Shown: positions 1 through 64,000 of the stretch, one piece after another
Layout: every line of letters starts with the position of its first letter
How positions within the stretch are numbered: position 1 is the first letter of the stretch
NCBI RefSeq assembly: GCF_001294455.1
Contig: NZ_LIKT01000003.1
Span: forward strand, 124,001-188,000
Reading direction: 5' to 3'
From: Phaeobacter sp. 11ANDIMAR09
GTDB lineage: Bacteria; Pseudomonadota; Alphaproteobacteria; Rhodobacterales; Rhodobacteraceae
DNA length: 64,000 nucleotides
Position numbers and translations under genes: made by a program
Notes under the pieces: model-generated
Database searches by the model: none
Seen by the model: the letters and a program-made list of their open reading frames with translations, nothing else
What the model was told of the DNA's origin: nothing

Positions 1-238
1 GCAGCCCCTGCGAAACCAGCATCATGCCAAAGCTCTCGATAAAAGTGGATTTCCCCACCCCCGGCGTGCCCGAAAGACCAATGCGCAGGGATTGTCGCCC
101 GGATTTGGCTAATTGTTCCAACAGCTCTGTCGCTGAGGCCCGGTGATCCTCGCGGCCGCTTTCCACCAGAGTGATGGCCCGTGCCAGCGCACGGCGATCC
201 CCGCTTAGGATTTTCTCACTCAGCTCGGCAGTCTTCAT
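1..238 (-). CDS. meaB: MeaB-type GTPase, 5' part only (runs off the window)
   Basis: Methylmalonyl-CoA mutase-associated GTPase of the MeaB/ArgK family, which loads or protects the B12 cofactor of the mutase. Only the first 79 residues are in the window. Visible are the helical N-terminal arm and the P-loop GTPGVGKS at residues 57-64, followed by TFIE, typical of this G3E/SIMIBI GTPase family. The start is the ATG at 238-236. It is transcribed divergently from hrpB across about 170 bp. A methylmalonyl-CoA epimerase gene lies elsewhere in the window (about 29.7 kb), consistent with a working propionate/methylmalonyl-CoA route. The family call is confident from the arm plus P-loop; the rest of the protein cannot be checked. 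Confidence 0.88.
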   Translation of the reverse strand, partial: MKTAELSEKILSGDRRALARAITLVESGREDHRASATELLEQLAKSGRQSLRIGLSGTPGVGKSTFIESFGMMLVSQGL

Positions 239-412
239 GCCCGGTCTCCAGTCTTGAACAGCTCGCAAATTTTCTCGCCTAATTGACGCAGCCCGCCAGC
301 TCTTGTCCAGTGCGAAGCTGACGCAGGGGGGCACGGCCCCGGATCCCCAGCGCCTCCTGGCCCTGCCCCAAGGAGACTGGACGCAGGCCCAAGCTTTGGC
401 GATAAGCAGACC

Positions 413-2902
413 ATGACAAACAACCCGATGCCACGCCTGCCCATTGATGACGCCCTGCCTGATCTGATTGCGGCCCTGCAACAGCACCGCCGCGCCGTTT
501 TGCAAGCTCCCCCAGGTGCGGGCAAGACCACCAAGGTGCCGCTGGCCCTGCGCACCGCCGGACTGACAGAGCAGCGCATCGTGATGCTGGAACCCCGTCG
601 CCTCGCCGCCCGCGCCGCCGCCGAACGGATGGCCGAAACACTGGGGGAGCCTCTGGGCCAAACCGTTGGCTACCGTATTCGCGGCGAGGCAAAGACCAGC
701 AAAACAACCCGCATCGAAGTGGTCACCGAAGGCATCCTCACCCGCATGTTGCAGTCCGACCCGGACCTGCCCGGCGTCGGCGCGGTGATCTTTGACGAAT
801 TCCACGAACGCTCCCTCAACGCCGACTTTGGCCTGGCGCTTTGCCTCGAAGTGGCCGGGGCCCTGCGCGACGATCTGATCCTGCTGGCCATGTCCGCGAC
901 CCTGGATGCCGCCCCAGTGGCCAGTCTGATGCAGGCCCCGCTGATCACCTCCGAGGGGCGCAGCTTTCCGGTAGAAACGCGCTGGCTCGAGCGCCCCTTG
1001 GGGCCACAGGCGCGTCGACTGGATGCGCTCTGCGATCTTGTGGTGCAGGCAGAAAAAGACAGCCGCGATACGACAAGAGGCATGCAGATGGGCGGCGGCA
1101 TATTGGTGTTTTTGCCAGGTGAGGGCGAAATCCGCCGCGCCGCGCAAAACCTGGACAAACGCCTGCCCGGTGACTGCCTGATCCAGCCACTCTTTGGCGC
1201 CCTGCCCTTCAAGGAACAACAGGCCGCCATCCGGCCCGCCGCATCAGGTCGCAAGGTGGTTCTGGCCACCTCGATTGCTGAGACCTCCCTCACCATTCAG
1301 GATATCCGCGTGGTGGTCGATATGGGGCAAGCACGGCGCGCCCGCTTTGATCCCGGCTCCGGCATGTCACGTCTCATCACCGAAAAACTCACCCGCGCAG
1401 AAGCCACCCAACGACAGGGCCGCGCCGGTCGTGTCGCCCCTGGCACCGCCTATCGGCTCTGGACCAAGGGTGAAGAAGGCGCCCTGGCTGCTTTCCCGCC
1501 CCCCGAGATCGTCTCGGCCGACCTTACCGGCCTGGCCCTGGAGCTGGCACTCTGGGGCGCGGAGGCGGATGAACTGGCCTTTCTCACGCCGCCCCCCGCT
1601 GGCACCATGGCAGAAGCCCGTAGACTGCTGCAGATGCTGGGTGCTTTGGATCGCCGTGGACAGATCACCAGCCATGGCAAAGCGCTTGCCAAGTTGCCCC
1701 TGCATCCGCGCCTTGGCCATATGCTGCTGACAGCCGGCCCCAAAGCTGCGCCTCTCGCCGCGCTTCTGGCCGAGCGCGATCCACTGCGCGGGGCCCCTAC
1801 AGACCTGACCCTGCGCCTGGAGGCTCTGAAAAACCCAAAAGAGGTCCAGCGCAAGCGCCCCTACCAGCTTTCATACCCGGTAATAGACCGCATTCGCAGC
1901 GAAACGCGACGGTTGCAAAAACAGGGAAAGACGCCGCCCGGCGAGCGTAGCGCTCTCTCGCCCGCCGCCATGGCCGCCCTGGCCTACCCCGACCGTATTG
2001 GTCAACGCCGCAAGGGCGAGCAACCACGCTATGTGCTGTCAGGCGGCAAGGGGGTTCTGCTGGAGCCCGGCGACCCCCTGGCCTCGTCTCCCTTCATCGT
2101 GGCCTTGGACACCGACGGCAACCCGCGTGAGGCCCGCATGCGGATGGCGGCCCAGATCAGCCTGGGTGAAATCCGTGCACTCTTTGCCGATCAGATCACT
2201 TGGCAAGACAATTGCCACTGGTCCAAACGCGAACGCCGAGTGATCACTCGCCAGCAGGAATGCCTCGGCGCCATCACCCTCGAAGACCGCATGTGGAAGG
2301 ATGCCCCCGAAGACCAGATTGCCGAGGCCATGCTGGAGGGCGTCCGCGACCTTGGCCTGCGCCTCGACGGGGCCGCGGCACGGCTGGCGGCACGGGTAGA
2401 GCTTGTGCGCGCCGAGGGCTTCGATCTGCCGGACTTCTCAACAGAGGGTCTGCTTGCCCGGTTGGAAGACTGGCTTTTGCCGATGCTGGGCGGTCTCAAA
2501 TCGGCCCAGGGTTGGAAACAATTCGACCTGCTTCCGGCCCTGCGTGCCTCCCTCACATGGGAGCAGACACAAGTGCTCGACCGCGAGGCACCGGCTGGTT
2601 TCACCACCCCCCTGGGGCGCAAGATCCCCATCACCTATAGCGCTGAAGCACCTGAGATCTCGGTCCGCTTGCAAGAGCTGTTCGGCGTCACCCGCCATCC
2701 CAGCGTCGGCGGCGTGCCTCTCAAAATCACCCTGCTGTCCCCAGCTCAGCGCCCAATCCAGATCACCCGCGACTTGCCCGGTTTCTGGTCCGGATCCTAT
2801 GACGATGTCCGAAAAGACATGCGCGCACAGTATCCCCGCCACCCCTGGCCGGAAGACCCAACCCAAGAAGACCCTACATTGCGGGCGAAAAAGCGCCGTT
2901 AA
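413..2902 (+). CDS. hrpB: ATP-dependent helicase HrpB
   Basis: DEAH/RHA-family superfamily 2 helicase, 829 residues, the usual HrpB length. Motif I GAGKTT is at 35-40, motif II DEFH at 128-131 (the HrpB form of DEAH), motif III SATLD at 161-165 and motif VI QRQGRAGR at 333-340. The C-terminal HrpB-specific domain ends with the family-typical tail containing HPSVGG, PGFW and RYP-like (QYPRHPWPEDP) elements. The substrate of HrpB is poorly defined in bacteria; HrpA/HrpB-type enzymes are thought to act on RNA. The gene stands alone, divergent from meaB and convergent with the SDR gene, with an intergenic repeat just past the stop. Confidence 0.96.
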   Translation: MTNNPMPRLPIDDALPDLIAALQQHRRAVLQAPPGAGKTTKVPLALRTAGLTEQRIVMLEPRRLAARAAAERMAETLGEPLGQTVGYRIRGEAKTSKTTRIEVVTEGILTRMLQSDPDLPGVGAVIFDEFHERSLNADFGLALCLEVAGALRDDLILLAMSATLDAAPVASLMQAPLITSEGRSFPVETRWLERPLGPQARRLDALCDLVVQAEKDSRDTTRGMQMGGGILVFLPGEGEIRRAAQNLDKRLPGDCLIQPLFGALPFKEQQAAIRPAASGRKVVLATSIAETSLTIQDIRVVVDMGQARRARFDPGSGMSRLITEKLTRAEATQRQGRAGRVAPGTAYRLWTKGEEGALAAFPPPEIVSADLTGLALELALWGAEADELAFLTPPPAGTMAEARRLLQMLGALDRRGQITSHGKALAKLPLHPRLGHMLLTAGPKAAPLAALLAERDPLRGAPTDLTLRLEALKNPKEVQRKRPYQLSYPVIDRIRSETRRLQKQGKTPPGERSALSPAAMAALAYPDRIGQRRKGEQPRYVLSGGKGVLLEPGDPLASSPFIVALDTDGNPREARMRMAAQISLGEIRALFADQITWQDNCHWSKRERRVITRQQECLGAITLEDRMWKDAPEDQIAEAMLEGVRDLGLRLDGAAARLAARVELVRAEGFDLPDFSTEGLLARLEDWLLPMLGGLKSAQGWKQFDLLPALRASLTWEQTQVLDREAPAGFTTPLGRKIPITYSAEAPEISVRLQELFGVTRHPSVGGVPLKITLLSPAQRPIQITRDLPGFWSGSYDDVRKDMRAQYPRHPWPEDPTQEDPTLRAKKRR

Positions 2903-2925
2903 AGCCAAAGTAAGCCTTGAAAATC

Positions 2926-3040
2926 AGGGGGCTTTGCCCCCTCGCGCCTAAGGCGCTCACCCCCAGGATACTTCTAGCCAAATGAAACCAGCCCCTTTCA
3001 TTTGGCCAAAAATATCCCGGAGCGCGAGGCAGAGCCTCGC
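2926..3040. repeat. GC-rich intergenic repeat, two units in inverted orientation
   Basis: The first unit reads GGGGGCTTTGCCCCC, then a CGCGCC..GGCGC hairpin, ACCCCCAGGATACTT and finally GCCAAATGAAA. A second copy of the tail follows in reverse (TTTCATTTGGCC, then AAAAATATCCC). The same unit recurs at about 8.86, 14.8, 31.9, 47.5 and 50.6 kb. It sits between the convergent 3' ends of hrpB and the SDR gene, so it may serve as a two-way terminator. The family is recognised by self-comparison within this window. Confidence 0.8.
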
Positions 3041-3061
3041 TTTTCCCAGCCTCCGGCCCTG

Positions 3062-3811
3062 TCAGGACCGAAGAGCGGGCAGGCCTATCCCCGTCGCCTC
3101 AAAGCCACCATCCGCCGCCAGGATCTGGCCCGTGATGAAGCTGGCTTTCTCAGAGAGCAGGAAGTTGACTGCCGCTGCGATCTCAGCCTCCGAGCCATAG
3201 CGGTTTAAGGGCAATGCATCGTGATAGGCCGCAATGATCGCGGGGCTGTGCACCGCCATGGCAAGCTTGGTCGCCACAGGTCCCGGGGCAACTCCGTTGA
3301 CGCGAATGCCAAGCTCTCCCAGCTCGACGGCTTGCTGCAAAGTCAGATGTGCGAGAGCGGCCTTTGAAGTCCCATAGGCAACCCGCAATGTGCTGGCACG
3401 CAGGCCCGAGATTGAGGTGATATTCACCACCGCGCCACCAACGTCCGCCGCCAGCAGATCTGTAAAGGCCTGGGTCATCAGAAAGGGTCCATCCAGATTG
3501 GTCTCCATCACCCGGCGCCAGCGCTCAAAACTTGTCTCCCGGATCGGGCCAAAATCAGCAACGCCGGCATTGTTCACCAATCCATCCAGACGACCAAAAC
3601 GCTCTGTGACCTCCACCACCGATCGAGCCACATCCTGCGGCTTTGAGACATCTGCCTCTATGATCAGAGCCTGTGGGAGGGTCTCAGCCACCTTGGCGAG
3701 TTCAGCGCCATCCCTGTCCAAAACCACGACTTGCCATCCCTCCTTTTGCAAGCCTTGTGCTGTGGCAAGGCCAATACCCCGCGCCGCGCCTGTAATCAGT
3801 GCTGTTTTCAT
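3062..3811 (-). CDS. short-chain dehydrogenase/reductase (SDR)
   Basis: Classical SDR of 249 residues: NAD(P)-binding TGAARGIG at 7-14, NNAG at 80-83, active-site Ser in the ITSIS segment near 133-135, and the Tyr146-x3-Lys150 catalytic pair (YGTSK). An Asp (LDRDG, around 32) after beta strand 2 favours NAD(H) over NADP(H). The C-terminal FITGQILAADGG matches the FabG-like branch. Substrate unknown; the protein is not close enough to FabG to name it so. It is a single gene, divergent from the Nudix gene and convergent with hrpB. Confidence 0.93.
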   Translation of the reverse strand: MKTALITGAARGIGLATAQGLQKEGWQVVVLDRDGAELAKVAETLPQALIIEADVSKPQDVARSVVEVTERFGRLDGLVNNAGVADFGPIRETSFERWRRVMETNLDGPFLMTQAFTDLLAADVGGAVVNITSISGLRASTLRVAYGTSKAALAHLTLQQAVELGELGIRVNGVAPGPVATKLAMAVHSPAIIAAYHDALPLNRYGSEAEIAAAVNFLLSEKASFITGQILAADGGFEATGIGLPALRS

Positions 3812-4123
3812 CTGTTCCGCCCATTGAAATTCAAGTCAGGTCACTCAGCCCCCGCAAAGCCTTACTGTCAACACGCTGGACCCAGAGGTCGCTGATGTTT
3901 CCCTTCCTGTTAGCCCTCCCCCGCTCGAGGGGACGAAATTCCCGCGCTTTCAGAGCCCTTCGCCCCGCTTCACGGCCAGAAACATATAGAAGGGTTGTAC
4001 TTTTGCGCCAAAGCCCTATTTTAAAGGGCAATGAAGCAAATGCAGCGATCTTGCCCCCCTCATTGGGAGGCTCGCTGCCAAAAAACGACAGCACCAAGGC
4101 AGTTCACTTTTAGGCAGTTTACA
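3812..4123. other. intergenic region between divergent SDR and Nudix genes
   Basis: About 310 bp with no convincing ORF. It must carry the divergent promoters. A possible sigma-70-like promoter toward the Nudix gene is TTGTAC (3995-4000), a 16-nt spacer and TATTTT (4017-4022), roughly 100 nt upstream of the start codon. No strong palindrome was seen. Confidence 0.4.
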
Positions 4124-4582
4124 ATGAGCAATATTATCGCCCAGGCATGGGAAGACATAATCAAGCCCATTTTGTTTCGCCCTAAACGGGTGCAAGTCGC
4201 AGCCCTGTGCCACCGGACCACCTCCGGTGAAACAGAAGTCCTGATGATCACCAGCCGCGGCACGGGCCGCTGGATCCTGCCCAAGGGTTGGCCCATCAAT
4301 GGCAAGGATGGCGGTGAATCCGCGCTGCAGGAAGCCTGGGAAGAGGCCGGTGTGCAAAACGGTCGTGTCGAAGGCGATCCGATTGGGGCTTTCAGTTATG
4401 AGAAAGAACTCAAGAGCGGGCTGCCAATCCCGGTTCAGACATTTGTCTATACCGTTGGGGATGTGGAACTCTCTGACAGCTACCCAGAGGCACATCAACG
4501 CAAACGCAAATGGGTGCGGGCGCAAGAGGCGGCGAACCTGGTCAATGAGCCTGAGCTTCGCGCGCTGCTGCGCCAATTGTGA
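4124..4582 (+). CDS. Nudix hydrolase
   Basis: Small Nudix hydrolase of 152 residues, cleaving a nucleoside diphosphate linked to an unknown moiety. The Nudix box spans residues 55-77 (G55...QE70-AWEEAG). Lys61 and Gln69 replace the canonical Glu and Arg; the GWPxxGK form is common in alphaproteobacterial diphosphoinositol/diadenosine polyphosphate-like Nudix enzymes, and the metal-binding EE pair at 73-74 is intact. The start ATG at 4124 was preferred over an upstream in-frame ATG at 4031 because that N-terminal extension looks non-coding. The PiT transporter gene follows 92 bp downstream on the same strand, so they could share a transcript. Confidence 0.9.
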   Translation: MSNIIAQAWEDIIKPILFRPKRVQVAALCHRTTSGETEVLMITSRGTGRWILPKGWPINGKDGGESALQEAWEEAGVQNGRVEGDPIGAFSYEKELKSGLPIPVQTFVYTVGDVELSDSYPEAHQRKRKWVRAQEAANLVNEPELRALLRQL

Positions 4583-4674
4583 CAATTACATGACACTTTT
4601 ATGACAGATTGCTTGCCTCATTGAGCCAGCTCTCTTAGTGCGTGCTCAAACTGCCTGCCAAAGGGACACCCATC

Positions 4675-6159
4675 GTGAGCACCCCATCCAACGACGCAAA
4701 CCACCGAGAGACGCTTGACCGCGATCTGCATCGGCTCTCTCACCTCGAATCTGCAACTCAATATGTCGCCCGCCCCATGGTCGGTCCCGGCATTGCGCTC
4801 ATCTTCATGGTTATGGCCGGCCTTGGTGCCGCAATGTTGTTTGGCGGCAGCCAGACCAATCTGATCGTGGTCGCAGCGGCTGTCTTTGGTGCCTATATGG
4901 CGATCAATATCGGCGCCAATGATGTGGCGAACAATATGGGACCATCGGTTGGCGCCAATGCGCTCACGATGGGCGGTGCCATCCTCATCGCCGCAATTTT
5001 TGAAAGCGCCGGCGCGCTGCTGGCTGGTGGGGATGTGGTGTCGACCATCTCCAAAGGCATTATCGACCCAAAGGTGGTTGCCACCTCTGAAATCTTCATC
5101 TGGGCGATGATGGCAGCGCTGATCTCTTCTGCGCTCTGGGTCAATCTGGCCACCTGGATCGGCGCGCCGGTCTCTACCACCCATTCGGTTGTGGGCGGTG
5201 TCATGGGCGCCGGGATCGCGGCGGCCGGGTTTGCAGCGGTGAACTGGGCCACCATGAGCAAGATCGCCGCCAGCTGGGTGATCTCGCCGGTTCTGGGCGG
5301 CGTCATCGCAGCCCTGTTTCTGGCGCTGATCAAGGCCAAGATCATCTATCAGGACGACAAGATTGCCGCCGCCCGACGCTGGGTGCCAGTGCTGGTCGGC
5401 ATCATGGCTGGGGCCTTTGCCTCTTATCTCGCCCTCAAGGGATTGAAGCGGGTTATCAAGATTGACCTGCAGACCGCCCTGCTGATTGGGGCAGCAATGG
5501 GCGCACTGGCTTATTTTATCACCGCACCGCTGATCAAACGTCAGTCTGAGGGCATGGAAAATCGCAACAAATCCCTGAAGATCTTGTTCCGCATTCCGCT
5601 GGTGATTTCGGCCGCCCTCTTGTCCTTTGCCCATGGTGCCAATGATGTGGCCAATGCGGTTGGGCCGCTGGCCGCCATTGTGCATGCCTCCGAGTTTGGC
5701 GATTTTGCCTCCAAGGTGGCGATCCCCTCCTGGGTCATGATCATCGGAGCCTTTGGTATCTCCTTTGGTCTGTTCCTGTTTGGCCCCAAACTGATCCGCA
5801 TGGTGGGCAGCCAAATCACCAAACTAAACCCAATGCGCGCCTATTGCGTCTCCCTTTCGGCCGCCATTACGGTGATTGTCGCCAGCTGGCTGGGACTACC
5901 GGTATCATCGACCCATATCGCAGTGGGAGCGGTCTTTGGTGTTGGTTTCTTCCGCGAATGGCATCACGAGCGCCGCCTGCGCCAATCCGCCATTACCCGC
6001 CCGGAGGAAAAGCGTATCGCATCAGAAGAACGCCGCCGTCGCAAATTGGTCCGTCGCAGTCACTTCATGACCATTGCTGCCGCCTGGGTGATCACCGTAC
6101 CTGCGGCAGCCCTGCTGTCTGGCGTTATTTATCTCTTGCTGGCAACGATCACGCATTAA
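4675..6159 (+). CDS. inorganic phosphate transporter, PiT family
   Basis: Low-affinity phosphate permease of the PiT/PHO4 family in the inner membrane. The signature GANDVAN occurs twice, once in each homologous half (GANDVANNMGP and GANDVANAVGP), each followed downstream by a (P)VS(S)TH motif. About ten hydrophobic segments are visible, with a cytoplasmic charged stretch near the C terminus (EEKRIASEERRRR). The start is the GTG at 4675 with AAGGGA eight bases upstream; an in-frame GTG at 4642 would add 11 residues but lacks such a site. No phoU-like (DUF47) gene is adjacent. A terminator follows at 6193. Confidence 0.95.
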   Translation: MSTPSNDANHRETLDRDLHRLSHLESATQYVARPMVGPGIALIFMVMAGLGAAMLFGGSQTNLIVVAAAVFGAYMAINIGANDVANNMGPSVGANALTMGGAILIAAIFESAGALLAGGDVVSTISKGIIDPKVVATSEIFIWAMMAALISSALWVNLATWIGAPVSTTHSVVGGVMGAGIAAAGFAAVNWATMSKIAASWVISPVLGGVIAALFLALIKAKIIYQDDKIAAARRWVPVLVGIMAGAFASYLALKGLKRVIKIDLQTALLIGAAMGALAYFITAPLIKRQSEGMENRNKSLKILFRIPLVISAALLSFAHGANDVANAVGPLAAIVHASEFGDFASKVAIPSWVMIIGAFGISFGLFLFGPKLIRMVGSQITKLNPMRAYCVSLSAAITVIVASWLGLPVSSTHIAVGAVFGVGFFREWHHERRLRQSAITRPEEKRIASEERRRRKLVRRSHFMTIAAAWVITVPAAALLSGVIYLLLATITH

Positions 6160-6184
6160 CCGCCAGGCCACAGTGAGCTGGCAC

Positions 6185-7222
6185 TTAAATCTGGCCGGGC
6201 TGCAATTTTGGCAGTCCGGCCTTTTTCATTTCGGCCTGCCGGATCAGCTGGATCACCACGTCGCAGATCGGCGTTTCTACGCCGTGGGCCAGACCTAGAC
6301 GCTGGATTTCCCCTTGAAGGGCATCCACTTCGGTAATGCGCCCCTGCATCAGATCCTGCGCCATCGAGCTGCGCGCGGTGGGATCAATAGTCAACATCTG
6401 TGCAGCAATCCGGGTAAAGGCCCAGTTGGGCAGACGCAGGATATGTGGGCTCATCCAGACGGGCAGCGGCGTGGTAGAGACTGGCTTTAAGCCAGCCGCC
6501 CGCATCACCCGCAGAGCCTCGGCCATCTGATCCGCCATGAGCTGCCGCCAGTGGCGGATTTGCAGCTGGGTCATCAACGGCAGGCCTGACAGAGCATTCA
6601 GAGCGTTATTGAGGTTGATCAACAGTTTGCCCCATTGCACGCCAGTGATATCTGGCGTTTCCACCACGGGCAGGCCTGGCACTGACAGCAACCGCCCCCA
6701 ATGCCCGCGCCCAGCGGCGATCATGATCTCACCCGAAGAGGCCCGGTGGTACCCCGGCTGCTGATATCCGGGCGGCCCTGCCTCAGCCCCTTCAGCAGGC
6801 ACCACATTAAAGGGTACCATCGCGGCACGCAGATCCCGTCCCGGCAACATCTGGCCCAGCAGCGCCGCATTGGTCATCGCATTTTGAAAGCTGAACACTG
6901 GGGCATCTGGTGGGGCATATTGTGCGATCAGATGTCCCATCTCTGCAGTCGCACTTGACTTGACCGCGACAACCACCAGATCTGCCTCGGCCAAAACCGC
7001 CGGATTGTCGCTACAGGTCAGCTGCCGCGCTTCCAGTTGCTCCCTTAGACCGGCGAAATCGGTCAGGGTCAGCCCCCGCTGTGCAATGGGTCCCAGAATA
7101 CGGGGCCGCCCAAGCAGGGTCACGCTATGGCCCGCAGCCGCCCATAACCCGCCACAAAAGCAGCCGATCGCCCCGGCCCCAGCAATCACGATACGCAGTG
7201 ATCGCCCTCCCTGCACGCTCAT
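6185..7222 (-). CDS. ketopantoate reductase-family (ApbA/PanE) oxidoreductase
   Basis: 345-residue NADPH-dependent 2-oxoacid reductase of the PanE/ApbA family. The Rossmann motif GAGAIG is at 15-20 and the catalytic Lys199 lies in WGKLLIN with Asn203 nearby, as in E. coli PanE. It is longer than E. coli PanE (303), which is normal for the alphaproteobacterial paralogue group. It overlaps the upstream isochorismatase-like gene by four bases (ATGA), so the pair is translationally coupled. Whether it makes pantoate or reduces another 2-oxo acid cannot be told; genomes of this group often carry several paralogues. The last codons lie over the terminator of the convergent phosphate transporter. 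Confidence 0.88.
   Translation of the reverse strand: MSVQGGRSLRIVIAGAGAIGCFCGGLWAAAGHSVTLLGRPRILGPIAQRGLTLTDFAGLREQLEARQLTCSDNPAVLAEADLVVVAVKSSATAEMGHLIAQYAPPDAPVFSFQNAMTNAALLGQMLPGRDLRAAMVPFNVVPAEGAEAGPPGYQQPGYHRASSGEIMIAAGRGHWGRLLSVPGLPVVETPDITGVQWGKLLINLNNALNALSGLPLMTQLQIRHWRQLMADQMAEALRVMRAAGLKPVSTTPLPVWMSPHILRLPNWAFTRIAAQMLTIDPTARSSMAQDLMQGRITEVDALQGEIQRLGLAHGVETPICDVVIQLIRQAEMKKAGLPKLQPGQI
6193..6226 (+). terminator. intrinsic terminator of the PiT gene, inside the 3' end of the convergent gene
   Basis: Eleven-pair stem GGCCGGGCTGC / GCAGTCCGGCC (one G-U pair) with loop AATTTT(G), then TTTTT. It reads in the direction of the phosphate transporter, whose stop is at 6159. The hairpin lies wholly within the last codons of the minus-strand reductase gene. 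Confidence 0.8.
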
Positions 7223-7788
7223 GCCGGCACAGTGAGCCGCGCCAGAACCTCTTGTGTTGGCAGAACTTTACCAAATCCTGCAGCAAGGCCCGACAGCGTC
7301 ACCTCCAGCACCACCTCCGCATCCAGATCGCCTCCATTGCGGGCAGGCATAGCAAAGGCGATAAGCGCATCTTCGACCACTTCGACCGCAAAGCCGAGGT
7401 TCGCCGCCGAGCGCGCGGTTGAGTTCACGCAAAAGGCCGCAACGCCGCCAATAATCACCAGGTTTTGGATGCCGCGAACCTGCAGCTCCTCTGCCAGCCC
7501 GGTGCCAACAAAGCCCGAAGAGCCCGTTTTCCAAAACACCGGCTCGCCCTCCAGAGGCTGCGCACAGGGCATTGGCTGGCCGGAGGGCAAATCGCGGCGA
7601 AAGCGGCTTTCTGTCCTGGGATCGTCATGCATCACATGCAGCACCGGCAACCCGGCGGCGCGAAACCCTGCCAGCAGCCCTGCTGTATTGTCTTCCGCAT
7701 CCGGGTTGGCACGGGGACGCCCGGCGGCGGTCGCATTTGCCATTTCCATCTGCATATCCACGACCAAAAGTGCCCAGCCCTGATCCAT
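7219..7788 (-). CDS. isochorismatase-family cysteine hydrolase
   Basis: 189-residue hydrolase of the isochorismatase/nicotinamidase superfamily. The catalytic triad is visible: Asp11 (VVDMQ), Lys87 (FWKTGSSGF) and Cys120 in GGVAAFCVNSTAR, including the cis-peptide/oxyanion segment before the Cys. The reading frame stays open upstream to 7911, but that extension runs through the argF terminator hairpin, so the ATG at 7788 (MDQGWALLVVDMQ) is the real start. Its stop overlaps the start of the PanE-like gene (ATGA). Substrate unknown; the coupling to a ketopantoate-reductase-like enzyme hints at a small catabolic or salvage step but does not define it. Confidence 0.9.
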   Translation of the reverse strand: MDQGWALLVVDMQMEMANATAAGRPRANPDAEDNTAGLLAGFRAAGLPVLHVMHDDPRTESRFRRDLPSGQPMPCAQPLEGEPVFWKTGSSGFVGTGLAEELQVRGIQNLVIIGGVAAFCVNSTARSAANLGFAVEVVEDALIAFAMPARNGGDLDAEVVLEVTLSGLAAGFGKVLPTQEVLARLTVPA

Positions 7789-7810
7789 CTGCTGTGGTTG
7801 ATCCCTATCC

Positions 7811-7849
7811 AAAAGAAAACCCTCGCGCCATTTGTCTAGCGCGAGGGTT
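7811..7849 (-). terminator. intrinsic terminator downstream of argF
   Basis: Perfect 11-bp stem AACCCTCGCGC / GCGCGAGGGTT (7818-7828 with 7839-7849), 10-nt loop. On the minus strand it is followed by a T-rich run (TTTTCTTTT). It lies between the argF stop and the isochorismatase start, separating those transcription units. Confidence 0.88.
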
Positions 7850-7895
7850 GCAGATGTTTTGTAAAATGACCAGCCCCCTGAAGGACTCGCCCAGA

Positions 7896-8822
7896 TCAGA
7901 CGCCGAGACACCAGCGCATGACCGCTTTTTGTGCATGCAGGCGATTTTCAGCCTCGTCAAAGATCACCGATTGGGGGCCATCCATCACCGAGGAGGTCAC
8001 CTCTTCTTCGCGGTGGGCTGGCAAGCAATGCATGAACAGGGCGTCAGACTTGGCATGGGACATCAGCTCATCATTGACCTGATAGGGGCGCAGCATGTTG
8101 TGGCGCCGCTCTTTGGAAGATTGGCTGTCATGCATGCTGACCCAGGTATCGGCGACCACCAGATCGGCGCCCTCTACCGCTTTGAAGGCATCGCGTTCGA
8201 TCACCACCTTTGACCCTGCCTTGCGCGCCAGGCCAACATATTCCTCCTCTGGGTCCAACTGAGCGGGCCCCGTGAAGGTGAGATCAAAGCCAAACTGAGC
8301 CGCCGCATGCAAGAAGGAGGCACAGACATTGTTGCCGTCCCCCGCCCAGACCACCTTCTTGCCCTTGATCGAGCCGCGGTGTTCTTCGTAGGTCTGGATA
8401 TCGGCCATAATCTGGCAGGGGTGGCTGCGATCTGTCAGCCCATTGATCACCGGAACAGAAGCATATTCCGCCATTTCCTGCAAAACGGTTTCGTCAAAAG
8501 TACGGATCATGATCAGATCTACATAGCGCGACATGACCCGCGCTGTGTCAGCAATGGTCTCACCATGACCCAGCTGCATGTCCTTGCCCGAAAGCACCAT
8601 GCTCTGACCGCCCATTTGCCGGACACCGACGTCAAAAGACACCCGGGTCCGGGTGGAGGGTTTTTCAAAAATCAGGGCAACCATGCGCCCCGCCAGGGGC
8701 TGGTCATCATCGGTCATGCCCTTGGGGCGACCCTGACGGGCCTGTTTCATCAGTTTTGCCTGATCAATGATACCGTGCAGGTCTTTGGGGTCGGTCGTGT
8801 GAATATCAAGGAAGTGTTTCAT
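7896..8822 (-). CDS. argF: ornithine carbamoyltransferase
   Basis: Arginine biosynthesis enzyme converting ornithine and carbamoyl phosphate to citrulline; 308 residues, normal length, cytoplasmic trimer in the family. Carbamoyl-phosphate site STRTR is at 56-60, HPCQ at 134-137, the ornithine-side D-x3-SM element near 225-230, and HCLPAHR with the catalytic Cys at 265-271. It follows argD on the same strand with a 92-bp gap that contains an intergenic repeat, so argD-argF probably form an operon ended by the strong hairpin at 7811-7849. carB, which makes its carbamoyl phosphate, lies at 36 kb. Confidence 0.97.
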
Positions 8823-8860
8823 AAGATGTCGCTTTTTTACTTGCGAGGGCGGTGCCAGTA

Positions 8861-8914
8861 ACGGGGGCTGCCTGCCCCCGTAAACCCCCGGGAATATTTA
8901 GGGAAAGGTGAAAG
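8861..8914. repeat. short divergent copy of the intergenic repeat between argD and argF
   Basis: GGGGGCTGCCTGCCCCC hairpin, then CCCCCGGGAATATTTAGG and GAAAGGTGAA. It resembles the repeat units at 47.5 and 50.6 kb (GGAATATTTTTAGAAAGATGAA-like tail). Unlike the other copies it lies inside a probable operon, directly behind the argD stop. Confidence 0.65.
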
Positions 8915-10090
8915 TCAGCCCTGCTCCAGGTCTGTGGCGGCCTGATCCAGGCGCAGGATGGCTTCGCCGATTTCCTCGTCGCTGAGGGTCAGAGGCGGCA
9001 GCAGCCGGATGACATTGTCTGCCGCAGGCACTGTGATCACTGCGTTGTCGTAGCCTGCCTGCACCACATCCATGTTTGCCGCTTTGCATTTCAGCCCCAG
9101 CATCAGCCCGGAGCCGCGCAGCTCCTCAAAGACCTCTGGATGAGAGGCAATCAGCCCTTCGAGCTTTTGCCGCATCAGACCGGCGCGACGGTTCACATCC
9201 GCGAGAAAACCCGGCGCCATTACCTCTTCGATCACCGCGCAGCCCACGGCGCAACCCAAGGGGTTGCCACCATAGGTGGAGCCATGGGTTCCTGCGGTCA
9301 TGCCCGAGGCGGCCTCTTCGGTCGCAAGCACGGCGCCCAGCGGGAAGCCGCCGCCAATGCCTTTGGCCACCATCATGATATCCGGCGTGATGTCGGCCCA
9401 TTCATGGGCAAAGAGCTTACCGGTCCGACCGACGCCGCATTGGACCTCATCTAGGATCAACAGGATCCCGGCCTCATCACAGATCTGGCGGAGCGCCTTG
9501 AGCTCGGCATCGGGCACCGGGCGAATGCCGCCTTCGCCCTGCACCGGCTCGATCAGAACCGCGGCGGTCTGATCGGTGATCGCATTGGTCAAACCGTCCA
9601 TATCGCCGAAGGTCAGATGCACAAAGCCGGGCAAAAGTGGGCCAAAGCCCTTGACCATCTTCTCCGTCCCGGCTGCGGCAATCCCGGCGGAGGACCGACC
9701 ATGGAAAGACCCATCAAAGGTGATGATCTCGACCCGCTCAGGCTGGCCCTTCTCGTAGAAAAATTTGCGCGCCATCTTGACGGCGAGCTCGCAGGCTTCG
9801 GTGCCGGAGTTGGTAAAAAACACTGTGTCGGCAAAGCTGTGATCAACCAGCAGATCCGCTAGCTTCTGCTGCTGCGGGATCTTGTAGAGATTGGAGACAT
9901 GCCAGAGGCTCTGCGCCTGGGTTGTCAAGACATCGACCAGCTTTGGATGGGCATGACCCAGGGCATTCACCGCAATGCCGGAACCGAGATCCAAAAATCG
10001 GCGTCCGTCCGCCTCGAACAGCCAGGAACCTTCGCCTTTTATGAACTCCAGCGGAGCACGGTTATAGGTGGGCAGAACGGACGGGATCAT
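8915..10090 (-). CDS. argD: acetylornithine aminotransferase
   Basis: PLP-dependent class III aminotransferase, 391 residues. It carries NSGTEA at 94-99 (phosphate binding), LDEVQCG around 213-219 with Asp214 contacting the pyridine nitrogen, and the PLP Schiff-base Lys243 in VAKGIGGGFP. Adjacent argF supports a role in arginine synthesis (N-acetylornithine/2-oxoglutarate); such enzymes often also serve as succinyldiaminopimelate aminotransferase. The start ATG is preceded by AAGGA seven bases upstream. It is the first gene of the argD-argF unit. Confidence 0.95.
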   Translation of the reverse strand: MIPSVLPTYNRAPLEFIKGEGSWLFEADGRRFLDLGSGIAVNALGHAHPKLVDVLTTQAQSLWHVSNLYKIPQQQKLADLLVDHSFADTVFFTNSGTEACELAVKMARKFFYEKGQPERVEIITFDGSFHGRSSAGIAAAGTEKMVKGFGPLLPGFVHLTFGDMDGLTNAITDQTAAVLIEPVQGEGGIRPVPDAELKALRQICDEAGILLILDEVQCGVGRTGKLFAHEWADITPDIMMVAKGIGGGFPLGAVLATEEAASGMTAGTHGSTYGGNPLGCAVGCAVIEEVMAPGFLADVNRRAGLMRQKLEGLIASHPEVFEELRGSGLMLGLKCKAANMDVVQAGYDNAVITVPAADNVIRLLPPLTLSDEEIGEAILRLDQAATDLEQG

Positions 10091-10435
10091 TGGATCATCC
10101 TTTTCGGAAAGTTAAGGCCAAAGCAGTGCATGAGCCGGGCCTGAGGGTCAACAATAAGAGAATGGGTTTGTGCCAATACGCCGCAAAAGCGGCGGGGCAA
10201 CAGATCAAAGGTGCCGAACTACGCCAATCGGCGTCGGCGTCGCAGCAAACAGGTATGAGGCGTGACTTTGATCATAGTTGGGTTCCATATCGGAGCATTT
10301 GGCGAAAAGAAACCCCTAATGGCGCCATAGACGGACATTTTGATCTTTGCCCACCGCCGGGCATCTCTGCTGTAAGGGGCATGACGGCGGCAATAGATCT
10401 TGCAAATGCGCAGCAACCAGCGCAGCTGTGGCCTT
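10091..10435. other. divergent intergenic region, argD / DMT exporter
   Basis: About 345 bp holding the argD promoter and that of the exporter. A small perfect hairpin CGCCGC-AAAA-GCGGCG lies at 10179-10194, reading into argD or marking its leader. No convincing ORF and no recognisable ArgR-type palindrome was seen. Confidence 0.4.
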
Positions 10436-11350
10436 ATGGAAATTTCAACCCCACAGAACCCGCCCCTAGCAGCAGCCCTGATCACCTTGGCCACGGTTTT
10501 CATTGCCGCCACAACGCTACTGGCCAAGGCGCTGGGGACCGAGACACTGGGGCCGGCCCTGAATCCGCTGCAGATCAGCCATGGACGGTTTTTGTTCGCC
10601 TTCCTGGCAATTTCCACCGCTGTTGCAGCCCTGCGGTTCCGGCTGCAACGCCCGCAGTGGCGGTTGCATATCGGGCGCACCAGCTGCGGCTGGCTGGGCA
10701 TCACGCTGATGTTTGCCTCCGTGGCCTATATCCCGCTGGCAGATGCCACGGCCATCGCTTTTCTAAATCCGGTGTTTGGCATGCTACTGGCCATCCCCCT
10801 GCTCAGCGAACGCGTCGGGCCCTGGCGCTGGGGAGCGGCTGGAATAGCACTGTTGGGCGCAATGATTCTGCTGCGTCCAACACCTGAGAGCTTTCAGCCC
10901 GCAGCCCTTTTGGCCCTGGGAGCTGCCGCGATCATGGGGCTGGAGCTGATCTTTATCAAAAAACTTGCCGGGCGCGAGCGCCCGCTGCAGGTGCTGTGGT
11001 TCAACAATGCCTTGGGCATGATCATCGCCAGCGCCGCCGTGCTGCCAGTCTGGCAGATGCCAACGGCTCTGCAATGGGGCGCCTTGGCAGGGCTCGGCAT
11101 CCTGATGGCCTGTGCTCAGGCCTGTTTCGTCAATGGGATGGCGCGCGCTGATGCTTCTTTTGTGGCGCCTTTCAGCTATGCAACGCTGATCTTTGCCACG
11201 CTCTATGATTTTCTTGGGTTTGGCGTGATCCCCGATTGGATCACCCTCGCCGGGGCAGGCGTAATCCTCACCGGAGCTGCAGTTCTGGCCTGGCGAGAGG
11301 GCCGGCAGACATCGTCGCCGCCCCGCACAACCGCGTCACTCAGGCCTTGA
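10436..11350 (+). CDS. EamA-type DMT transporter
   Basis: Drug/metabolite transporter superfamily permease with about ten transmembrane helices arranged as two EamA repeats, 304 residues from the ATG at 10436. The first repeat ends near LLGAMILLRP and the second near GAGVILTGAAVLAWREGR. Longer forms starting at an ATG at 10406 or a TTG at 10400 are possible, but the sequence before MEIST is not hydrophobic or conserved-looking. Substrate unknown; family members export amino acids or other small metabolites. The last 11 bases overlap the 3' end of the convergent ABC permease gene. Confidence 0.9.
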   Translation: MEISTPQNPPLAAALITLATVFIAATTLLAKALGTETLGPALNPLQISHGRFLFAFLAISTAVAALRFRLQRPQWRLHIGRTSCGWLGITLMFASVAYIPLADATAIAFLNPVFGMLLAIPLLSERVGPWRWGAAGIALLGAMILLRPTPESFQPAALLALGAAAIMGLELIFIKKLAGRERPLQVLWFNNALGMIIASAAVLPVWQMPTALQWGALAGLGILMACAQACFVNGMARADASFVAPFSYATLIFATLYDFLGFGVIPDWITLAGAGVILTGAAVLAWREGRQTSSPPRTTASLRP

Positions 11351-12143
11351 GCCGATAGCCGCTGCGCAGCATGGCCCAGGCCAGCAGGCAGATGGCAAAG
11401 CTGGACCCGGCGCAGATTGCCAGCCCAACGAGCGGAGCACCGTCAGAGGTGCCGATCATGCCAAAACGCAGCCCGTCGATCAGATAGAATACCGGGTTCA
11501 TTTGGGAAATGGCGCGCAACACAGGGGGCAGCGCATCAACCGAGTAGAAGGTGCCAGACAGAAACGCCAAAGGGGTGACGACAAAATTGGTAATCGCCGC
11601 CATCTGGTCAAATTTATTGGCAAAAATCCCGGCGACAATGCCCAAGCCACCCAGAAACAGCGCGCCCAGAACGATAAATGCCAGGGCAATCAGGGGATGG
11701 GCCGGAAAGATCTGCAGCACCAAGGCCAGCCCCAAGCCAATGCCACAGGCCACCAGGGTGCCCCGCACCACGGCACCGGCCAGATAGCCCAGCAGGATCT
11801 CAAGGCCAGAGAGGGGCGGCATCAAGGTATCAACGATATTGCCCTGCACCTTTGAGATCACCAGCGAGGAAGAGGTATTGGCAAAAGCATTCTGGATCAC
11901 CGTCATCATCATGATGCCAGGGGCCAAGAAATGCAGAAACGGTACCCCCATGACATCGCCCCGCTTGGGACCGATGGCCAGGTTGAAAATCAGCAAAAAC
12001 AGGGCTGCTGTTACCAGGGGTGCCAGCAATGTCTGGGTCCAAACCACCAGAAAGCGGGTGATTTCGCGCTGGGCCAGCGTCTGCAAACCCAGCCAGTTCA
12101 CCCGGCCAAACCGCCGCTCTCCCAGGGCAATCTCATAGCCCAT
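11340..12143 (-). CDS. ABC-2 type transporter permease
   Basis: Integral membrane subunit of an ABC-2 family exporter (YadH/NodJ-like), 267 residues with about six hydrophobic segments. The conserved APGIMMMTVIQNAFANTS and PLSGLEILLGYL regions and the late TNFVVTPLAFLSGTFYSVDALP segment are diagnostic. No ATPase gene is adjacent, so it is an orphan permease here. The start at 12143 was chosen because AAAGGA lies just upstream; in-frame ATGs at 12170 and 12203 would add 9 or 20 residues. It is not KpsM-like enough to be assigned to the kpsT module 4.5 kb away. Divergent from gcrA. Confidence 0.87.
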   Translation of the reverse strand: MGYEIALGERRFGRVNWLGLQTLAQREITRFLVVWTQTLLAPLVTAALFLLIFNLAIGPKRGDVMGVPFLHFLAPGIMMMTVIQNAFANTSSSLVISKVQGNIVDTLMPPLSGLEILLGYLAGAVVRGTLVACGIGLGLALVLQIFPAHPLIALAFIVLGALFLGGLGIVAGIFANKFDQMAAITNFVVTPLAFLSGTFYSVDALPPVLRAISQMNPVFYLIDGLRFGMIGTSDGAPLVGLAICAGSSFAICLLAWAMLRSGYRLKA

Positions 12144-12331
12144 TTGATCCTTTACACCCTGCTCCGGCATGGTTTCCCCATATTTGTTGTGCTTTCCCTG
12201 CATAGCGCTTGGGTTCTGCGGCGCAAGGTCTCTTGTAACTCGCAGCCCTTTGACTAAGATAGGGGACTGAATACGGAACTCGATGGCGGCCGCAGGATTC
12301 TGGGGCCGCTATTAGCTTGGAAAGGCAACAG

Positions 12332-12922
12332 ATGTCCTGGACAGACGATCGCGTCGAATTGCTCAAGAAGATGTGGGGCGAAGGTCAGTCGGCCAGCCAG
12401 ATCGCAAAAGAACTGGGTGGGGTGACCCGCAATGCTGTGATTGGCAAGGTGCATCGCCTCGGCCTATCCAATCGCGCCACCACGGGTGCCAAGGCTGCAG
12501 CCGAGCCAAAAGAAAAGCCTGCGGCAGCGGCCAAACCAGCGCCAAAGCCCAAACCGCAGCCCAAAACCGAGCCCGCGCGCCCGGTGACACCAGCGCCTGC
12601 GGCAACGCCTGCTTCGGACGCGCGCCCCATGGTGCCAGCGCGCAAGCAGATCATTCCCGCCGGCCAGCCGCTGCCTCCGCAGCCTTCGGCCAATGAAATC
12701 AGCCCCGAGGCCTTGGCAAAGGTTAATGAGGTCGAAAAGAAGGCCAAGAAGCTTTCCCTCATGGAGCTGACAGAACGCACCTGCAAATGGCCCGTGGGCG
12801 ACCCCGCCACCGAAGACTTCTGGTTCTGTGGTTTGCCAGTGCAGCAGGGCAAGCCCTATTGCGAGGCCCATGTCGGCGTGGCCTTCCAGCCAATGAGCGC
12901 CCGTCGCGATCGCAAAAGGTAG
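12332..12922 (+). CDS. gcrA: GcrA cell-cycle regulator
   Basis: Alphaproteobacterial master regulator that binds sigma-70 RNA polymerase and methylated GANTC promoters (established in Caulobacter). 196 residues. The N terminus MSWTDDRVELLKKMWGEG and the HTH segment (SQIAKELGGVTRNAVIGKVHRLGL) are diagnostic; a long Ala/Pro/Lys linker follows, then the C-terminal Cys-containing polymerase-binding region (CKWPVGDP..FWFCG). The start ATG at 12332 is preceded by GGAAAGG. One GANTC site (GATTC, 12296-12300) lies 32 bp before the start, so CcrM-dependent control is possible. A strong terminator follows. Confidence 0.96.
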   Translation: MSWTDDRVELLKKMWGEGQSASQIAKELGGVTRNAVIGKVHRLGLSNRATTGAKAAAEPKEKPAAAAKPAPKPKPQPKTEPARPVTPAPAATPASDARPMVPARKQIIPAGQPLPPQPSANEISPEALAKVNEVEKKAKKLSLMELTERTCKWPVGDPATEDFWFCGLPVQQGKPYCEAHVGVAFQPMSARRDRKR

Positions 12923-12946
12923 TTTTACCACACCGAGTTCATAATA

Positions 12947-12982
12947 AAGCCCCGCGCCATCCTGGCTGCGGGGCTTTTCTTT
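12947..12982 (+). terminator. intrinsic terminator of gcrA
   Basis: Stem AAGCCCCGC / GCGGGGCTT (12947-12955 with 12968-12976), 12-nt loop, followed by TTCTTTT. It lies 25 bp after the gcrA stop. Confidence 0.88.
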
Positions 12983-13049
12983 TGTGGGGTAAGTCACCCT
13001 GTAGCACATCCCGCCTGCAAGGTCCTTGCGAACGGAATGCTATCCAGTA

Positions 13050-13565
13050 TCAGCTCTCCGGAGCCGAGGATGTAAAGTTGGGAATAGTATTGCCCGATGC
13101 ATCCTTGGGCTCGATCCCCGGCCAATTGCCTTCGGCAAGGTTGATGTTTCCGGGAATATCCTCTTCCCAAAAGCCCACAACGTTTTTGGTGATATTCAGA
13201 TATAGCCGATCATCCACAATCCGCCAGAGATTGGGGTTGCCCGGAACCTTGCCGCCTTTGGAAACACCATAGGCGCAGTGTCCATCGTATTGCGGCGCAA
13301 AATGCGCGGGGTTCTCTAGAAACTTTGCCCGGTTTTCTTCGCTGGCAAAGGCAAATTTGGCACCATTGAACTCAGCCGTGATATCGGCCCGCCCAGGAAC
13401 CCCAGCGGGCTGTTGCTGGCCAACACCCACCTGCTCCAGGCTGCGATAGGCTACCACATCGTAACCCGACACCGCAAAACCGGTTTCGTCAACAAACTGG
13501 GGGCCGGCAAAGGCTGGCAGGCCAAAACTGATGGCCGCAAGGGCGGCAAATGCAAATCGCTTCAT
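13050..13565 (-). CDS. secreted YHS domain-containing protein
   Basis: 171-residue exported protein. A signal peptide is clear (MKRFAFAALAAISFGLPAFA, cleavage before GPQ). The mature part carries a YHS-type fold: GYDVVAYRSL, a segment of the form FxGAKFxFASEENRAKF, and the HCAYGVSKGGKVPGNP element. YHS proteins are thought to bind metal or act near redox enzymes; no function is assigned. The start at 13565 was chosen because it begins the signal peptide; the frame is open 20 codons further without protein-like sequence. Monocistronic, convergent with gcrA. Confidence 0.9.
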   Translation of the reverse strand: MKRFAFAALAAISFGLPAFAGPQFVDETGFAVSGYDVVAYRSLEQVGVGQQQPAGVPGRADITAEFNGAKFAFASEENRAKFLENPAHFAPQYDGHCAYGVSKGGKVPGNPNLWRIVDDRLYLNITKNVVGFWEEDIPGNINLAEGNWPGIEPKDASGNTIPNFTSSAPES

Positions 13566-13847
13566 TGGTGTCAATCTCCTCAGGTGGATCAGCAGCCCCG
13601 CAGGCGCTGTGGCCGTTGGGCGCATGTGAATTGAAAGCCAGACTAGCCAGTTCCTCGCAGCCTTGAAACGGGGCTCACGTGACTGTGTTTGACGGCAGGT
13701 TTTCCGTGAACACGCAAAAAGTTGAAGAGATCATACCTTCCAGTCATTGGAATTTTCAACAAAGCTCCTATTCTCAAAGAATACGGCGTTTGACCCTCCG
13801 GTTCAGCGCGCATCTCACACCACTAGCAATAGACAGGGCTCCTTCAG

Positions 13848-14729
13848 ATGAGTGAAACAACCTACACCCCGCCAAAGGTTTGGACCTGGGAAACGGAAAG
13901 CGGAGGGCGCTTCGCTTCGATCAACCGCCCCATTGCCGGGGCAACCCATGACAAAGAGCTTCCAGTGGGCAAGCATCCGTTTCAACTCTACTCTCTGGCC
14001 ACTCCCAATGGTGTCAAAGTCACTGTGATGTTGGAAGAGCTGCTGGCACTGGGACACACTGGCGCCGAATATGACGCTTGGCTGATCAATATCGGCGAAG
14101 GCGATCAATTTGGGTCCGGCTTTGTGGAGATCAATCCCAACTCAAAAATCCCCGCCCTGCATGACCTGAGCGGCGAGGCACCTTTGCGGATCTTTGAATC
14201 CGGCTCCATCCTGGTGCATCTGGCAGAAAAATTTGACGCCCTGCTGCCCAAGGAGGGGCGCGCCCGCACCGAGGTGATGAACTGGCTTTTTTGGCAGATG
14301 GGCAGTGCGCCATACCTGGGGGGAGGGTTTGGCCATTTCTACGCCTATGCACCGGAAAAATGGCAATACCCCATTGATCGTTTTTCCATGGAGGCCAAGC
14401 GTCAATTGGATGTGCTGGACAAACAGTTGGCTGAGAACAAATTTATTGCTGGAGACGAGTACAGTATCGCGGATATCGCAATTTGGCCCTGGTACGGCCA
14501 GCTGGTGCTGGGTCGTTTGTATGAAGCCGCTGAATTCCTAGATGTAGAAAGCTACACCCATGTTATGCGCTGGGCTAAAGAGGTAGATGCCCGCCCCGCG
14601 GTCAGCCGCGGTCGCATGGTAAACCGGGCCTTTGGTGCCCTGCACAGCCAACTGCGCGAACGTCATGATGCCGGTGATTTTGACACCCGCACCCAAGACA
14701 AACTGGAACCCGCCGAAGACGCCAACTAA
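13848..14729 (+). CDS. yghU: glutathione-dependent disulfide-bond oxidoreductase YghU
   Basis: Nu-class glutathione transferase homologue, 293 residues. The N-terminal extension (YTPPKVWTWE..GGRFASINRPIAG) followed by the thioredoxin-like half (LYSLATPNGVKVTVMLEELL; NPNSKIPAL; ESGSILVHLAEKF) is distinctive of E. coli YghU, which reduces 2-hydroxyethyl disulfide and peroxides using two bound GSH. The C-terminal all-helical GST domain is complete. Single gene, divergent from the YHS gene, convergent with the SseB-like gene; the intergenic repeat lies behind it. Confidence 0.95.
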   Translation: MSETTYTPPKVWTWETESGGRFASINRPIAGATHDKELPVGKHPFQLYSLATPNGVKVTVMLEELLALGHTGAEYDAWLINIGEGDQFGSGFVEINPNSKIPALHDLSGEAPLRIFESGSILVHLAEKFDALLPKEGRARTEVMNWLFWQMGSAPYLGGGFGHFYAYAPEKWQYPIDRFSMEAKRQLDVLDKQLAENKFIAGDEYSIADIAIWPWYGQLVLGRLYEAAEFLDVESYTHVMRWAKEVDARPAVSRGRMVNRAFGALHSQLRERHDAGDFDTRTQDKLEPAEDAN

Positions 14730-14780
14730 AACGGGAACAACTCAGGCCTGCGTCGACGGCGCAGGCTGCCGGTCTCGCCT

Positions 14781-14919
14781 TGGGGGCTTTGCCCCCTCGC
14801 GCCACAGGCGCTCACCCCCAGGATACTTGGGGCCAAATGAAAGACGAAACACTTGGCCCCCAATTCATTTGGCCCAAAATATCCCGGGGGAGTCGCCTGT
14901 GGCGACGGGGGCAGAGCCC
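14781..14919. repeat. GC-rich intergenic repeat, two full units in inverted orientation
   Basis: Unit one: GGGGGCTTTGCCCCC, CGCGCC..GGCGC, ACCCCCAGGATACTT, GGCCAAATGAAA. Unit two is its mirror copy (TTCATTTGGCCC, AAAATATCCCGGGGG, a CGCC..GGCG hairpin, then GGGGGCAGAGCCC). It lies exactly between the convergent stops of yghU and the SseB-like gene, as expected for a bidirectional terminator-like element. Confidence 0.82.
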
Positions 14920-14921
14920 AC

Positions 14922-15728
14922 CTACTTCAGGATCGGCGGTGCATCCGGGTCACCACCTGGGATCTTTGGCTGATAGATTTTAGGCTCTTCCGGCTCAGGC
15001 AGATCAAAGCGCAAACCCACCCGAGCCATTGCAGCCGCCACCGGATCGGAGGCCGCAAAAAAACCGACATCCAAGGCCCCAGCCTCAATCCCAGAAAAGG
15101 TGAGAGCTTCGTGTACGGCTTGGGCCAGAGCAGCTTCGGCCTCTGGCAGGGCCGCAACAAATCCCAGCATATGCCCCTGCCCCCCTCCTTGGTAGCGCAG
15201 GGACACCAGATAGGCAGAACGGGCCAGCCCTCCGGCGGTGGCGAGTTTCGTATCCAGAGCGGTCAGCAACACTTCAGGCAGGCCAACAGGTGGCAACAAT
15301 TCCTCGATCGCGGCGTTGACCTGGTCTGGTCCGTTTTGCAGGGTTTCATGCAACCACTCCACCGCTTCTGCCGCCAAGAGCATCGAAGAGGGGGCCACTT
15401 CCAAATTGACCCCCAGGCCAATGTCCTGACCTGACAACATTTCAACCACACCGCGCCCGGCAAGCGCAGCATAGGGCACCGCACCACCTGCAAACTGGGC
15501 CAACCGGTCTTCGCGGTCAAACACCAGGACAAATCGCCCGTCAGGCGTCTCAAACAGCTCTGGCGAGATCCGCTCCCCCTCCGGCTCTTTGCTCAGCATC
15601 AAGAACAGCTCGCTGTCGGCCAGACGCTCGTAAAACCGCAACCGCGCCACACCATCCTCGGGAGAGGCCTGCATCTGTCCATAGGCTTGATCCAGAGCCG
15701 TTGCATCGTCTTGGGGTGTTTCAGTCAT
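14922..15728 (-). CDS. SseB family protein
   Basis: 268-residue cytoplasmic protein with an SseB N-terminal-type domain (LDQAYGQMQASPED near the start, later a segment ISPELFETPDGRFVLVFDREDRLAQFAG). The C-terminal part resembles the SseB C-terminal region. SseB-like proteins in enterics influence sulfurtransferase/rhodanese function, but the role in alphaproteobacteria is unknown. Its ATG overlaps the stop of the upstream uracil-DNA glycosylase gene (ATGA, 15725-15728), so the two are co-translated. Confidence 0.85.
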   Translation of the reverse strand: MTETPQDDATALDQAYGQMQASPEDGVARLRFYERLADSELFLMLSKEPEGERISPELFETPDGRFVLVFDREDRLAQFAGGAVPYAALAGRGVVEMLSGQDIGLGVNLEVAPSSMLLAAEAVEWLHETLQNGPDQVNAAIEELLPPVGLPEVLLTALDTKLATAGGLARSAYLVSLRYQGGGQGHMLGFVAALPEAEAALAQAVHEALTFSGIEAGALDVGFFAASDPVAAAMARVGLRFDLPEPEEPKIYQPKIPGGDPDAPPILK

Positions 15729-16336
15729 GTCATCAGCTCCTTTACCCGCTCACGCAACACCGGCAAGAGCTCGGCTTCGAACCAGGGGTTTCGTTTCAAC
15801 CACCCGGTATTGCGCCAAGAGGGATGAGGCAAGGGGAAGACGCGCGGCGCATGGTCTCGCCAGCCCGCCACGCGTTGGCCAACCGGAGCCTTGCCCCCTA
15901 AATGAAAAGCCTGGGCGGGCGCGCCAATCGCCAAAGTCAGTTCAATATTTGGCAGGCTTTGCATCACCTGTTGACGCCAGATCCTAGCACAGATCGGCGG
16001 CGGTGGCAGGTCGGATTTTTGAGCGTTATACCCCGGAAAACAAAACCCCATTGGCACAATGGCCACCCTGTTGCGGTCATAAAATTCAGGTTCCTCCAGC
16101 CCGAGCCAACTGCGCAGCCGGTCCCCCGAGGGGTCCGTGAAGGGCTTGCCACTTTCATGGACGCGCAGCCCAGGTGCCTGCCCGGCAATCAAAATGCGCG
16201 CGGGTTCGGCGAACCAGGCAACAGGACGCGGTTGATGGGCCGTATGGGTTGCTGCAAAACGCTCTGAACAGATTCTGCAGGCTCTGATTTCTTCGCTTAG
16301 GCTGTCAGCCTGCATGGTGCGCTCTCTTTCAGTCAT
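15725..16336 (-). CDS. uracil-DNA glycosylase family protein, probable Fe-S type
   Basis: 203-residue base-excision enzyme of the UDG superfamily. Motif 1 is GQAPG at 52-56 followed by SGKPFxDPSGDRLRxWLG, and motif 2 is HPSW at 171-174. Cysteines at 20, 23, 99 and 116 (C-x2-C ... C-x16-C) have the spacing of [4Fe-4S] family 4-type enzymes. The start at 16336 has a G-rich Shine-Dalgarno (AAGGGGGGG) about seven bases upstream; an in-frame start nine codons earlier is less likely. It is upstream in a two-gene unit with the SseB-like gene. The exact substrate (uracil or another lesion) is not provable here. Confidence 0.87.
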   Translation of the reverse strand: MTERERTMQADSLSEEIRACRICSERFAATHTAHQPRPVAWFAEPARILIAGQAPGLRVHESGKPFTDPSGDRLRSWLGLEEPEFYDRNRVAIVPMGFCFPGYNAQKSDLPPPPICARIWRQQVMQSLPNIELTLAIGAPAQAFHLGGKAPVGQRVAGWRDHAPRVFPLPHPSWRNTGWLKRNPWFEAELLPVLRERVKELMT

Positions 16337-16682
16337 CTCCCACCCCCCCTTCTCCGCTGTCAACCGCCCCTGGCCTGAGGGTATATGGTACCCGGTTTCA
16401 GGCCTTCGGCACGAGAACTATTGTTTCCACAATAGAAACGGTTAGAAAGTAGTCGGCCTGATTGCCCCCTGCCCAGTTGCTGCAGGATCATGCCACAATG
16501 GTTAATCAATCCTTGAAGATTTATGACACAATTCGACATAATAAAGCCCAAATCGAAGCCCATACCCTTAACAATCTTGGGATATTCCTGAAACAGGGCA
16601 GATCCAGCAGCCCCGTCGGCTGTCCTATCAGGGTCCCCGCCACCGGCCCATTGGGTCAACAGTTGAAACACCGGAACAAGCA
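16337..16682. promoter_or_regulatory. promoter region of the polysaccharide export operon, with palindrome
   Basis: About 345 bp without a gene, between the divergent UDG and kpsT genes. A perfect inverted repeat CTATTGT-TTCC-ACAATAG lies at 16418-16435; overlapping it is GTTTC-CACAATA-GAAAC. A candidate promoter toward kpsT is TTGAAG (16513-16518), 18 nt, CATAAT (16537-16542), leaving a leader of about 130 nt. Both are pattern matches only. Confidence 0.45.
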
Positions 16683-17342
16683 ATGCTTGAGTTTGAAAAT
16701 GTCAGCAAGTCCTTCTGGACCGGAACCCAGCGCAAGGTCATTCTTGACCGTGTGTCCTTTCGGGTTGAGCTGGGCAAATCTCTTGGCATTCTGGCACCAA
16801 ACGGCACCGGTAAGACCACCCTCATCAATATGATGGCGGGGTTGGAAAAACCAGACGAGGGTGAAATTCGCCGCGGGTGCAAGATTTCCTTCCCGCTTGG
16901 CTTTATGGGCGGCGTGGTCAGCCGGCTGTCGGCGCTGGCCAATGCCCGCTACATCGCCAATCTCTACGGATTGGACCCCGATTACGTCGAAGCCTATTGC
17001 CGCTGGTTGTGTGGCCTTGGCGAGTATTTCGACCAACCGCTTGGCACCTATTCTGCGGGCATGCGCTCGCGCTTCAGCTTCTCGCTGATGCTGGCCTTGG
17101 ATTTTGATGTCTACCTCATTGATGAGGGCATGCCGAGCACCACGGATGTGGAGTTCAACAAGAAGGCTGGCGCCATCCTGCAGGAGCGCCTGCAGACCAC
17201 AACCATCATCATCGTCTCCCACCAGGCCAAGACCCTGGAAAAATTTGCCCGCTCAGCCGCAGTGCTGCTGGATGGGCAACTCAATATGTTTGAAACCTTG
17301 GAAGAAGCGAAACAGCTCTATGACTATGAAACCCAAGGCTAA
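16683..17342 (+). CDS. kpsT: polysaccharide export ABC transporter ATPase (KpsT-like)
   Basis: ATP-binding subunit of a group 2 capsule-type exporter, 219 residues. Walker A APNGTGKTT has Lys44, the signature SAGMR is at 124-128, Walker B VYLIDEG has Asp147-Glu148, and the switch His is His180. The short length and the YSAGMRSRFSFSLMLALDFDVYL stretch, characteristic of KpsT/CtrD-type ATPases, support the family. The downstream kpsE-like gene starts inside its last codons, so they are coupled, and kdsA and a phosphohexomutase follow. The partner permease (KpsM) is not adjacent and must be elsewhere. Confidence 0.92.
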   Translation: MLEFENVSKSFWTGTQRKVILDRVSFRVELGKSLGILAPNGTGKTTLINMMAGLEKPDEGEIRRGCKISFPLGFMGGVVSRLSALANARYIANLYGLDPDYVEAYCRWLCGLGEYFDQPLGTYSAGMRSRFSFSLMLALDFDVYLIDEGMPSTTDVEFNKKAGAILQERLQTTTIIIVSHQAKTLEKFARSAAVLLDGQLNMFETLEEAKQLYDYETQG

Positions 17343-19014
17343 AAAGTTCAGAATTCGCCGCAATCCAGCCACGCCGAACGGGGAAGCCGAAGGGGGGGCG
17401 GCCGCGGCCCGTCCAGTGCCTGCCCCCGATGCGCAAAGCAGCTCAGGCCACGCCAGTGCCTCGGCCCAGCAACAGCCCCAGCAAATGGCCGATCAGGCGG
17501 CCCCGGCAGCGGCCTCTGCGGCAAATGCTGGCAAACCCCTGTCGGGTCAGGTGAGCTCTGCCCGCGAAACCCGGCTTGAAACCGATATTGATGCCATTCG
17601 CAAAGAGGGGCTCACCGGGCGCCAGCTGCGCATGGCCCGCCGAGTTGCCCAAAAGCACGATCTGCCGGCAACCTCGGATTTTGATGCCGTCCGCCTCCTG
17701 CGTGAAAAGGGCATAGACCCTTTCAAACGCGCCAATATGCTGGAGCTGGTGGTGCCGCAGAACAAAGCCCAGCCCGACAATACGCCTGCAGCTGGCCAGA
17801 ATGTGCAACTGCCGCAGACTGTGCCTGCCGCAAAAACCAACCTGCCCTCAACCGATCTGAGCCCAGCCGAACGGCGCCAGCGCGAGATCTCTGAAATTCA
17901 GCGCGATATTGCCAATCGCCGCCGTCGCAAGCTCGCCCTACTGATGGCGCGGCTTGGCTTCTTTGTCATGCTGCCGACCCTCATCACCGGCTATTTCTTT
18001 TATGTCGTTGCCACCCCGATGTATGCGACCAAATCCGAGTTCCTGGTGCTCAAGGCCGATGGCGCGGGCGCGGTGAGTGGCTTGCTGAGCGGGACACAGT
18101 TTGCCACCAGCCAGGACTCCATCGCGGTGCAGGGCTATCTGCAATCCAAGGGCGCGATGTTGCGGTTGGACGCAGAAATGGGCTTCAAATCCCACTTCAC
18201 CCAGGCCTGGATCGACCCCATTCAGCGGCTCAGCCCTGACCCAACCAATGAAGAAGCCTATAAGACCTATAAGCGCAACGTCAAAATCGGCTATGATCCC
18301 ACCGAAGGTGTGGTCCGTATGGAGGTCTCTGCCGCTGACCCCGAAGTGTCAGCCGAGTTTTCCCGCCGCCTCATCGGCTATGCTCAGGAAGAGGTGAACC
18401 ACCTGTCAGAGCAAAAGCGATCTGATCAGGTTAGCGAATCCGAGGCTGCCCTGGAATTGGCCGAAGGCAAACGCCGCGAGGCGCAGCGCCATTTGGTGGA
18501 GTTGCAACAAGACGGGATGGTTTTGGATCCTGAAGGGGTCATTGTCTCGCTGCGATCGCAGATCAATACCTTTGAGATCCAGTTGCAACAAAAAGAGCTT
18601 GAACTGGCGGCCCTGCTGGACAATGCCCGTCCCAACAGGGCCAAGGTCGCGGGCGTTGAGGCCGATATCAGCCGCCTGAGTGATGTGATCACCCGCCTGA
18701 ATGACCGGATGACCGATGCCTCGGAAGGCGAAAACTCGCTTGCCAATCACCGGGTGCAGATTCAGATGGCCCAGGCCGATTTGGCGACCCGGGATCTGAT
18801 GCTGCAATCGGCTTTGCAGCAAGTGGAATCCACCCGCATGGAAGCCAACCGCCAGGTCCGCTATTTGACCACTGCGGTGGCCCCTGTCGCCAGCGAGGAA
18901 CCCACCTATCCACGCAAATTCGAGAATACGGTTTTGGCTTTCCTGATCTTTTCCGGTATCTACCTGTTGTGTTCACTCACAGCGTCCATTCTCCGGGAAC
19001 AGGTTTCGTCTTAA
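17320..19014 (+). CDS. kpsE: polysaccharide export inner-membrane protein (KpsE/CtrB-like)
   Basis: 564-residue polysaccharide co-polymerase (PCP-3) family protein spanning the periplasm between KpsMT and the outer-membrane channel. An N-terminal cytoplasmic Ala/Gln/Pro-rich region of about 180 residues, with a basic start (KPKAKKFRIRR), is followed by a transmembrane segment (near residues 205-225), a periplasmic part with predicted coiled coils (about 360-500) and a C-terminal TM (FENTVLAFLIFSGIYLLCSL). The frame is open to 17104, but that part is a shadow of kpsT; the ATG at 17320 (or 17326) is the start. It overlaps kpsT by 23 bp and ends 3 bp before kdsA. Confidence 0.9.
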   Translation: MTMKPKAKKFRIRRNPATPNGEAEGGAAAARPVPAPDAQSSSGHASASAQQQPQQMADQAAPAAASAANAGKPLSGQVSSARETRLETDIDAIRKEGLTGRQLRMARRVAQKHDLPATSDFDAVRLLREKGIDPFKRANMLELVVPQNKAQPDNTPAAGQNVQLPQTVPAAKTNLPSTDLSPAERRQREISEIQRDIANRRRRKLALLMARLGFFVMLPTLITGYFFYVVATPMYATKSEFLVLKADGAGAVSGLLSGTQFATSQDSIAVQGYLQSKGAMLRLDAEMGFKSHFTQAWIDPIQRLSPDPTNEEAYKTYKRNVKIGYDPTEGVVRMEVSAADPEVSAEFSRRLIGYAQEEVNHLSEQKRSDQVSESEAALELAEGKRREAQRHLVELQQDGMVLDPEGVIVSLRSQINTFEIQLQQKELELAALLDNARPNRAKVAGVEADISRLSDVITRLNDRMTDASEGENSLANHRVQIQMAQADLATRDLMLQSALQQVESTRMEANRQVRYLTTAVAPVASEEPTYPRKFENTVLAFLIFSGIYLLCSLTASILREQVSS

Positions 19015-19017
19015 GCC

Positions 19018-19851
19018 ATGAAAAACATCCAAGTCGCCGATCTCACCATTGGCAATGACCGCCCCCTGACCATTCTTGCCGGCCCTTGCCAGCTGGAAAG
19101 CGCCGATCATGCCCAGATGATCGCAGGCACCCTGAAAGAGGCCTGCGACAAAGCCGGGGCACAATATGTGTTCAAAGGCTCTTACGACAAGGCCAACCGC
19201 ACCTCGATCAATGCCAAACCGGCGCTAGGACTGGAAAAAGGCCTCGAGGTTCTACAATCTGTCAAAGACAGTATCGGCGTGCCTGTACTGACGGATATCC
19301 ACGAGCCCGATCACTGCGCGCCTGTGGCCGAAGTTGTCGACATCATGCAGATCCCAGCTTTCCTGTGCCGTCAGACGTCGCTTTTGCTGGCGGCCGGGCG
19401 CACAGGCGCGGTGATCAACGTCAAAAAGGGTCAGTTCCTGGCCCCTTGGGACATGCCCAATGTGGTGGCCAAAATCGCTAGTACCGGCAATGAACGCATC
19501 ATGTTGACCGAGCGCGGCGTCTCCTTTGGCTACAACCGTCTGGTGGTCGATATGCAAAGCCTGCCCGAGATGGCCCGCACTGGCTACCCGGTGGTGATGG
19601 ATGCGACCCATGCCGTCGCCCAGCCCGGCGGCCTGGGCGGAGCTTCGGGCGGTCAGCGCGAATTTGCGCCGGTTCTGGCCCGCGCCGCTGTCGCAACCGG
19701 GATTGCCTCCGTCTTTATGGAAACCCATGAAGACCCGGATAACGCCCCCTGTGACGGCCCGAATATGATCTATTTGGATCAGATGCCCCAGCTTATTGAA
19801 ACACTCATGGCATTTGACGCCCTCGCCAAAGCCAACCCAATTTCTATTTGA
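19018..19851 (+). CDS. kdsA: 3-deoxy-8-phosphooctulonate (Kdo-8-P) synthase
   Basis: Condenses PEP with arabinose-5-phosphate to Kdo-8-phosphate, for lipid A-core and for the Kdo linker of group 2 capsules. 277 residues, full length. The loop AGPCQLES places Cys24 where Asn sits in the metal-independent E. coli enzyme; with His in DATHAVAQPG, Glu in FMETHED and Asp in CDGPNM this is the metal-dependent class (as in Aquifex). It follows kpsE by 3 bp and precedes the phosphohexomutase by 21 bp, so it belongs to the polysaccharide operon. A second kdsA elsewhere for lipopolysaccharide is possible. Confidence 0.96.
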   Translation: MKNIQVADLTIGNDRPLTILAGPCQLESADHAQMIAGTLKEACDKAGAQYVFKGSYDKANRTSINAKPALGLEKGLEVLQSVKDSIGVPVLTDIHEPDHCAPVAEVVDIMQIPAFLCRQTSLLLAAGRTGAVINVKKGQFLAPWDMPNVVAKIASTGNERIMLTERGVSFGYNRLVVDMQSLPEMARTGYPVVMDATHAVAQPGGLGGASGGQREFAPVLARAAVATGIASVFMETHEDPDNAPCDGPNMIYLDQMPQLIETLMAFDALAKANPISI

Positions 19852-19872
19852 CCCCCAAGGGATTTGTTCAAG

Positions 19873-21369
19873 ATGAAAAAGCCAAGCTCCCCGGTGCAGC
19901 CAAACACCTGGAATTTTTTGCGCGACCCAATGATCACGCCAACTGGCTTTCGTGAATATGACGCCCGCTGGAAATACCCCGAAGAGATCAACCTGCCTGG
20001 TATGACCGCTCTGGGCCTCGGGCTTGGCACCCAAATGCACAAACGTGGCATCCCCCCAGTGATTGCCGTTGCCAATGATTACCGCGACTACTCGCTGGCG
20101 ATCAAACAGGCGCTGATCCTCGGCCTGATGCAGGCCGGAATCCAGGTCAAGGATATCGGCCCGGCGGTCTCTCCCATGGCCTATTTCGCCCAGTTCCACC
20201 TGGATGTGCCTGCCGTGGCCATGGTCACCGCCAGCCACAACCCCAATGGCTGGACTGGCGTCAAAATGGGCTTTGAACGCCCCTTGACCCACGGCCCCGA
20301 CGAGATGTCCGAACTGCGTGACATCGTGCTCAATGGCCAAGGTGAGCCCCGCCCCGGTGGCTCATACGAGTTTGTCGATGGCGTCAAAGAGGCCTACCTC
20401 GATGATCTCGTCGGTGATTTCAAAATGACCCGCAAGCTCAAGGTGGTCTGCGCCACCGGCAATGGCACGGCTTCGGCCTTTGGGCCGGAATTGTTTGAGC
20501 GCATCGGCGTCGAAGTGGTGCCCAGCCACAATGAGCTGGACTATACTTTCCCGCATTACAACCCCAACCCCGAAGCCATGGAGATGCTGCACGACATGTC
20601 GGCCAGCGTCAAAGCCTCGGGCGCAGACATGGCGTTGGGATTTGATGGCGACGGCGACCGCTGCGGCGTGGTGGATGATGAGGGCGAAGAGATCTTTGCT
20701 GACAAGGTCGGCGTCATCATGGCGCGTGATCTCAGCAAGATTTATCCCAATGCAACCTTTGTCGCAGATGTTAAATCAACCGGTTTGTTTGCCTCCGATC
20801 CCGAGCTGAAAAAGAACGGCGTCACCGCTGATTACTGGAAGACCGGCCACAGCCACATGAAACGCCGGGTCAAGGAAATTGGCGCCTTGGCAGGCTTTGA
20901 AAAATCCGGCCACTACTTCCTGGCCGAACCTGTCGGTCGTGGCTACGACTGCGGCATGCGCGTTGCCGTCGAGATCTGCAAGCTGATGGAGCGCAACCCC
21001 GATATGTCCATGTCGGACCTGCGCAAAGCCCTGCCAAAAACCTGGTCGACTCCCACCATGTCGCCCTATTGTGCCGATACCGAAAAATACACTGTGCTGG
21101 AGCGCCTGGTCGAAAAACTGGTCGCCAAACATCAGGCTGGAGAGCCCCTGGCAGGTCGGGCCATCAAGGAAGTTGTGACGGTGAATGGTGCACGCGTCAT
21201 TCTTGACAACGGTTCCTGGGGGCTGGTGCGCGCCTCCTCCAACACGCCCAATCTGGTTGTGGTCTGCGAAAGCTCTGAAAGCGAAGCTGAAATGCGCGCC
21301 ATCTTTGCCGATATCGACGCGGTGATCCGGACCGAGCCGCAGGTTGGCGACTACGATCAAACGATCTGA
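19873..21369 (+). CDS. phosphomannomutase/phosphoglucomutase
   Basis: 498-residue alpha-D-phosphohexomutase, interconverting hexose 1- and 6-phosphates for sugar nucleotide supply. The phospho-Ser loop TASHNPNGWTGVK has Ser121, the metal loop DGDGDR is at 258-263, and the sugar-binding loop FEKSGHYF lies further on. It is longer than AlgC (463 residues) but within the family. The start ATG at 19873 has AAGGGA ten bases upstream; an in-frame TTG at 19864 is too close to that site. It is the last gene of the kpsT-kpsE-kdsA unit, closed by a strong terminator, which suggests it feeds the exported polysaccharide. Confidence 0.92.
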   Translation: MKKPSSPVQPNTWNFLRDPMITPTGFREYDARWKYPEEINLPGMTALGLGLGTQMHKRGIPPVIAVANDYRDYSLAIKQALILGLMQAGIQVKDIGPAVSPMAYFAQFHLDVPAVAMVTASHNPNGWTGVKMGFERPLTHGPDEMSELRDIVLNGQGEPRPGGSYEFVDGVKEAYLDDLVGDFKMTRKLKVVCATGNGTASAFGPELFERIGVEVVPSHNELDYTFPHYNPNPEAMEMLHDMSASVKASGADMALGFDGDGDRCGVVDDEGEEIFADKVGVIMARDLSKIYPNATFVADVKSTGLFASDPELKKNGVTADYWKTGHSHMKRRVKEIGALAGFEKSGHYFLAEPVGRGYDCGMRVAVEICKLMERNPDMSMSDLRKALPKTWSTPTMSPYCADTEKYTVLERLVEKLVAKHQAGEPLAGRAIKEVVTVNGARVILDNGSWGLVRASSNTPNLVVVCESSESEAEMRAIFADIDAVIRTEPQVGDYDQTI

Positions 21370-21415
21370 TCTTTTCTATTCAGAGTGGTTTCCCCTGCCT
21401 TGCGGCAGGCGACCC

Positions 21416-21443
21416 GGGCCCGCCTGACGGCGGGCCCTTTTTT
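21416..21443 (+). terminator. intrinsic terminator of the polysaccharide operon
   Basis: Perfect nine-pair stem GGGCCCGCC / GGCGGGCCC with TGAC loop, followed by six T. It lies 47 bp past the phosphohexomutase stop. Confidence 0.94.
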
Positions 21444-21450
21444 CTTTCGG

Positions 21451-21575
21451 ACCTGTCTCGCCGATAGGCGAGCCTATTGGGTTACGGCAAAGGCGGCGAT
21501 TGAAGCCCTACCTCTGAAAAGCCAAAACTGGAAAACTCTGCAAACCTGTCTCGCCCAGCGGGCGAGCCAATTTGG
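21451..21575. repeat. pair of similar short hairpins
   Basis: Two direct copies of ACCTGTCTCGCC-(4-5 nt)-GGCGAGCC followed by an AT-rich stretch ending in TTGG, at 21451-21480 and 21544-21575. Each forms a CTCGCC/GGCGAG stem. They lie between the terminator of the polysaccharide operon and the stop of the convergent asmA-like gene. Function unknown; they could act as 3' hairpins for the minus-strand gene. Confidence 0.5.
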
Positions 21576-21615
21576 CAGCGAGGCTCATCCAGATCCAAAC
21601 ACCAGAAGTCGGGGC

Positions 21616-23547
21616 TCAGTTCCCCTGCAATAAGCGTAGCAGCTGATCCTTAGCCTCCTGCTCGATGCGGTCGCGGATTACCTCGTTCAGATCCACCTCC
21701 GGAGTGATCTCCGTCTCCAGCTCCTCGCTGAGCTTTTCGATGACCCGGTCCTTGGCCTCCTGCTCCACCGCATCAATCTCCGGCTGCAGGGCATTTTTGA
21801 GGTCCGGGCGGATTTTAGGATCCTCCCAGGGGCCGGTTATCGCCACTGGAATGGTCAGTCCCGCCGCGCCGTTGAGACCAGAGATCGTCGGCGCAAAGCG
21901 GTAATCCAAATCCCGCGCGCCAAGCCCAATCCGCCCCGAACCATCGGCGCGAATGCCCTTCAGCGTCACCAGCAGATCCTCATTGTGCAGATTGCCCTTG
22001 TCGATGTTGTAACTCGCGGACAACCGTTCAAAAACGGTACTGCCGCCATTGCCCTGTCCCGAGCGCATTAGCTGTTCCAGGTCAAAGCCGGTAAAGAACC
22101 CCTTGTTGACCTCCAACCAGCCCTTGCCCGAGAGCGAGCGCATCAGCGCGTCCACAGAGTTGCCTGAGGCCAGATACTCCAGCTCGCCCAGCGCCTCACC
22201 ATTCAACCGGTCATAGCCAGCCACCTGCGCCATGGCCTTCTCCAGCCGTATCCCATTGAAGCTGAGCTTGCCTCCTGCCGAAAACCCATTGCGGTTATTG
22301 GCCACCACCTGCCCCTGGACCTGACCACCAAACAGCGCAGCAGGCTGAAATTTCAACACCGCCCGCGCACGATCCAGGCTCAGCGACAGCTTGCTGGCAC
22401 CAAACGCATAGCCAGCCGCCGTGAGGCTCTTAAAACTCAGCACCGCAGTACCATTGGCCAGGGCCAAAGCAGAGGCATCAATTGCTTCGGTCGACCAGCC
22501 CGCAGAAGCCGTAGAATCCGCACCAGCGGAGGCCTCAGCGGCGCTTAGCCCAGGCACCTGCAAATGCCCCCCATTCAGCTGCGCTGTGAACTGCGGCACC
22601 TCCGAGAGCACCACATCCACTGCCCCCTCCAGCTTATTGCCATCCAGATCCAGTGTAACATCGCGCAGAGCGATGCGACCATCCGTGGTATAGGTGGCAT
22701 CAGCGCCAACCATCATAGCCTGTCCCAACCCCTGCGGCAGGGCAATTCCGCTCTGGCCAAAGGCGGTCAAAAACATCGCGGTATCCGTGGTCTTTGCCGT
22801 CACCCGCCCCGAGGCCGCTCCGGTCAGATCCGCACGTCCATCAAAACGCAGCATGCCACCTTCAGCCGCCACCGAGGCCCCGATCGAAGACACCGCGCCG
22901 CTCAGAAAATCCGCAAAGGTCCCCACCTCGGCCTGGATTTGCACCGGGGCGCCGGCGGGCCGGGCCGTCAGGTCTATGTTCACGGTGCCACTGGGGTCAG
23001 GCCAGCGCAGCACCATGTCAACCGAAGACATCTCTACGGCATCTCCCTGCCGGGGCTGATAGCGCAAGGAGGCCCCGGTCAGGGTCAGCTTTTCAATGCT
23101 GATCGGCAAGACCGCCGCCTGGTTTTCCGCTGCAACGGCTGTCGGGTTGGCTTCGCCCTCCGCCCCGCCGAGCACCCAGTTGCCCTGACCCTGAGCATTT
23201 TCCGACAGGTTCAGATGGGGCAGCAGGGCCGAGACCTCGGTCACCCGCACCTTGCCACGCAACAGATCGCCGGCTGAAATGCCAATCGACAGACGCTGGG
23301 CCGTTAACATCGGCTCAGGGCCAGCCCAATCGGCATTGGACAGCGCCACCCCGTCGGATTTCACCCCCAGCACCGGCCAAAGCGTAAAACGCACCTTGCC
23401 CTGAAAGGTCAGCTTGCGCCCGGTCTGTGCTTCGATCTGATCGGCGGCCAGTCCGGCCACTTTTTCACCCGGCAGCATGAAGAGCACCACAAGCAAAACC
23501 GCCAGCGTCGCGATCAGCGCCCCCAAGATCCGCAAAATCAGCCTCAT
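21616..23547 (-). CDS. AsmA family protein
   Basis: 643-residue inner-membrane-anchored protein of the AsmA family. A signal anchor (residues about 5-22, LILRILGALIATLAVLLVVLF) is followed by the AsmA N-terminal segment, in which TGRKLTFQGKVRFTLWPVLG and the VxLSNADWA motif are diagnostic, and by the C-terminal AsmA_2 region (DYRFAPTISGL). AsmA-like proteins resemble lipid-transfer bridge proteins and affect outer-membrane lipid homeostasis in E. coli; the role here is inferred. The start ATG at 23547 has AGGAGG nine bases upstream, so the 25 further open codons were rejected. Single gene. Confidence 0.93.
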   Translation of the reverse strand: MRLILRILGALIATLAVLLVVLFMLPGEKVAGLAADQIEAQTGRKLTFQGKVRFTLWPVLGVKSDGVALSNADWAGPEPMLTAQRLSIGISAGDLLRGKVRVTEVSALLPHLNLSENAQGQGNWVLGGAEGEANPTAVAAENQAAVLPISIEKLTLTGASLRYQPRQGDAVEMSSVDMVLRWPDPSGTVNIDLTARPAGAPVQIQAEVGTFADFLSGAVSSIGASVAAEGGMLRFDGRADLTGAASGRVTAKTTDTAMFLTAFGQSGIALPQGLGQAMMVGADATYTTDGRIALRDVTLDLDGNKLEGAVDVVLSEVPQFTAQLNGGHLQVPGLSAAEASAGADSTASAGWSTEAIDASALALANGTAVLSFKSLTAAGYAFGASKLSLSLDRARAVLKFQPAALFGGQVQGQVVANNRNGFSAGGKLSFNGIRLEKAMAQVAGYDRLNGEALGELEYLASGNSVDALMRSLSGKGWLEVNKGFFTGFDLEQLMRSGQGNGGSTVFERLSASYNIDKGNLHNEDLLVTLKGIRADGSGRIGLGARDLDYRFAPTISGLNGAAGLTIPVAITGPWEDPKIRPDLKNALQPEIDAVEQEAKDRVIEKLSEELETEITPEVDLNEVIRDRIEQEAKDQLLRLLQGN

Positions 23548-23788
23548 TTGCCCAGTCCTCCTGTCTTTCCCCCTGTATTCAGGGGCTTTGCACCAGCTTA
23601 GCCAACCTTTGACTGGGCGCAATGCTTGACTGGACTAACCGCCCGCTGGGGCAAGCTCTATCTCTTTGCAGGGGGTATCCGGACCGCCCTCACGGGGCGG
23701 GTTGGATGGCGTGACACAGGGAACAGCGGCCCCTCGTCTTAGGGCTGTGCCGCCTGTACACTCGGGAAACGATCCAAGGCGCGTTTCT

Positions 23789-25192
23789 CTATCCGAGCTT
23801 GCCCCAAAGATCATAGTCCCCAGCTTCATCGATTTCGACGGTGACCAGATCGCCAACCTTTAGTCCCTCGGTGCCTTCATCAATAAACAGGTTGCCGTCG
23901 ATCTCGGGCGCGTCGGCCTTGGTACGGCAGGTGGCGATGCCGTCCTCATCAATGTCGTCCACAATGACCTGGCAGATCTGGCCGACCTTGGCCTGCAGTT
24001 TGGCCTCGGAAATGCCTTGCGCCTTCTCCATGAACCGTTCCCAGCGCTCTTGCTTGACCTCTTCGGCCACATGATCCGGCAGGGCATTGGAGCGCGCGCC
24101 ATTGACGTTTTCATACTTAAAGCAGCCCACCCGATCCAATTGCGCCTCATCCATCCAGTCCAGCAGATGCTGGAACTCGGCCTCTGTCTCGCCCGGGTAG
24201 CCGACGATAAAGGTCGAGCGCAGAGTGATATCGGGGCAGATCTCCCGCCAAGCGGCGATCTCGGTGAGGGTCTTGGCAGTATGGGCGGGGCGCGCCATGC
24301 GTTTCAACACATCCGGGTGCGAATGCTGAAAGGGGATATCCATATAGGGCAAAAGTGCGTTTCCTGGATCCGCCATCAGCGGGATCAGGTCGCGCACATG
24401 CGGGTAAGGATAGACATAGTGCAACCGGATCCACAGCTCATCCGCCGGGGCCAGCTTGCCCAGCTCGCGGCTCAGATCGAGGATATGGCTGCGCAGCTCA
24501 CCGTCTTTCCAGGGGTTCACATCATATTTGCGGTCCAACCCATAGGCAGAGGTATCCTGGCTAATCACCAGCAGCTCCCTGACACCGGCCTTGACCAGTT
24601 TGTCGGCCTCGCGCAGTACCGCATGGGCCGGGCGCGAAGCCAGCTTGCCGCGCATATCGGGGATGATGCAGAACTTGCACTTGTGATTGCAGCCTTCCGA
24701 GATCTTCAGATAGCTGAAATGGCGCGGGGTCAGCTGCACGCCGGTGGCAGGCAGCAGGTCAATAAAGGGGTTGGGATCGGCGGGCACGGCGGCATGGACG
24801 GCGTCCAGCACCTGCTCATATTGATGTGGGCCAGTGACGGCGAGGATGCGCGGGTGATGCTCGCGGATGTAGTCGGGCTCGGCCCCCAGACAGCCGGTGA
24901 CGATGACCTTGCCGTTTTCCTTCAGGGCTTCGCCAATCGCCTCGAGGCTCTCAGCCTTGGCACTGTCCAGAAAGCCACAGGTGTTGACGATCACCGCATC
25001 GGCGCCTGCGTAATCAGGCGAGATGCCATAGCCCTCTGCCCGCAAGCGCGTGAGGATACGTTCGGAATCCACCAGCGCCTTGGGGCAGCCAAGGGAGACC
25101 ATGCCAAGGGTTGGCTGGCCGGCGCGCGGAGTATCCCCCATCAGGGCTTTGGGGGCGAGGTCGGGGCGGAGGTCTGGCGGATTGCTGGTCAT
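23789..25192 (-). CDS. rimO: ribosomal protein S12 methylthiotransferase RimO
   Basis: Radical-SAM methylthiotransferase modifying Asp88 of ribosomal protein S12; 467 residues. The N-terminal UPF0004 domain supplies Cys36, Cys72 and Cys101 for the auxiliary cluster, the radical-SAM CxxxCxxC is Cys168-Cys172-Cys175 (CNHKCKFC), and a C-terminal TRAM domain ends the protein. The opening [14 protein letters not shown] is RimO rather than MiaB. Single gene, divergent from the CDGSH protein gene across 250 bp. Confidence 0.97.
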
Positions 25193-25442
25193 GGTCGCGC
25201 ATATAACAGGAATAGGGCCGTAGGCAAGAAAAACGGCAGCGCGCGCCGCGCAGCACCTATGGCGATCCTATTGCCGCGATGTTTTAGGCACGATCACCCT
25301 GGCGCTTGTGCGCCTGTGTGCTTGGGGAGACGCTGACCTGAGCTCTGTGCTGGAGCCAACGAAGCTGACGCCCCATAGGCTTTGTGATGAAAATACTGCT
25401 ACACTCGCGTGCATCGCAACCAGCCAGGGAGAAACCCGAGCC

Positions 25443-25688
25443 ATGTCAGATGAAATCCCCGAGATCGCCCAGAAAAGCCCCTATGGCGTCGAGGTCACCG
25501 AAGGCAAAAGCTATTTCTGGTGTTCCTGCGGCAAATCGCAAAGGCAGCCCTTTTGTGATGGTAGCCACAAAGGCAGCAGCTTTGCGCCGGTCAAATACAC
25601 TGCCGAAAAAACCGGCAAAGTTTTCTTTTGCGGCTGCAAGAACTCAGACAAGCAGCCGCTCTGCGATGGCAGTCACACCGAACTTTAA
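25443..25688 (+). CDS. dual CDGSH iron-sulfur protein
   Basis: 81-residue soluble protein with two CDGSH-type [2Fe-2S] motifs: Cys27-x-Cys29-x8-Cys38-x3-His42 and Cys63-x-Cys65-x8-Cys74-x3-His78. Each binds a cluster through three Cys and one His, as in mitoNEET/Miner2-type proteins, so electron or cluster transfer is likely. The ATG at 25443 (MSDEIPEI) was chosen; the upstream open frame reads as noncoding. It is convergent with the DUF6455 operon, only 9 bp from its last stop, so the two units share a very short 3' region with no obvious terminator. Confidence 0.93.
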   Translation: MSDEIPEIAQKSPYGVEVTEGKSYFWCSCGKSQRQPFCDGSHKGSSFAPVKYTAEKTGKVFFCGCKNSDKQPLCDGSHTEL

Positions 25689-25697
25689 CAGTCCCTT

Positions 25698-25994
25698 TCA
25701 GCCTTTGCGACGCAGGCCCTCAAAGGCCTCGCGGTTGGCGCAGAAATCCGGTACCGGCGGGTGGTCCGGTGAGGGCGCCTCCAACCAATAGGCACAGGCC
25801 TGTAGGCAACTGGCGGCGCGGCAGCGGGTGATGGCCGCTGCATATTCGGCCTCAGTGATCCGCCCCTCGAGCAGGGCTTCGCCCAGATCAGCGCCTGCCC
25901 GTTGGGCAATGACACGCAACTGTTTGAAATGGGAATTAAACTCACCCAAAGCCCTATGTTCCACAGGCCTGTGCTCAACGCGCCAGTCTTTCAT
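25698..25994 (-). CDS. DUF6455-like small Cys protein, copy A
   Basis: 98-residue protein, third and last of three tandem paralogues. It shares with the others a GADLGEALLEGRIT-like helix, an acidic/aromatic segment and a Cys cluster followed by WL and a C-terminal (F/Y)CxN motif. In this copy the first pair is spread (C-x4-C-x3-C, in CRAASCLQAC, instead of C-x2-C-x5-C). The N-terminal extension (WRVEHRPVEHRALGEFNSHF) is longer than in the others. Four conserved Cys could bind zinc or an Fe-S cluster; function unknown. It lies 69 bp after copy B, same strand, in the operon preceded by the FNR box. Confidence 0.85.
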   Translation of the reverse strand: MKDWRVEHRPVEHRALGEFNSHFKQLRVIAQRAGADLGEALLEGRITEAEYAAAITRCRAASCLQACAYWLEAPSPDHPPVPDFCANREAFEGLRRKG

Positions 25995-26063
25995 GATCAC
26001 TCTTTCTTCTTGGATTGCCCCCGGAACGAAGCCCCATGCCCCCTAAGAGACAGGGGTCCTCAG

Positions 26064-26339
26064 TTAGGAGGTCTCGCGCAGTTTCAGCAGGCGCGCGGCA
26101 TTGCAGCAATAGGCCGGAGGCCGTGCCGCTTTGGCTGCCGCCTCTGTATGGTCTTGGTTTTCCAGCCAGCTCCTGCAGCCCTCTGGCGCATCGCAGCCTC
26201 GACATGAGGTGATCATCTCGGCCCAGTCTTCCTGGGTGATTTTCCCGGCCTCAAAAGCCTCTACCAGATCTGCGCCCAGGTGTTTTCCCATCCGGGCCAA
26301 GAGTTGCAGGTGCTGCATCGCGTCCCCAAGAGGGTGCAT
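26064..26339 (-). CDS. DUF6455-like small Cys protein, copy B
   Basis: 91-residue paralogue in the middle of the cluster. It has LGADLVEAFEAGKIT, then the Cys motif C-x2-C-x5-C (CRGCDAPEGC) followed by SWL, and a C-terminal YCCN. This is the most typical member of the family. The start at 26339 has AGGGAG seven bases upstream; the frame is open 31 codons further through the spacer to copy C but without protein-like sequence. The gaps of 44 bp to copy C and 69 bp to copy A, and the shared strand, support one transcript. Confidence 0.87.
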   Translation of the reverse strand: MHPLGDAMQHLQLLARMGKHLGADLVEAFEAGKITQEDWAEMITSCRGCDAPEGCRSWLENQDHTEAAAKAARPPAYCCNAARLLKLRETS

Positions 26340-26383
26340 GTGAAATCTCCCTATGTTTTGGCGATCTAGGGCCAAAGGCCTCT

Positions 26384-26647
26384 CTAGACGGATCCTTCCT
26401 TGAGATAGTTCAGCAGATCCCGGTTGCGACAATAATCCGGCGCCTCACTCAACCCCTCGCCAGGTTGCGCCAGCCGCGCCGCACATTGCAAAGGATGCGC
26501 ACAGCGGCTGCAGCGCAGCACGGCCTCCGAGATTTCGTCAAAGGCCAGACGGCCGGTGATCGCCTCTTCCTCCAGGTCTAGGCCGAGGGCCTGGCTCATA
26601 CTGTCAAACAGGGCTGCGTGGGTCTTCAGGGTTGATTGCGCGCGCAC
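26384..26647 (-). CDS. DUF6455-like small Cys protein, copy C, first gene of the operon
   Basis: 87-residue paralogue with LGLDLEEEAITGRLA, CSRCAHPLQC (C-x2-C-x5-C) and YCRN. The start is a GTG at 26647 with AGGAGA six bases upstream. The perfect FNR-type box TTGAT-N4-ATCAA is centred about 65 bp before the GTG, so expression under low oxygen is expected. No enzymatic motif is visible; the Cys set suggests metal or Fe-S binding. It is the promoter-proximal gene of C-B-A. Confidence 0.86.
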   Translation of the reverse strand: MRAQSTLKTHAALFDSMSQALGLDLEEEAITGRLAFDEISEAVLRCSRCAHPLQCAARLAQPGEGLSEAPDYCRNRDLLNYLKEGSV

Positions 26648-26705
26648 CGGGTTTCTCCTGCCTATCGTGTTGGGCAGAGGCTATGAAAGAAGGCGCCCTT
26701 ACGCC

Positions 26706-26719
26706 TTGATGCAAATCAA
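26706..26719 (-). promoter_or_regulatory. FNR/FnrL-type binding site upstream of the DUF6455 operon
   Basis: Perfect match to TTGAT-N4-ATCAA (TTGATGCAAATCAA). It is centred at 26712.5, about 65 bp upstream of the GTG of copy C and just outside the neighbouring YigZ-like gene. A weak -10-like TCATAG on the minus strand (26686-26681) would place the box near -39, close to the class II activating position. Being palindromic it could also act in the other direction, but there is no gene start there. Confidence 0.82.
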
Positions 26720-26726
26720 CGCTCAA

Positions 26727-27110
26727 TTACCCGGCGGTCTGGTCCAGATAGGCCCGTACCGCATCCTGGACCCGGCGAAACCTGTCGCCGCCCAGTTTCT
26801 TGCCCCCATACCAGCGGGTCACGATGATCACATGATCCCGCAGCGCAGCGCGCTCCAGCATCCGCAGAATCACCATGCCTGCACCGCTCTCGCCGTCATC
26901 CGCCTTGAGCCCCCCCGTCGGCAAGAGGGCGGCCCAGGTGTTATGGGTTGCCTTGGCGTAGTTGCGGTCACTTTTCAGCGTGGCAAGGACCTGATCCACC
27001 TCTGCCCGCGAGGTGACCTGGGCGCCGCTCACCGCATAGCGAGAGCCGCGATCCGTCTGCACGACTCCCAACCGGGTTAAAGACGGGGCAGGTGTAGAGC
27101 TGGAACTCAT
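26727..27110 (-). CDS. YigZ/IMPACT N-terminal domain protein
   Basis: 127-residue protein of the UPF0029/IMPACT family, here reduced to the IMPACT N-terminal domain: DRGSRYAV, a short ATHNTWA, DDGESGAGMVILRMLER and the hallmark VTRWYGGKKLGGDRFRR. E. coli YigZ is about 205 residues with a second small domain, which is missing here. The eukaryotic relative regulates GCN2; the bacterial role is unknown. The ATG at 27110 was chosen over a GTG/ATG-like extension at 27134. Same strand as the DUF6455 operon and upstream of it, separated by the FNR box region. Confidence 0.87.
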   Translation of the reverse strand: MSSSSTPAPSLTRLGVVQTDRGSRYAVSGAQVTSRAEVDQVLATLKSDRNYAKATHNTWAALLPTGGLKADDGESGAGMVILRMLERAALRDHVIIVTRWYGGKKLGGDRFRRVQDAVRAYLDQTAG

Positions 27111-27330
27111 CTGCGGGGCGCTCCCAAGGGTCAAAAAGATGTCTTAGCCCCTGCATATCTGTCAGAGCCAGACAACGCCAGCCGCTGCCGATCTGGCTTT
27201 CATTTCCAGTCAGACAGGCAGCAGGCGGTGATGCCCAGCAACAGCGCTGCCACTGTCTCATGGATCACAAAAGAGTTCCCGAACAGCGGGTTGCTTGCAA
27301 ACCGTCACGGATAGGGGCACTCTGTTGGGT

Positions 27331-27582
27331 ATGTTTAGTATCGAACATGAATTTGACTGCACCACGGTTACCCTGGTCGACGAAGGCAAACAGCCTCTGT
27401 TGGAAGACCTCACACTAAATGCCTTTGCCGAATGTGTGACAATCGAACAAGTGGACAGCCGCACCGATCTGGTCCAGAAGATCACCCTCTCCTATTCCCA
27501 GGTTCGTGATCTAGCGGCCGCTTTGGATCTGCCTGAGGGCGTTTACCGTCTGGTCCCAGAAGAAGCCCAGCACAAGCCCTGA
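27331..27582 (+). CDS. conserved hypothetical protein (83 aa)
   Basis: Small acidic protein, MFSIEHEFDCTTVTLVDEGKQ at its start, then TLNAFAECVTIEQVD, YSQVRDLAAALDLPEGVYRL. It looks like a single alpha/beta domain with no Cys motif, membrane segment or known signature. I recall no named family. The ATG at 27331 fits the protein-like sequence; the upstream TTG-initiated extension does not. It stands between the YigZ-like gene (divergent) and the DUF167 gene (convergent). Confidence 0.75.
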   Translation: MFSIEHEFDCTTVTLVDEGKQPLLEDLTLNAFAECVTIEQVDSRTDLVQKITLSYSQVRDLAAALDLPEGVYRLVPEEAQHKP

Positions 27583-27611
27583 TCCTGGCAAAGCCAGATC
27601 AAGGCAGCCGT

Positions 27612-27893
27612 CTAGCCATCTCCGGTATAGACAAAGACCTTGTTGCGGGATGCAGCGCCCTGCTGCAGCTCGAGCCGCGTTGCGGCCACGCCCATGGCCT
27701 TTGCCAGGAGGCTGCGCACTGCCTCGGTTGCTCTGCCATTTTCGGGAACAGCGGTGACAGATACCTTGAGCCCCGCCTCCTGTCGTAATATGGCGTTTGC
27801 GGCGGCCCGCGGCGTCACTTTCACAGCAATCCGCACTCCGGTGACAGCCAGATCCGACAGATCCGGCAGGTTTCTTCGCTTTGGCCGACCCAT
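27612..27893 (-). CDS. DUF167 (YggU) family protein
   Basis: 93-residue protein with the DUF167 fold: VRIAVKVTPRAAANAI near residue 20, KVSVTAVPENGRATEAVRSLLAKAMGV and the ending LELQQGAASRNKVFVYTG. The family is widespread and of unknown function. Full length for the family. Single gene, divergent from the nitroreductase gene. Confidence 0.9.
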   Translation of the reverse strand: MGRPKRRNLPDLSDLAVTGVRIAVKVTPRAAANAILRQEAGLKVSVTAVPENGRATEAVRSLLAKAMGVAATRLELQQGAASRNKVFVYTGDG

Positions 27894-28058
27894 AGATGAC
27901 GTGATGCCAGTTCTCCGCCCGATTGGCCAGCAGAACCCGCAAACCCCTCTTGAGATCTAGGAAACCTGTCTCAACGCCGACAAGCTGCCAGAAACTGACG
28001 GGCAAAGCCCTTCTGCCCCTTGAATTCCTGCGTACAGATGATGAGATTGGCCCCATTG

Positions 28059-28077
28059 ATGTAAAAGGGCTTTACAT
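28059..28077 (+). promoter_or_regulatory. hairpin carrying the ribosome binding site of the nitroreductase gene
   Basis: Inverted repeat ATGTAAA-AGGGC-TTTACAT directly abuts the start codon at 28078; the Shine-Dalgarno-like AGGG is the loop. Seven perfect A/T-rich pairs would be only marginally stable, so it could either be a protein operator or a weak, temperature-sensitive shield of the site. Confidence 0.5.
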
Positions 28078-28671
28078 ATGAGCAACGACCCCCAAACCCT
28101 GGCCAGTGACGCCGCGCTGCACTTTCTATTGTCGCGTCGCTCCCGTCCGGCAAAAACACTGATCGCCCCGGCTCCCACGCGCGAGGAGCTCATGCCGCTG
28201 CTGACGGCTGCAGCCCGCACCCCGGATCATGGCAAGCTGGAGCCCTGGCGTTTTGTGGTCATCGAAAAAGCCGCCATGCCGCGCCTCGCCGAGCTGACCC
28301 AGCACTGCGGCGCGCGGCTCGGCAAGTCGCAAGAAGATATAGCCAAGGCCCGCAGCCAGTTCGATCTAGGGCATCTGGCCGTGGTGGTGGTGGAAGTGCA
28401 AAAAGAAAGCGCAAAAATTCCTGCCATTGAACAGAGCTACAGCGCCGGTGCCGTCTGTCTGTCGCTGCTCAATGCCGCTCTGGCAGCAGGCTGGGGGGCA
28501 AATTGGCTGTCGGGCTGGGCCAGCCATGATCCTGAGTTTTGCCAGGACGCCTTTGGCCTGCAGGCACAGGAACGCGTGGCCGGGATCGTACATATCGCCA
28601 CCCAAGGCGCCAAACCACCGGAACGTCCGCGCCCGGATCTCTCGACCATGACAACCTGGGTAGACAAATGA
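28078..28671 (+). CDS. nitroreductase family protein (YdjA-like)
   Basis: 197-residue FMN-dependent NAD(P)H oxidoreductase of the short YdjA type. The FMN-contacting SRRS (residues about 19-22) and PxxxELxxLLTAAARTPDHGKLEPWRF are typical, as is GWGANWLSGWA in the C-terminal half. Physiological substrate unknown. Its stop overlaps the next start (ATGA), so it is co-translated with the EI24/CysZ-like membrane protein; this pair probably has a joint role. A short inverted repeat abuts the start codon. Confidence 0.92.
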   Translation: MSNDPQTLASDAALHFLLSRRSRPAKTLIAPAPTREELMPLLTAAARTPDHGKLEPWRFVVIEKAAMPRLAELTQHCGARLGKSQEDIAKARSQFDLGHLAVVVVEVQKESAKIPAIEQSYSAGAVCLSLLNAALAAGWGANWLSGWASHDPEFCQDAFGLQAQERVAGIVHIATQGAKPPERPRPDLSTMTTWVDK

Positions 28672-29360
28672 TCTTTGACGCCTTTTTCAAAACTCTGAGC
28701 CAGACCAGTGACCCGCGGTTTATGCGTGTCTTGTTCAAGGGCATCGGCCTGACCCTGGCCCTGTTGATGGGGGCCACCATCGGTTTTCTGGCGCTGGTGC
28801 AATGGCTGACAGCAGCCTCGGTGAATCTGCCGCTGATCGGAGAGGTGACCTGGCTCGACGATCTGTTTTCCGTCGGCTCAGTTCTTTTAATGATGGTGCT
28901 ATCGATCTTCCTGATGGTGCCCGTGGCCTCGGCCATTACCTCGATGTTTCTGGACGAGGTGGCGCAGGCGGTGGAGGATAAACATTTCCCCCATCTGCCC
29001 GAGGTCGCCCCCGTACCGCTCTGGGCGGCGCTGAAGGACACAGTGAATTTTCTGGGAGTGCTGCTGGGCGCCAATATCCTGGCGCTGATCCTTTATGCGA
29101 TGTTTCCCCCCGCGGCCCCTTTTATCTTCTGGGGCTTAAACGGTTATCTCTTGGGGCGCGAGTATTTCACCCTGGCCGCGAGCCGACGCATTGGACCGGT
29201 TGAAGCCAGAAAACTGTGCCGCAAACATAGCGGGACGATCTGGATGGCTGGAATTCTGATGGCCATGCCCCTGTCCATCCCGCTGCTAAATCTGGTGATT
29301 CCAATCCTGGGCGCCGCCACCTATACGCATCTGTTTCACGCGCTCTGGCGGCACCACTGA
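28668..29360 (+). CDS. EI24/CysZ-like membrane protein
   Basis: 230-residue integral membrane protein of the EI24 domain family, which includes the sulfate permease CysZ. About five to six hydrophobic segments are visible (for example residues 25-50, 65-90, 123-155 and 190-220), with the conserved FWGLNGYLLGREYF region. The start ATG at 28668 overlaps the nitroreductase stop. Whether it carries sulfate is unknown; no cys genes are beside it. Convergent with the DUF1467 gene. Confidence 0.87.
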   Translation: MIFDAFFKTLSQTSDPRFMRVLFKGIGLTLALLMGATIGFLALVQWLTAASVNLPLIGEVTWLDDLFSVGSVLLMMVLSIFLMVPVASAITSMFLDEVAQAVEDKHFPHLPEVAPVPLWAALKDTVNFLGVLLGANILALILYAMFPPAAPFIFWGLNGYLLGREYFTLAASRRIGPVEARKLCRKHSGTIWMAGILMAMPLSIPLLNLVIPILGAATYTHLFHALWRHH

Positions 29361-29387
29361 TATAGGCCCGGCCCCTCTCGAAGCGGA

Positions 29388-29663
29388 TCAGGAGGGGTCA
29401 GGCAAACGGTCGAACCAGTCAAAATCATTCACCGTGATCAGCCCGGACAGGATGATCCCCGCGATCACAGCCCACAAGAGACAGGTGACACCGGTGGTTA
29501 TCCACGCTTTTTGCTTCAGATAGTGGTTCTCCGGCGCCCCCGCATGGGTTCCGGGCTCAACCTTGCCCTTGTCGCCCTGGGTCTCAATGCGGATCGGGAT
29601 GATGACCAGAAAGGTCAAAAACCAGATCACGGCAAATAGAACCAACCCGGATGTAATGGCCAT
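29388..29663 (-). CDS. DUF1467 family membrane protein
   Basis: 91-residue protein with two transmembrane segments (about 4-24 and 55-77) and the DUF1467 features: FLTFLVIIPIRIETQGDKGKVEPGTHAGAPENHYLKxKA. Unknown function, typical of alphaproteobacteria. It follows the methylmalonyl-CoA epimerase gene by 57 bp on the same strand, so they are probably co-transcribed. Confidence 0.9.
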   Translation of the reverse strand: MAITSGLVLFAVIWFLTFLVIIPIRIETQGDKGKVEPGTHAGAPENHYLKQKAWITTGVTCLLWAVIAGIILSGLITVNDFDWFDRLPDPS

Positions 29664-29720
29664 AGTGTTTTTTCCTCACGTAGACGGGCTGCACGGCAGC
29701 GCAGCCCGCTCTACATAGTC

Positions 29721-30125
29721 TTAAACCTGTTCGAGTTCCACCAGGCAGCCGTTGAAGTCTTTGGGATGCAGGAACAGCACGGGTTTGCCATGCGCACCGA
29801 TCTTTGGCTCCCCGCTGCCCAGTACCCGGGCCCCTTCGGCCTGCAAATGATCCCGCGCCGCCAGGATGTCATCAACCTCATAGCAGATATGGTGGATGCC
29901 GCCCGCCGGGTTCTTTTCCAGGAACCCGTTGATCGGTGAGTTATCTCCCAGCGGATAGAGCAGCTCGATCTTGGTATTGGGCAGCTCGATAAAGACAACT
30001 GTCACCCCGTGATCTGGCTCGTCCTGCGGTGCGCCAACCTTGGCCCCCAGGGTGCTGCGGTACTGGGCCGATGCGGCCTCCAGGTCGGGAACGGCAATGG
30101 CTACGTGGTTCAGGCGCCCAATCAT
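29721..30125 (-). CDS. mce: methylmalonyl-CoA epimerase
   Basis: 134-residue glyoxalase/VOC-fold metalloenzyme that interconverts (2S)- and (2R)-methylmalonyl-CoA. The two beta-alpha repeats carry the likely metal ligands His7 (LNHVAIAV), Glu54 (KIELLYP), His79 (GIHHICYEV) and Glu130 (CLVELEQ). Length is normal. The start at 30125 was chosen over an open extension to 30215 because MIGRLNHVAI is the family N terminus. It works in the same pathway as MeaB at the window start, although 30 kb apart. Confidence 0.95.
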   Translation of the reverse strand: MIGRLNHVAIAVPDLEAASAQYRSTLGAKVGAPQDEPDHGVTVVFIELPNTKIELLYPLGDNSPINGFLEKNPAGGIHHICYEVDDILAARDHLQAEGARVLGSGEPKIGAHGKPVLFLHPKDFNGCLVELEQV

Positions 30126-30311
30126 GATCTGTCTTCTCCTTGGCAAAGCAATTCTTGCAGCCTTATGCTCAATTGCGGCAATCGCACGCAAGTGCGCCAA
30201 TGCGCCCAGATCCACAGTTCACGCAGGGTTCCCTGCCCTCTGCCACCTTTGGCCGATTTCCTCACGACTTTTGCCCCGCGTTGAGCCTCGGTTTGGCTGC
30301 CCCCGGGGCTG

Positions 30312-30326
30312 TTAACTTTGAATTAG
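30312..30326 (+). promoter_or_regulatory. CtrA-like half-perfect site TTAA-N7-TTAG
   Basis: TTAA CTTTGAA TTAG, one base from the alphaproteobacterial CtrA consensus TTAA-N7-TTAA, 47 bp upstream of the response-regulator start. It is a pattern match only; a near-match is not rare by chance, but the AT-rich pocket in a GC-rich genome and the position are suggestive. Confidence 0.35.
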
Positions 30327-30372
30327 CCTCAAATTTATAGCGTCTCTGCATATCCTGTTAGGAGTAAATGTA

Positions 30373-31092
30373 ATGGACGATTCGGAACTGTTTGCAGCCG
30401 CCCAAAGACTACCAAGTGCCCGCCGCCCGCTGTTGGGTCTGACCATTCTGGTCATCGAAGACAGCCGCTATGCCTGCGAGGCTCTGCGCCTCCTTTGTCT
30501 GCGAAGCGGGGCCCGCATTCGACGTGCAGATTGTCTGAAATCTGCCCGTCGCCACTTGCAGGTCTACCGCCCTTCAGTGGTGATCGCGGATGTTGGCCTG
30601 CCGGATGGTTCCGGTCTCGACCTGATCAAGGAAATGGACGCGGCCCACCCGAGGGTCAGAATTATCTTGGCCATTTCGGGCGATGAAAACGTCGAAGAGC
30701 AAGCGATTGCGGCCGGAGCAGACGGCTTCCTGGCCAAGCCCATCACCTCGCTTGCTGCCTTTCAGGAGGCCATTCTGTCGCGCCTCCCGGATGATCGCCA
30801 GCCCAGTGGCCCACGCCAGCTCACAGATGAAACCATTGAACCCGATCCTATCGCCTTCCTGGATGATATGGCCCATGCGGCAGATGTGCTGAACGACACC
30901 CAGGAAGACAAGACACTCGACTATCTGGCCCAGTTTGTGGGCGGGGTTGCCCGCAGCGCCGGAGATGGCCCCCTGGCCAAGGCCGCCGAAAACCTGGCCC
31001 GCTCAAGATCCGAAGGCCGCCCCGTCGCCAGCGACGCCGCAGTCATCGCCGGTCTGGTCCAGGAGCGGTTGGAACGAAAGATTGCCATCTGA
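30373..31092 (+). CDS. response regulator with C-terminal extension
   Basis: 239-residue signalling protein. A receiver domain occupies about residues 23-140: acidic pair Glu29-Asp30, phospho-acceptor Asp73 (IADVGLPDGSG), switch Ser102 and Lys122 (LAKPIT). The remaining 100 residues are helical, without HTH, GGDEF or EAL motifs, so the output is not transcription by a known domain. AGGAGT lies about 8 bases before the start. No histidine kinase is nearby. A 50-residue membrane peptide gene begins two bases after the stop. Confidence 0.9.
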   Translation: MDDSELFAAAQRLPSARRPLLGLTILVIEDSRYACEALRLLCLRSGARIRRADCLKSARRHLQVYRPSVVIADVGLPDGSGLDLIKEMDAAHPRVRIILAISGDENVEEQAIAAGADGFLAKPITSLAAFQEAILSRLPDDRQPSGPRQLTDETIEPDPIAFLDDMAHAADVLNDTQEDKTLDYLAQFVGGVARSAGDGPLAKAAENLARSRSEGRPVASDAAVIAGLVQERLERKIAI

Positions 31093-31094
31093 TC

Positions 31095-31247
31095 ATGTTC
31101 GAGGTTTTTTCGACATCCCTGGCGACACTCGCCATTGTCTTGTATCTGCAGGCCCGCCATTCCGCGCGGATCATCCGACGCAATCGTGACCGGGCGCCGG
31201 AGGCCTTGAAGGCTATGCAGATCCACCCAGGCGAGTTGTCGCGCTAG
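31095..31247 (+). CDS. small single-pass membrane protein (50 aa)
   Basis: ATG at 31095, two bases after the stop of the response regulator, TAG at 31245-31247. The protein starts MFEVFSTSLATLAIVLYLQA, one hydrophobic segment, followed by a strongly basic stretch (RHSARIIRRNRDR) and a helical tail: an N-out/C-in membrane peptide shape. Translational coupling to the regulator makes it likely to be real, but no family is recognised. Confidence 0.5.
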   Translation: MFEVFSTSLATLAIVLYLQARHSARIIRRNRDRAPEALKAMQIHPGELSR

Positions 31248-31320
31248 CCTTTGGTGATCAGACGGTTTTTGGCCCAAGATGGCAGAGCCGCAACAGATGG
31301 CGATGCAAAGCAATTCGCCG

Positions 31321-31839
31321 TCAGCGTAGAAATCCGGGGTCCTGCCCCATCTGCAAACCCGGGAACACATGTTGTTCCAGATCGCTTTGCCCGGTTCCGA
31401 TCATGGCCCGCATGATCCAGGCTGCGACCGCGCGTACATCCCCGGTTGGCATCAGGTCACGGCGATCGTAAAGCGCCGCCTCGCTCAGCCCCGGCCACTG
31501 CCCATAGACCCTGCCACCGCGAAGTGCGCCGCCTGCCAAAACCATAGCCCCGCCAGTGCCGTGATCCGTACCCCCCCTACCATTTTCGCGCATTGTACGG
31601 CCAAACTCGGTCATCGCCACAATCGCGGTTTTGCCCCAAACATCTGGCCCAACTCCGTGTTTGAGTGCCAGGATGCTCTCACTCAACCGTCGGAGCGCTG
31701 CCCCCAGGCTGCGGGTTTGGCGAGATTGTGTGTCCCAACCGTTCAACAAAAACGAGGCGACTCTGGTTTCTCCGCGCAGCTGTTTGGCGGTAAATTCCGC
31801 CAGTTTAAGATACGCCTTGCCGCCGGATTTCTCCCTAAC
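31321..31839 (-). pseudogene. C-terminal remnant of a DUF1501 protein
   Basis: Open frame of 173 codons, from just after an in-frame TAG (31842-31840) to the natural stop. It encodes only the C-terminal part of a DUF1501 protein: LLNGWDTQ, then WGKTAIVAMTEFGRTMRENGRGGTDHGTGGAMVLAGG and GQWPGLSEAALYDRRDLMPTGDVRAV are diagnostic. Intact members have about 390 residues with a Tat-type signal peptide; the first half is absent and the sequence upstream is unrelated and soon runs into an intergenic repeat. No plausible start with a ribosome site remains. Likely a 5' deletion product; the partner DUF1800 gene is not here. Confidence 0.82.
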
Positions 31840-31928
31840 CTAGGAGGTCACGACAAAAACCGGCACCCTGTTTTTCTGTGATACGCGTAAACAAGCGCAA
31901 TCTGTTGGTTTCGAGTTTGGGGTTTAAT

Positions 31929-31986
31929 TGGGGCTCTGCCCCCGCGCCCAGTGGCGCTCCCCAGGGATATTTTTGGCCAAATGAAA
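31929..31986. repeat. GC-rich intergenic repeat, single unit
   Basis: GGGGCTCTGCCCCCGCGCC, then GGCGCTCCCCAGGGATATTTTTGGCCAAATGAAA. It lies between the DUF1501 remnant and aspS, close to the broken 5' end of the remnant. Confidence 0.8.
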
Positions 31987-32038
31987 TCCAGAGGGCGTGC
32001 AAAATCCACAAGCCCTGCAAAGCTTCGGTGGCCAGCAA

Positions 32039-32071
32039 AGAAAAACACCCGAGAGCACGCTCCCGGGTGTT
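32039..32071 (-). terminator. intrinsic terminator of aspS
   Basis: On the minus strand: AACACCCGGGAGC, a short loop, CTCTCGGGTGTT, then TTTCTTTG. It lies 40 bp past the aspS stop. Confidence 0.82.
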
Positions 32072-32110
32072 ACTGTGATCTGGGCCAAAGGGGCCGTTTT
32101 GCCGCTGGGT

Positions 32111-33964
32111 TTACTGGTCCTGTGGGATCACCCGCAACCCAAGCTCCATCAGTTGGTCGGACATCGGCTCGGAGGGGGCAGACATCATCAGGTCTTCGGC
32201 GCGCTGGTTCATCGGGAACATGATGACTTCACGGATGTTAGCCTCATCTGCCAAGAGCATCACCATACGGTCGATACCAGCAGCGCAACCACCGTGGGGG
32301 GGCGCGCCGTACTGGAAGGCATTAACCATGCCGCCAAAGCGTTTCTCAACTTCGTCCTTGCCGTAGCCGGCAATTTCAAAGGCCTTGAACATGATTTCGG
32401 GGCGGTGGTTTCGGATCGCACCCGAGACCAGCTCGTAGCCGTTGCAGGCAAGATCATACTGATAGCCCAGCACCTCCAGCGGGTTCCCTTCCAGCGCATC
32501 CATACCGCCCTGAGGCATGGAGAAGGGGTTGTGCTCGAAATCAATCTTACCGGTTTCCTCATCAGCCTCGTAGATCGGGAAGTCCACGACCCAGGCAAAG
32601 GCAAAGCGGTCCTTGTCAGTGAGGCCCAACTCTTCGCCGATCACGTTGCGGGCGCGGCCTGCAACGCCCTCAAAGGCTTTGGGTTTGCCACCCAGGAAGA
32701 AGGCCGCATCGCCCACGTCCAGACCCAGCTGCTGGCGGATCGCCTCGGTGCGCTCGGGGCCGATGTTTTTGGCCAGCGGGCCTGCGGCCTCATTGCCCAA
32801 CACGATCTCACCGGATTTAACCAGCGCGTTCACTTCTTTGACGGTGATGCCGCGTTCCTGAGCAATGCTATCTGCCGACTGTTTACGCCAGAAGATATAG
32901 CCCATGCCAGGCAGGCCTTCTTTTTGCGCAAAGGCATTCATCCGGTCACAGAATTTGCGGCTGCCGCCTTTGGGGGCGGGGATGGCGCGGACTTCGGTGC
33001 CTTCGTTTTCCAGCAGGCTGGCAAAGATGGCAAAGCCGGATCCGGCGAAGTGTTCCGAGACCACCTGCATCTTGATCGGGTTGCGCAGGTCGGGCTTGTC
33101 CGAACCATACCAGAGCGCCGCATCGCGGTAGGAGATCTGCGGCCATTCGCTATCGACCTTACGACCGCCGCCAAATTCCTCAAACACGCCCTGCATCACT
33201 GGCTGGATGGTGTCGAACACGTCCTGCTGGGTGACAAAGGACATTTCCAGGTCGAGCTGGTAGAAATCAGTGGGTGAGCGGTCGGCGCGCGGGTCTTCAT
33301 CGCGGAAACAGGGCGCAATCTGGAAGTATTTGTCAAAGCCCGAGACCATCATCAGCTGCTTGAACTGCTGTGGCGCCTGCGGCAGGGCGTAGAATTTGCC
33401 AGGGTGCAAACGCGAAGGCACCAGGAAGTCCCGCGCGCCTTCGGGGGAAGAGGCTGTGATGATTGGCGTTTGGTACTCGTTAAAGCCCTTGTCCCACATA
33501 CGTTTGCGGATCGACTGCACCATGTTGGAGCGCAGCAGCATGTTCTGTTGCATCTTCTCGCGGCGCAGATCCAGGTAGCGATAGCGCAGGCGGGTTTCCT
33601 CGGGGTATTCCTGCTCGCCAAAGACCATTAGCGGCAGCTCTTCGGCTTTGCCCAGGACTTCGATGTCGCGGATAAAGACCTCAACTTCGCCAGTGGGCAG
33701 CTTGTCGTTCACCAGGCTCTCATCGCGGGCCAGCACATTGCCGTCGATGCGGATACACCATTCCGAGCGCACCTTTTCGATCTCGGCAAAGACCGGACTG
33801 TCGGGGTCGGCCATAACCTGGGTGATGCCATAGTGGTCGCGCAGATCGATGAACAGGAGGCCGCCGTGATCGCGGACACGGTGGACCCAACCGGAGAGGC
33901 GCACGGTTTCGCCTACGTTGGATTTGTTCAGTTCGGCGCAGGTATGGCTGCGATAGGCATGCAT
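32111..33964 (-). CDS. aspS: aspartate--tRNA ligase
   Basis: Class IIb aminoacyl-tRNA synthetase, 617 residues, larger than the E. coli enzyme's 590. The N-terminal OB-fold anticodon domain ([13 protein letters not shown]), class II motif 2 ([19 protein letters not shown]) and motif 3 ([16 protein letters not shown]), and the bacterial GAD insertion between them are all present. Whether it also charges tRNA-Asn, as in many bacteria without AsnRS, cannot be judged here. Single gene with its own terminator. Confidence 0.98.
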
Positions 33965-34086
33965 GGCGTGACCTTTCAGTATGAGGGTCTAGTCTGTGGT
34001 GGCACCGTCATTCGCGATCTGCCAGAGGCAGGCTGAATTCGGCGCAGAATTCGTCTGGGCCGATACACAGGGTTGCGCCGCGCTTG

Positions 34087-34770
34087 TCAAGCAAAGCTGG
34101 CAAATTCCTCGCAGTCTGGCGCCCAAATTGCCCGGATCTCGCCCCGCAGAGAATTCACCAGGCTGATCGAGCGCGCTTTTGCCAGATCCTTTGGTGTCAG
34201 CACGGCCTGGGAGATCTGACCTGCGTTGAGCAGGCTCTGGCGATAGACCCCCGGCAAACAGCCCGACGTCAGGGGAGGCGTAAGCTGCTGGTGATCATCC
34301 GTCGTGATCACCAAATTCGTTATGGTGCCCTCACAGAGCTCCCCACGGGTATTGAGAAACAGCATCTCGTCAATCCCCGCGGGCAGGGTTGCGCGGGCCT
34401 GATCATAGAGCGCCCGACGCGTTGTTTTATACCGGAGAAAGGGATCCTCCGCGTCGAGCCGGATGTCTGAAATCGCAAAGCGCCAGGCCGAGGCCTGCTG
34501 GGGCATCGGCGCCGTGGAGATCTGCACCCCGCCCTCCGCATCCAACGTCAGCCGACAGCGCAGGGGACCCTCGGCCCGGACGCCCTCCAGAGCGCGGTGG
34601 ATCGCCATGGGGTCGAATACGATGCCAAAATGCGCCGCCGAAGAGGCCAGCCGGGCCAGATGCAATTCCCACCGTGCAACGCCCCGCCCCGGCACGAAAC
34701 CAAAGGTTTCGATCAGGCGGAAATCGGCATCATCTTTGAGGGTGCCAACTGGGCAAAACGGGCTTTCCAT
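34087..34770 (-). CDS. pabC: aminodeoxychorismate lyase (class IV PLP aminotransferase fold)
   Basis: 227-residue class IV aminotransferase-fold protein, probably releasing p-aminobenzoate and pyruvate from 4-amino-4-deoxychorismate. The PLP Lys115 is in LRYKTTRRALYD; DEMLFLNTRGELCEGTITNLV is the second typical motif, and GCLPGVYR the third. It begins inside the last 58 bases of pabB in another frame, an unusually long overlap, so translation is coupled. It is shorter than E. coli PabC (269), as usual in this group. Confidence 0.88.
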   Translation of the reverse strand: MESPFCPVGTLKDDADFRLIETFGFVPGRGVARWELHLARLASSAAHFGIVFDPMAIHRALEGVRAEGPLRCRLTLDAEGGVQISTAPMPQQASAWRFAISDIRLDAEDPFLRYKTTRRALYDQARATLPAGIDEMLFLNTRGELCEGTITNLVITTDDHQQLTPPLTSGCLPGVYRQSLLNAGQISQAVLTPKDLAKARSISLVNSLRGEIRAIWAPDCEEFASFA

Positions 34771-35882
34771 AGGGCTTCCTCATATTCCGACGGCGCAGTA
34801 CTGTCCCAGACCACGCCGCCACCGACGTTCAGGGTGGCGCGCCCCTCCTCCAGCATCAAGGTGCGAATGGCGACATTAAACGCGCTCGCACCATCCGGAG
34901 CCATCCAGCCAATGGTGCCACAATAAATGTCGCGCGCCCATGGTTCGAGTTCCGACAACAACTCCATGGCGCGTATTTTTGGCGCTCCGGTGATCGAGCC
35001 GCAGGGGAACAGCGCCTGCAGGATCTGGCCCAGCCCGACACCGGGTCGCAACTGCGCCTCAACGGTCGAGACCATCTGATGCACCGTGGCATAGCTTTCC
35101 ACCGCAAATAGCTCGGGCACCCGAACCGAGCCCAGCGCTGCAATGCGTGAGATATCATTGCGCAACAGATCCACGATCATCAGATTTTCGGCCCGATTCT
35201 TTTCGTCCTGGCGCAGAAAATCGCGGGCCTTGGCATCCGCAACCGGATCGGTGCTCCGCGGCTGGGTGCCTTTCATCGGCCGGGTTTCGATCCGTCCGGT
35301 AGCATCGGTGCGGAAAAACAGCTCTGGCGAGCGCGACAGGATATCCGGCAGGCCCTCTTGTAGCACCAAAGCGCCGTGCCCCACCGGCTGATGCGCTACC
35401 AGCGCCGCATACAGCGCCTGCGATGTCCCATATGCGGCGGCATCAATCGGAAAGGTCAGGTTGGCCTGATAGATGTCGCCGCGACCGATATTGTGGTTCA
35501 CCTGGGCAAAGGCCTCGGCATAGCGCTGAAAACTCCAACGCGGCATGAGCGCTTGCAACCCTGCATCATCGCCCCCCCCGTGGGGGCTGGCCTCACGAAC
35601 GACAGCCTGCTGTGGTCCCTCATAGACCCCAAAACAGATCAATGGCAGGCGCCGCTCCTGCGGCATCAGCCCCGCCAGTTTCGGCTCCAGCGCATAGCCC
35701 AGCTCGTAAGAGGCATAGCCCGCCAGCCAATGCCCTGCCTGCCGCACGGTCTCCAGATCGGCCAGGGCCGCGGGCACCTGGTCGACAGAATCAGCCCGGA
35801 TCACACGCAGAGGCTGGGCAAACTGCATGCCCGTTGCCGCTTGTCTTGTCTGATCTGGCCCATGATCAAAACGGATCTGCAC
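34713..35882 (-). CDS. pabB: aminodeoxychorismate synthase component I
   Basis: 389-residue chorismate-binding enzyme making 4-amino-4-deoxychorismate for folate. RPMKGTQPR contains the nucleophilic Lys204 typical of PabB (TrpE has Ala at this place). ENLMIVDLLRNDISR and FPCGSITGAPKIRAM are core motifs. It lacks the ~80 N-terminal residues of E. coli PabB, like other alphaproteobacterial forms. The amidotransferase partner (PabA/TrpG) is not in the window. Operon pabB-pabC. Confidence 0.93.
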   Translation of the reverse strand: MQIRFDHGPDQTRQAATGMQFAQPLRVIRADSVDQVPAALADLETVRQAGHWLAGYASYELGYALEPKLAGLMPQERRLPLICFGVYEGPQQAVVREASPHGGGDDAGLQALMPRWSFQRYAEAFAQVNHNIGRGDIYQANLTFPIDAAAYGTSQALYAALVAHQPVGHGALVLQEGLPDILSRSPELFFRTDATGRIETRPMKGTQPRSTDPVADAKARDFLRQDEKNRAENLMIVDLLRNDISRIAALGSVRVPELFAVESYATVHQMVSTVEAQLRPGVGLGQILQALFPCGSITGAPKIRAMELLSELEPWARDIYCGTIGWMAPDGASAFNVAIRTLMLEEGRATLNVGGGVVWDSTAPSEYEEALWKARFAQLAPSKMMPISA

Positions 35883-35988
35883 GGGACACCTCTCATTTCA
35901 CGCCATTTCTCTTGTTCTCGCTTATATCCGTACGCTATGCGAACAAAAGCCAAAAAAGCGGCAATTCGAAGCGCGTGTCCGATGCCCC

Positions 35989-36016
35989 TTGCACCTTTTT
36001 GCGCTACCCCTATAAC
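35989..36016 (+). promoter_or_regulatory. sigma-70-type promoter of carB
   Basis: TTGCAC (35989-35994), 16-nt spacer, TATAAC (36011-36016). It is the best -35/-10 pair in the 235-bp gap before carB, predicting a leader of roughly 95 nt. No attenuator-like hairpin series was seen in the leader. Confidence 0.55.
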
Positions 36017-36117
36017 GCAGGACAATTTGGGCGCTTGGGGGCGCCCGACTCGCCACTGAACTCAGAACGACCGCCAATCTGGCCTCGCCGCTCGCACAAA
36101 TCGAAGGAAGCACACCC

Positions 36118-39474
<3,357 letters not shown>

Positions 39475-39502
39475 GCCCGCTTTTCAAAGCTCTGTAACAA
39501 AG

Positions 39503-39532
39503 AAAACCCCGGCTCACTGAGCCGGGGTTTTT
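39503..39532 (+). terminator. intrinsic terminator of carB
   Basis: AAAACCCCGGCTCA / TGAGCCGGGGTTTTT, near perfect, with a T tract on both strands, so it may also stop minus-strand transcripts from the RND operon. Confidence 0.92.
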
Positions 39533-39606
39533 CGTTTCAAAATCGACCGTTTTTGCAGAACTGCCAATACCTATGATGAGCCCCCTCCCCTAAAGAACGG
39601 CAGGCA

Positions 39607-39630
39607 TTGCCCGGCCTTTTGGCCGGGCAA
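39607..39630. terminator. hairpin behind the RND operon
   Basis: Perfect ten-pair stem TTGCCCGGCC-TTTT-GGCCGGGCAA, 20 bp past the stop of the minus-strand RND gene. There is no U tract in either direction, so termination or 3'-end protection is only likely. Confidence 0.5.
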
Positions 39631-39649
39631 GCGTTTTACTGAAAAGGGC

Positions 39650-42600
39650 CTAGGCCACCGCCAGTGCTGCCTGCTTTTCCCGCTTCTCATCGCGGGCAAA
39701 GAAGATCAGGTAGAAGACCGGAGCCGCCACCAGAGTAAGCACGGTGGCAAAGGCCAGACCGCCCATGATGGTCACCGCCATGGAGACAAAGAAGGCATCC
39801 CAGAGCAGCGGGATCATCCCCAGAATGGTGGTCACCGCCGCCAGCATGACGGGCCGCAGACGCGACACGGATGCCTCGACGATGGCTTCGCGTAGCGGCT
39901 TGCCGGTCTCGCGCACCAGGTCGATCTCTTCCACCAGAACAATCCCGTTCTTGATCAACATCCCCGACAGGCTCAGCAGGCCCAATAGCGCGGTAAAGGT
40001 AAAGGGCAGGCCAGTTCCCAACAGCCCCATTGCAACGCCGTTTACAGACATCGGCACCAAGAGCCAGATGATCACCGGCTGACGGATGGCATTGAACAGG
40101 AAGACCGAGATCAGCACCATGATCAGCGCCGTCACCGGCAGCTGCTTGCCGAGGCTGGCATTGGCATCGCCCGAGCTTTCATGATCGCCGCCCCACTCCA
40201 TTGTATAGCCCGACGGCAGATCCATGTCTTCAATGGTGGCCTGGATCTCAGAGAAGACCGAAGCCGCTGTCATATCCACTGGAATATCAGCCCCGACCGT
40301 CAGCGTCGGCACCCGGTCTCGGCGATGCACCAGAGTGTTTTCCAGCGTCACATCCACCCCATCCAGCATCTGTTCCATTGGCAGGAACTTTTGCGCGTTG
40401 TTGGAATAGACCACCTGATCCATGAGACTGTAGTTCCCATCCTGAGCCCGTCGTATAACGATTGGGATCAGACGATCCTGCTCGCGGAAGACGCCCGCCT
40501 GCAGACCATCAGTTGAAAACAGCAGCGTATCGGCGATGTCTTCGCGTGCAATCCCCGCGGTTTGGGCCCGTTCCGTGGCATAGAGTGGGGTGAGCACCGG
40601 CTCCTGCTCGCGCCAATCCTGTCGCGGGAAGAGAATATTCGGCGATGCCGCCACCAGCCGCTGCATGGCCTCTTCGCCGAGGCCGCGCAGAATCTGCGGA
40701 TCAGGCCCGGAAAAACGCACCTGGATCGGATCGCCGCCCCCAGGGCCAAAGACCAGACGTTTGGTCCGGAACTCGCCTTCAGGGAACTGGGCGGTGCCAA
40801 AGGCATTGAGATCAGCCTGCAACTGCGGGATTACTTCGAGGTTTGGCGTTCGGATGATCAGGTGACCATAGCTCGGGTTTGGTTTGTGACTGTCATAGGT
40901 CAGCAGGAAACGGGTTGCCCCCTGTCCGACAAAGGTCGTGTAATCGACAACCTCTTCGCGTTTGGACAGCCAGTCCTCCACGATTGCCAAATGGGCAGCC
41001 GTGGTCTCAATTGTGGTGCCCTGAGGCAGCTTGTAATGCACGTAGAACAGCGGCGTGTTGGCATCCGGGAAGAACTGTTGCTTCACCGAGCCAAAGGCCG
41101 CCATGCAGGCCACTGTCAGCCCCACCAGCCCTACAGCCACCAGCCACCGCAGCTTGAGCGACAGACGCAGCAGCCCGCCATAGGTTCGAAACAGCCAGCC
41201 GCCATAGGCATCCGTCGCGTCTTTGTGTCCCTGCTTGAAGAAGTAATGCGCCAATAGCGGCGTGGCAGTCACGGCAAGCACCCAACTGAGCAGAAGGGAA
41301 ATCGCGATCACAGCAAAGAGCGAGAACAGGAATTCACCAGCCGAATCCGGGCTGAGACCAATACCAGCAAAGGCCATGATGCCGATGATGGTGGCTCCCA
41401 AAAGCGGGATTTGTGTCTTGGAGGCAGCCTCATGTGCTGCCTGACGCGAGGTCTGTCCGCGCTGCATCGATATCTGCATGCCTTCGGCAACAACAATGGC
41501 ATTGTCCACCAACATCCCCATGGCGATGATCAATGCCCCGAGGGAGATCCGTTCCATCTCGATAGAAAAGAGGTTCATGAACAAAAGCGTCCCCACCACG
41601 GTGAGCAACAGGGTCGTCCCCACCACCACAGCCGCCCGCCAACCCATGAACAGAGCCAAGACGGCAACAACGATCGCCACCGAGGTCGCCAGGTTCACAA
41701 GAAAACTATTGGAGGCTTCATCCACCACCAGATGCTGCTGGTAGATCGGCAGCACCTCGACCCCAAAGGGGATCTGGCTGTCCAATTCCGCCATCCGCGC
41801 ATCAACGCGGTTGCCCACCTCGACAATATTTTCGGTCGCCAGGCCGGCGATCCCCATGGTGAAGGCCTCAACCCCGTTAAAGCGAATGATCAGATCCGGG
41901 TTGTTGGTGCGGCCGCGATAGACCTTTGCCATGTCGATGACATTGATCACTTCCCCCTGTGCGCCAATCGACAGACCCGCGATTTCAGAAACCGTATCTG
42001 AACCTTCCGGCGCGCTGATACGTGTATCTGCCTGGTTGCGATCCAATAGACCGGCCGAGCGGACCGAATTCGACGTGGCAATCGAATTGGCAATCGCTGC
42101 GATCGAGATGTTCTGATTGACCGAAATCGCCATATCGGGTTCGACAAAAACGGCCTCGCTTGGCAGGCCGGCGATATCCACATCAGCGACACCATCCACC
42201 GCCAGCAGCTCGCGCCGCAGGAAGGTGGCCAGCTCGTGTTTTTCCGCGTCCGAATAGCCCTCGGCGGTCACCGCATAATACAGGCCAAAGACATCCCCAA
42301 AGCTATCATTGACAAAGGGCTGCATCACCCCATCAGGCAGCCCCCGCGCGGCATCCCGTATCTTGGCGCGCAATTCCGTCCAGACCGCAGGCAATTCGGT
42401 GCCATCATAGGTATCATGCATCTCGACTTCGATCAGCGAGCTGCCGGGGCGATTGATCGAGGTGATGGTTTTGACCTCGCCCATTTTTTGAATCTCGGAT
42501 TCCAGTGGCTCGGTCACCTCGCGGGCAACCTGCGCGGCGCTTGCGCCAGGATAGGCCGTGACCACCACCGCTTGTTTGATGGTAAAAGACGGATCTTCGA

Positions 42601-42703
42601 GACGCCCGAGGTTCATGAACCCCCAGATGCCGCCTAGAAGAGCCGTCAACATGATGATCCAAGTATAGAGTGGTCGGTTTATCGACGCGCGTGCAATATC
42701 CAT
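39650..42703 (-). CDS. RND efflux transporter permease
   Basis: 1,017-residue inner-membrane proton-driven pump of the AcrB superfamily, nearer the divergent NolG/CzcA-like branch than E. coli AcrB. It has twelve predicted TM helices, an N-terminal helix followed by YPGASAAQVAREVTEPLE, and TM4 GMLVDNAIVVAEGM with the proton-relay Asp. The GxxGLPFTFTALLGLLSLSGMLIKNGIVLVEE region is near TM10. The start ATG at 42703 has GAGG eight bases upstream; a TTG seven codons earlier was rejected. It is last in the MarR-adaptor-pump operon; no TolC-type gene is near. Substrate unknown. Confidence 0.95.
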   Translation of the reverse strand: MDIARASINRPLYTWIIMLTALLGGIWGFMNLGRLEDPSFTIKQAVVVTAYPGASAAQVAREVTEPLESEIQKMGEVKTITSINRPGSSLIEVEMHDTYDGTELPAVWTELRAKIRDAARGLPDGVMQPFVNDSFGDVFGLYYAVTAEGYSDAEKHELATFLRRELLAVDGVADVDIAGLPSEAVFVEPDMAISVNQNISIAAIANSIATSNSVRSAGLLDRNQADTRISAPEGSDTVSEIAGLSIGAQGEVINVIDMAKVYRGRTNNPDLIIRFNGVEAFTMGIAGLATENIVEVGNRVDARMAELDSQIPFGVEVLPIYQQHLVVDEASNSFLVNLATSVAIVVAVLALFMGWRAAVVVGTTLLLTVVGTLLFMNLFSIEMERISLGALIIAMGMLVDNAIVVAEGMQISMQRGQTSRQAAHEAASKTQIPLLGATIIGIMAFAGIGLSPDSAGEFLFSLFAVIAISLLLSWVLAVTATPLLAHYFFKQGHKDATDAYGGWLFRTYGGLLRLSLKLRWLVAVGLVGLTVACMAAFGSVKQQFFPDANTPLFYVHYKLPQGTTIETTAAHLAIVEDWLSKREEVVDYTTFVGQGATRFLLTYDSHKPNPSYGHLIIRTPNLEVIPQLQADLNAFGTAQFPEGEFRTKRLVFGPGGGDPIQVRFSGPDPQILRGLGEEAMQRLVAASPNILFPRQDWREQEPVLTPLYATERAQTAGIAREDIADTLLFSTDGLQAGVFREQDRLIPIVIRRAQDGNYSLMDQVVYSNNAQKFLPMEQMLDGVDVTLENTLVHRRDRVPTLTVGADIPVDMTAASVFSEIQATIEDMDLPSGYTMEWGGDHESSGDANASLGKQLPVTALIMVLISVFLFNAIRQPVIIWLLVPMSVNGVAMGLLGTGLPFTFTALLGLLSLSGMLIKNGIVLVEEIDLVRETGKPLREAIVEASVSRLRPVMLAAVTTILGMIPLLWDAFFVSMAVTIMGGLAFATVLTLVAAPVFYLIFFARDEKREKQAALAVA

Positions 42704-42713
42704 TGTCCGAACC

Positions 42714-43817
42714 TCAATTCGCAAAACCGTTGAAACGACGGACTTTTTGACCGTCGTTCAGCGCGCCACCACCGGTCGAGACGATCTCTTCGCCCCCCTC
42801 AAGCCCTGCACTGATCGAAAAGTCACCATGCTGAGTTGCTTCCACTTCGACGGCAACCCAATTGACCACCCCTTCGTCGCTGCCTTTGGGGCTGAAGACC
42901 ATAACACCGGTTTCGCCGTCAGGAGAGGCCACAATCGCGGTGGAGGGCACTTTGATCGCGGAGTCACCTGTATCTACGACAACGCGCACCGAGGTCGAGG
43001 CGCCGGGCAAGATCTGCCGGTCCTCTGGGGGATCCATCCGGAAGGTCACCTGAAAGGTTTGCCCCACATTGCTGGCTTCGGCGTTGAACTCTAGGATCTG
43101 CAGCGGATAGCTGACATCACTGCCGGGAAAGGCTGCAGTGGTCGAAAACACATCTCCCCGGTCAGCCCGTTGGAACAGGATTTCCGGGACATCAAATTCG
43201 ATATGCAGCTCGGACATATCATGCAGGCGTACGATCGGCGTGCCCGCCGCGACAGTGGTGAAGTTTTCGACTTCCCGCGTGGAGACCAGCGCCTCGAAAG
43301 GTGCGTTCAACGTGGCATGGCGCAGCTCATATTCCGCATTGCGCAGGGCAACCCGGGTCAAGCCCGCCTGAGTAACCGCATCCTCGATCGAGACCTCACT
43401 CACCGTGCCCTTGAGGCGCTCAAGCCGGGTAACGGTTCTGTCCGCCTGCTCTTTTTGCAGCCGCGCCTGTTCCAGGCTGAGCTCAAAGGGTTCCAGATCC
43501 AGTTCGGCGATCAACTGCCCCTCGGGGACGATGTACCCTTCGGCAACCGGGAAGCGCATCACCTGGCCAGGCACCTGAAAGGCCAGGTCAACCGTCTGCT
43601 TGGCTGCAACCTGACCAAAAAACTGCCGTTCCAGCAACTGTGTTCCGGATTGGGTTGCCAGCAGCTTTACCGGCTTCAAAGCCTCTTCGGCCTGCGCCGC
43701 CGGCGCAAGTGTCATAACTGCAATGCCCGCCCCCGTTGCGAGAAATGTCGCATTGGTCCAGGCAGGACCCGCCAGAGCCGGGACCAGCGCAACGGCTAAC
43801 TTTTGCAAAAGGTGCAT
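42714..43817 (-). CDS. RND efflux periplasmic adaptor
   Basis: 367-residue membrane fusion protein linking the pump to an outer-membrane channel. A long signal peptide ends near APAAQAEE (residue about 44), then the lipoyl halves (QTVDLAFQVPGQVMRFPVAEGYIVPEGQLIAELD), a short coiled coil (SLEQARLQKEQADRTVTRLERL), the second lipoyl half and the beta-barrel. No lipobox is visible, so it is probably soluble or N-terminally anchored. It ends 10 bp before the pump and begins 3 bp after the MarR gene. Confidence 0.94.
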   Translation of the reverse strand: MHLLQKLAVALVPALAGPAWTNATFLATGAGIAVMTLAPAAQAEEALKPVKLLATQSGTQLLERQFFGQVAAKQTVDLAFQVPGQVMRFPVAEGYIVPEGQLIAELDLEPFELSLEQARLQKEQADRTVTRLERLKGTVSEVSIEDAVTQAGLTRVALRNAEYELRHATLNAPFEALVSTREVENFTTVAAGTPIVRLHDMSELHIEFDVPEILFQRADRGDVFSTTAAFPGSDVSYPLQILEFNAEASNVGQTFQVTFRMDPPEDRQILPGASTSVRVVVDTGDSAIKVPSTAIVASPDGETGVMVFSPKGSDEGVVNWVAVEVEATQHGDFSISAGLEGGEEIVSTGGGALNDGQKVRRFNGFAN

Positions 43818-43820
43818 CTT

Positions 43821-44303
43821 CTAGGTCTCCTTGCTGGGCTGCTGCGCAGCAGCACCCAATATTTTCTTTTGTATTTTGCCGGTTAGTCTTGCGAATTGCT
43901 GAATTTCCTCAGCATTTAGCCCGCAGATTTCCCGAAACCTCTGGCCTGCTCTCCGCTTCATCTTATTGCGTAGGCTACGGCCCTTGGCTGTCAGCTGCAA
44001 TTGAAAGGCACGTCGGTCCTGGCTGTCACGCACGCGCAGCGCCAAACCCTCCTGCTCCAAACGATCCGCCGCCGAGGTCACCGTCGAGGGCACCATCATC
44101 AGAATCTTGGCCAATTCGCCCATCCGGCGGGGACAATCCAGCTGCATCAGAAGATAGCATTCCAACCGTCCCAGCCCAGCTGCGATCTGCTGCTGACCAA
44201 AGGCCTCATCCATCCGCCAGACCAGCGCAAGAACGCCCATCAAAGCCTGCGTTTCAGGCGTGCCTAGCGGCGAAACATTGGATTTGAGAACAGGTTCTGA
44301 CAT
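43821..44303 (-). CDS. MarR family regulator of the efflux operon
   Basis: 160-residue winged-helix regulator with the MarR core: LECYLLMQLDCPRRMGELAKILMMVPSTVTSAADRLEQEGL, then the wing (RDSQDRRAFQLQLTAKG). It is the first gene of the pump operon, so it likely represses its own promoter and responds to a pump substrate. The start at 44303 was preferred; an ATG at 44318 has its purine run directly touching the codon. Inverted repeats in the promoter region (44358-44370, 44424-44439) are candidate operators. Confidence 0.9.
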   Translation of the reverse strand: MSEPVLKSNVSPLGTPETQALMGVLALVWRMDEAFGQQQIAAGLGRLECYLLMQLDCPRRMGELAKILMMVPSTVTSAADRLEQEGLALRVRDSQDRRAFQLQLTAKGRSLRNKMKRRAGQRFREICGLNAEEIQQFARLTGKIQKKILGAAAQQPSKET

Positions 44304-44357
44304 TGGGTTCAAACACATCTCCGTGATTCCCTCCCCTATACTTCACGCCCCGAACCT

Positions 44358-44370
44358 TTCATGTAATGAA
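44358..44370. promoter_or_regulatory. candidate MarR operator, TTCAT-GTA-ATGAA
   Basis: Perfect 5-bp inverted repeat with 3-bp spacer, 55 bp upstream of the MarR start in the gap shared with the FabH-like gene. A pattern match only. Confidence 0.35.
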
Positions 44371-44423
44371 CTTCACACTTCAGCCCTCGCCTCCCCCTAG
44401 GGAAAGCAAGCGGCAACCTTGAC

Positions 44424-44439
44424 CTTTTGATAACAAAAG
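44424..44439. promoter_or_regulatory. candidate operator CTTTTG-ATAA-CAAAAG before the FabH-like gene
   Basis: Perfect 6-bp inverted repeat with 4-bp spacer, 42 bp upstream of the FabH-like start and overlapping a TTGACC -35-like element (44419-44424). It could let one regulator control both divergent units. Confidence 0.4.
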
Positions 44440-44480
44440 CGTCACAAATGTAGCGTTTCCAACCCCAGAGGTTCTGAGTC

Positions 44481-45608
44481 ATGTACACAGCCGCTATCAC
44501 CGGCACCGGGGTATTCACCCCGTCCCAAACCATTACCAACGCTGAACTGGTCAAGGCTTTCAACGCCTATGCAGACAAGGTCAACGCCGAGAACAGCACA
44601 GCAATTGCAGCTGGTGACATGGAGCCGATGCCGCATTCCTCGGAAGAGTTCATCTTTAAGGCCTCGGGCATCGAACAGCGCTACGTTATGGACAAGACGG
44701 GCATCCTGAACCCGGACATCATGTACCCGCAACTGCGCCAGCGAGAGGATGACGAGCCAGGCATCATGGCGGAAATGGCTCTTGATGCCGCGCATAAGGC
44801 CCTGGCCCAGGCGGGCAAAACCGCTGCGGATGTTGATCTGGTGATCTGTGCGGCCTCCAATCTGGAACGCGCCTATCCTGCCGTAGCAATCGAGATCCAA
44901 CAGCTTCTGGGTATCAAGGGCTTTGCATTTGACATGAATGTCGCCTGTTCTTCGGCGACCTTTGGCATTCAAACCGCCGCAGATATGATCCGTTCTGGCA
45001 GTATCCGCTCGGCACTGGTTGTAAATCCTGAGATTTGCTCGGGACATCTGGAGTGGCGCGACCGCGATTGCCATTTCATTTTTGGTGACGTGGCAACAGC
45101 CACGCTGCTCGAGCGTATTGAGGATGCGAAAGGGGATCATTTTGAAGTTATCTCCACCCGCTGTGCTACGGATTTTTCCAACAATATCCGCAACAACAAC
45201 GGCTACCTGCGGCGCTCACGCCCGGATGGCATCAAGGACCGGCGCGACATGCAATTCATGCAAAATGGGCGCAAGGTGTTCAAGGAAGTGCTGCCCATGG
45301 TCAGCCAGCATATTGCCGGACATATGGCAGATGAAGGCATTGAAAGCTCCGAGTTGAAACGGCTCTGGCTGCATCAGGCCAACAAATCGATGAATGATTT
45401 CATTGGCAAGAAGGTCCTGGGCCGCACCCCCGCCGAGGGCGAACAGCCCAATATTCTGCAGGACTATGCAAATACCTCTTCGGCCGGTTCGATCATTGCC
45501 TTTTCCAAATACTCCGCTGATCTCGATGAGGGCGATTTGGGGCTGATCTGCTCCTTTGGGGCGGGCTATTCCGTCGGTTCAGTCATTCTGCGTCACCAAA
45601 GGGCCTAG
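44481..45608 (+). CDS. beta-ketoacyl-ACP synthase III (FabH-like)
   Basis: 375-residue thiolase-fold condensing enzyme, longer than classical FabH (about 317-325) because of an insert near the N terminus (residues 30-60). Catalytic Cys in NVACSSATFG, His in LWLHQANKSM and Asn in YANTSSAGS are intact. Canonical fabH with plsX is expected elsewhere, so this resembles the additional FabH-like enzymes that use longer acyl-CoAs, as PA3286 of Pseudomonas. Specificity is inferred. Divergent from the MarR efflux operon; a terminator follows. Confidence 0.9.
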   Translation: MYTAAITGTGVFTPSQTITNAELVKAFNAYADKVNAENSTAIAAGDMEPMPHSSEEFIFKASGIEQRYVMDKTGILNPDIMYPQLRQREDDEPGIMAEMALDAAHKALAQAGKTAADVDLVICAASNLERAYPAVAIEIQQLLGIKGFAFDMNVACSSATFGIQTAADMIRSGSIRSALVVNPEICSGHLEWRDRDCHFIFGDVATATLLERIEDAKGDHFEVISTRCATDFSNNIRNNNGYLRRSRPDGIKDRRDMQFMQNGRKVFKEVLPMVSQHIAGHMADEGIESSELKRLWLHQANKSMNDFIGKKVLGRTPAEGEQPNILQDYANTSSAGSIIAFSKYSADLDEGDLGLICSFGAGYSVGSVILRHQRA

Positions 45609-45639
45609 CCATAGGGGCGATCGGCCAGATCAGACAACA

Positions 45640-45674
45640 AAAAACCTGCGGACCACTGGCTCGCAGGTTTTTTT
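45640..45674 (+). terminator. intrinsic terminator of the FabH-like gene
   Basis: AAAAACCTGCG / CGCAGGTTTTTTT, 11-nt loop, 31 bp past the stop. Confidence 0.92.
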
Positions 45675-45836
45675 CTATGCCAAGTGATGAGCCACCCGCC
45701 TAATCTGCTCCTGTGCCTGATCAAGCCCCGAGATCAGATCCCCGCAGTCCAGAGGCGCCGAACAGCCGGCTGTACCTGAGGTCATCGCTGCCAAATGCAA
45801 AAGCAGCTTTGCCCCCAGTGGCAGCGAGTCTGTCAA
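45675..45836 (-). CDS. possible small ORF (53 aa) behind the 45.8-kb regulator gene
   Basis: Frame from a TTG at 45836 to TAG at 45677-45675, directly behind the 157-residue gene (10 bp after its stop) and ending at the T tract of the opposing terminator. The translation is amphipathic helical (LGAKLLLHLAAMTSG; LDQAQEQIRRVAHHLA) with two Cys. The start is a TTG with only a weak purine run. Plausible as a co-translated peptide, but unproven. Confidence 0.3.
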   Translation of the reverse strand: MTDSLPLGAKLLLHLAAMTSGTAGCSAPLDCGDLISGLDQAQEQIRRVAHHLA

Positions 45837-45846
45837 ATCTTCGCGC

Positions 45847-46320
45847 TCAGGCGCTCTCTTCTTCCAGATGCAGCTTCATATCCAGCAGAACATGCTGCAG
45901 CAAAACGGTTTCCCGCAGCAGCCGCTTGGCCTCGTTCACGGTGATAATCCCATCCTCGATGGCCGTCTGATACTCGCTCATCAAAAAGGCAAATCGCTGG
46001 CTGAGCGCGATCACATCCGCATTTACGCCACCAGAGCGGGATGTCGCACCATCGCCCTGGGCGGTTTCCTTTGCCCCGTAAGACAGTGTGATATTGCGCA
46101 GATCTGCCAAGGCGGAGGTCACATGCGGATAAGAGGCCTCTTGTTCCAGCTTGGCCACCGCATCAACCGGCATGAACCGGTCGGTATGCTCGGAATTGTC
46201 GGAGTAGTATCTCCCCAAAGTTGCCTTGGATTTGCCGGTGATCTGGCAGGCTGCCTCGATCCCAACATCTTTAACCAGGGCCTCAGTATGCTTTTTCAGG
46301 TAGGTACCAATCTCTGCCAT
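45847..46320 (-). CDS. hypothetical protein, probable HTH at N terminus (157 aa)
   Basis: No named family recognised. Residues 16-45 (VGIEAACQITGKSKATLGRYYSDN) look like a helix-turn-helix of the phage-repressor kind; RFMPVDAVAKLEQEASYPHVTSALADL follows, similar in style to phage CII-like or other small regulators. The C-terminal half (SQRFAFLMSEYQTAIEDGIITVNEAKRLLRETVLLQHVLLDMKLHLEE) is a long helix suited to dimerisation. No membrane segment or Cys cluster. It is preceded by a 555-bp AT-rich non-coding region, which may hold its targets. Confidence 0.85.
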   Translation of the reverse strand: MAEIGTYLKKHTEALVKDVGIEAACQITGKSKATLGRYYSDNSEHTDRFMPVDAVAKLEQEASYPHVTSALADLRNITLSYGAKETAQGDGATSRSGGVNADVIALSQRFAFLMSEYQTAIEDGIITVNEAKRLLRETVLLQHVLLDMKLHLEEESA

Positions 46321-46875
46321 AAACTCTCACCAGCCATGCCGTGCCAAAAGGGGAAGGTCGGGAATAAATTCCCATGATGTCGTTTTAAAGTATTTGCTAA
46401 TATTTCACCATCCCTAAGGTTTTTCAGGGATTTAGCAAGTGACGGAGAGCATATTTATTGGGCTCTCCATGGTGTTTCAGAACCTGCTTAGTGAGTGGGC
46501 AAGGTTTTGACATGGGATGCATTTACCCGTGGCTTTTGTGTGGGCAAAGTTAAGGCCTGAATACCCTTCCTGATCTGTCGGTAATAGCCGCCGAACAACC
46601 CCCAGAACGCAAGTTCCAGGGTGTCAGGGGGGGTATGAACTTGCCCGGCCACCCGGGTGAGCCCCCAGAGAAAACGCATGAGCAACCATATTAACCATTT
46701 ATAAAATATGGATTTTCCAACTTCACTGCAGAATTTCACATGTCGATTTGAGGAGAAATCTCAGCCCCGCCCCACCAGGGTCAGAACCCCGCTCCGGGCT
46801 TCGCCCTCCTTAGTTGGTTTTGACAGGCCACCTGCCCCCTTGCTCCCTTGTGTTGAGACAGGCTAAAGGGGGGCC
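46321..46875. other. AT-rich intergenic region before tdk
   Basis: About 555 bp without a convincing gene, clearly more AT-rich than its surroundings around 46380-46480. A hairpin GGAGAGC / GCTCTCC with an 11-nt A/T-rich loop lies at 46444-46468. A minus-strand frame of 83 codons (46739-46488) has a GTG start without ribosome site and was not accepted. It holds the promoters of tdk and of the 45.8-kb regulator; a small RNA is possible. Confidence 0.4.
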
Positions 46876-47460
46876 ATGGCAAAGCTTTACTTCAACTACT
46901 CGACCATGAACGCTGGAAAATCGGCGGTTCTGCTACAGGCTTCGCATAACTACCGCGAAAACGATATGGACACCTATCTGCTGACCGCGCAGATCGACAC
47001 CCGCGAGGGCAAGGGGAGAATCGCTTCGCGCATCGGCATCAGTGAACAGGCCGATACCTTTTCCCCTGGCGAGGATCTCTTTGCAAAAATCCAGGCCCGT
47101 CTGGCGCAGGGGGACCTCGCCAGCATCTTTATTGACGAGGCTCAGTTTTTGACGGCTGACCAGGTCTGGCAACTGGCTAGGATTGTGGATGATCTGAAGG
47201 TGCCAGTCCTGTGTTACGGGCTGCGGGTGGATTTTCAGGGGCAGCTCTTTCCCGGCTCTGCCGCGCTGCTGGCATTGGCTGATGAAATGCGCGAGGTGCG
47301 CACCATCTGTCATTGCGGCAAAAAGGCCACCATGGTGATCCGCCAGGACGCCCAAGGACGGGCGATCACCAAGGGCGACCAGGTGCAGATCGGCGGCAAT
47401 GAGAGCTATGTCTCATTGTGCCGTCGGCATTGGCGTGAGGCTATGGCAGAGGGAAGCTGA
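46876..47460 (+). CDS. tdk: thymidine kinase
   Basis: 194-residue type II thymidine kinase of the thymidine salvage pathway. The P-loop STMNAGKS has Lys15, the FIDEAQF lid region is near residue 87-93, and Cys in CHCGKKATMV and the C-terminal SLCRRHW supply the structural zinc. AAAGGGGGG ends just before the ATG. Single gene, convergent with the dehydrogenase operon, with an intergenic repeat between. Confidence 0.96.
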   Translation: MAKLYFNYSTMNAGKSAVLLQASHNYRENDMDTYLLTAQIDTREGKGRIASRIGISEQADTFSPGEDLFAKIQARLAQGDLASIFIDEAQFLTADQVWQLARIVDDLKVPVLCYGLRVDFQGQLFPGSAALLALADEMREVRTICHCGKKATMVIRQDAQGRAITKGDQVQIGGNESYVSLCRRHWREAMAEGS

Positions 47461-47496
47461 CCCCTGCGGTCAGAACAGTTTTTGGCAACGGGTGCA

Positions 47497-47556
47497 GGGG
47501 GCTCTGCCCCCTCGCGCCGAGGGCGCTTACCCCCGGAATATTTTTAGAAAGATGAA
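47497..47556. repeat. GC-rich intergenic repeat, AGAAAGATGAA subtype
   Basis: GGGGGCTCTGCCCCC, CGCGCC..GGCGC, TTACCCCCGGAATATTTTTAG, AAAGATGAA. The head matches the other copies but the tail is AGAAAGATGAA rather than GGCCAAATGAA. It lies between the convergent ends of tdk and the hydroxyacid dehydrogenase gene. Confidence 0.8.
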
Positions 47557-47622
47557 GTCAGGGTCAGGTTCGTCAAAATCGTTGCGCGAGGCTGGGCCGC
47601 AAATCGATTTTGAGTGGGGTTC

Positions 47623-48573
47623 TCAGACCTGGTTTGGCAGCTTCTGCCCCGCCACAAAGGCGGCAATATTGTCCAGGGCCATATGACCCATGGCACTGCG
47701 CACCTCTTCGGTCGCTGTGCCCAGATGCGGCAGCAGGGTCACATTGGACAGATCCCGCAGAGCCTGTGGCACCTCGGGCTCGAATTCATAGACGTCCAGA
47801 CCGGCTCCGGCGATCTTTCGCTTCTGCAAAGTATCGATCAGCGCTTCCTGCTGCACCACTTCACCGCGTGCAATATTGATCAGATGCGCTGTTGGCCGCA
47901 TCGCCGACAGGACCCTAGCATCCACCAGATGATGTGTATCCCCGCCACCTGGAACAGCCACCACCAGGAAATCCACTGTGGCTGCGAGCTGTTTCAAATC
48001 TGCCATAGGGGTGGCGGCAAATCCGGGAGATTTTTCACTGCGGGCGGTGTAAAACACCTGCATATCAAACCCAAAATGGCAGCGCCGAGCGATGGCAGCG
48101 CCGATGCGTCCCAGGCCGATCACCCCGAGCTTTTTGCCCGTCACATGTTGGCCCAGCATCTGGGTTGGATGCCAACCGGGCCAGCCCCCGCTGCGCACCA
48201 GGCGTTCGCCCTCTGCGGCGCGGCGGGCCGACATCAGGATCAAAGTCAGGGCAATATCCGCCGTCGCATCTGTCACCGCCCCCGGCGTATTGCTGACGGC
48301 AATCCCATGGGCAGCTGCCGCAGCCACATCAATATGATTGAAGCCAACGCCAAAATTCGCCAGAAGCCTGCAACGTGGCGCTGTGACCTCGGCAAGAACC
48401 CCCGCGTCAAACCCGTCCCCGAGAGTGGGCATCACCAGATCAAAGTCCCGCAGCGCTGCCAGCATCTCCCCGCGACTGAGCACCGCAGTCTCCGGTCGGA
48501 TCACCACGTCAAACTCCGCCCTGGCGCGGGCCTCGACTTCTGCGGTCATGGGGCGGGTGATCAGCAGTTTCAT
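47623..48573 (-). CDS. D-2-hydroxyacid dehydrogenase
   Basis: 316-residue NAD(P)-dependent D-isomer-specific 2-hydroxyacid dehydrogenase, probably of the glyoxylate/hydroxypyruvate reductase branch. The Rossmann motif GLGRIGAAIARR is central, and the catalytic trio is Arg (INIARGEVV), Glu (EFEPEVP region) and His (LLPHLGTAT). Substrate not defined. It is the last gene of the unit ybjN-proC-csaA and begins 2 bp after csaA. Confidence 0.92.
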   Translation of the reverse strand: MKLLITRPMTAEVEARARAEFDVVIRPETAVLSRGEMLAALRDFDLVMPTLGDGFDAGVLAEVTAPRCRLLANFGVGFNHIDVAAAAAHGIAVSNTPGAVTDATADIALTLILMSARRAAEGERLVRSGGWPGWHPTQMLGQHVTGKKLGVIGLGRIGAAIARRCHFGFDMQVFYTARSEKSPGFAATPMADLKQLAATVDFLVVAVPGGGDTHHLVDARVLSAMRPTAHLINIARGEVVQQEALIDTLQKRKIAGAGLDVYEFEPEVPQALRDLSNVTLLPHLGTATEEVRSAMGHMALDNIAAFVAGQKLPNQV

Positions 48574-48575
48574 TA

Positions 48576-48914
48576 TCAGTGCATCCTGCCGCCCAGAGGA
48601 ACCGGCCCATCCGGCCCCACGAGACGGATCTCACCCGCATCATCCGGCAGCCCCAAAACCAGGACTTCTGACATGAATTTTCCGATCTGGCGTGGTGGGA
48701 AGTTCACCACCGCCAGGACCTGTTTGCCGATCAATGTCTCAGGCGTGTAATGCGCCGTCACCTGAGCCGATGTTTTTTTCTCACCGATCTCCGCGCCAAA
48801 GTCGATCCAGATCTTGATCGCCGGTTTGCGGGCCTCCGGGTAGGCTTCGGCGCGAATGACCTCGCCGACACGAATGTCCACCTTCATGAAATCGTCAAAG
48901 GAAATCTCAGCCAC
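48576..48914 (-). CDS. csaA: tRNA-binding protein CsaA
   Basis: 112-residue homodimeric OB-fold protein of the CsaA/Trbp111 group: DFMKVDIRVGEVIRAE, KIWIDFGAEIGEKKTSAQVTAHY, GKQVLAVVNFPPRQIGKFMSEVLVLG. In Bacillus it has chaperone-like activity; tRNA binding is the structural inference. It overlaps the end of proC by 8 bp. Confidence 0.95.
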   Translation of the reverse strand: MAEISFDDFMKVDIRVGEVIRAEAYPEARKPAIKIWIDFGAEIGEKKTSAQVTAHYTPETLIGKQVLAVVNFPPRQIGKFMSEVLVLGLPDDAGEIRLVGPDGPVPLGGRMH

Positions 48915-49719
48915 GCGACAGCTCCTTTGACCGATCGGTCGCAGCCGCCACTGCCCGGTTCAACAGGTCCGGAAAGCCGGTCTCTTGCTGCATCAGCACC
49001 GCAAGCGCAGCCTGGGTGGTGCCATTGGGACTGGTGACATTGATGCGCAACTGGCTGGGGCTTTCATGCGCCACATTGGCCAGTGCCCCGGCCCCGGCAA
49101 CTGTCGCCTTGGCCAATTGCATTGCCATATCCGCAGGCAGTCCCTGGGCCTCTCCGGCTTGAGCCAGGGTCTCGATCAGGTGAAACACATAGGCCGGCCC
49201 TGAGCCGCTCACCCCGGTGACCGCGTCGATCTGCGCCTCGCTGTCGAGCCGTACGGTCTGGCCAATCGCCTTGAGCAACCGCTCGGCCATGTCCAGATTG
49301 TCGGCGCTGGCCACGGCGTTGCCGATCAATGCCGTGATTCCCTGGCCAATGGCCGCAGGCGTATTAGGCATGGCCCGCACAATCGGAGTCTGAGCCCCGA
49401 GGATCTCCTCAAAACTGGCAATCGAAGTCCCGGCGGCAACCGAAACAAACAGCGTATCACCATTGCCCAGTGCCCGAAGCTCGGGCAGGGCCGCGCCCAT
49501 CATCTGCGGCTTCACCGCAATCAGCACCAGGGCGGGCGAGCTAGGCAGACCTGCATTGATATGCACCCCTGTCCCCTGCAGCCATTCCGAAGGATGCGGA
49601 TCCAAAACCCAGACCGAAGAAGCTGGCAAGTCTCCCTCGAGCCAGCCTGCCAACATGGCCGACCCCATTTTGCCGCAGCCCAGCAGTACCAGCCCACGGG
49701 TTTCAATAGCACTTGTCAT
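48907..49719 (-). CDS. proC: pyrroline-5-carboxylate reductase
   Basis: 270-residue last enzyme of proline biosynthesis. The N-terminal Rossmann segment is LLGCGKMGSAMLAGW, followed by VKPQMM, and VRAMPNTPAAIGQGITAL; the C-terminal signature VTGVSGSGPAYVFHLIETLAQAG..GLP is complete. Second gene of the ybjN-proC-csaA-dehydrogenase unit. Confidence 0.96.
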   Translation of the reverse strand: MTSAIETRGLVLLGCGKMGSAMLAGWLEGDLPASSVWVLDPHPSEWLQGTGVHINAGLPSSPALVLIAVKPQMMGAALPELRALGNGDTLFVSVAAGTSIASFEEILGAQTPIVRAMPNTPAAIGQGITALIGNAVASADNLDMAERLLKAIGQTVRLDSEAQIDAVTGVSGSGPAYVFHLIETLAQAGEAQGLPADMAMQLAKATVAGAGALANVAHESPSQLRINVTSPNGTTQAALAVLMQQETGFPDLLNRAVAAATDRSKELSRG

Positions 49720-49761
49720 CGTACGCTTGTCTTTCTTGCGTGAATTTTTCGTTCAGAGCCT

Positions 49762-50262
49762 TCAGGCGCGCCCATAGGCTTCGGCGATGGCGACCTCCAT
49801 CGCTTCGCCCGGAGATCTCCCCGCCCAGGTGGTGAGCTGGATCGCCGGATAGTAGCGCTCACAGTTTGAAACCGCTGCATGGATCATGGCATCTACCTGC
49901 TCCGGGCTAGCGGATTGTCCGCCAGCCAGGACAAGCCCATAGCGATAGAGCATCACCTTATGATCAGCCCAATAGGTAAATCCGCCAGCCCAGCATTGAT
50001 CGTTCATCAGATTGATCAACTCATAGAGCTGTGGGATCTTGTCCTGGGGGGGCTCCATCTCATAACTGCAAACCAGCCGCAAAGTCTCTTCATAGGCCGA
50101 CCAGGCCAGAGTCAGGGAATAGGTCCGCCACTGACCTTCGACGGCCATGGCGATCTGGTCATCGCCAATACGGTCAAAATCCCAGTCGTGGTGGGCCGCC
50201 AGGTTTTCGACGATATCAATCGGGTGGATGTCATCGTCCAGATGAAATTCGGAAAGGGCCAT
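49762..50262 (-). CDS. YbjN domain-containing protein
   Basis: 166-residue soluble protein with the YbjN fold, related to type III secretion chaperone-like domains: PIDIVENLAAHHDWDFDRIGDD at the start, then LTLAWSAYEETLRLVCSYEMEPP and GGFTYWADHKVMLYRYGLVLAGG. Function unknown; E. coli YbjN affects motility and stress traits. First gene of the unit with proC, 42 bp upstream. Confidence 0.92.
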   Translation of the reverse strand: MALSEFHLDDDIHPIDIVENLAAHHDWDFDRIGDDQIAMAVEGQWRTYSLTLAWSAYEETLRLVCSYEMEPPQDKIPQLYELINLMNDQCWAGGFTYWADHKVMLYRYGLVLAGGQSASPEQVDAMIHAAVSNCERYYPAIQLTTWAGRSPGEAMEVAIAEAYGRA

Positions 50263-50713
50263 GTCTCACCTCTCAGCTCTCTAGCTGTTTGGGCCGATTT
50301 CGCCCCCTACAACTAGGTTTCTGGTCAATGGACCGGGGAGCATCCCCGCCTCCATACTAGATATGGTGGCAAGGGGGCCATAGTCTGGCAACCCCTTATT
50401 TGGGGATATCTTCAATAAGTTGTGGACGAATGGCGTCACGCCGCAATATATCGGCAAATTCACGCGCGCATCAGGTATGCGATCCTGCCCCGCAGCCTGC
50501 GACATGGAAGCCACTGCACGGCCTCGACAGCGCGCCCCTGCTCTCCCGAGCCTAGGTCAAAGCTGTACAGGACCATTTGAGCCTGGCCCCGTTTCATCTT
50601 TCTAAAAATATTCCCGCCGGAGGCATTCCCCGCTCACAGCCAATACTGCCGCGGGACTACGAAACAATGCGCCCACGACTGATCCCCCCCAAGCGCTCGC
50701 CGGGAAAAATCGT
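50263..50713. other. intergenic region between ubiK and ybjN
   Basis: About 450 bp on which no gene is convincing. It carries the ybjN promoter at one end and the reverse-oriented repeat unit (50592-50632) at the ubiK end. A minus-strand frame at 50514-50281 (77 codons) shows no family and poor codon character. Confidence 0.4.
50592..50632. repeat. GC-rich intergenic repeat, partial, reverse orientation
   Basis: TTTCATCTTTCTAAAAATAT, then TCCCGCCGGAGG and CATTCCCCG: the reverse of the AGAAAGATGAA-type tail seen at 47.5 kb, without the full head hairpin. It lies about 80 bp past the ubiK stop. Confidence 0.7.
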
Positions 50714-50956
50714 TCAGCCCTTGGCGTCCAACGCGTCCAAGCGCGCCTTCAAGGCCTCATTTTCTTCCCGTGCCTTTTGCGCCATGGCCCGGACTGCGTC
50801 AAATTCTTCCCGGGTGACAAAATCGCGGTCCGCCAACCAGCGGTCCATAAGGCTCTTCATGGCAGTTTCAGCTTCATCCTTTGCGCCCTGGGCCACGCCC
50901 ATCGCATTTGTCATCAGCTGGGAAATGTCATCCATGATCTTGTTTCGGCTCTGCAT
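50714..50956 (-). CDS. ubiK: accessory factor UbiK family protein
   Basis: 80-residue BMFP (YqiC) protein: MDDISQLMTNAMGVAQGAKDEAE, the conserved LADRDFVTREEFDAVRAMAQKAREEN, then a C-terminal coiled coil forming trimers in the family. In E. coli UbiK assists ubiquinone biosynthesis and binds membranes. The ATG at 50956 has GGAG six bases upstream; 50959 is the neighbouring alternative. Divergent from lgt across 97 bp. Confidence 0.92.
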   Translation of the reverse strand: MQSRNKIMDDISQLMTNAMGVAQGAKDEAETAMKSLMDRWLADRDFVTREEFDAVRAMAQKAREENEALKARLDALDAKG

Positions 50957-51053
50957 CATCTTCTCCGTATCACTCTTCCCCCCTATATGGGGCCGCAAAG
51001 GGTCGCGGGCAAGCCGTTGACTTTCAATTGCGAGCAAAGGCATTCAGGACAAC

Positions 51054-51950
51054 ATGCGAGCCATGATCCAATTCCCCGATATTTCGCCCGAGATCTTCTC
51101 GATTTCCCTGTTTGGCATGGAGTTTGCCCTGCGCTGGTACGCTTTAGCCTATATCATTGGCATCGTGATTGCCTGGCGGCTGGCCATTGCGGCGTTGAAA
51201 TCGCCGTCGCTCTGGCCCGGCCAAAAGGCGCCAATGCGGCCCGAACAGGTCGAAGATCTGCTGACCTGGATCATTCTGGGGGTGATTCTGGGGGGGCGGC
51301 TTGGCTTTGTTTTGTTCTACCAACCCAGCTATTACCTGGCGCATCCCGGCGAGATTCTGCGGATTTGGCAGGGGGGCATGGCCTTTCACGGCGGCCTCCT
51401 CGGGGTCATCATCGCAGCCTGGGGCTATGCCCAGCGTCATGGAATTTCCAAACTGCAGATGGCGGATTTGGTCGCCTATACGGTGCCCGCCGGGTTGATG
51501 TTGGGACGATTGGCAAACTACATCAACGCAGAACTCTGGGGCCGCCCCACCGATCTCCCCTGGGGTGTCGCCTTTCCCGGACAGGCTGCGCAGGACTGCG
51601 GCCAGGCCTTGGGCGCGATATGCGCCCGCCACCCCTCTCAGCTCTATGAAGCAGCGATGGAAGGGCTAGTCCTGGGGCTTGTCCTGATCTGGCTGACCTG
51701 GCGCCGCCAGAGCCTGCAGCACCCAGGCCTAAACCTCGGCGTGTTTCTGGCCGGCTATGGCCTGGCGCGGTTCACCGTCGAATTTTTCCGCCAACCGGAT
51801 GCACAGTTTGTGACCCCCGGCAACCCGCTCGGGCTGGCCTGGGAAATGGCAGGATATGGCCTCACTATGGGACAGATCCTGTCGCTGCCGATGATCGCAT
51901 TGGGACTGTATTTCGCCCTGCGCCCGGCCAAACAGAAAGCGGCCATATGA
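51054..51950 (+). CDS. lgt: prolipoprotein diacylglyceryl transferase
   Basis: 298-residue inner-membrane enzyme attaching diacylglycerol to the lipobox Cys of prolipoproteins. Seven predicted TM helices, [10 protein letters not shown], the catalytic-region FHGGLLG and the Lgt signature [21 protein letters not shown] are present. The ATG at 51054 has AGGA four bases upstream. It overlaps the next gene by 4 bp; lgt-midA-pgeF form one operon, a common order in alphaproteobacteria. Confidence 0.97.
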
Positions 51951-53017
51951 CCGTTTTGGCAGAACAACTGACCGCCCGGATCAGGACCGAAGGCCCAATC
52001 AGCCTGGCGGACTATATGGCAGAATGCCTGCTGCATCCTGAACACGGGTATTACACTGCCCAGGTCCCCTTTGGGGCCCTGGGTGATTTCATCACCGCGC
52101 CGGAGATCAGCCAGATGTTTGGCGAACTCATCGGATTGTCGCTGGCCCAATGCTGGCTGGATCAGGGGGCCCCAGCCGCCTTTACCCTTGCCGAACTGGG
52201 ACCCGGGCGCGGCACCCTGATGGCGGATCTGCTGCGCGCCACCCGGAGCGTGCCCGGCTTTCATACCGCCCTGCAGCTTTACCTCGTTGAGGCCTCGGCG
52301 CAGCTGCGACAGCAACAGGAAGAAACCCTGCAGGGCTATGAGGTCACCTGGGTCGACGGCATTGATGAGCTGCCACAACAGCCGCTGTTTCTGGTGGCCA
52401 ACGAGTTCTTTGACGCCCTGCCCATTCGCCAGTTTCTGCGCGACGGTGAAGGCTGGCGAGAAAAGCGCGTGGGATTGATTGACGGTGCGCTCGGGTTCGG
52501 GCTGGGGCCAGAGGCCCCGCAGCCTGCGCTGGAACATCGTCTGCTGGACACCAAACCGGATGATCTGGTGGAGATGAGCCCGGTCATGGCGCCCATTACC
52601 GCAGGCCTGGCCCAGCGCATTGCCGCTCATGGCGGCGCTGCGCTAATCATCGATTATGGCGATTGGCGCTCTCTTGGGGACACCCTTCAGGCGCTCAAAT
52701 CCCATGCCCCCGTTGACCCGCTGGCAACACCGGGTGAAGCCGATCTCACGGCTCATGTGGATTTTGAAGTGCTCTGTTCTGTCGCCGCAGGGGCGGGCTG
52801 CGCCCATAGTCGCGTGACCCCCCAAGGCGTGTTCCTCGAACGCCTCGGCATCACCGATCGCGCCCGCACCCTGGCCAAGGGGCTGGAGGGAGAGGCACTG
52901 GAAGCGCTGATTGCCGCACATCGGCGGTTGACGCACCCCGAGGAAATGGGAAACCTGTTCAAAGTGCTGGGGCTCACCCCGGCCGAGGCCGCTCCACCAC
53001 CAGGATTAAATGCATGA
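51947..53017 (+). CDS. MidA/NDUFAF7-family SAM-dependent methyltransferase
   Basis: 356-residue DUF185 methyltransferase. [30 protein letters not shown] and the SAM motif [17 protein letters not shown] are diagnostic, as is the later [14 protein letters not shown]. The human homologue NDUFAF7 dimethylates an arginine of the complex I NDUFS2 subunit; a similar role in bacterial complex I is inferred. Overlaps lgt and pgeF by 4 bp each. Confidence 0.94.
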
Positions 53018-53769
53018 CGCTGGAAATACTTACCTCCGAGCTATTGAACTCCGTGCACCACGGGTTCTTTACCCGTCGCGGCGGCGCCTCTTCGGGGATC
53101 TTTGAGGGATTGAACTGCGGTCTGGGCTCCAGCGACCAGCAAGAAGCCGTGACACTGAACCGCGCGCGTGTGGCCGAGGCGATGAATGTCCCCGCTGCGG
53201 CCCTGGTTGGGGTGCATCAGATCCATTCGCCGGATGTAGCCGTGATTACCGGCCCCACAGCAGACAGGCCCCGCGCCGATGCCATGGTGACAAAGACCCC
53301 CGGTGTGGCGCTGGGTATCCTGACAGCCGACTGCCAGCCGGTGCTTTTTGCCGACCCCAAAGCCGGAGTCATTGGCGCCGCCCATGCCGGTTGGCGCGGC
53401 GCTCTGGATGGTATTCTAGCGGCCACACTCGATGCCATGGAGGACCTGGGCGCAGATCGGCGCAACACCTATGCGGTCATTGGTCCCTCGATTTCCAAGC
53501 GCGCCTATGAAGTCGGCCCGGAATTCCATGCCGACTTCCTGCAAAAGGACCCGGACAACAGCCGCTTTTTTGCCCCCGGTCACGAGGGGCGATATCAGTT
53601 TGATCTGCCCGGGCTGGGCCTTCATCTGCTGCGGCAAGCCGGTGTGGGACGGGCCGAGTGGACAGGCCATTGCACCTATAGCGATGAAGAGCTGTTTTAC
53701 TCCTATCGTCGCACGACCCATGCCGGGGAAGCCGACTACGGAAGGTTAATATCCTGCATCACCCTGTAG
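53014..53769 (+). CDS. pgeF: peptidoglycan editing factor PgeF (laccase-domain protein)
   Basis: 251-residue protein of the YfiH/DUF152 family (often called polyphenol oxidase). HGFFTRRGGASSG at the start, GVHQIHS, ILTADCQPVLFAD, AAHAGWRGALDGI and the GHCTYSDEELFYSYRR tail provide the Cys/His zinc site. E. coli PgeF edits muropeptide precursors, and purine-nucleoside phosphorylase activity is known for homologues. Last gene of the lgt operon. Confidence 0.95.
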   Translation: MTLEILTSELLNSVHHGFFTRRGGASSGIFEGLNCGLGSSDQQEAVTLNRARVAEAMNVPAAALVGVHQIHSPDVAVITGPTADRPRADAMVTKTPGVALGILTADCQPVLFADPKAGVIGAAHAGWRGALDGILAATLDAMEDLGADRRNTYAVIGPSISKRAYEVGPEFHADFLQKDPDNSRFFAPGHEGRYQFDLPGLGLHLLRQAGVGRAEWTGHCTYSDEELFYSYRRTTHAGEADYGRLISCITL

Positions 53770-53777
53770 AGGGGAAT

Positions 53778-53810
53778 CTGGGCAAGACTGCACCTTTTTT
53801 GCCCAGTTTC
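53778..53810 (+). terminator. possible terminator of the lgt operon
   Basis: Stem CTGGGCAA / TTGCCCAG with a 13-nt loop, then TTTCCC. The long loop and short U run make it weak. Confidence 0.4.
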
Positions 53811-54026
53811 CCTCGCGCTCACCCCAGGCAAACACAAAAAGTCACAATAGTTTTAATTGAATTTCAGGCACTTGTGCCGCCAGAATTTAAACCAACACGG
53901 AAAACATCGCGATTGGGGCGTGATCTCAGAATTCCACGTCCAAGCCACATTCAGGGCGCAATGATTACCGATAAATGGGTCAACAGAGCTTGGAAAACTC
54001 AGCTCGCCCCAGGTAGGAGAGGCCCC

Positions 54027-54188
54027 ATGAAAGCAAGAGATCGCTTTTTAAAGTCGGTAATTTCGGCTGCAAAAACAGAGACAACGCAGATGCCCTGGAG
54101 CCGTGGTGCCGTGAGAGAGGCGCATCTGATCCAGCGTCGCGCACCACAATCGCGCCAAGCGACGACGCAAGAGCTAAAGCGCGCCTAG
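54027..54188 (+). CDS. small basic conserved-type protein (53 aa)
   Basis: ATG at 54027 with a strong Shine-Dalgarno (AGGAGAGG, four bases before the ATG), stop TAG at 54186. The peptide begins MKARDRFLKSVISAAKTETTQ and continues MPWSRGAVREAHLIQRRAP; it is highly basic with no hydrophobic segment. The longer in-frame region upstream to 53799 looks non-coding. No function known. It could bind nucleic acid or ribosomes judging from charge only. Confidence 0.7.
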   Translation: MKARDRFLKSVISAAKTETTQMPWSRGAVREAHLIQRRAPQSRQATTQELKRA

Positions 54189-54531
54189 ACAAGGCCTCCT
54201 AAGGTTAAACCAAGAGGCAGCCCGGGTCGGCCGCAATCAGCCCTTTTGCGGATAGGCCCCTGACGCTGCGAGATCCGGTTTTTCCTCCGTATTTGCGGTG
54301 ACCCTTTATTAGTCAATGACCGCCACAGTCTTTACGGAAACAGCCACCAGATCGCTCTTGAGCCGTTTTTTCTGGTCCGTTGAGAGATAACCAATAAGGC
54401 ACAGTTGTGCAGATTAAGTCGATGCAAAACACAGATCCATCACCAGGCCAATCACTGGCCCATGCCGCTCCTTCCATCTGCCGGTTGGGGTTTGCAATTC
54501 GTGACGTGTTTGCAAGAAAGGTTTTGAGCCA
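54189..54531. other. intergenic region before the Hint-domain gene
   Basis: About 340 bp with no ORF that looks coding. No convincing promoter hexamer pair or long palindrome; a purine-rich ribosome site (GAAAGG) lies about 11 bases before the next start. Confidence 0.35.
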
Positions 54532-55314
54532 ATGACACTTCCTCATTCCTTGCAACAGGCCGCTGCCAGGGCCGCTGAAGCCAGCGCGTTGCTCCAGGAT
54601 CCCGCCGCGCTGCGCCTGCCCAACAAGCCGCAGCTGCGCCGCTACGAGGTGAGCAGTCTGCTGCCCAATGGCAGCATTGCAGAAACCCGCCACATCGCCC
54701 CAGCCCTGCCGATTTTTGAAGATGCGTTTTGCGCGTTCACCCGTGGCTCGCTGGTGGAAACCACCATGGGCCAGATCGCGGTAGAGGACCTGTTGCCCGG
54801 TGACGAAATCGTCACCCGGGATGGTGGCAGTCAACCTTTGGTCTGGAAGGGCTCAACCAGTCTGGTGCCCTCCCGCAGCGATGCCAAGGGCCGCGCCCAT
54901 CGGCTGACCAGTTTTATGCCTGACAGTCTGGGGCTGCAAAAGCCTGCTTCCTGCGTAGTGGCAGGACCTGCTGCGCGGCTGCTGCGGATGCCACCGCATA
55001 TGCGAGTCGCAGCAGACTCAGAACAACTGCTGACACTGGTCGCGGAATTCCAGGATGGAATGAATATCTTTGAAACCGCTCCGCCTACCGTGGTGGATAT
55101 GTTCCACCTCTGCCTGCCAGAACATGCGGTCATCAATGTCGGTGGCTTGGAGTTTGAAACCTATCACCCGGGTCCCGAAGCGTTGAAACTGGTGAGCTAT
55201 GCCATCAAGACGCTTTACTTCAACCTCTTCAGCCATGTGGATTCGCTCAGCGGCTTTGGCCCATTGGCCTATACGCGCGCCGCCCCAATGACAGACAGCT
55301 CTCTACGGGACTAA
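54532..55314 (+). CDS. Hint domain-containing protein
   Basis: 260-residue protein with a Hedgehog/intein-type (Hint) domain: FxRGSLVETTMGQIAVEDLLPGDEIVTRDGG at residues 69-99 gives the block A and the LxPGD turn; PLVWKGS and the DMFHLCLPEHAVINVGGLEFETYH strand/histidine segment follow. The position of the nucleophilic Cys/Ser is occupied by Ala68, with Cys67 immediately before it, so autocatalytic splicing is doubtful. Roseobacters carry many such stand-alone Hint proteins, whose role is unknown. No signal peptide. Single gene. Confidence 0.88.
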   Translation: MTLPHSLQQAAARAAEASALLQDPAALRLPNKPQLRRYEVSSLLPNGSIAETRHIAPALPIFEDAFCAFTRGSLVETTMGQIAVEDLLPGDEIVTRDGGSQPLVWKGSTSLVPSRSDAKGRAHRLTSFMPDSLGLQKPASCVVAGPAARLLRMPPHMRVAADSEQLLTLVAEFQDGMNIFETAPPTVVDMFHLCLPEHAVINVGGLEFETYHPGPEALKLVSYAIKTLYFNLFSHVDSLSGFGPLAYTRAAPMTDSSLRD

Positions 55315-55374
55315 GGTCGCGCCGGATCAGGATCCGCGCTTTCTGGGTGTATTGAAGGTGGTCCAACAAACCAT

Positions 55375-55403
55375 AGCCCGCAGCGCCTTACCGCTTGCGG
55401 GCT
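55375..55403. terminator. bidirectional hairpin between Hint and lrp genes
   Basis: AGCCCGCAGCG / CGCTTGCGGGCT with one bulge. It lies 61 bp after the Hint stop and just beyond the convergent lrp stop. Short U runs on either side. Confidence 0.5.
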
Positions 55404-55410
55404 GTTGCCT

Positions 55411-55911
55411 TTAGGCCTCGCGTTGAAGCCGCTCTTCCAGAACATCAAAAGGCACGCCAGGTTCATCCTTGGCCCCCCGAATGACAAGCGAGGTCTTGAC
55501 GCTGGCCACATTGGGCGTGGTCAACAGATCCGCGGTCAGAAAGCTCTGAAAGGTGCTGAGATCGGGCGAGACACATTTCAGGATGAAATCCACCTCGCCG
55601 TTCAGCATATGGCATTCCCGCACCAAGGGCCAACTGCGGCACTGCTCTTCAAAGGCGGAAAGCTCGGCTTCGGCCTGGCTTTCCAACCCGACCATGGCAA
55701 AGACCTGAACTTCAAAGCCCAGTTCCCGTGCGTTGACTTCGGCATGGTAGCCGCCAATCAGACCCGCCTCTTCCAGAGCACGTACCCGACGCAGGCAGGG
55801 CGGCGCCGAAATGCCAACCCGTTTGGCCAGCTCAACATTGGTCATGCGCCCATCGGCCTGCAATTCCGACAGTATCTTGCGATCAATCGGATCGAGACGG
55901 GTTGTGACCAT
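55411..55911 (-). CDS. Lrp/AsnC family transcriptional regulator
   Basis: 166-residue feast/famine regulator: N-terminal HTH (IDRKILSELQADGRMTNVELAKRVGISAPPCLRRVRALEEAGLI) and RAM effector domain (VREChMLNGEVDFILKCV). Divergent from trxB, with a 24-bp palindrome in the gap, so it probably controls itself and perhaps trxB. The ligand is probably an amino acid; unknown. Confidence 0.94.
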   Translation of the reverse strand: MVTTRLDPIDRKILSELQADGRMTNVELAKRVGISAPPCLRRVRALEEAGLIGGYHAEVNARELGFEVQVFAMVGLESQAEAELSAFEEQCRSWPLVRECHMLNGEVDFILKCVSPDLSTFQSFLTADLLTTPNVASVKTSLVIRGAKDEPGVPFDVLEERLQREA

Positions 55912-55967
55912 GGTTTAAGCTCCTGACGATTTTCGTTTCTTATAGCACTGCCGCCGGGCTGCGCAAT

Positions 55968-55991
55968 ATTATTTCACAGCTGCGAAATAAT
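55968..55991. promoter_or_regulatory. 24-bp palindrome between lrp and trxB, likely Lrp operator
   Basis: Arms ATTATTTC and GAAATAAT around a core ACAGCTGC that itself contains CAGCTG; only one pair of the 24-bp dyad fails to match. It lies 57 bp upstream of the lrp start and about 195 bp upstream of trxB, in an AT-rich pocket. Autoregulatory operators are usual in this family. Confidence 0.65.
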
Positions 55992-56185
55992 CTTTGCGGC
56001 AGGCGGATACAAGCAGCAAAATGGGCGAGATGAACAATCGCAAAAGCGTGACCAGCCGCCCGCGCTTTCCGCAGGCAAGGCAGCGCATGAGGGGTTTAAG
56101 AGGCGCGGCCCTGCCGCTATATGCAGGGACTGACGGTGGCCAAAGCCGCCATGTGCAGCCTTATTTGCAGATTTGGGGATACGAA

Positions 56186-57130
56186 ATGAGCGACACGCGC
56201 CACACCAAGGTTCTGATCATTGGCTCCGGCCCGGCCGGTTATACAGCGGGTGTCTATGCCGCCCGCGCCATGCTGGAACCTGTTCTGGTTCAGGGCATCG
56301 AGCCCGGCGGCCAGCTGACCACCACCACCGAGGTGGAAAACTACCCCGGCTTTACCGAGGTCCAGGGCCCTGATCTGATGATCAAGATGCAGGAACATGC
56401 CTCCGCCATGGGCTGTGACATCGTCGGCGACATCATCACCTCGTTGGACATGTCCAAACGCCCCTTTACTGCCAAGGGCGACAGCGGCACCACCTATACA
56501 GCGGATGCGGTGATCCTGGCCACGGGGGCGCGCGCCAAATGGTTGGGGTTGGAGTCGGAAGAGAAATTCAAGGGCTTTGGCGTCTCGGCCTGTGCCACCT
56601 GCGACGGTTTCTTTTACCGCGGCCAGGAAATTGTGGTCATTGGCGGCGGCAACACCGCCGTGGAGGAAGCCCTGTTCCTGACCAACTTTGCCTCCAAGGT
56701 CACACTGGTTCACCGCCGCGACGAGCTGCGTTCGGAGAAAATCCTGCAGGACCGCCTGTTCAAAAACCCCAAGATCGAGCCCCTGTGGTTCCATGAGCTG
56801 GAAGAGGTCTATGGCACCGACAGCCCGCTGGGCGTCGAAGGCATCAAGGTCAAACATGTAAAAACTGGCGAGATCACCGACATCCCCTGCAAGGGCGTCT
56901 TTGTTGCCATCGGCCATGCGCCTGCCAACGAGCTGGTGAAGGACGTGTTGGACATGCACAACGGCGGCTATGTCTCGGTCAAGCCAGGGTCGACCGAGAC
57001 CTCGGTCCCTGGTGTCTTTGCCGCCGGTGATCTGACTGATCACAAATACCGCCAGGCGGTTACTTCGGCCGGCATGGGCTGCATGGCCGCGCTGGATGCG
57101 GAGCGTTTTCTGGCCGAACAGGACGACTAA
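56186..57130 (+). CDS. trxB: thioredoxin-disulfide reductase
   Basis: 314-residue NADPH/FAD flavoenzyme reducing thioredoxin. GSGPAGYTAGVYAAR for FAD near residue 13, the redox-active Cys136-Ala-Thr-Cys139, and GGGNTAVEEALFLT for NADPH are intact; the C-terminal AAGDLTDHKYRQAVTSAG is typical. The ATG at 56186 begins MSDTRHTKVLIIG; a frame open 64 codons further upstream lacks support. Divergent from the Lrp regulator. Confidence 0.97.
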   Translation: MSDTRHTKVLIIGSGPAGYTAGVYAARAMLEPVLVQGIEPGGQLTTTTEVENYPGFTEVQGPDLMIKMQEHASAMGCDIVGDIITSLDMSKRPFTAKGDSGTTYTADAVILATGARAKWLGLESEEKFKGFGVSACATCDGFFYRGQEIVVIGGGNTAVEEALFLTNFASKVTLVHRRDELRSEKILQDRLFKNPKIEPLWFHELEEVYGTDSPLGVEGIKVKHVKTGEITDIPCKGVFVAIGHAPANELVKDVLDMHNGGYVSVKPGSTETSVPGVFAAGDLTDHKYRQAVTSAGMGCMAALDAERFLAEQDD

Positions 57131-57164
57131 GCCCGGCGGCACAGGCTCCAGTTACACAATAAAA

Positions 57165-57195
57165 TTGGTCGACCAAGGCAGATTTGGTCGACCAA
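57165..57195. promoter_or_regulatory. two identical 12-bp palindromes TTGGTCGACCAA
   Basis: Perfect palindromes at 57165-57176 and 57184-57195, seven bases apart (19 bp start to start), in the gap between trxB and the cyclase gene. The half-site TTGGT / ACCAA resembles operators of GntR/FadR-type (FCD) regulators. The two copies could also pair with each other in RNA. No run of T follows, so a terminator role is less likely. Confidence 0.6.
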
Positions 57196-57300
57196 GCCCA
57201 AGCTCTGTCGTCAGCCCCTATTTTTTACCGTTTGAAACGCCTTGACCTGCCCAAAGACATCCGGGCACCCTGCTCGTGTGTAACCGAAAGGGTCTTTGGC

Positions 57301-59022
57301 GTGACACATGTGCTCTGGCGGGGAGATTTTGTTCAGCGCAGTCGCACCGTTAGTGGTGTCTTCCTGCTCCTGTACGCATTCCTTCACTTTCTGAACATTG
57401 CCGCAGGTCTGATTTCCCCGGAGGTCATGTATCAGGTTCAGGAGTTCCGCAGGCTGCTTACCGGTCACCCGCCGGGTCAGATCCTGCTGTTTTCCGCACT
57501 CTTGGTGCATATCGGTCTGGCGCTCTGGCAGGTGGCCAGCCGTCGGACCCTCCGCATGAGCCTGGCCCAGGGCCTGCAACTGATCTTGGGGCTCGTCATT
57601 CCTCTGCAGCTGATCCAGCATCTTGTTTTCACCAGCTATGCCTCCAACATCCATGGGCTGGATGATGACATGACCTCGATCATATTGCTGATGTGGAATT
57701 CCCCCGAAGTCTGGCAGCAATATCTGTTGCTGTTGGTGGTCTGGGTGCATGGCTGTATTGGCCTGCACATGTGGCTGCGGATCACCAGCTGGTGGCGGCC
57801 GCTTCTCCCCTATATGATTGGCCTGGCGACCCTGGTGCCGACTTTGGCACTGGCAGGTCTTTTGACCGAAGGGCGCCGCATCTGGGCAATCTTTAGCCGC
57901 CCTGGAAACGCCCCCGTAATACGTGACAGTTTTAACTGGCCTGACAATACCGGCTTTGCCCGCTTGTTTGAGATCTACAACCTCAGCTTTTGGATCTTCC
58001 TGATTCTGCTGGGCAGTGCGGTGGCAACCTTTTATTTGCGCAGGATCATTCGCAAGCGGAACTCACTGCAAATCCGCTATGAAAACGGCACCCAGATCAC
58101 GATTGAACACGGGCTGACTCTGCTGGAAATCTCTCAGCTCAACGGTATTCCCCATACCTCGCTCTGCGGCGGCAAGGGGCGCTGCACCACCTGTCGGATC
58201 GAAGTGACCAAGGGTCTGGAGGGCCTGCCACCGCCCAGCCCGGCAGAAGCGCGTACACTAAAGGCCATCAAGGCCCGAGAAAATGTCCGCCTGGCCTGCC
58301 AAATCCGGCCCAGCACCTCGCTCTCCATTCAACGGGTCTATCAGCCCAAGGGGCGCCGCCAGGTGCATTCGGCGCAGGGAGTCGAAAAAACCATCGCGGT
58401 GCTGTTTTTGGACATTCGCGGCTTCACCGCCCGCTCTGCTGGACTGCTGCCCTATGACATCGTCTTTCTGCTGAACAGGTTTTTTGACGCAATAGTGCCC
58501 GAAATCACTAAGGCTGGAGGCACCGTGGACAAATACATGGGAGATGGGCTGCTCGCCCTATTTGAGATGGACGAGCCGGAGCATTCGGCGCAGGCCGGGA
58601 TTGCCGCTGCCTGCAATATCGGCGTGGCTCTGGCGCGGTTTAACAGGCTGCTTGCTTCCGAAGGCGAAGACCCAGTCCACATCGGCATGGGTCTGCACAC
58701 TGGCACCGTGGTTCTAGGCGAAATTGGCACCACCGAGAATGCCCCCCGCACCCTGATCGGCTCAGCTGTGAATGCGGCCAGCCGCTTAGAGGCCAAGACC
58801 AAGGATCTGGGGGTTGAACTGCTGATCTCCGAATTGGTGATCCAGGCGGCAGGCCTATCGGCGCCACTGGGGATGATGCAGGATTTCACCCTGCGCGGTG
58901 TGGACCACCCGGTCCGCGCCCTGCCCGTCGCCCAGGCCGCAACGCTGGAGGGCATGCTGACACCCCAGACGGATCCCGAGGTCACCACCTTTGCACCCGC
59001 GACCTCTGGCCGAGCAACCTGA
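57301..59022 (+). CDS. membrane adenylate cyclase with cytochrome-b-like anchor and [2Fe-2S] domain
   Basis: 573-residue class III nucleotidyl cyclase. N-terminal anchor with about six TM helices bearing His29, His70, His107 and His150/His156 at helix positions suited to two b hemes, as in succinate dehydrogenase-type anchors and S. meliloti CyaC. Then a [2Fe-2S] ferredoxin domain (Cys289-x5-Cys295-x2-Cys298...Cys333). Catalytic domain: metal Asp371 and Asp415, adenine-specifying Lys411 and Thr484, Asn491 and Arg495 (VNAASR), which predicts cAMP, not cGMP, and the class IIIb Lys/Thr pair. Start GTG 57301 with GAAAGGG eight bases upstream; a TTG at 57184 lies inside the palindrome pair. Input is probably quinone or redox state (inferred). 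Confidence 0.9.
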   Translation: MTHVLWRGDFVQRSRTVSGVFLLLYAFLHFLNIAAGLISPEVMYQVQEFRRLLTGHPPGQILLFSALLVHIGLALWQVASRRTLRMSLAQGLQLILGLVIPLQLIQHLVFTSYASNIHGLDDDMTSIILLMWNSPEVWQQYLLLLVVWVHGCIGLHMWLRITSWWRPLLPYMIGLATLVPTLALAGLLTEGRRIWAIFSRPGNAPVIRDSFNWPDNTGFARLFEIYNLSFWIFLILLGSAVATFYLRRIIRKRNSLQIRYENGTQITIEHGLTLLEISQLNGIPHTSLCGGKGRCTTCRIEVTKGLEGLPPPSPAEARTLKAIKARENVRLACQIRPSTSLSIQRVYQPKGRRQVHSAQGVEKTIAVLFLDIRGFTARSAGLLPYDIVFLLNRFFDAIVPEITKAGGTVDKYMGDGLLALFEMDEPEHSAQAGIAAACNIGVALARFNRLLASEGEDPVHIGMGLHTGTVVLGEIGTTENAPRTLIGSAVNAASRLEAKTKDLGVELLISELVIQAAGLSAPLGMMQDFTLRGVDHPVRALPVAQAATLEGMLTPQTDPEVTTFAPATSGRAT

Positions 59023-59170
59023 CCCCCCTCCCTAAGTTTTACCCTGTTTTGGTCCAAAGTTCCGGTTTTCCCGGCCTGTGTGATACGCTGTTTCATCAGG
59101 ATGGACAAACTCGGTCCAGCGGGCATCCTGTCCCGCAACTGGGGACGGTTTGCGCGGATTCTAGAAAAAT

Positions 59171-59199
59171 TTGACTTTGCATTTGCAGCAATTTATGAG
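59171..59199 (+). promoter_or_regulatory. promoter of the MarR-EPS/Sat-CysC gene
   Basis: TTGACT (59171-59176), 17-nt spacer, TATGAG (59194-59199): good -35, fair -10. The predicted start of transcription falls within the palindrome that follows, leaving about 30 nt of leader. Confidence 0.6.
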
Positions 59200-59221
59200 A
59201 TGTGTTCACTCATGAACACAT
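59200..59221. promoter_or_regulatory. operator-like palindrome before the MarR-EPS/Sat-CysC gene
   Basis: Perfect nine-bp arms ATGTGTTCA and TGAACACAT with a CTCA spacer, directly after the -10 and 15 bp before the start codon at 59236. Size and place fit autorepression by a MarR-type winged helix. Confidence 0.65.
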
Positions 59222-59235
59222 ATTGAAAATCAACC

Positions 59236-61311
59236 ATGCCTTCGCCTGAAACAAACCCAAACCCAGATGAGGAAGATCTGCTCTTCCGCCTCCTGCGCCA
59301 GTTCGATCTGGAGCCGGAAGCCTCGCAGCGCGCTACCGCTGCTGCGCTGGGGATCTCTTTGGGCGGGCTCAACACTCAACTGCGCGCAGCCGCCGAGGCC
59401 GGTCTGATCACAATTAGCGACCGCCCCGGCCCGGATAAACGGCAACGCTATGCCTACACATTGACCCGCCGGGGCGCTTCAGAAAAGCGCCGCCTCGCCG
59501 ATCAATTCCTTTCCCGCAAGCTCGCTGAGTACAACGCGCTCCATGCGGAACTCACTGGTACAGCAAGCGGCCTGCCACACATTAAACACAGGACTCATCC
59601 AATGCAGAACAATCTGGCCCCCATCCCCGAGCTCTACGTCTCTTATGACTCCGCTCAAAAACTGAAAGTCGAGGCCGGCGAGCTGAAAAGCCACGACCTG
59701 ACACCGCGCCAGATTTGCGATCTGGAACTCTTGATGAACGGCGGCTTCAACCCGCTGAAAGGCTTCCTGTCCAAGGAAGACTATGATGGCGTTGTTGAAA
59801 ACATGCGCCTTGCGGATGGTTCCCTCTGGCCTATGCCAATCACTCTGGATGTCTCCGAAGACTTTGCCGCCAGCCTGGAAGCCGGTGAGGACATCGCCCT
59901 GCGTGATCAGGAAGGCGTAATCCTGGCCACCATGACCGTCACCGATAACTGGGTGCCCAACAAATCGCGTGAAGCCGAAAAAGTCTTTGGCGCCGACGAT
60001 GATGCCCACCCCGCAGTCAACTATCTGCACAACCAAGCCGGCAAGGTCTACCTCGGCGGCCCGGTAACCGGCATCCAGCAGCCTGTGCACTATGATTTCC
60101 GCGCCCGCCGCGACACTCCAAACGAAATGCGCGCCTATTTCCGCAAGCTGGGCTGGCGCAAAGTTGTGGCCTTCCAGACCCGCAACCCCCTGCACCGCGC
60201 CCATCAGGAGCTGACCTTCCGCGCCGCGCGGGAAGCCCAGGCCAACCTGCTGATTCACCCCGTTGTTGGCATGACCAAACCCGGCGATGTTGACCACTTT
60301 ACCCGCGTCCGTTGCTACGAGGCGGTTTTGGACAAATACCCTGCCTCCACCACCTCGATGAGCCTCTTGAACCTGGCAATGCGTATGGCCGGCCCCCGCG
60401 AGGCCGTCTGGCATGGTTTGATCCGCAAAAACCACGGCTGCACCCATTTCATCGTTGGCCGCGACCACGCAGGCCCCGGCAAAAACTCTGCCGGTGAAGA
60501 CTTCTATGGCCCCTATGATGCCCAAGACCTGTTCCGCACCCATGAGGAAGAAATGGGTATCGAAATGGTCGACTTCAAACATATGGTTTGGGTCTCGGAA
60601 CGCGCCCAATATGAAGCTATCGACGAGATCGAAGACAAGGATGATGTCACCATCCTCAACATTTCGGGCACCGAGCTGCGCCGCCGCCTGGCCGAAGGTC
60701 TGGAAATCCCTGAGTGGTTCTCTTTCCCCGAAGTTGTCGCCGAGCTGCGCAAAACCAAGCCACCACGCTCCAAGCAGGGCTTCACCGTCTTCTTCACAGG
60801 TTTCTCGGGCTCCGGCAAATCCACCATTGCCAATGCTTTGATGGTCAAGCTGATGGAAATGGGCGGCCGCCCCGTGACCCTGCTGGATGGTGACATCGTG
60901 CGTAAAAACCTTAGCTCCGAACTGGGGTTCTCAAAAGAGCACCGCGATCTCAACATTCGCCGTATCGGCTATGTGGCCTCGGAAATCACCAAAAACGGTG
61001 GCATCGCCATCTGCGCGCCCATTGCGCCCTATGCCACCACCCGTCGCGCCGTGCGTGAAGATGTGGAGCAATTTGGTGCCTTTGTCGAAATCCATGTTGC
61101 CACCTCGATCGAAGAATGCGAGCGCCGCGACCGTAAGGGTCTGTACAAGCTGGCCCGCGAAGGCAAGATCAAGGAATTCACCGGGATCTCTGACCCCTAT
61201 GACGTGCCTGCCAGCCCCGAGCTGAGCGTTGAGACCGAAAATGTTGAGGTCGACAACTGCGCGCATCAGGTTCTGCTCAAGCTGGAAAACATGGGTCTGA
61301 TCGCAGGTTGA
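59236..61311 (+). CDS. MarR-EPS regulator domain fused in frame to sulfate adenylyltransferase / APS kinase
   Basis: One uninterrupted frame of 691 codons. Residues 1-108 are a complete MarR-type winged helix of the EPS-associated kind (LLFRLLRQFD...SQRATAAALGISLGGLN...RYAYTLTRRGASEKRRLADQFLSRKLAEYNAL). After a 14-residue link, residue 123 onward is the 569-residue Sat-CysC bifunctional enzyme: Sat motifs QTRNPLHRAH (314-323) and GRDHAGPG (408-415), CysC P-loop GFSGSGKST (522-530) and DGDIVRKNL. It makes APS then PAPS from sulfate. An internal ATG (59602) with AGGA upstream could start the enzyme alone. No stop codon separates the parts. Confidence 0.9.
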   Translation: MPSPETNPNPDEEDLLFRLLRQFDLEPEASQRATAAALGISLGGLNTQLRAAAEAGLITISDRPGPDKRQRYAYTLTRRGASEKRRLADQFLSRKLAEYNALHAELTGTASGLPHIKHRTHPMQNNLAPIPELYVSYDSAQKLKVEAGELKSHDLTPRQICDLELLMNGGFNPLKGFLSKEDYDGVVENMRLADGSLWPMPITLDVSEDFAASLEAGEDIALRDQEGVILATMTVTDNWVPNKSREAEKVFGADDDAHPAVNYLHNQAGKVYLGGPVTGIQQPVHYDFRARRDTPNEMRAYFRKLGWRKVVAFQTRNPLHRAHQELTFRAAREAQANLLIHPVVGMTKPGDVDHFTRVRCYEAVLDKYPASTTSMSLLNLAMRMAGPREAVWHGLIRKNHGCTHFIVGRDHAGPGKNSAGEDFYGPYDAQDLFRTHEEEMGIEMVDFKHMVWVSERAQYEAIDEIEDKDDVTILNISGTELRRRLAEGLEIPEWFSFPEVVAELRKTKPPRSKQGFTVFFTGFSGSGKSTIANALMVKLMEMGGRPVTLLDGDIVRKNLSSELGFSKEHRDLNIRRIGYVASEITKNGGIAICAPIAPYATTRRAVREDVEQFGAFVEIHVATSIEECERRDRKGLYKLAREGKIKEFTGISDPYDVPASPELSVETENVEVDNCAHQVLLKLENMGLIAG
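59590..59604 (+). promoter_or_regulatory. internal ribosome binding site and start codon for Sat-CysC
   Basis: AGGA at 59590-59593, eight bases, ATG at 59602-59604 (MQNNLAPIPELYVSYD, the usual N terminus of stand-alone Sat-CysC in this group). It suggests the enzyme may also be made alone. Confidence 0.6.
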
Positions 61312-61346
61312 TCTGAACGCGAGACAGCAGCCCCGTCACAAATTCA

Positions 61347-61377
61347 GGCCCGCCCTTTTCCAAGGGGCGGGCCTTTT
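61347..61377 (+). terminator. intrinsic terminator of the Sat-CysC gene
   Basis: GGCCCGCCC / GGGCGGGCC with a nine-nt loop, then TTTT. It lies 35 bp past the stop. Confidence 0.9.
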
Positions 61378-61477
61378 CATGTGCTGGCCTTGGCACCGCT
61401 TGACCACTTGCCTCAGTGCCTCAGCTTCGCAGAGCTTTCGGGCAAAACGGCAGACAATTAGACAAAGGCAGAGCGGG

Positions 61478-62362
61478 TCAGAGACTGTCGCGAAGAGTTC
61501 GCGCCGCGCGCAAAGACAGATCGCCATAGTGCACAGCTGCCTGTTTCAGCTCTCGGAGCGCTGGCAGGCGACGCGCATAGTCCTCAGGGCCGATCTGCTT
61601 TAGGGCCGCCTCAAGCTCCTGCTGATCGTGACACTGTATGATGCCCTCACCTGCAAAGAAGTCCGCGATATTGGGACACCCCCAATACAGCGGCACGGTT
61701 TCACATAGAATCGCATCGATCAGTTTTTCGGAAAAGTAATTCGGCTCCTGCACGTTTTCGATCACCACCGAATAGCGATAGGGGGCCAGGCCGTCCGATT
61801 TTTTGTCAAAAGGCTGGTAGCCCCGGCCAAGGATCTCTGCCTCTGGCCTCTGCGCCTGCAGATGGGCGACAATTTGATGGCGCAGCTTGTGCCCCGGATG
61901 ATCCTTTTTGGCCGAGGCAATCAGGGAAAGTTCTTTGGTTTTAGTGATTTGCAGCCGCTCCCACTCCGGCACCCAGGTGGTGCCATAGGGCAGCATCAGG
62001 CCATTGGGCAGGTGCGCCAAAAGCTGTGGATCATAGGTAAAAACCCGGAAAAACCTCCGCGCGCTGAGCCTGAGAATGTGATGATGATCCGCCGACATGA
62101 TCTTGGGCTCGGCCACGATCATCGACAGATGCGCCGGGCAGCTACCATGCGACTGAATATGCATCGCCCGTTTGGCAAAGACGATCAAATGATCCTCGGC
62201 CGCCATATCCCTGACCCGCTTTCCAAGCAGGCGTTCCGGGCATCCCAAAGGCCATTCCATCTCTGACAGCGGCCGTTCAGCCAGGGCTTTGCCCAGTTTG
62301 CCGCCATAGGGCAGGATTGCAATTGCAGGCTCTGTCATGGCTGCGGGCTCAGAGGGCGTCAT
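61478..62362 (-). CDS. glycosyltransferase family 10 (fucosyltransferase-like)
   Basis: 294-residue GT10-type protein. The C-terminal donor-binding signature is clear: YRYSVVIENVQEPNYFSEKL, then IDAILCETVPLYWGCPNIADFF. GT10 enzymes use GDP-fucose and modify cell-surface glycans; here the acceptor is unknown. The start is set at ATG 62362; 62338 is an alternative. It lies convergent to the PAPS-producing gene, so both may serve surface polysaccharide. Confidence 0.87.
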   Translation of the reverse strand: MTPSEPAAMTEPAIAILPYGGKLGKALAERPLSEMEWPLGCPERLLGKRVRDMAAEDHLIVFAKRAMHIQSHGSCPAHLSMIVAEPKIMSADHHHILRLSARRFFRVFTYDPQLLAHLPNGLMLPYGTTWVPEWERLQITKTKELSLIASAKKDHPGHKLRHQIVAHLQAQRPEAEILGRGYQPFDKKSDGLAPYRYSVVIENVQEPNYFSEKLIDAILCETVPLYWGCPNIADFFAGEGIIQCHDQQELEAALKQIGPEDYARRLPALRELKQAAVHYGDLSLRAARTLRDSL

Positions 62363-62397
62363 TGGCACAGGATTCCGTTTTTGGTTGGGGTCTGAGA

Positions 62398-63282
62398 TCA
62401 GCTTTGATCCGGCAGGTCAACTGAGCCGCGCATCAAAACAAAGCCCTGTCCCGCAACCTTGATGCCCTGGATATTGTCACAGGGACCAATCCGACTGACC
62501 TGCGCCATGCCCGGCCGGCCCATGCCATGCCCCTGCTCGGCGGTAAATCTGTCCTTTGGCATGAGGCCGTGCCGCCACAAATAGGCCGCCATGGCCCCGG
62601 TGGCTGAACCGGTAAAGGGATCTTCGGGTGGGCTGGGCGGTGCCATCAAAAGCCGGGAGTAGGTATCCCCCATCTCTGTGGCCCCCTGCAGGGTCACCAA
62701 AAAGGGCTCCATCATGTCAACGCCATCAGCGCCCAACGATTCCCCCAGGGTCGCCAAAGCCGACAGATCCAGCCGTGCTCGAGCCAAGTCCGCCTGGTGC
62801 TTTAGCACCGTGATGCAAAAGGGCAAGCCGGTGGAAACCCTTTGCGGTATCCCCTGGATGGCCTCGACGGGTAATGAAATCGCGGCCGCGACCAGAGCGG
62901 GATCCGCCGCAGGGCCAAATTCTGGTGCGATCTGGGTCATTTCGATGCGCTCACCTGCAACCGTGACCGGAACGATCCCCGCCCCGGTCTCCAAGCGGAT
63001 CTCTCCGTCACCGATCAGCCCGCGATCCCGCAGCGCGGCAACTGTTGCAATGGTGGGATGGCCGGCAAAGGGAATCTCGCGACTGGCCAGGAAATAGCGC
63101 ACCCGAATATCTGCCAGCTCCGAAGGACCGGTGAAGGTACATTCGACCAGGGAGGTCTCGCGGACATAGGCCGTACAGGTCTCGACGGGAAGATGCGCGC
63201 CCTCATGGACCACGGCGCAGCCATTGCCGCCAAAGGCCCTGTCTGAGAAGGCGTCGACCCAGTCAAAATCAAATCTGCTCAT
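62398..63282 (-). CDS. PhzF family isomerase
   Basis: 294-residue two-domain epimerase/isomerase fold of the PhzF group. The catalytic Glu42 lies in VRETSLVECTF, PFAGHPTIATVAAL is the hallmark, and the C-terminal repeat has EDPFTGSATGAMAAYLW. Phenazine genes are not present, so the role is unknown; many homologues are uncharacterised. It lies 35 bp upstream of the GT10 gene on the same strand and may be co-transcribed. Confidence 0.93.
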   Translation of the reverse strand: MSRFDFDWVDAFSDRAFGGNGCAVVHEGAHLPVETCTAYVRETSLVECTFTGPSELADIRVRYFLASREIPFAGHPTIATVAALRDRGLIGDGEIRLETGAGIVPVTVAGERIEMTQIAPEFGPAADPALVAAAISLPVEAIQGIPQRVSTGLPFCITVLKHQADLARARLDLSALATLGESLGADGVDMMEPFLVTLQGATEMGDTYSRLLMAPPSPPEDPFTGSATGAMAAYLWRHGLMPKDRFTAEQGHGMGRPGMAQVSRIGPCDNIQGIKVAGQGFVLMRGSVDLPDQS

Positions 63283-63414
63283 CCACCCTGCCCTCAGAAA
63301 TTATTTGCAGGAAGTCTAACCAAGTTTGATCACCGGGTGAACCACCTGCACATCATAGGTCAGGCGCCCCTATGCTCTCTATTGACCATCAAGAGTGCGC
63401 ATAGGGAAGCGGAG

Positions 63415-63648
63415 TCAATGCACGGCAACCGGAGAGAAATCATTTTGCCGTGCCAGAACAAAGGCCAGCTTGCGGTCTGCCACCAGGGCGAGCTGCTCGC
63501 CCTCGGCATCATGCACCGCATAAAGATGGTCGCGTCCCTGGGCGCTGGCCTGCATATCCTCTGGCAAGTCCTCAACAGCAATCGTTTTGACGTAAACGAT
63601 GCGTGGGCCGGAATTGCCAAAGCTCGGCGTATCAACTGGAGTGTGCAT
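63415..63648 (-). CDS. DUF1150 family protein
   Basis: 77-residue alphaproteobacterial protein of unknown function: GNSGPRIVYVKTIAVEDLPEDMQ, HLYAVHDAEGEQLALVADRKLAFVLARQND are typical. The ATG at 63648 has AAAGAG directly upstream; a TTG three codons earlier was rejected. It follows the Hsp20 gene by 5 bp, the usual pairing, so it is probably heat-shock co-regulated. Confidence 0.92.
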   Translation of the reverse strand: MHTPVDTPSFGNSGPRIVYVKTIAVEDLPEDMQASAQGRDHLYAVHDAEGEQLALVADRKLAFVLARQNDFSPVAVH

Positions 63649-63653
63649 CTCTT

Positions 63654-64000
63654 TCAACCCTTTCTGATATTGATTGTCTGAACCACGGTTTCAGGACGCG
63701 ACCGAGTGAGGTCAACGTGCAACAATCCGTTTTCCATCACTGCCTCGCCAACCTCGACACCATCAGCCAGCACAAACATGCGCTGGAATTGGCGCGCAGC
63801 GATTCCTCGGTGCAGAAAAACCCGCCCCTCACTGTCATCGCCCTGCCGTCCCCGGATCACCAACTGGCGATCCTCGATCGTGATGGCAAGATCCGCCTCT
63901 GCGAACCCTGCAACAGCGAGGGTGATCCGATAGGAAAAGTCGGAGGTTTGTTCAATATTATAAGGCGGATAGCCCTCGTTGCCGGATTTGGCCGAGCGTT
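63654..64000 (-). CDS. Hsp20/IbpA family small heat-shock protein, 3' part
   Basis: The 3' 347 bases of the gene (start beyond the window). The alpha-crystallin domain is clear: YPPYNIEQTSDFSYRITLAVAGF, IEDRQLVIRGRQG, then FLHRGIAARQFQRMFVLADGV, and the end ENGLLHVDLTRSRPE. Members hold denatured proteins for refolding. It leads an operon with the DUF1150 gene. Confidence 0.95.
   Translation of the reverse strand, partial: RSAKSGNEGYPPYNIEQTSDFSYRITLAVAGFAEADLAITIEDRQLVIRGRQGDDSEGRVFLHRGIAARQFQRMFVLADGVEVGEAVMENGLLHVDLTRSRPETVVQTINIRKG

Follow-up and report, generated by a model that had tools for sequence, protein, structure and literature searches.

A MarR-type winged helix fused to the bifunctional sulfate-activating enzyme Sat-CysC in Rhodobacteraceae: a predicted autoregulatory trigger enzyme

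Why does a complete sulfate-activating enzyme share its reading frame with a DNA-binding domain, and what might this domain control? The question is raised by a gene of Phaeobacter sp. 11ANDIMAR09, located on the forward strand at positions 59236-61311 of the window, by which we mean the whole stretch of 64,000 nucleotides that was analysed. The gene is a single open frame of 691 amino acids with a calculated mass of 77.2 kDa. An earlier note, made from the letters of this DNA, had described it as a winged helix (residues 1-108) joined to the whole 569-residue sulfate adenylyltransferase/APS kinase (Sat-CysC), and this description holds: the frame is open from ATG to stop and the domain matches agree. 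The fusion itself, purifying selection on both of its halves, a conserved palindrome in front of the gene and a conserved internal start were found by computation. A complete enzyme joined to a DNA-binding domain, as found here, is the arrangement that characterises trigger enzymes. The answer we favour, and consider fairly probable, is that the gene encodes an autoregulatory trigger enzyme which controls its own production, with DNA binding, repression and an effector as predictions.

The winged-helix domain (wHTH) comprises residues 1-108 (59236-59559, forward strand, as for all parts of the gene). With the N-terminal part as query, Pfam HTH_24 matches residues 15-59 of the 691-aa protein (5.8e-6). 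The NCBIfam model TIGR04176 (MarR_EPS) matches residues 12-107 with 83.7 bits for the N-terminal part and 79.2 bits for the whole protein, the better score being about 4 bits short of the cut-off of 88 bits. The domain is MarR_EPS-like, close to the threshold of that family but below it, and no cluster of exopolysaccharide genes was seen among the window genes tested. Modelled alone by AlphaFold2 (pLDDT 87.2), the wHTH ends in a long last helix (residues 78-107), and its best Foldseek match is a MarR regulator (23 matches at E<=0.001, query-normalised TM-scores of 0.46-0.60). On the basis of this model, the domain has the winged-helix fold of the MarR superfamily with a long last helix. The AlphaFold2 model of the full-length 691-aa protein is poor (pLDDT 52).

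A linker (residues 109-122; 59560-59601) leads from the sequence ELTG at the end of the wHTH to the enzyme (59602-61311), which has 569 amino acids and a calculated mass of 63.7 kDa when counted from its own start codon, the ATG at 59602. The model of the bifunctional Sat/CysC enzyme, NF004040, matches residues 121-690 with 1046.5 bits against a cut-off of 669, and the match spans model positions 4-571 of 572. The motifs QTRNPLHRAH, GRDHAG, GFSGSGKST (P-loop) and DGD, the catalytic motifs of both halves of Sat-CysC, are all present, and their columns are invariant across 47 fused proteins, bar one P-loop position (residue 523). As judged from sequence, a complete bifunctional sulfate adenylyltransferase/adenylylsulfate kinase, predicted to be active, stands behind the DNA-binding domain. 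Two known structures, the Aquifex bifunctional Sat/APS kinase (2gks) and the Penicillium ATP sulfurylase (1i2d; organism names in part after PMC4220642), have the same domain order and cover 540-548 residues of the query; they differ in that their matches start at query residues 150 and 142, respectively, and do not cover the wHTH. A search against the PADLOC defence library gave no match.

Both halves of the fusion are under purifying selection. Across 47 aligned fused genes, pN/pS is lowest in the enzyme (0.13), followed by the last helix of the wHTH (0.16), the wHTH core (0.23) and the linker (0.34). Furthermore, ELTG and the internal start are separated by 14 residues in 86 of 86 loci. Because these ratios are low and the length of the linker is fixed, the wHTH appears to be translated and maintained.

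The fusion is widespread in the family. When 60 genomes were searched, the own genome among them, the fused frame turned up in ten other members of the genus and in four genomes from other genera. In a scan of named genomes, frames of at least 692 aa run into the enzyme in all 80 kept loci (the best 80 of 311 relatives), from genera which include Pseudophaeobacter, Roseobacter, Leisingera, Shimia, Aliiroseovarius and Roseovarius. A profile of the wHTH gave 90 listed rows at E<=3.4e-44 among 394 Rhodobacteraceae genomes. Of these rows, 88 are full frames of at least 690 aa and two (G067 and G415) are cut by contig ends; all other listed rows have E-values above 1e-32, and their frames measure 119-335 aa except in G331. 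The fusion was hence counted in about 91 of the 394 genomes (88 full, two at contig ends and one divergent, namely G331), or about 23%. The methionine of MQNNLAPIP, regarded in the earlier note as the normal start of Sat-CysC, is therefore not the sole norm. Among the matches listed for 142 genomes drawn from the class, a long fused frame was found only in the two Rhodobacteraceae genomes. A frameshift or a lost stop in the own assembly, which the earlier note had considered, is ruled out by the same frame being open in over 100 other loci. No description of a wHTH-Sat-CysC fusion was recognised in those parts of the open-licence literature that were searched, an absence which is no proof.

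The history of the fusion was approached by two trees. In a quick tree of 41 wHTH rows, a branch with an SH-aLRT of 92 separates the 23 fused rows from the others; long branches call for caution in this tree. The second tree, built from Sat-CysC sequences (87 fused, 39 unfused), shows 23 label changes as drawn, and its well-supported branches force only one; repeated gain or loss of the wHTH is not supported by this tree. Since many Rhodobacteraceae genomes do without the wHTH, control by it seems to be dispensable. Some single loci deserve mention at this point. The 713-aa frame of G331 (locus L231) starts at 866 and joins Sat-CysC to a divergent wHTH through a longer linker; it is preceded by two GTTCA-N4-TGAAC sites, at 829 and 854, which are 25 bp apart. 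Here a related regulator may have been fused to this enzyme independently, for a second time. Long open frames are also present in L232 and L233, but no wHTH can be recognised in them. The fused gene also occurs in a record with the title Nocardioides marinus DP1N28-1 (L064), which is placed with Leisingera by the Sat-CysC tree; the assembly is probably mislabelled or contaminated.

The fused frame contains a second start. As the earlier note had pointed out, the internal methionine (residue 123, ATG at base 59602) has a Shine-Dalgarno sequence of its own, AGGA at 59590-59593 on the forward strand, which includes the AGG codon of Arg119. This arginine codon is AGG in all 84 parsed loci (86 were examined, L108 and L112 not being parsed), compared with 0.56% of the other arginine codons, and among 18 further distinct loci it is AGG in 17 and CGG in one. 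The start codon itself is ATG in 74, GTG in nine and TTG in one of the 84 parsed loci; GTG makes up 42% of valine codons in these genes, and for independent loci nine GTG out of nine would have a chance probability of 0.0004; the loci are not, however, fully independent. For the pairing with the 16S tail, the predicted medians are -2.2 kcal/mol at the first start and -4.0 kcal/mol at the internal start (84 loci each), and -5.0 kcal/mol at the start of unfused genes (39 loci). Because the pairing is weaker at the first start, we infer the free 64-kDa enzyme to be the major product; the DNA-binding form of 77 kDa would then probably be the minor one. The two products proposed in the earlier note are likely, given the conserved internal start and the reality of the fusion, while DNA binding by the longer one has the standing of a prediction.

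What the earlier note missed, besides the breadth of the fusion, is a palindrome upstream of the gene. This putative operator, the perfect 22-bp inverted repeat ATGTGTTCA-CTCA-TGAACACAT (59200-59221, without strand), ends 14 bases upstream of the first start codon at 59236. All 80 named fused loci (the best 80 of 311 relatives) have its core, GTTCA-N4-TGAAC, in exact form, as do the window and five further loci, which makes 86 of 86. Another 20 fused loci, most of them low in the ranking, contain two genomes that had been counted before and 18 distinct loci; of these 18, 17 have the exact core and the remaining one (G116) has one mismatch. Overall, 103 of 104 distinct fused loci share the exact core; L225 and L226 were left out of this number as repeats of L127 and L119, and L205, L234, L235 and L231, outside the 104, are also fused and have exact sites. 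For comparison, 40 loci were fetched as unfused, of which L205 proved to be fused and the other 39 are without wHTH according to tblastn. None of these 39 has the exact core within 500 bp of the enzyme start, and one of them (L194) has a site with one mismatch 471 bp from it. In the sequences of the loci compared, the palindrome and the wHTH are present together and absent together. The distance between the end of the palindrome and the first start codon has a median of 19 bp (5th-95th percentile 14-33) in 84 parsed loci; the upstream alignment parsed 84 of 86 loci, and the two others (L114 and L119) are exact in the separate count. A candidate promoter region (59175-59199, forward strand) consists of a CTTTGC box (59175-59180) and a YATG-type element adjoining the operator, both conserved over 84 aligned upstream regions. 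A simple sigma-70 scan upstream of the fused gene detected no promoter-like site.

According to the reading we favour, the one frame would yield a 77-kDa winged-helix form of the enzyme, probably minor, and the free 64-kDa enzyme, started at the internal ATG behind AGGA. Through its winged helix, the long form would bind ATGTGTTCA-N4-TGAACACAT at the promoter of its own gene and, repression being assumed rather than activation, would lower the transcription of this gene. The DNA-binding state is expected to follow a ligand of the attached enzyme (sulfate/ATP, APS or PAPS), free subunits would mix with the long form in oligomers of both, and the sulfate-activating enzyme would be made to match the need. 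The CysH protein of the own genome (L136) has CC and CxxC motifs like those of APS reductases. Because of these motifs, APS may be a branch point between cysteine and sulfation, and PAPS may in that case be used for sulfation and not for making cysteine. APS or PAPS is a sensible guess for the effector, since the related fungal ATP sulfurylase is regulated by PAPS according to two reports (PMC3734648, PMC4220642).

The fused protein could also activate its own transcription, for instance when PAPS is needed, which we hold to be unlikely. Among MarR-type proteins both activators and repressors are known, and an upstream region in which no sigma-70 promoter was recognised would be in line with activation. 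However, the palindrome lies downstream of the CTTTGC and YATG elements and a median of 19 bp before the first start, a position at which a block is more natural.

A different target was proposed in the earlier note, according to which the regulator would control exopolysaccharide genes and tie sulfate activation to the synthesis of a polysaccharide. The resemblance of the wHTH to MarR_EPS and two Sulfotransfer_3 matches in the own genome argue for this proposal, and so does the position of unfused sat-cysC copies among polysaccharide genes on plasmids of Roseobacter and Sulfitobacter. The genes around the fusion argue against it. In the window, the near neighbours are an Lrp-type gene, a thioredoxin reductase gene (trxB), a cyclase, PhzF and HSP20, and the sole glycosyltransferase near the fused gene is a weak family-10 match, located downstream on the opposite strand. 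No polysaccharide cluster was detected in 20 further large ORFs of the window (26 of 45 listed ORFs were tested, the fused one included); about 40 kb separate the fused gene from a phosphomannomutase gene and one of the DAHP-synthase type. Within about 4 kb and three genes on each side of 86 fused loci, we found thioredoxin reductase at 44, cyclase at 33, an Lrp-type regulator at 29 and glycosyltransferase-10 at 16 loci, and a polysaccharide cluster is not a common neighbour. The proposed link to a polysaccharide locus thus found no counterpart in the window genes tested or in the common surroundings of fused loci.

The genome-wide distribution of the palindrome bears on the same point. The pattern YGTTCAN4TGAACR is present in 40 of 40 fused genomes scanned; a site is located at the fused gene in 39 of them and is the sole site of the genome in 23, which speaks against the control of exopolysaccharide genes. 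In total, 63 sites on one strand are opposed to 11 matches of a reversed control pattern. On the other hand, 24 of the 63 sites are away from the fused gene, more than the 11 control matches, and given this surplus the fused regulator may have further targets. The neighbours of such sites were inspected in the own genome, where the two other sites both lie inside coding frames. With regard to all these results, control of exopolysaccharide genes appears very doubtful. In another genome (G253), a second pattern site is located just upstream of its stand-alone wHTH relative.

Two observations on the surroundings are added here. The gene before the fusion (57184-59022) encodes a 2Fe-2S ferredoxin domain together with an adenylate/guanylate cyclase domain, and 33 of the 86 fused loci have a relative of it nearby. 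The unfused plasmid copies of sat-cysC stand among polysaccharide genes on plasmid pTB2 of Roseobacter denitrificans (L227) and on a plasmid of Sulfitobacter pontiacus (L228), in the latter case with a sulfotransferase in the cluster. This suggests a supply of PAPS for sulfated polysaccharide, and the plasmid context may hint at the origin of the wHTH regulator, but it is no evidence for control of polysaccharide genes by the fused protein.

It is also conceivable, at a slightly lower probability still, that the wHTH has lost DNA binding and only aids folding or assembly, and that a separate MarR-type protein binds the palindrome. A second wHTH relative at E<=1e-15 is indeed present in 12 of 90 fused genomes, but none was found in the other 78 among the candidates scored (up to 11 per genome), which makes the fused protein the likely binder. 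The joint presence and absence of palindrome and wHTH and the purifying selection on the wHTH also speak against a separate binder. Relatives outside the fusion show a related motif: of 33 non-fused wHTH loci, 20 are preceded within 250 bp by an exact GTTCA-N4/5-TGAAC, compared with a shuffled rate of 0.05%. In 19 of these 20 the spacer is N5, and these 19 belong to other families; of five stand-alone relatives from Rhodobacteraceae, only L018 has the motif. In its distribution, the motif fits the wHTH superfamily better than the nearest stand-alone members. The MarR_EPS (TIGR04176) proteins and the wHTH relatives with a further C-terminal part thus resemble the fusion in the wHTH and the upstream motif, and differ from it in being stand-alone or in having a C-terminal part without a Pfam name (two tested). 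In other families of Alphaproteobacteria (L140-L163, e.g. L141, L149, L155), the same type of wHTH heads proteins of 200-340 aa. GTTCA-N5-TGAAC precedes the gene at 19 of these loci; at 14 of the 19 it occurs in two or more copies, which are 22-24 bp apart in ten; in the two proteins tested, Pfam named only the wHTH.

That the upstream part is merely an untranslated leader and only the 569-residue enzyme is made, as the weak Shine-Dalgarno sequence of the first start might suggest, is highly improbable and was rejected in view of the protein-level selection across the wHTH and its last helix, the linker of 14 residues in 86 of 86 loci and the frame being open in over 100 loci.

Returning to the autoregulatory trigger enzyme, a more specific version can be put forward tentatively, which we rate as possible but well short of probable. 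Regulator and antagonist would come from one frame at a set ratio: the long form would read the adenylate intermediate, APS or PAPS, in the active sites of its own enzyme part and switch the promoter, and the short form would dilute the DNA-binding heads in mixed oligomers. Operator, head and internal start would then make up a single cassette, whose parts occur or are missing together in the loci compared, and G331 may contain a second fusion that arose independently.

Known enzymes with a regulatory head allow a comparison. The enterobacterial NadR consists of a helix-turn-helix domain, an NMN adenylyltransferase and a ribosylnicotinamide kinase. The fusion resembles it in the order of an N-terminal DNA-binding domain, a nucleotidyltransferase and a kinase and in acting, as proposed, on its own pathway, whereas its enzyme halves are ATP sulfurylase and APS kinase; NadR is not known to have a conserved internal start. 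BirA, a winged helix joined to biotin ligase, likewise has its DNA-binding domain on an enzyme that makes an adenylate intermediate, and it represses its own pathway. It differs in its target, the bio operon, and in its ligand control, which is established for BirA and predicted for the Sat-CysC fusion. PutA resembles the proposed behaviour of the fusion as an enzyme repressing transcription of its own operon, while its DNA-binding fold and its chemistry are unrelated. In layout, NadR and BirA are closest to the fusion. NadR is reported to target the genes of NAD biosynthesis and salvage and in several genomes nadR itself (PMC5343134); BirA is described as the repressor of the bio operon, and PutA of Salmonella as both proline dehydrogenase and repressor of the put operon (PMC6978683).

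Owing to its conserved double start, the gene is a clean case for studies of how regulator and enzyme are dosed against each other from one frame. Few enzymes are known to carry their own repressor head, the usual examples being BirA, PutA and NadR. If our reading is true, sulfate activation would be a new case of an enzyme of this kind, and an enzyme sensing APS or PAPS at the APS branch point would be a natural control. It would give a testable answer to the question of how a large number of marine Rhodobacteraceae set the first step of sulfate use.
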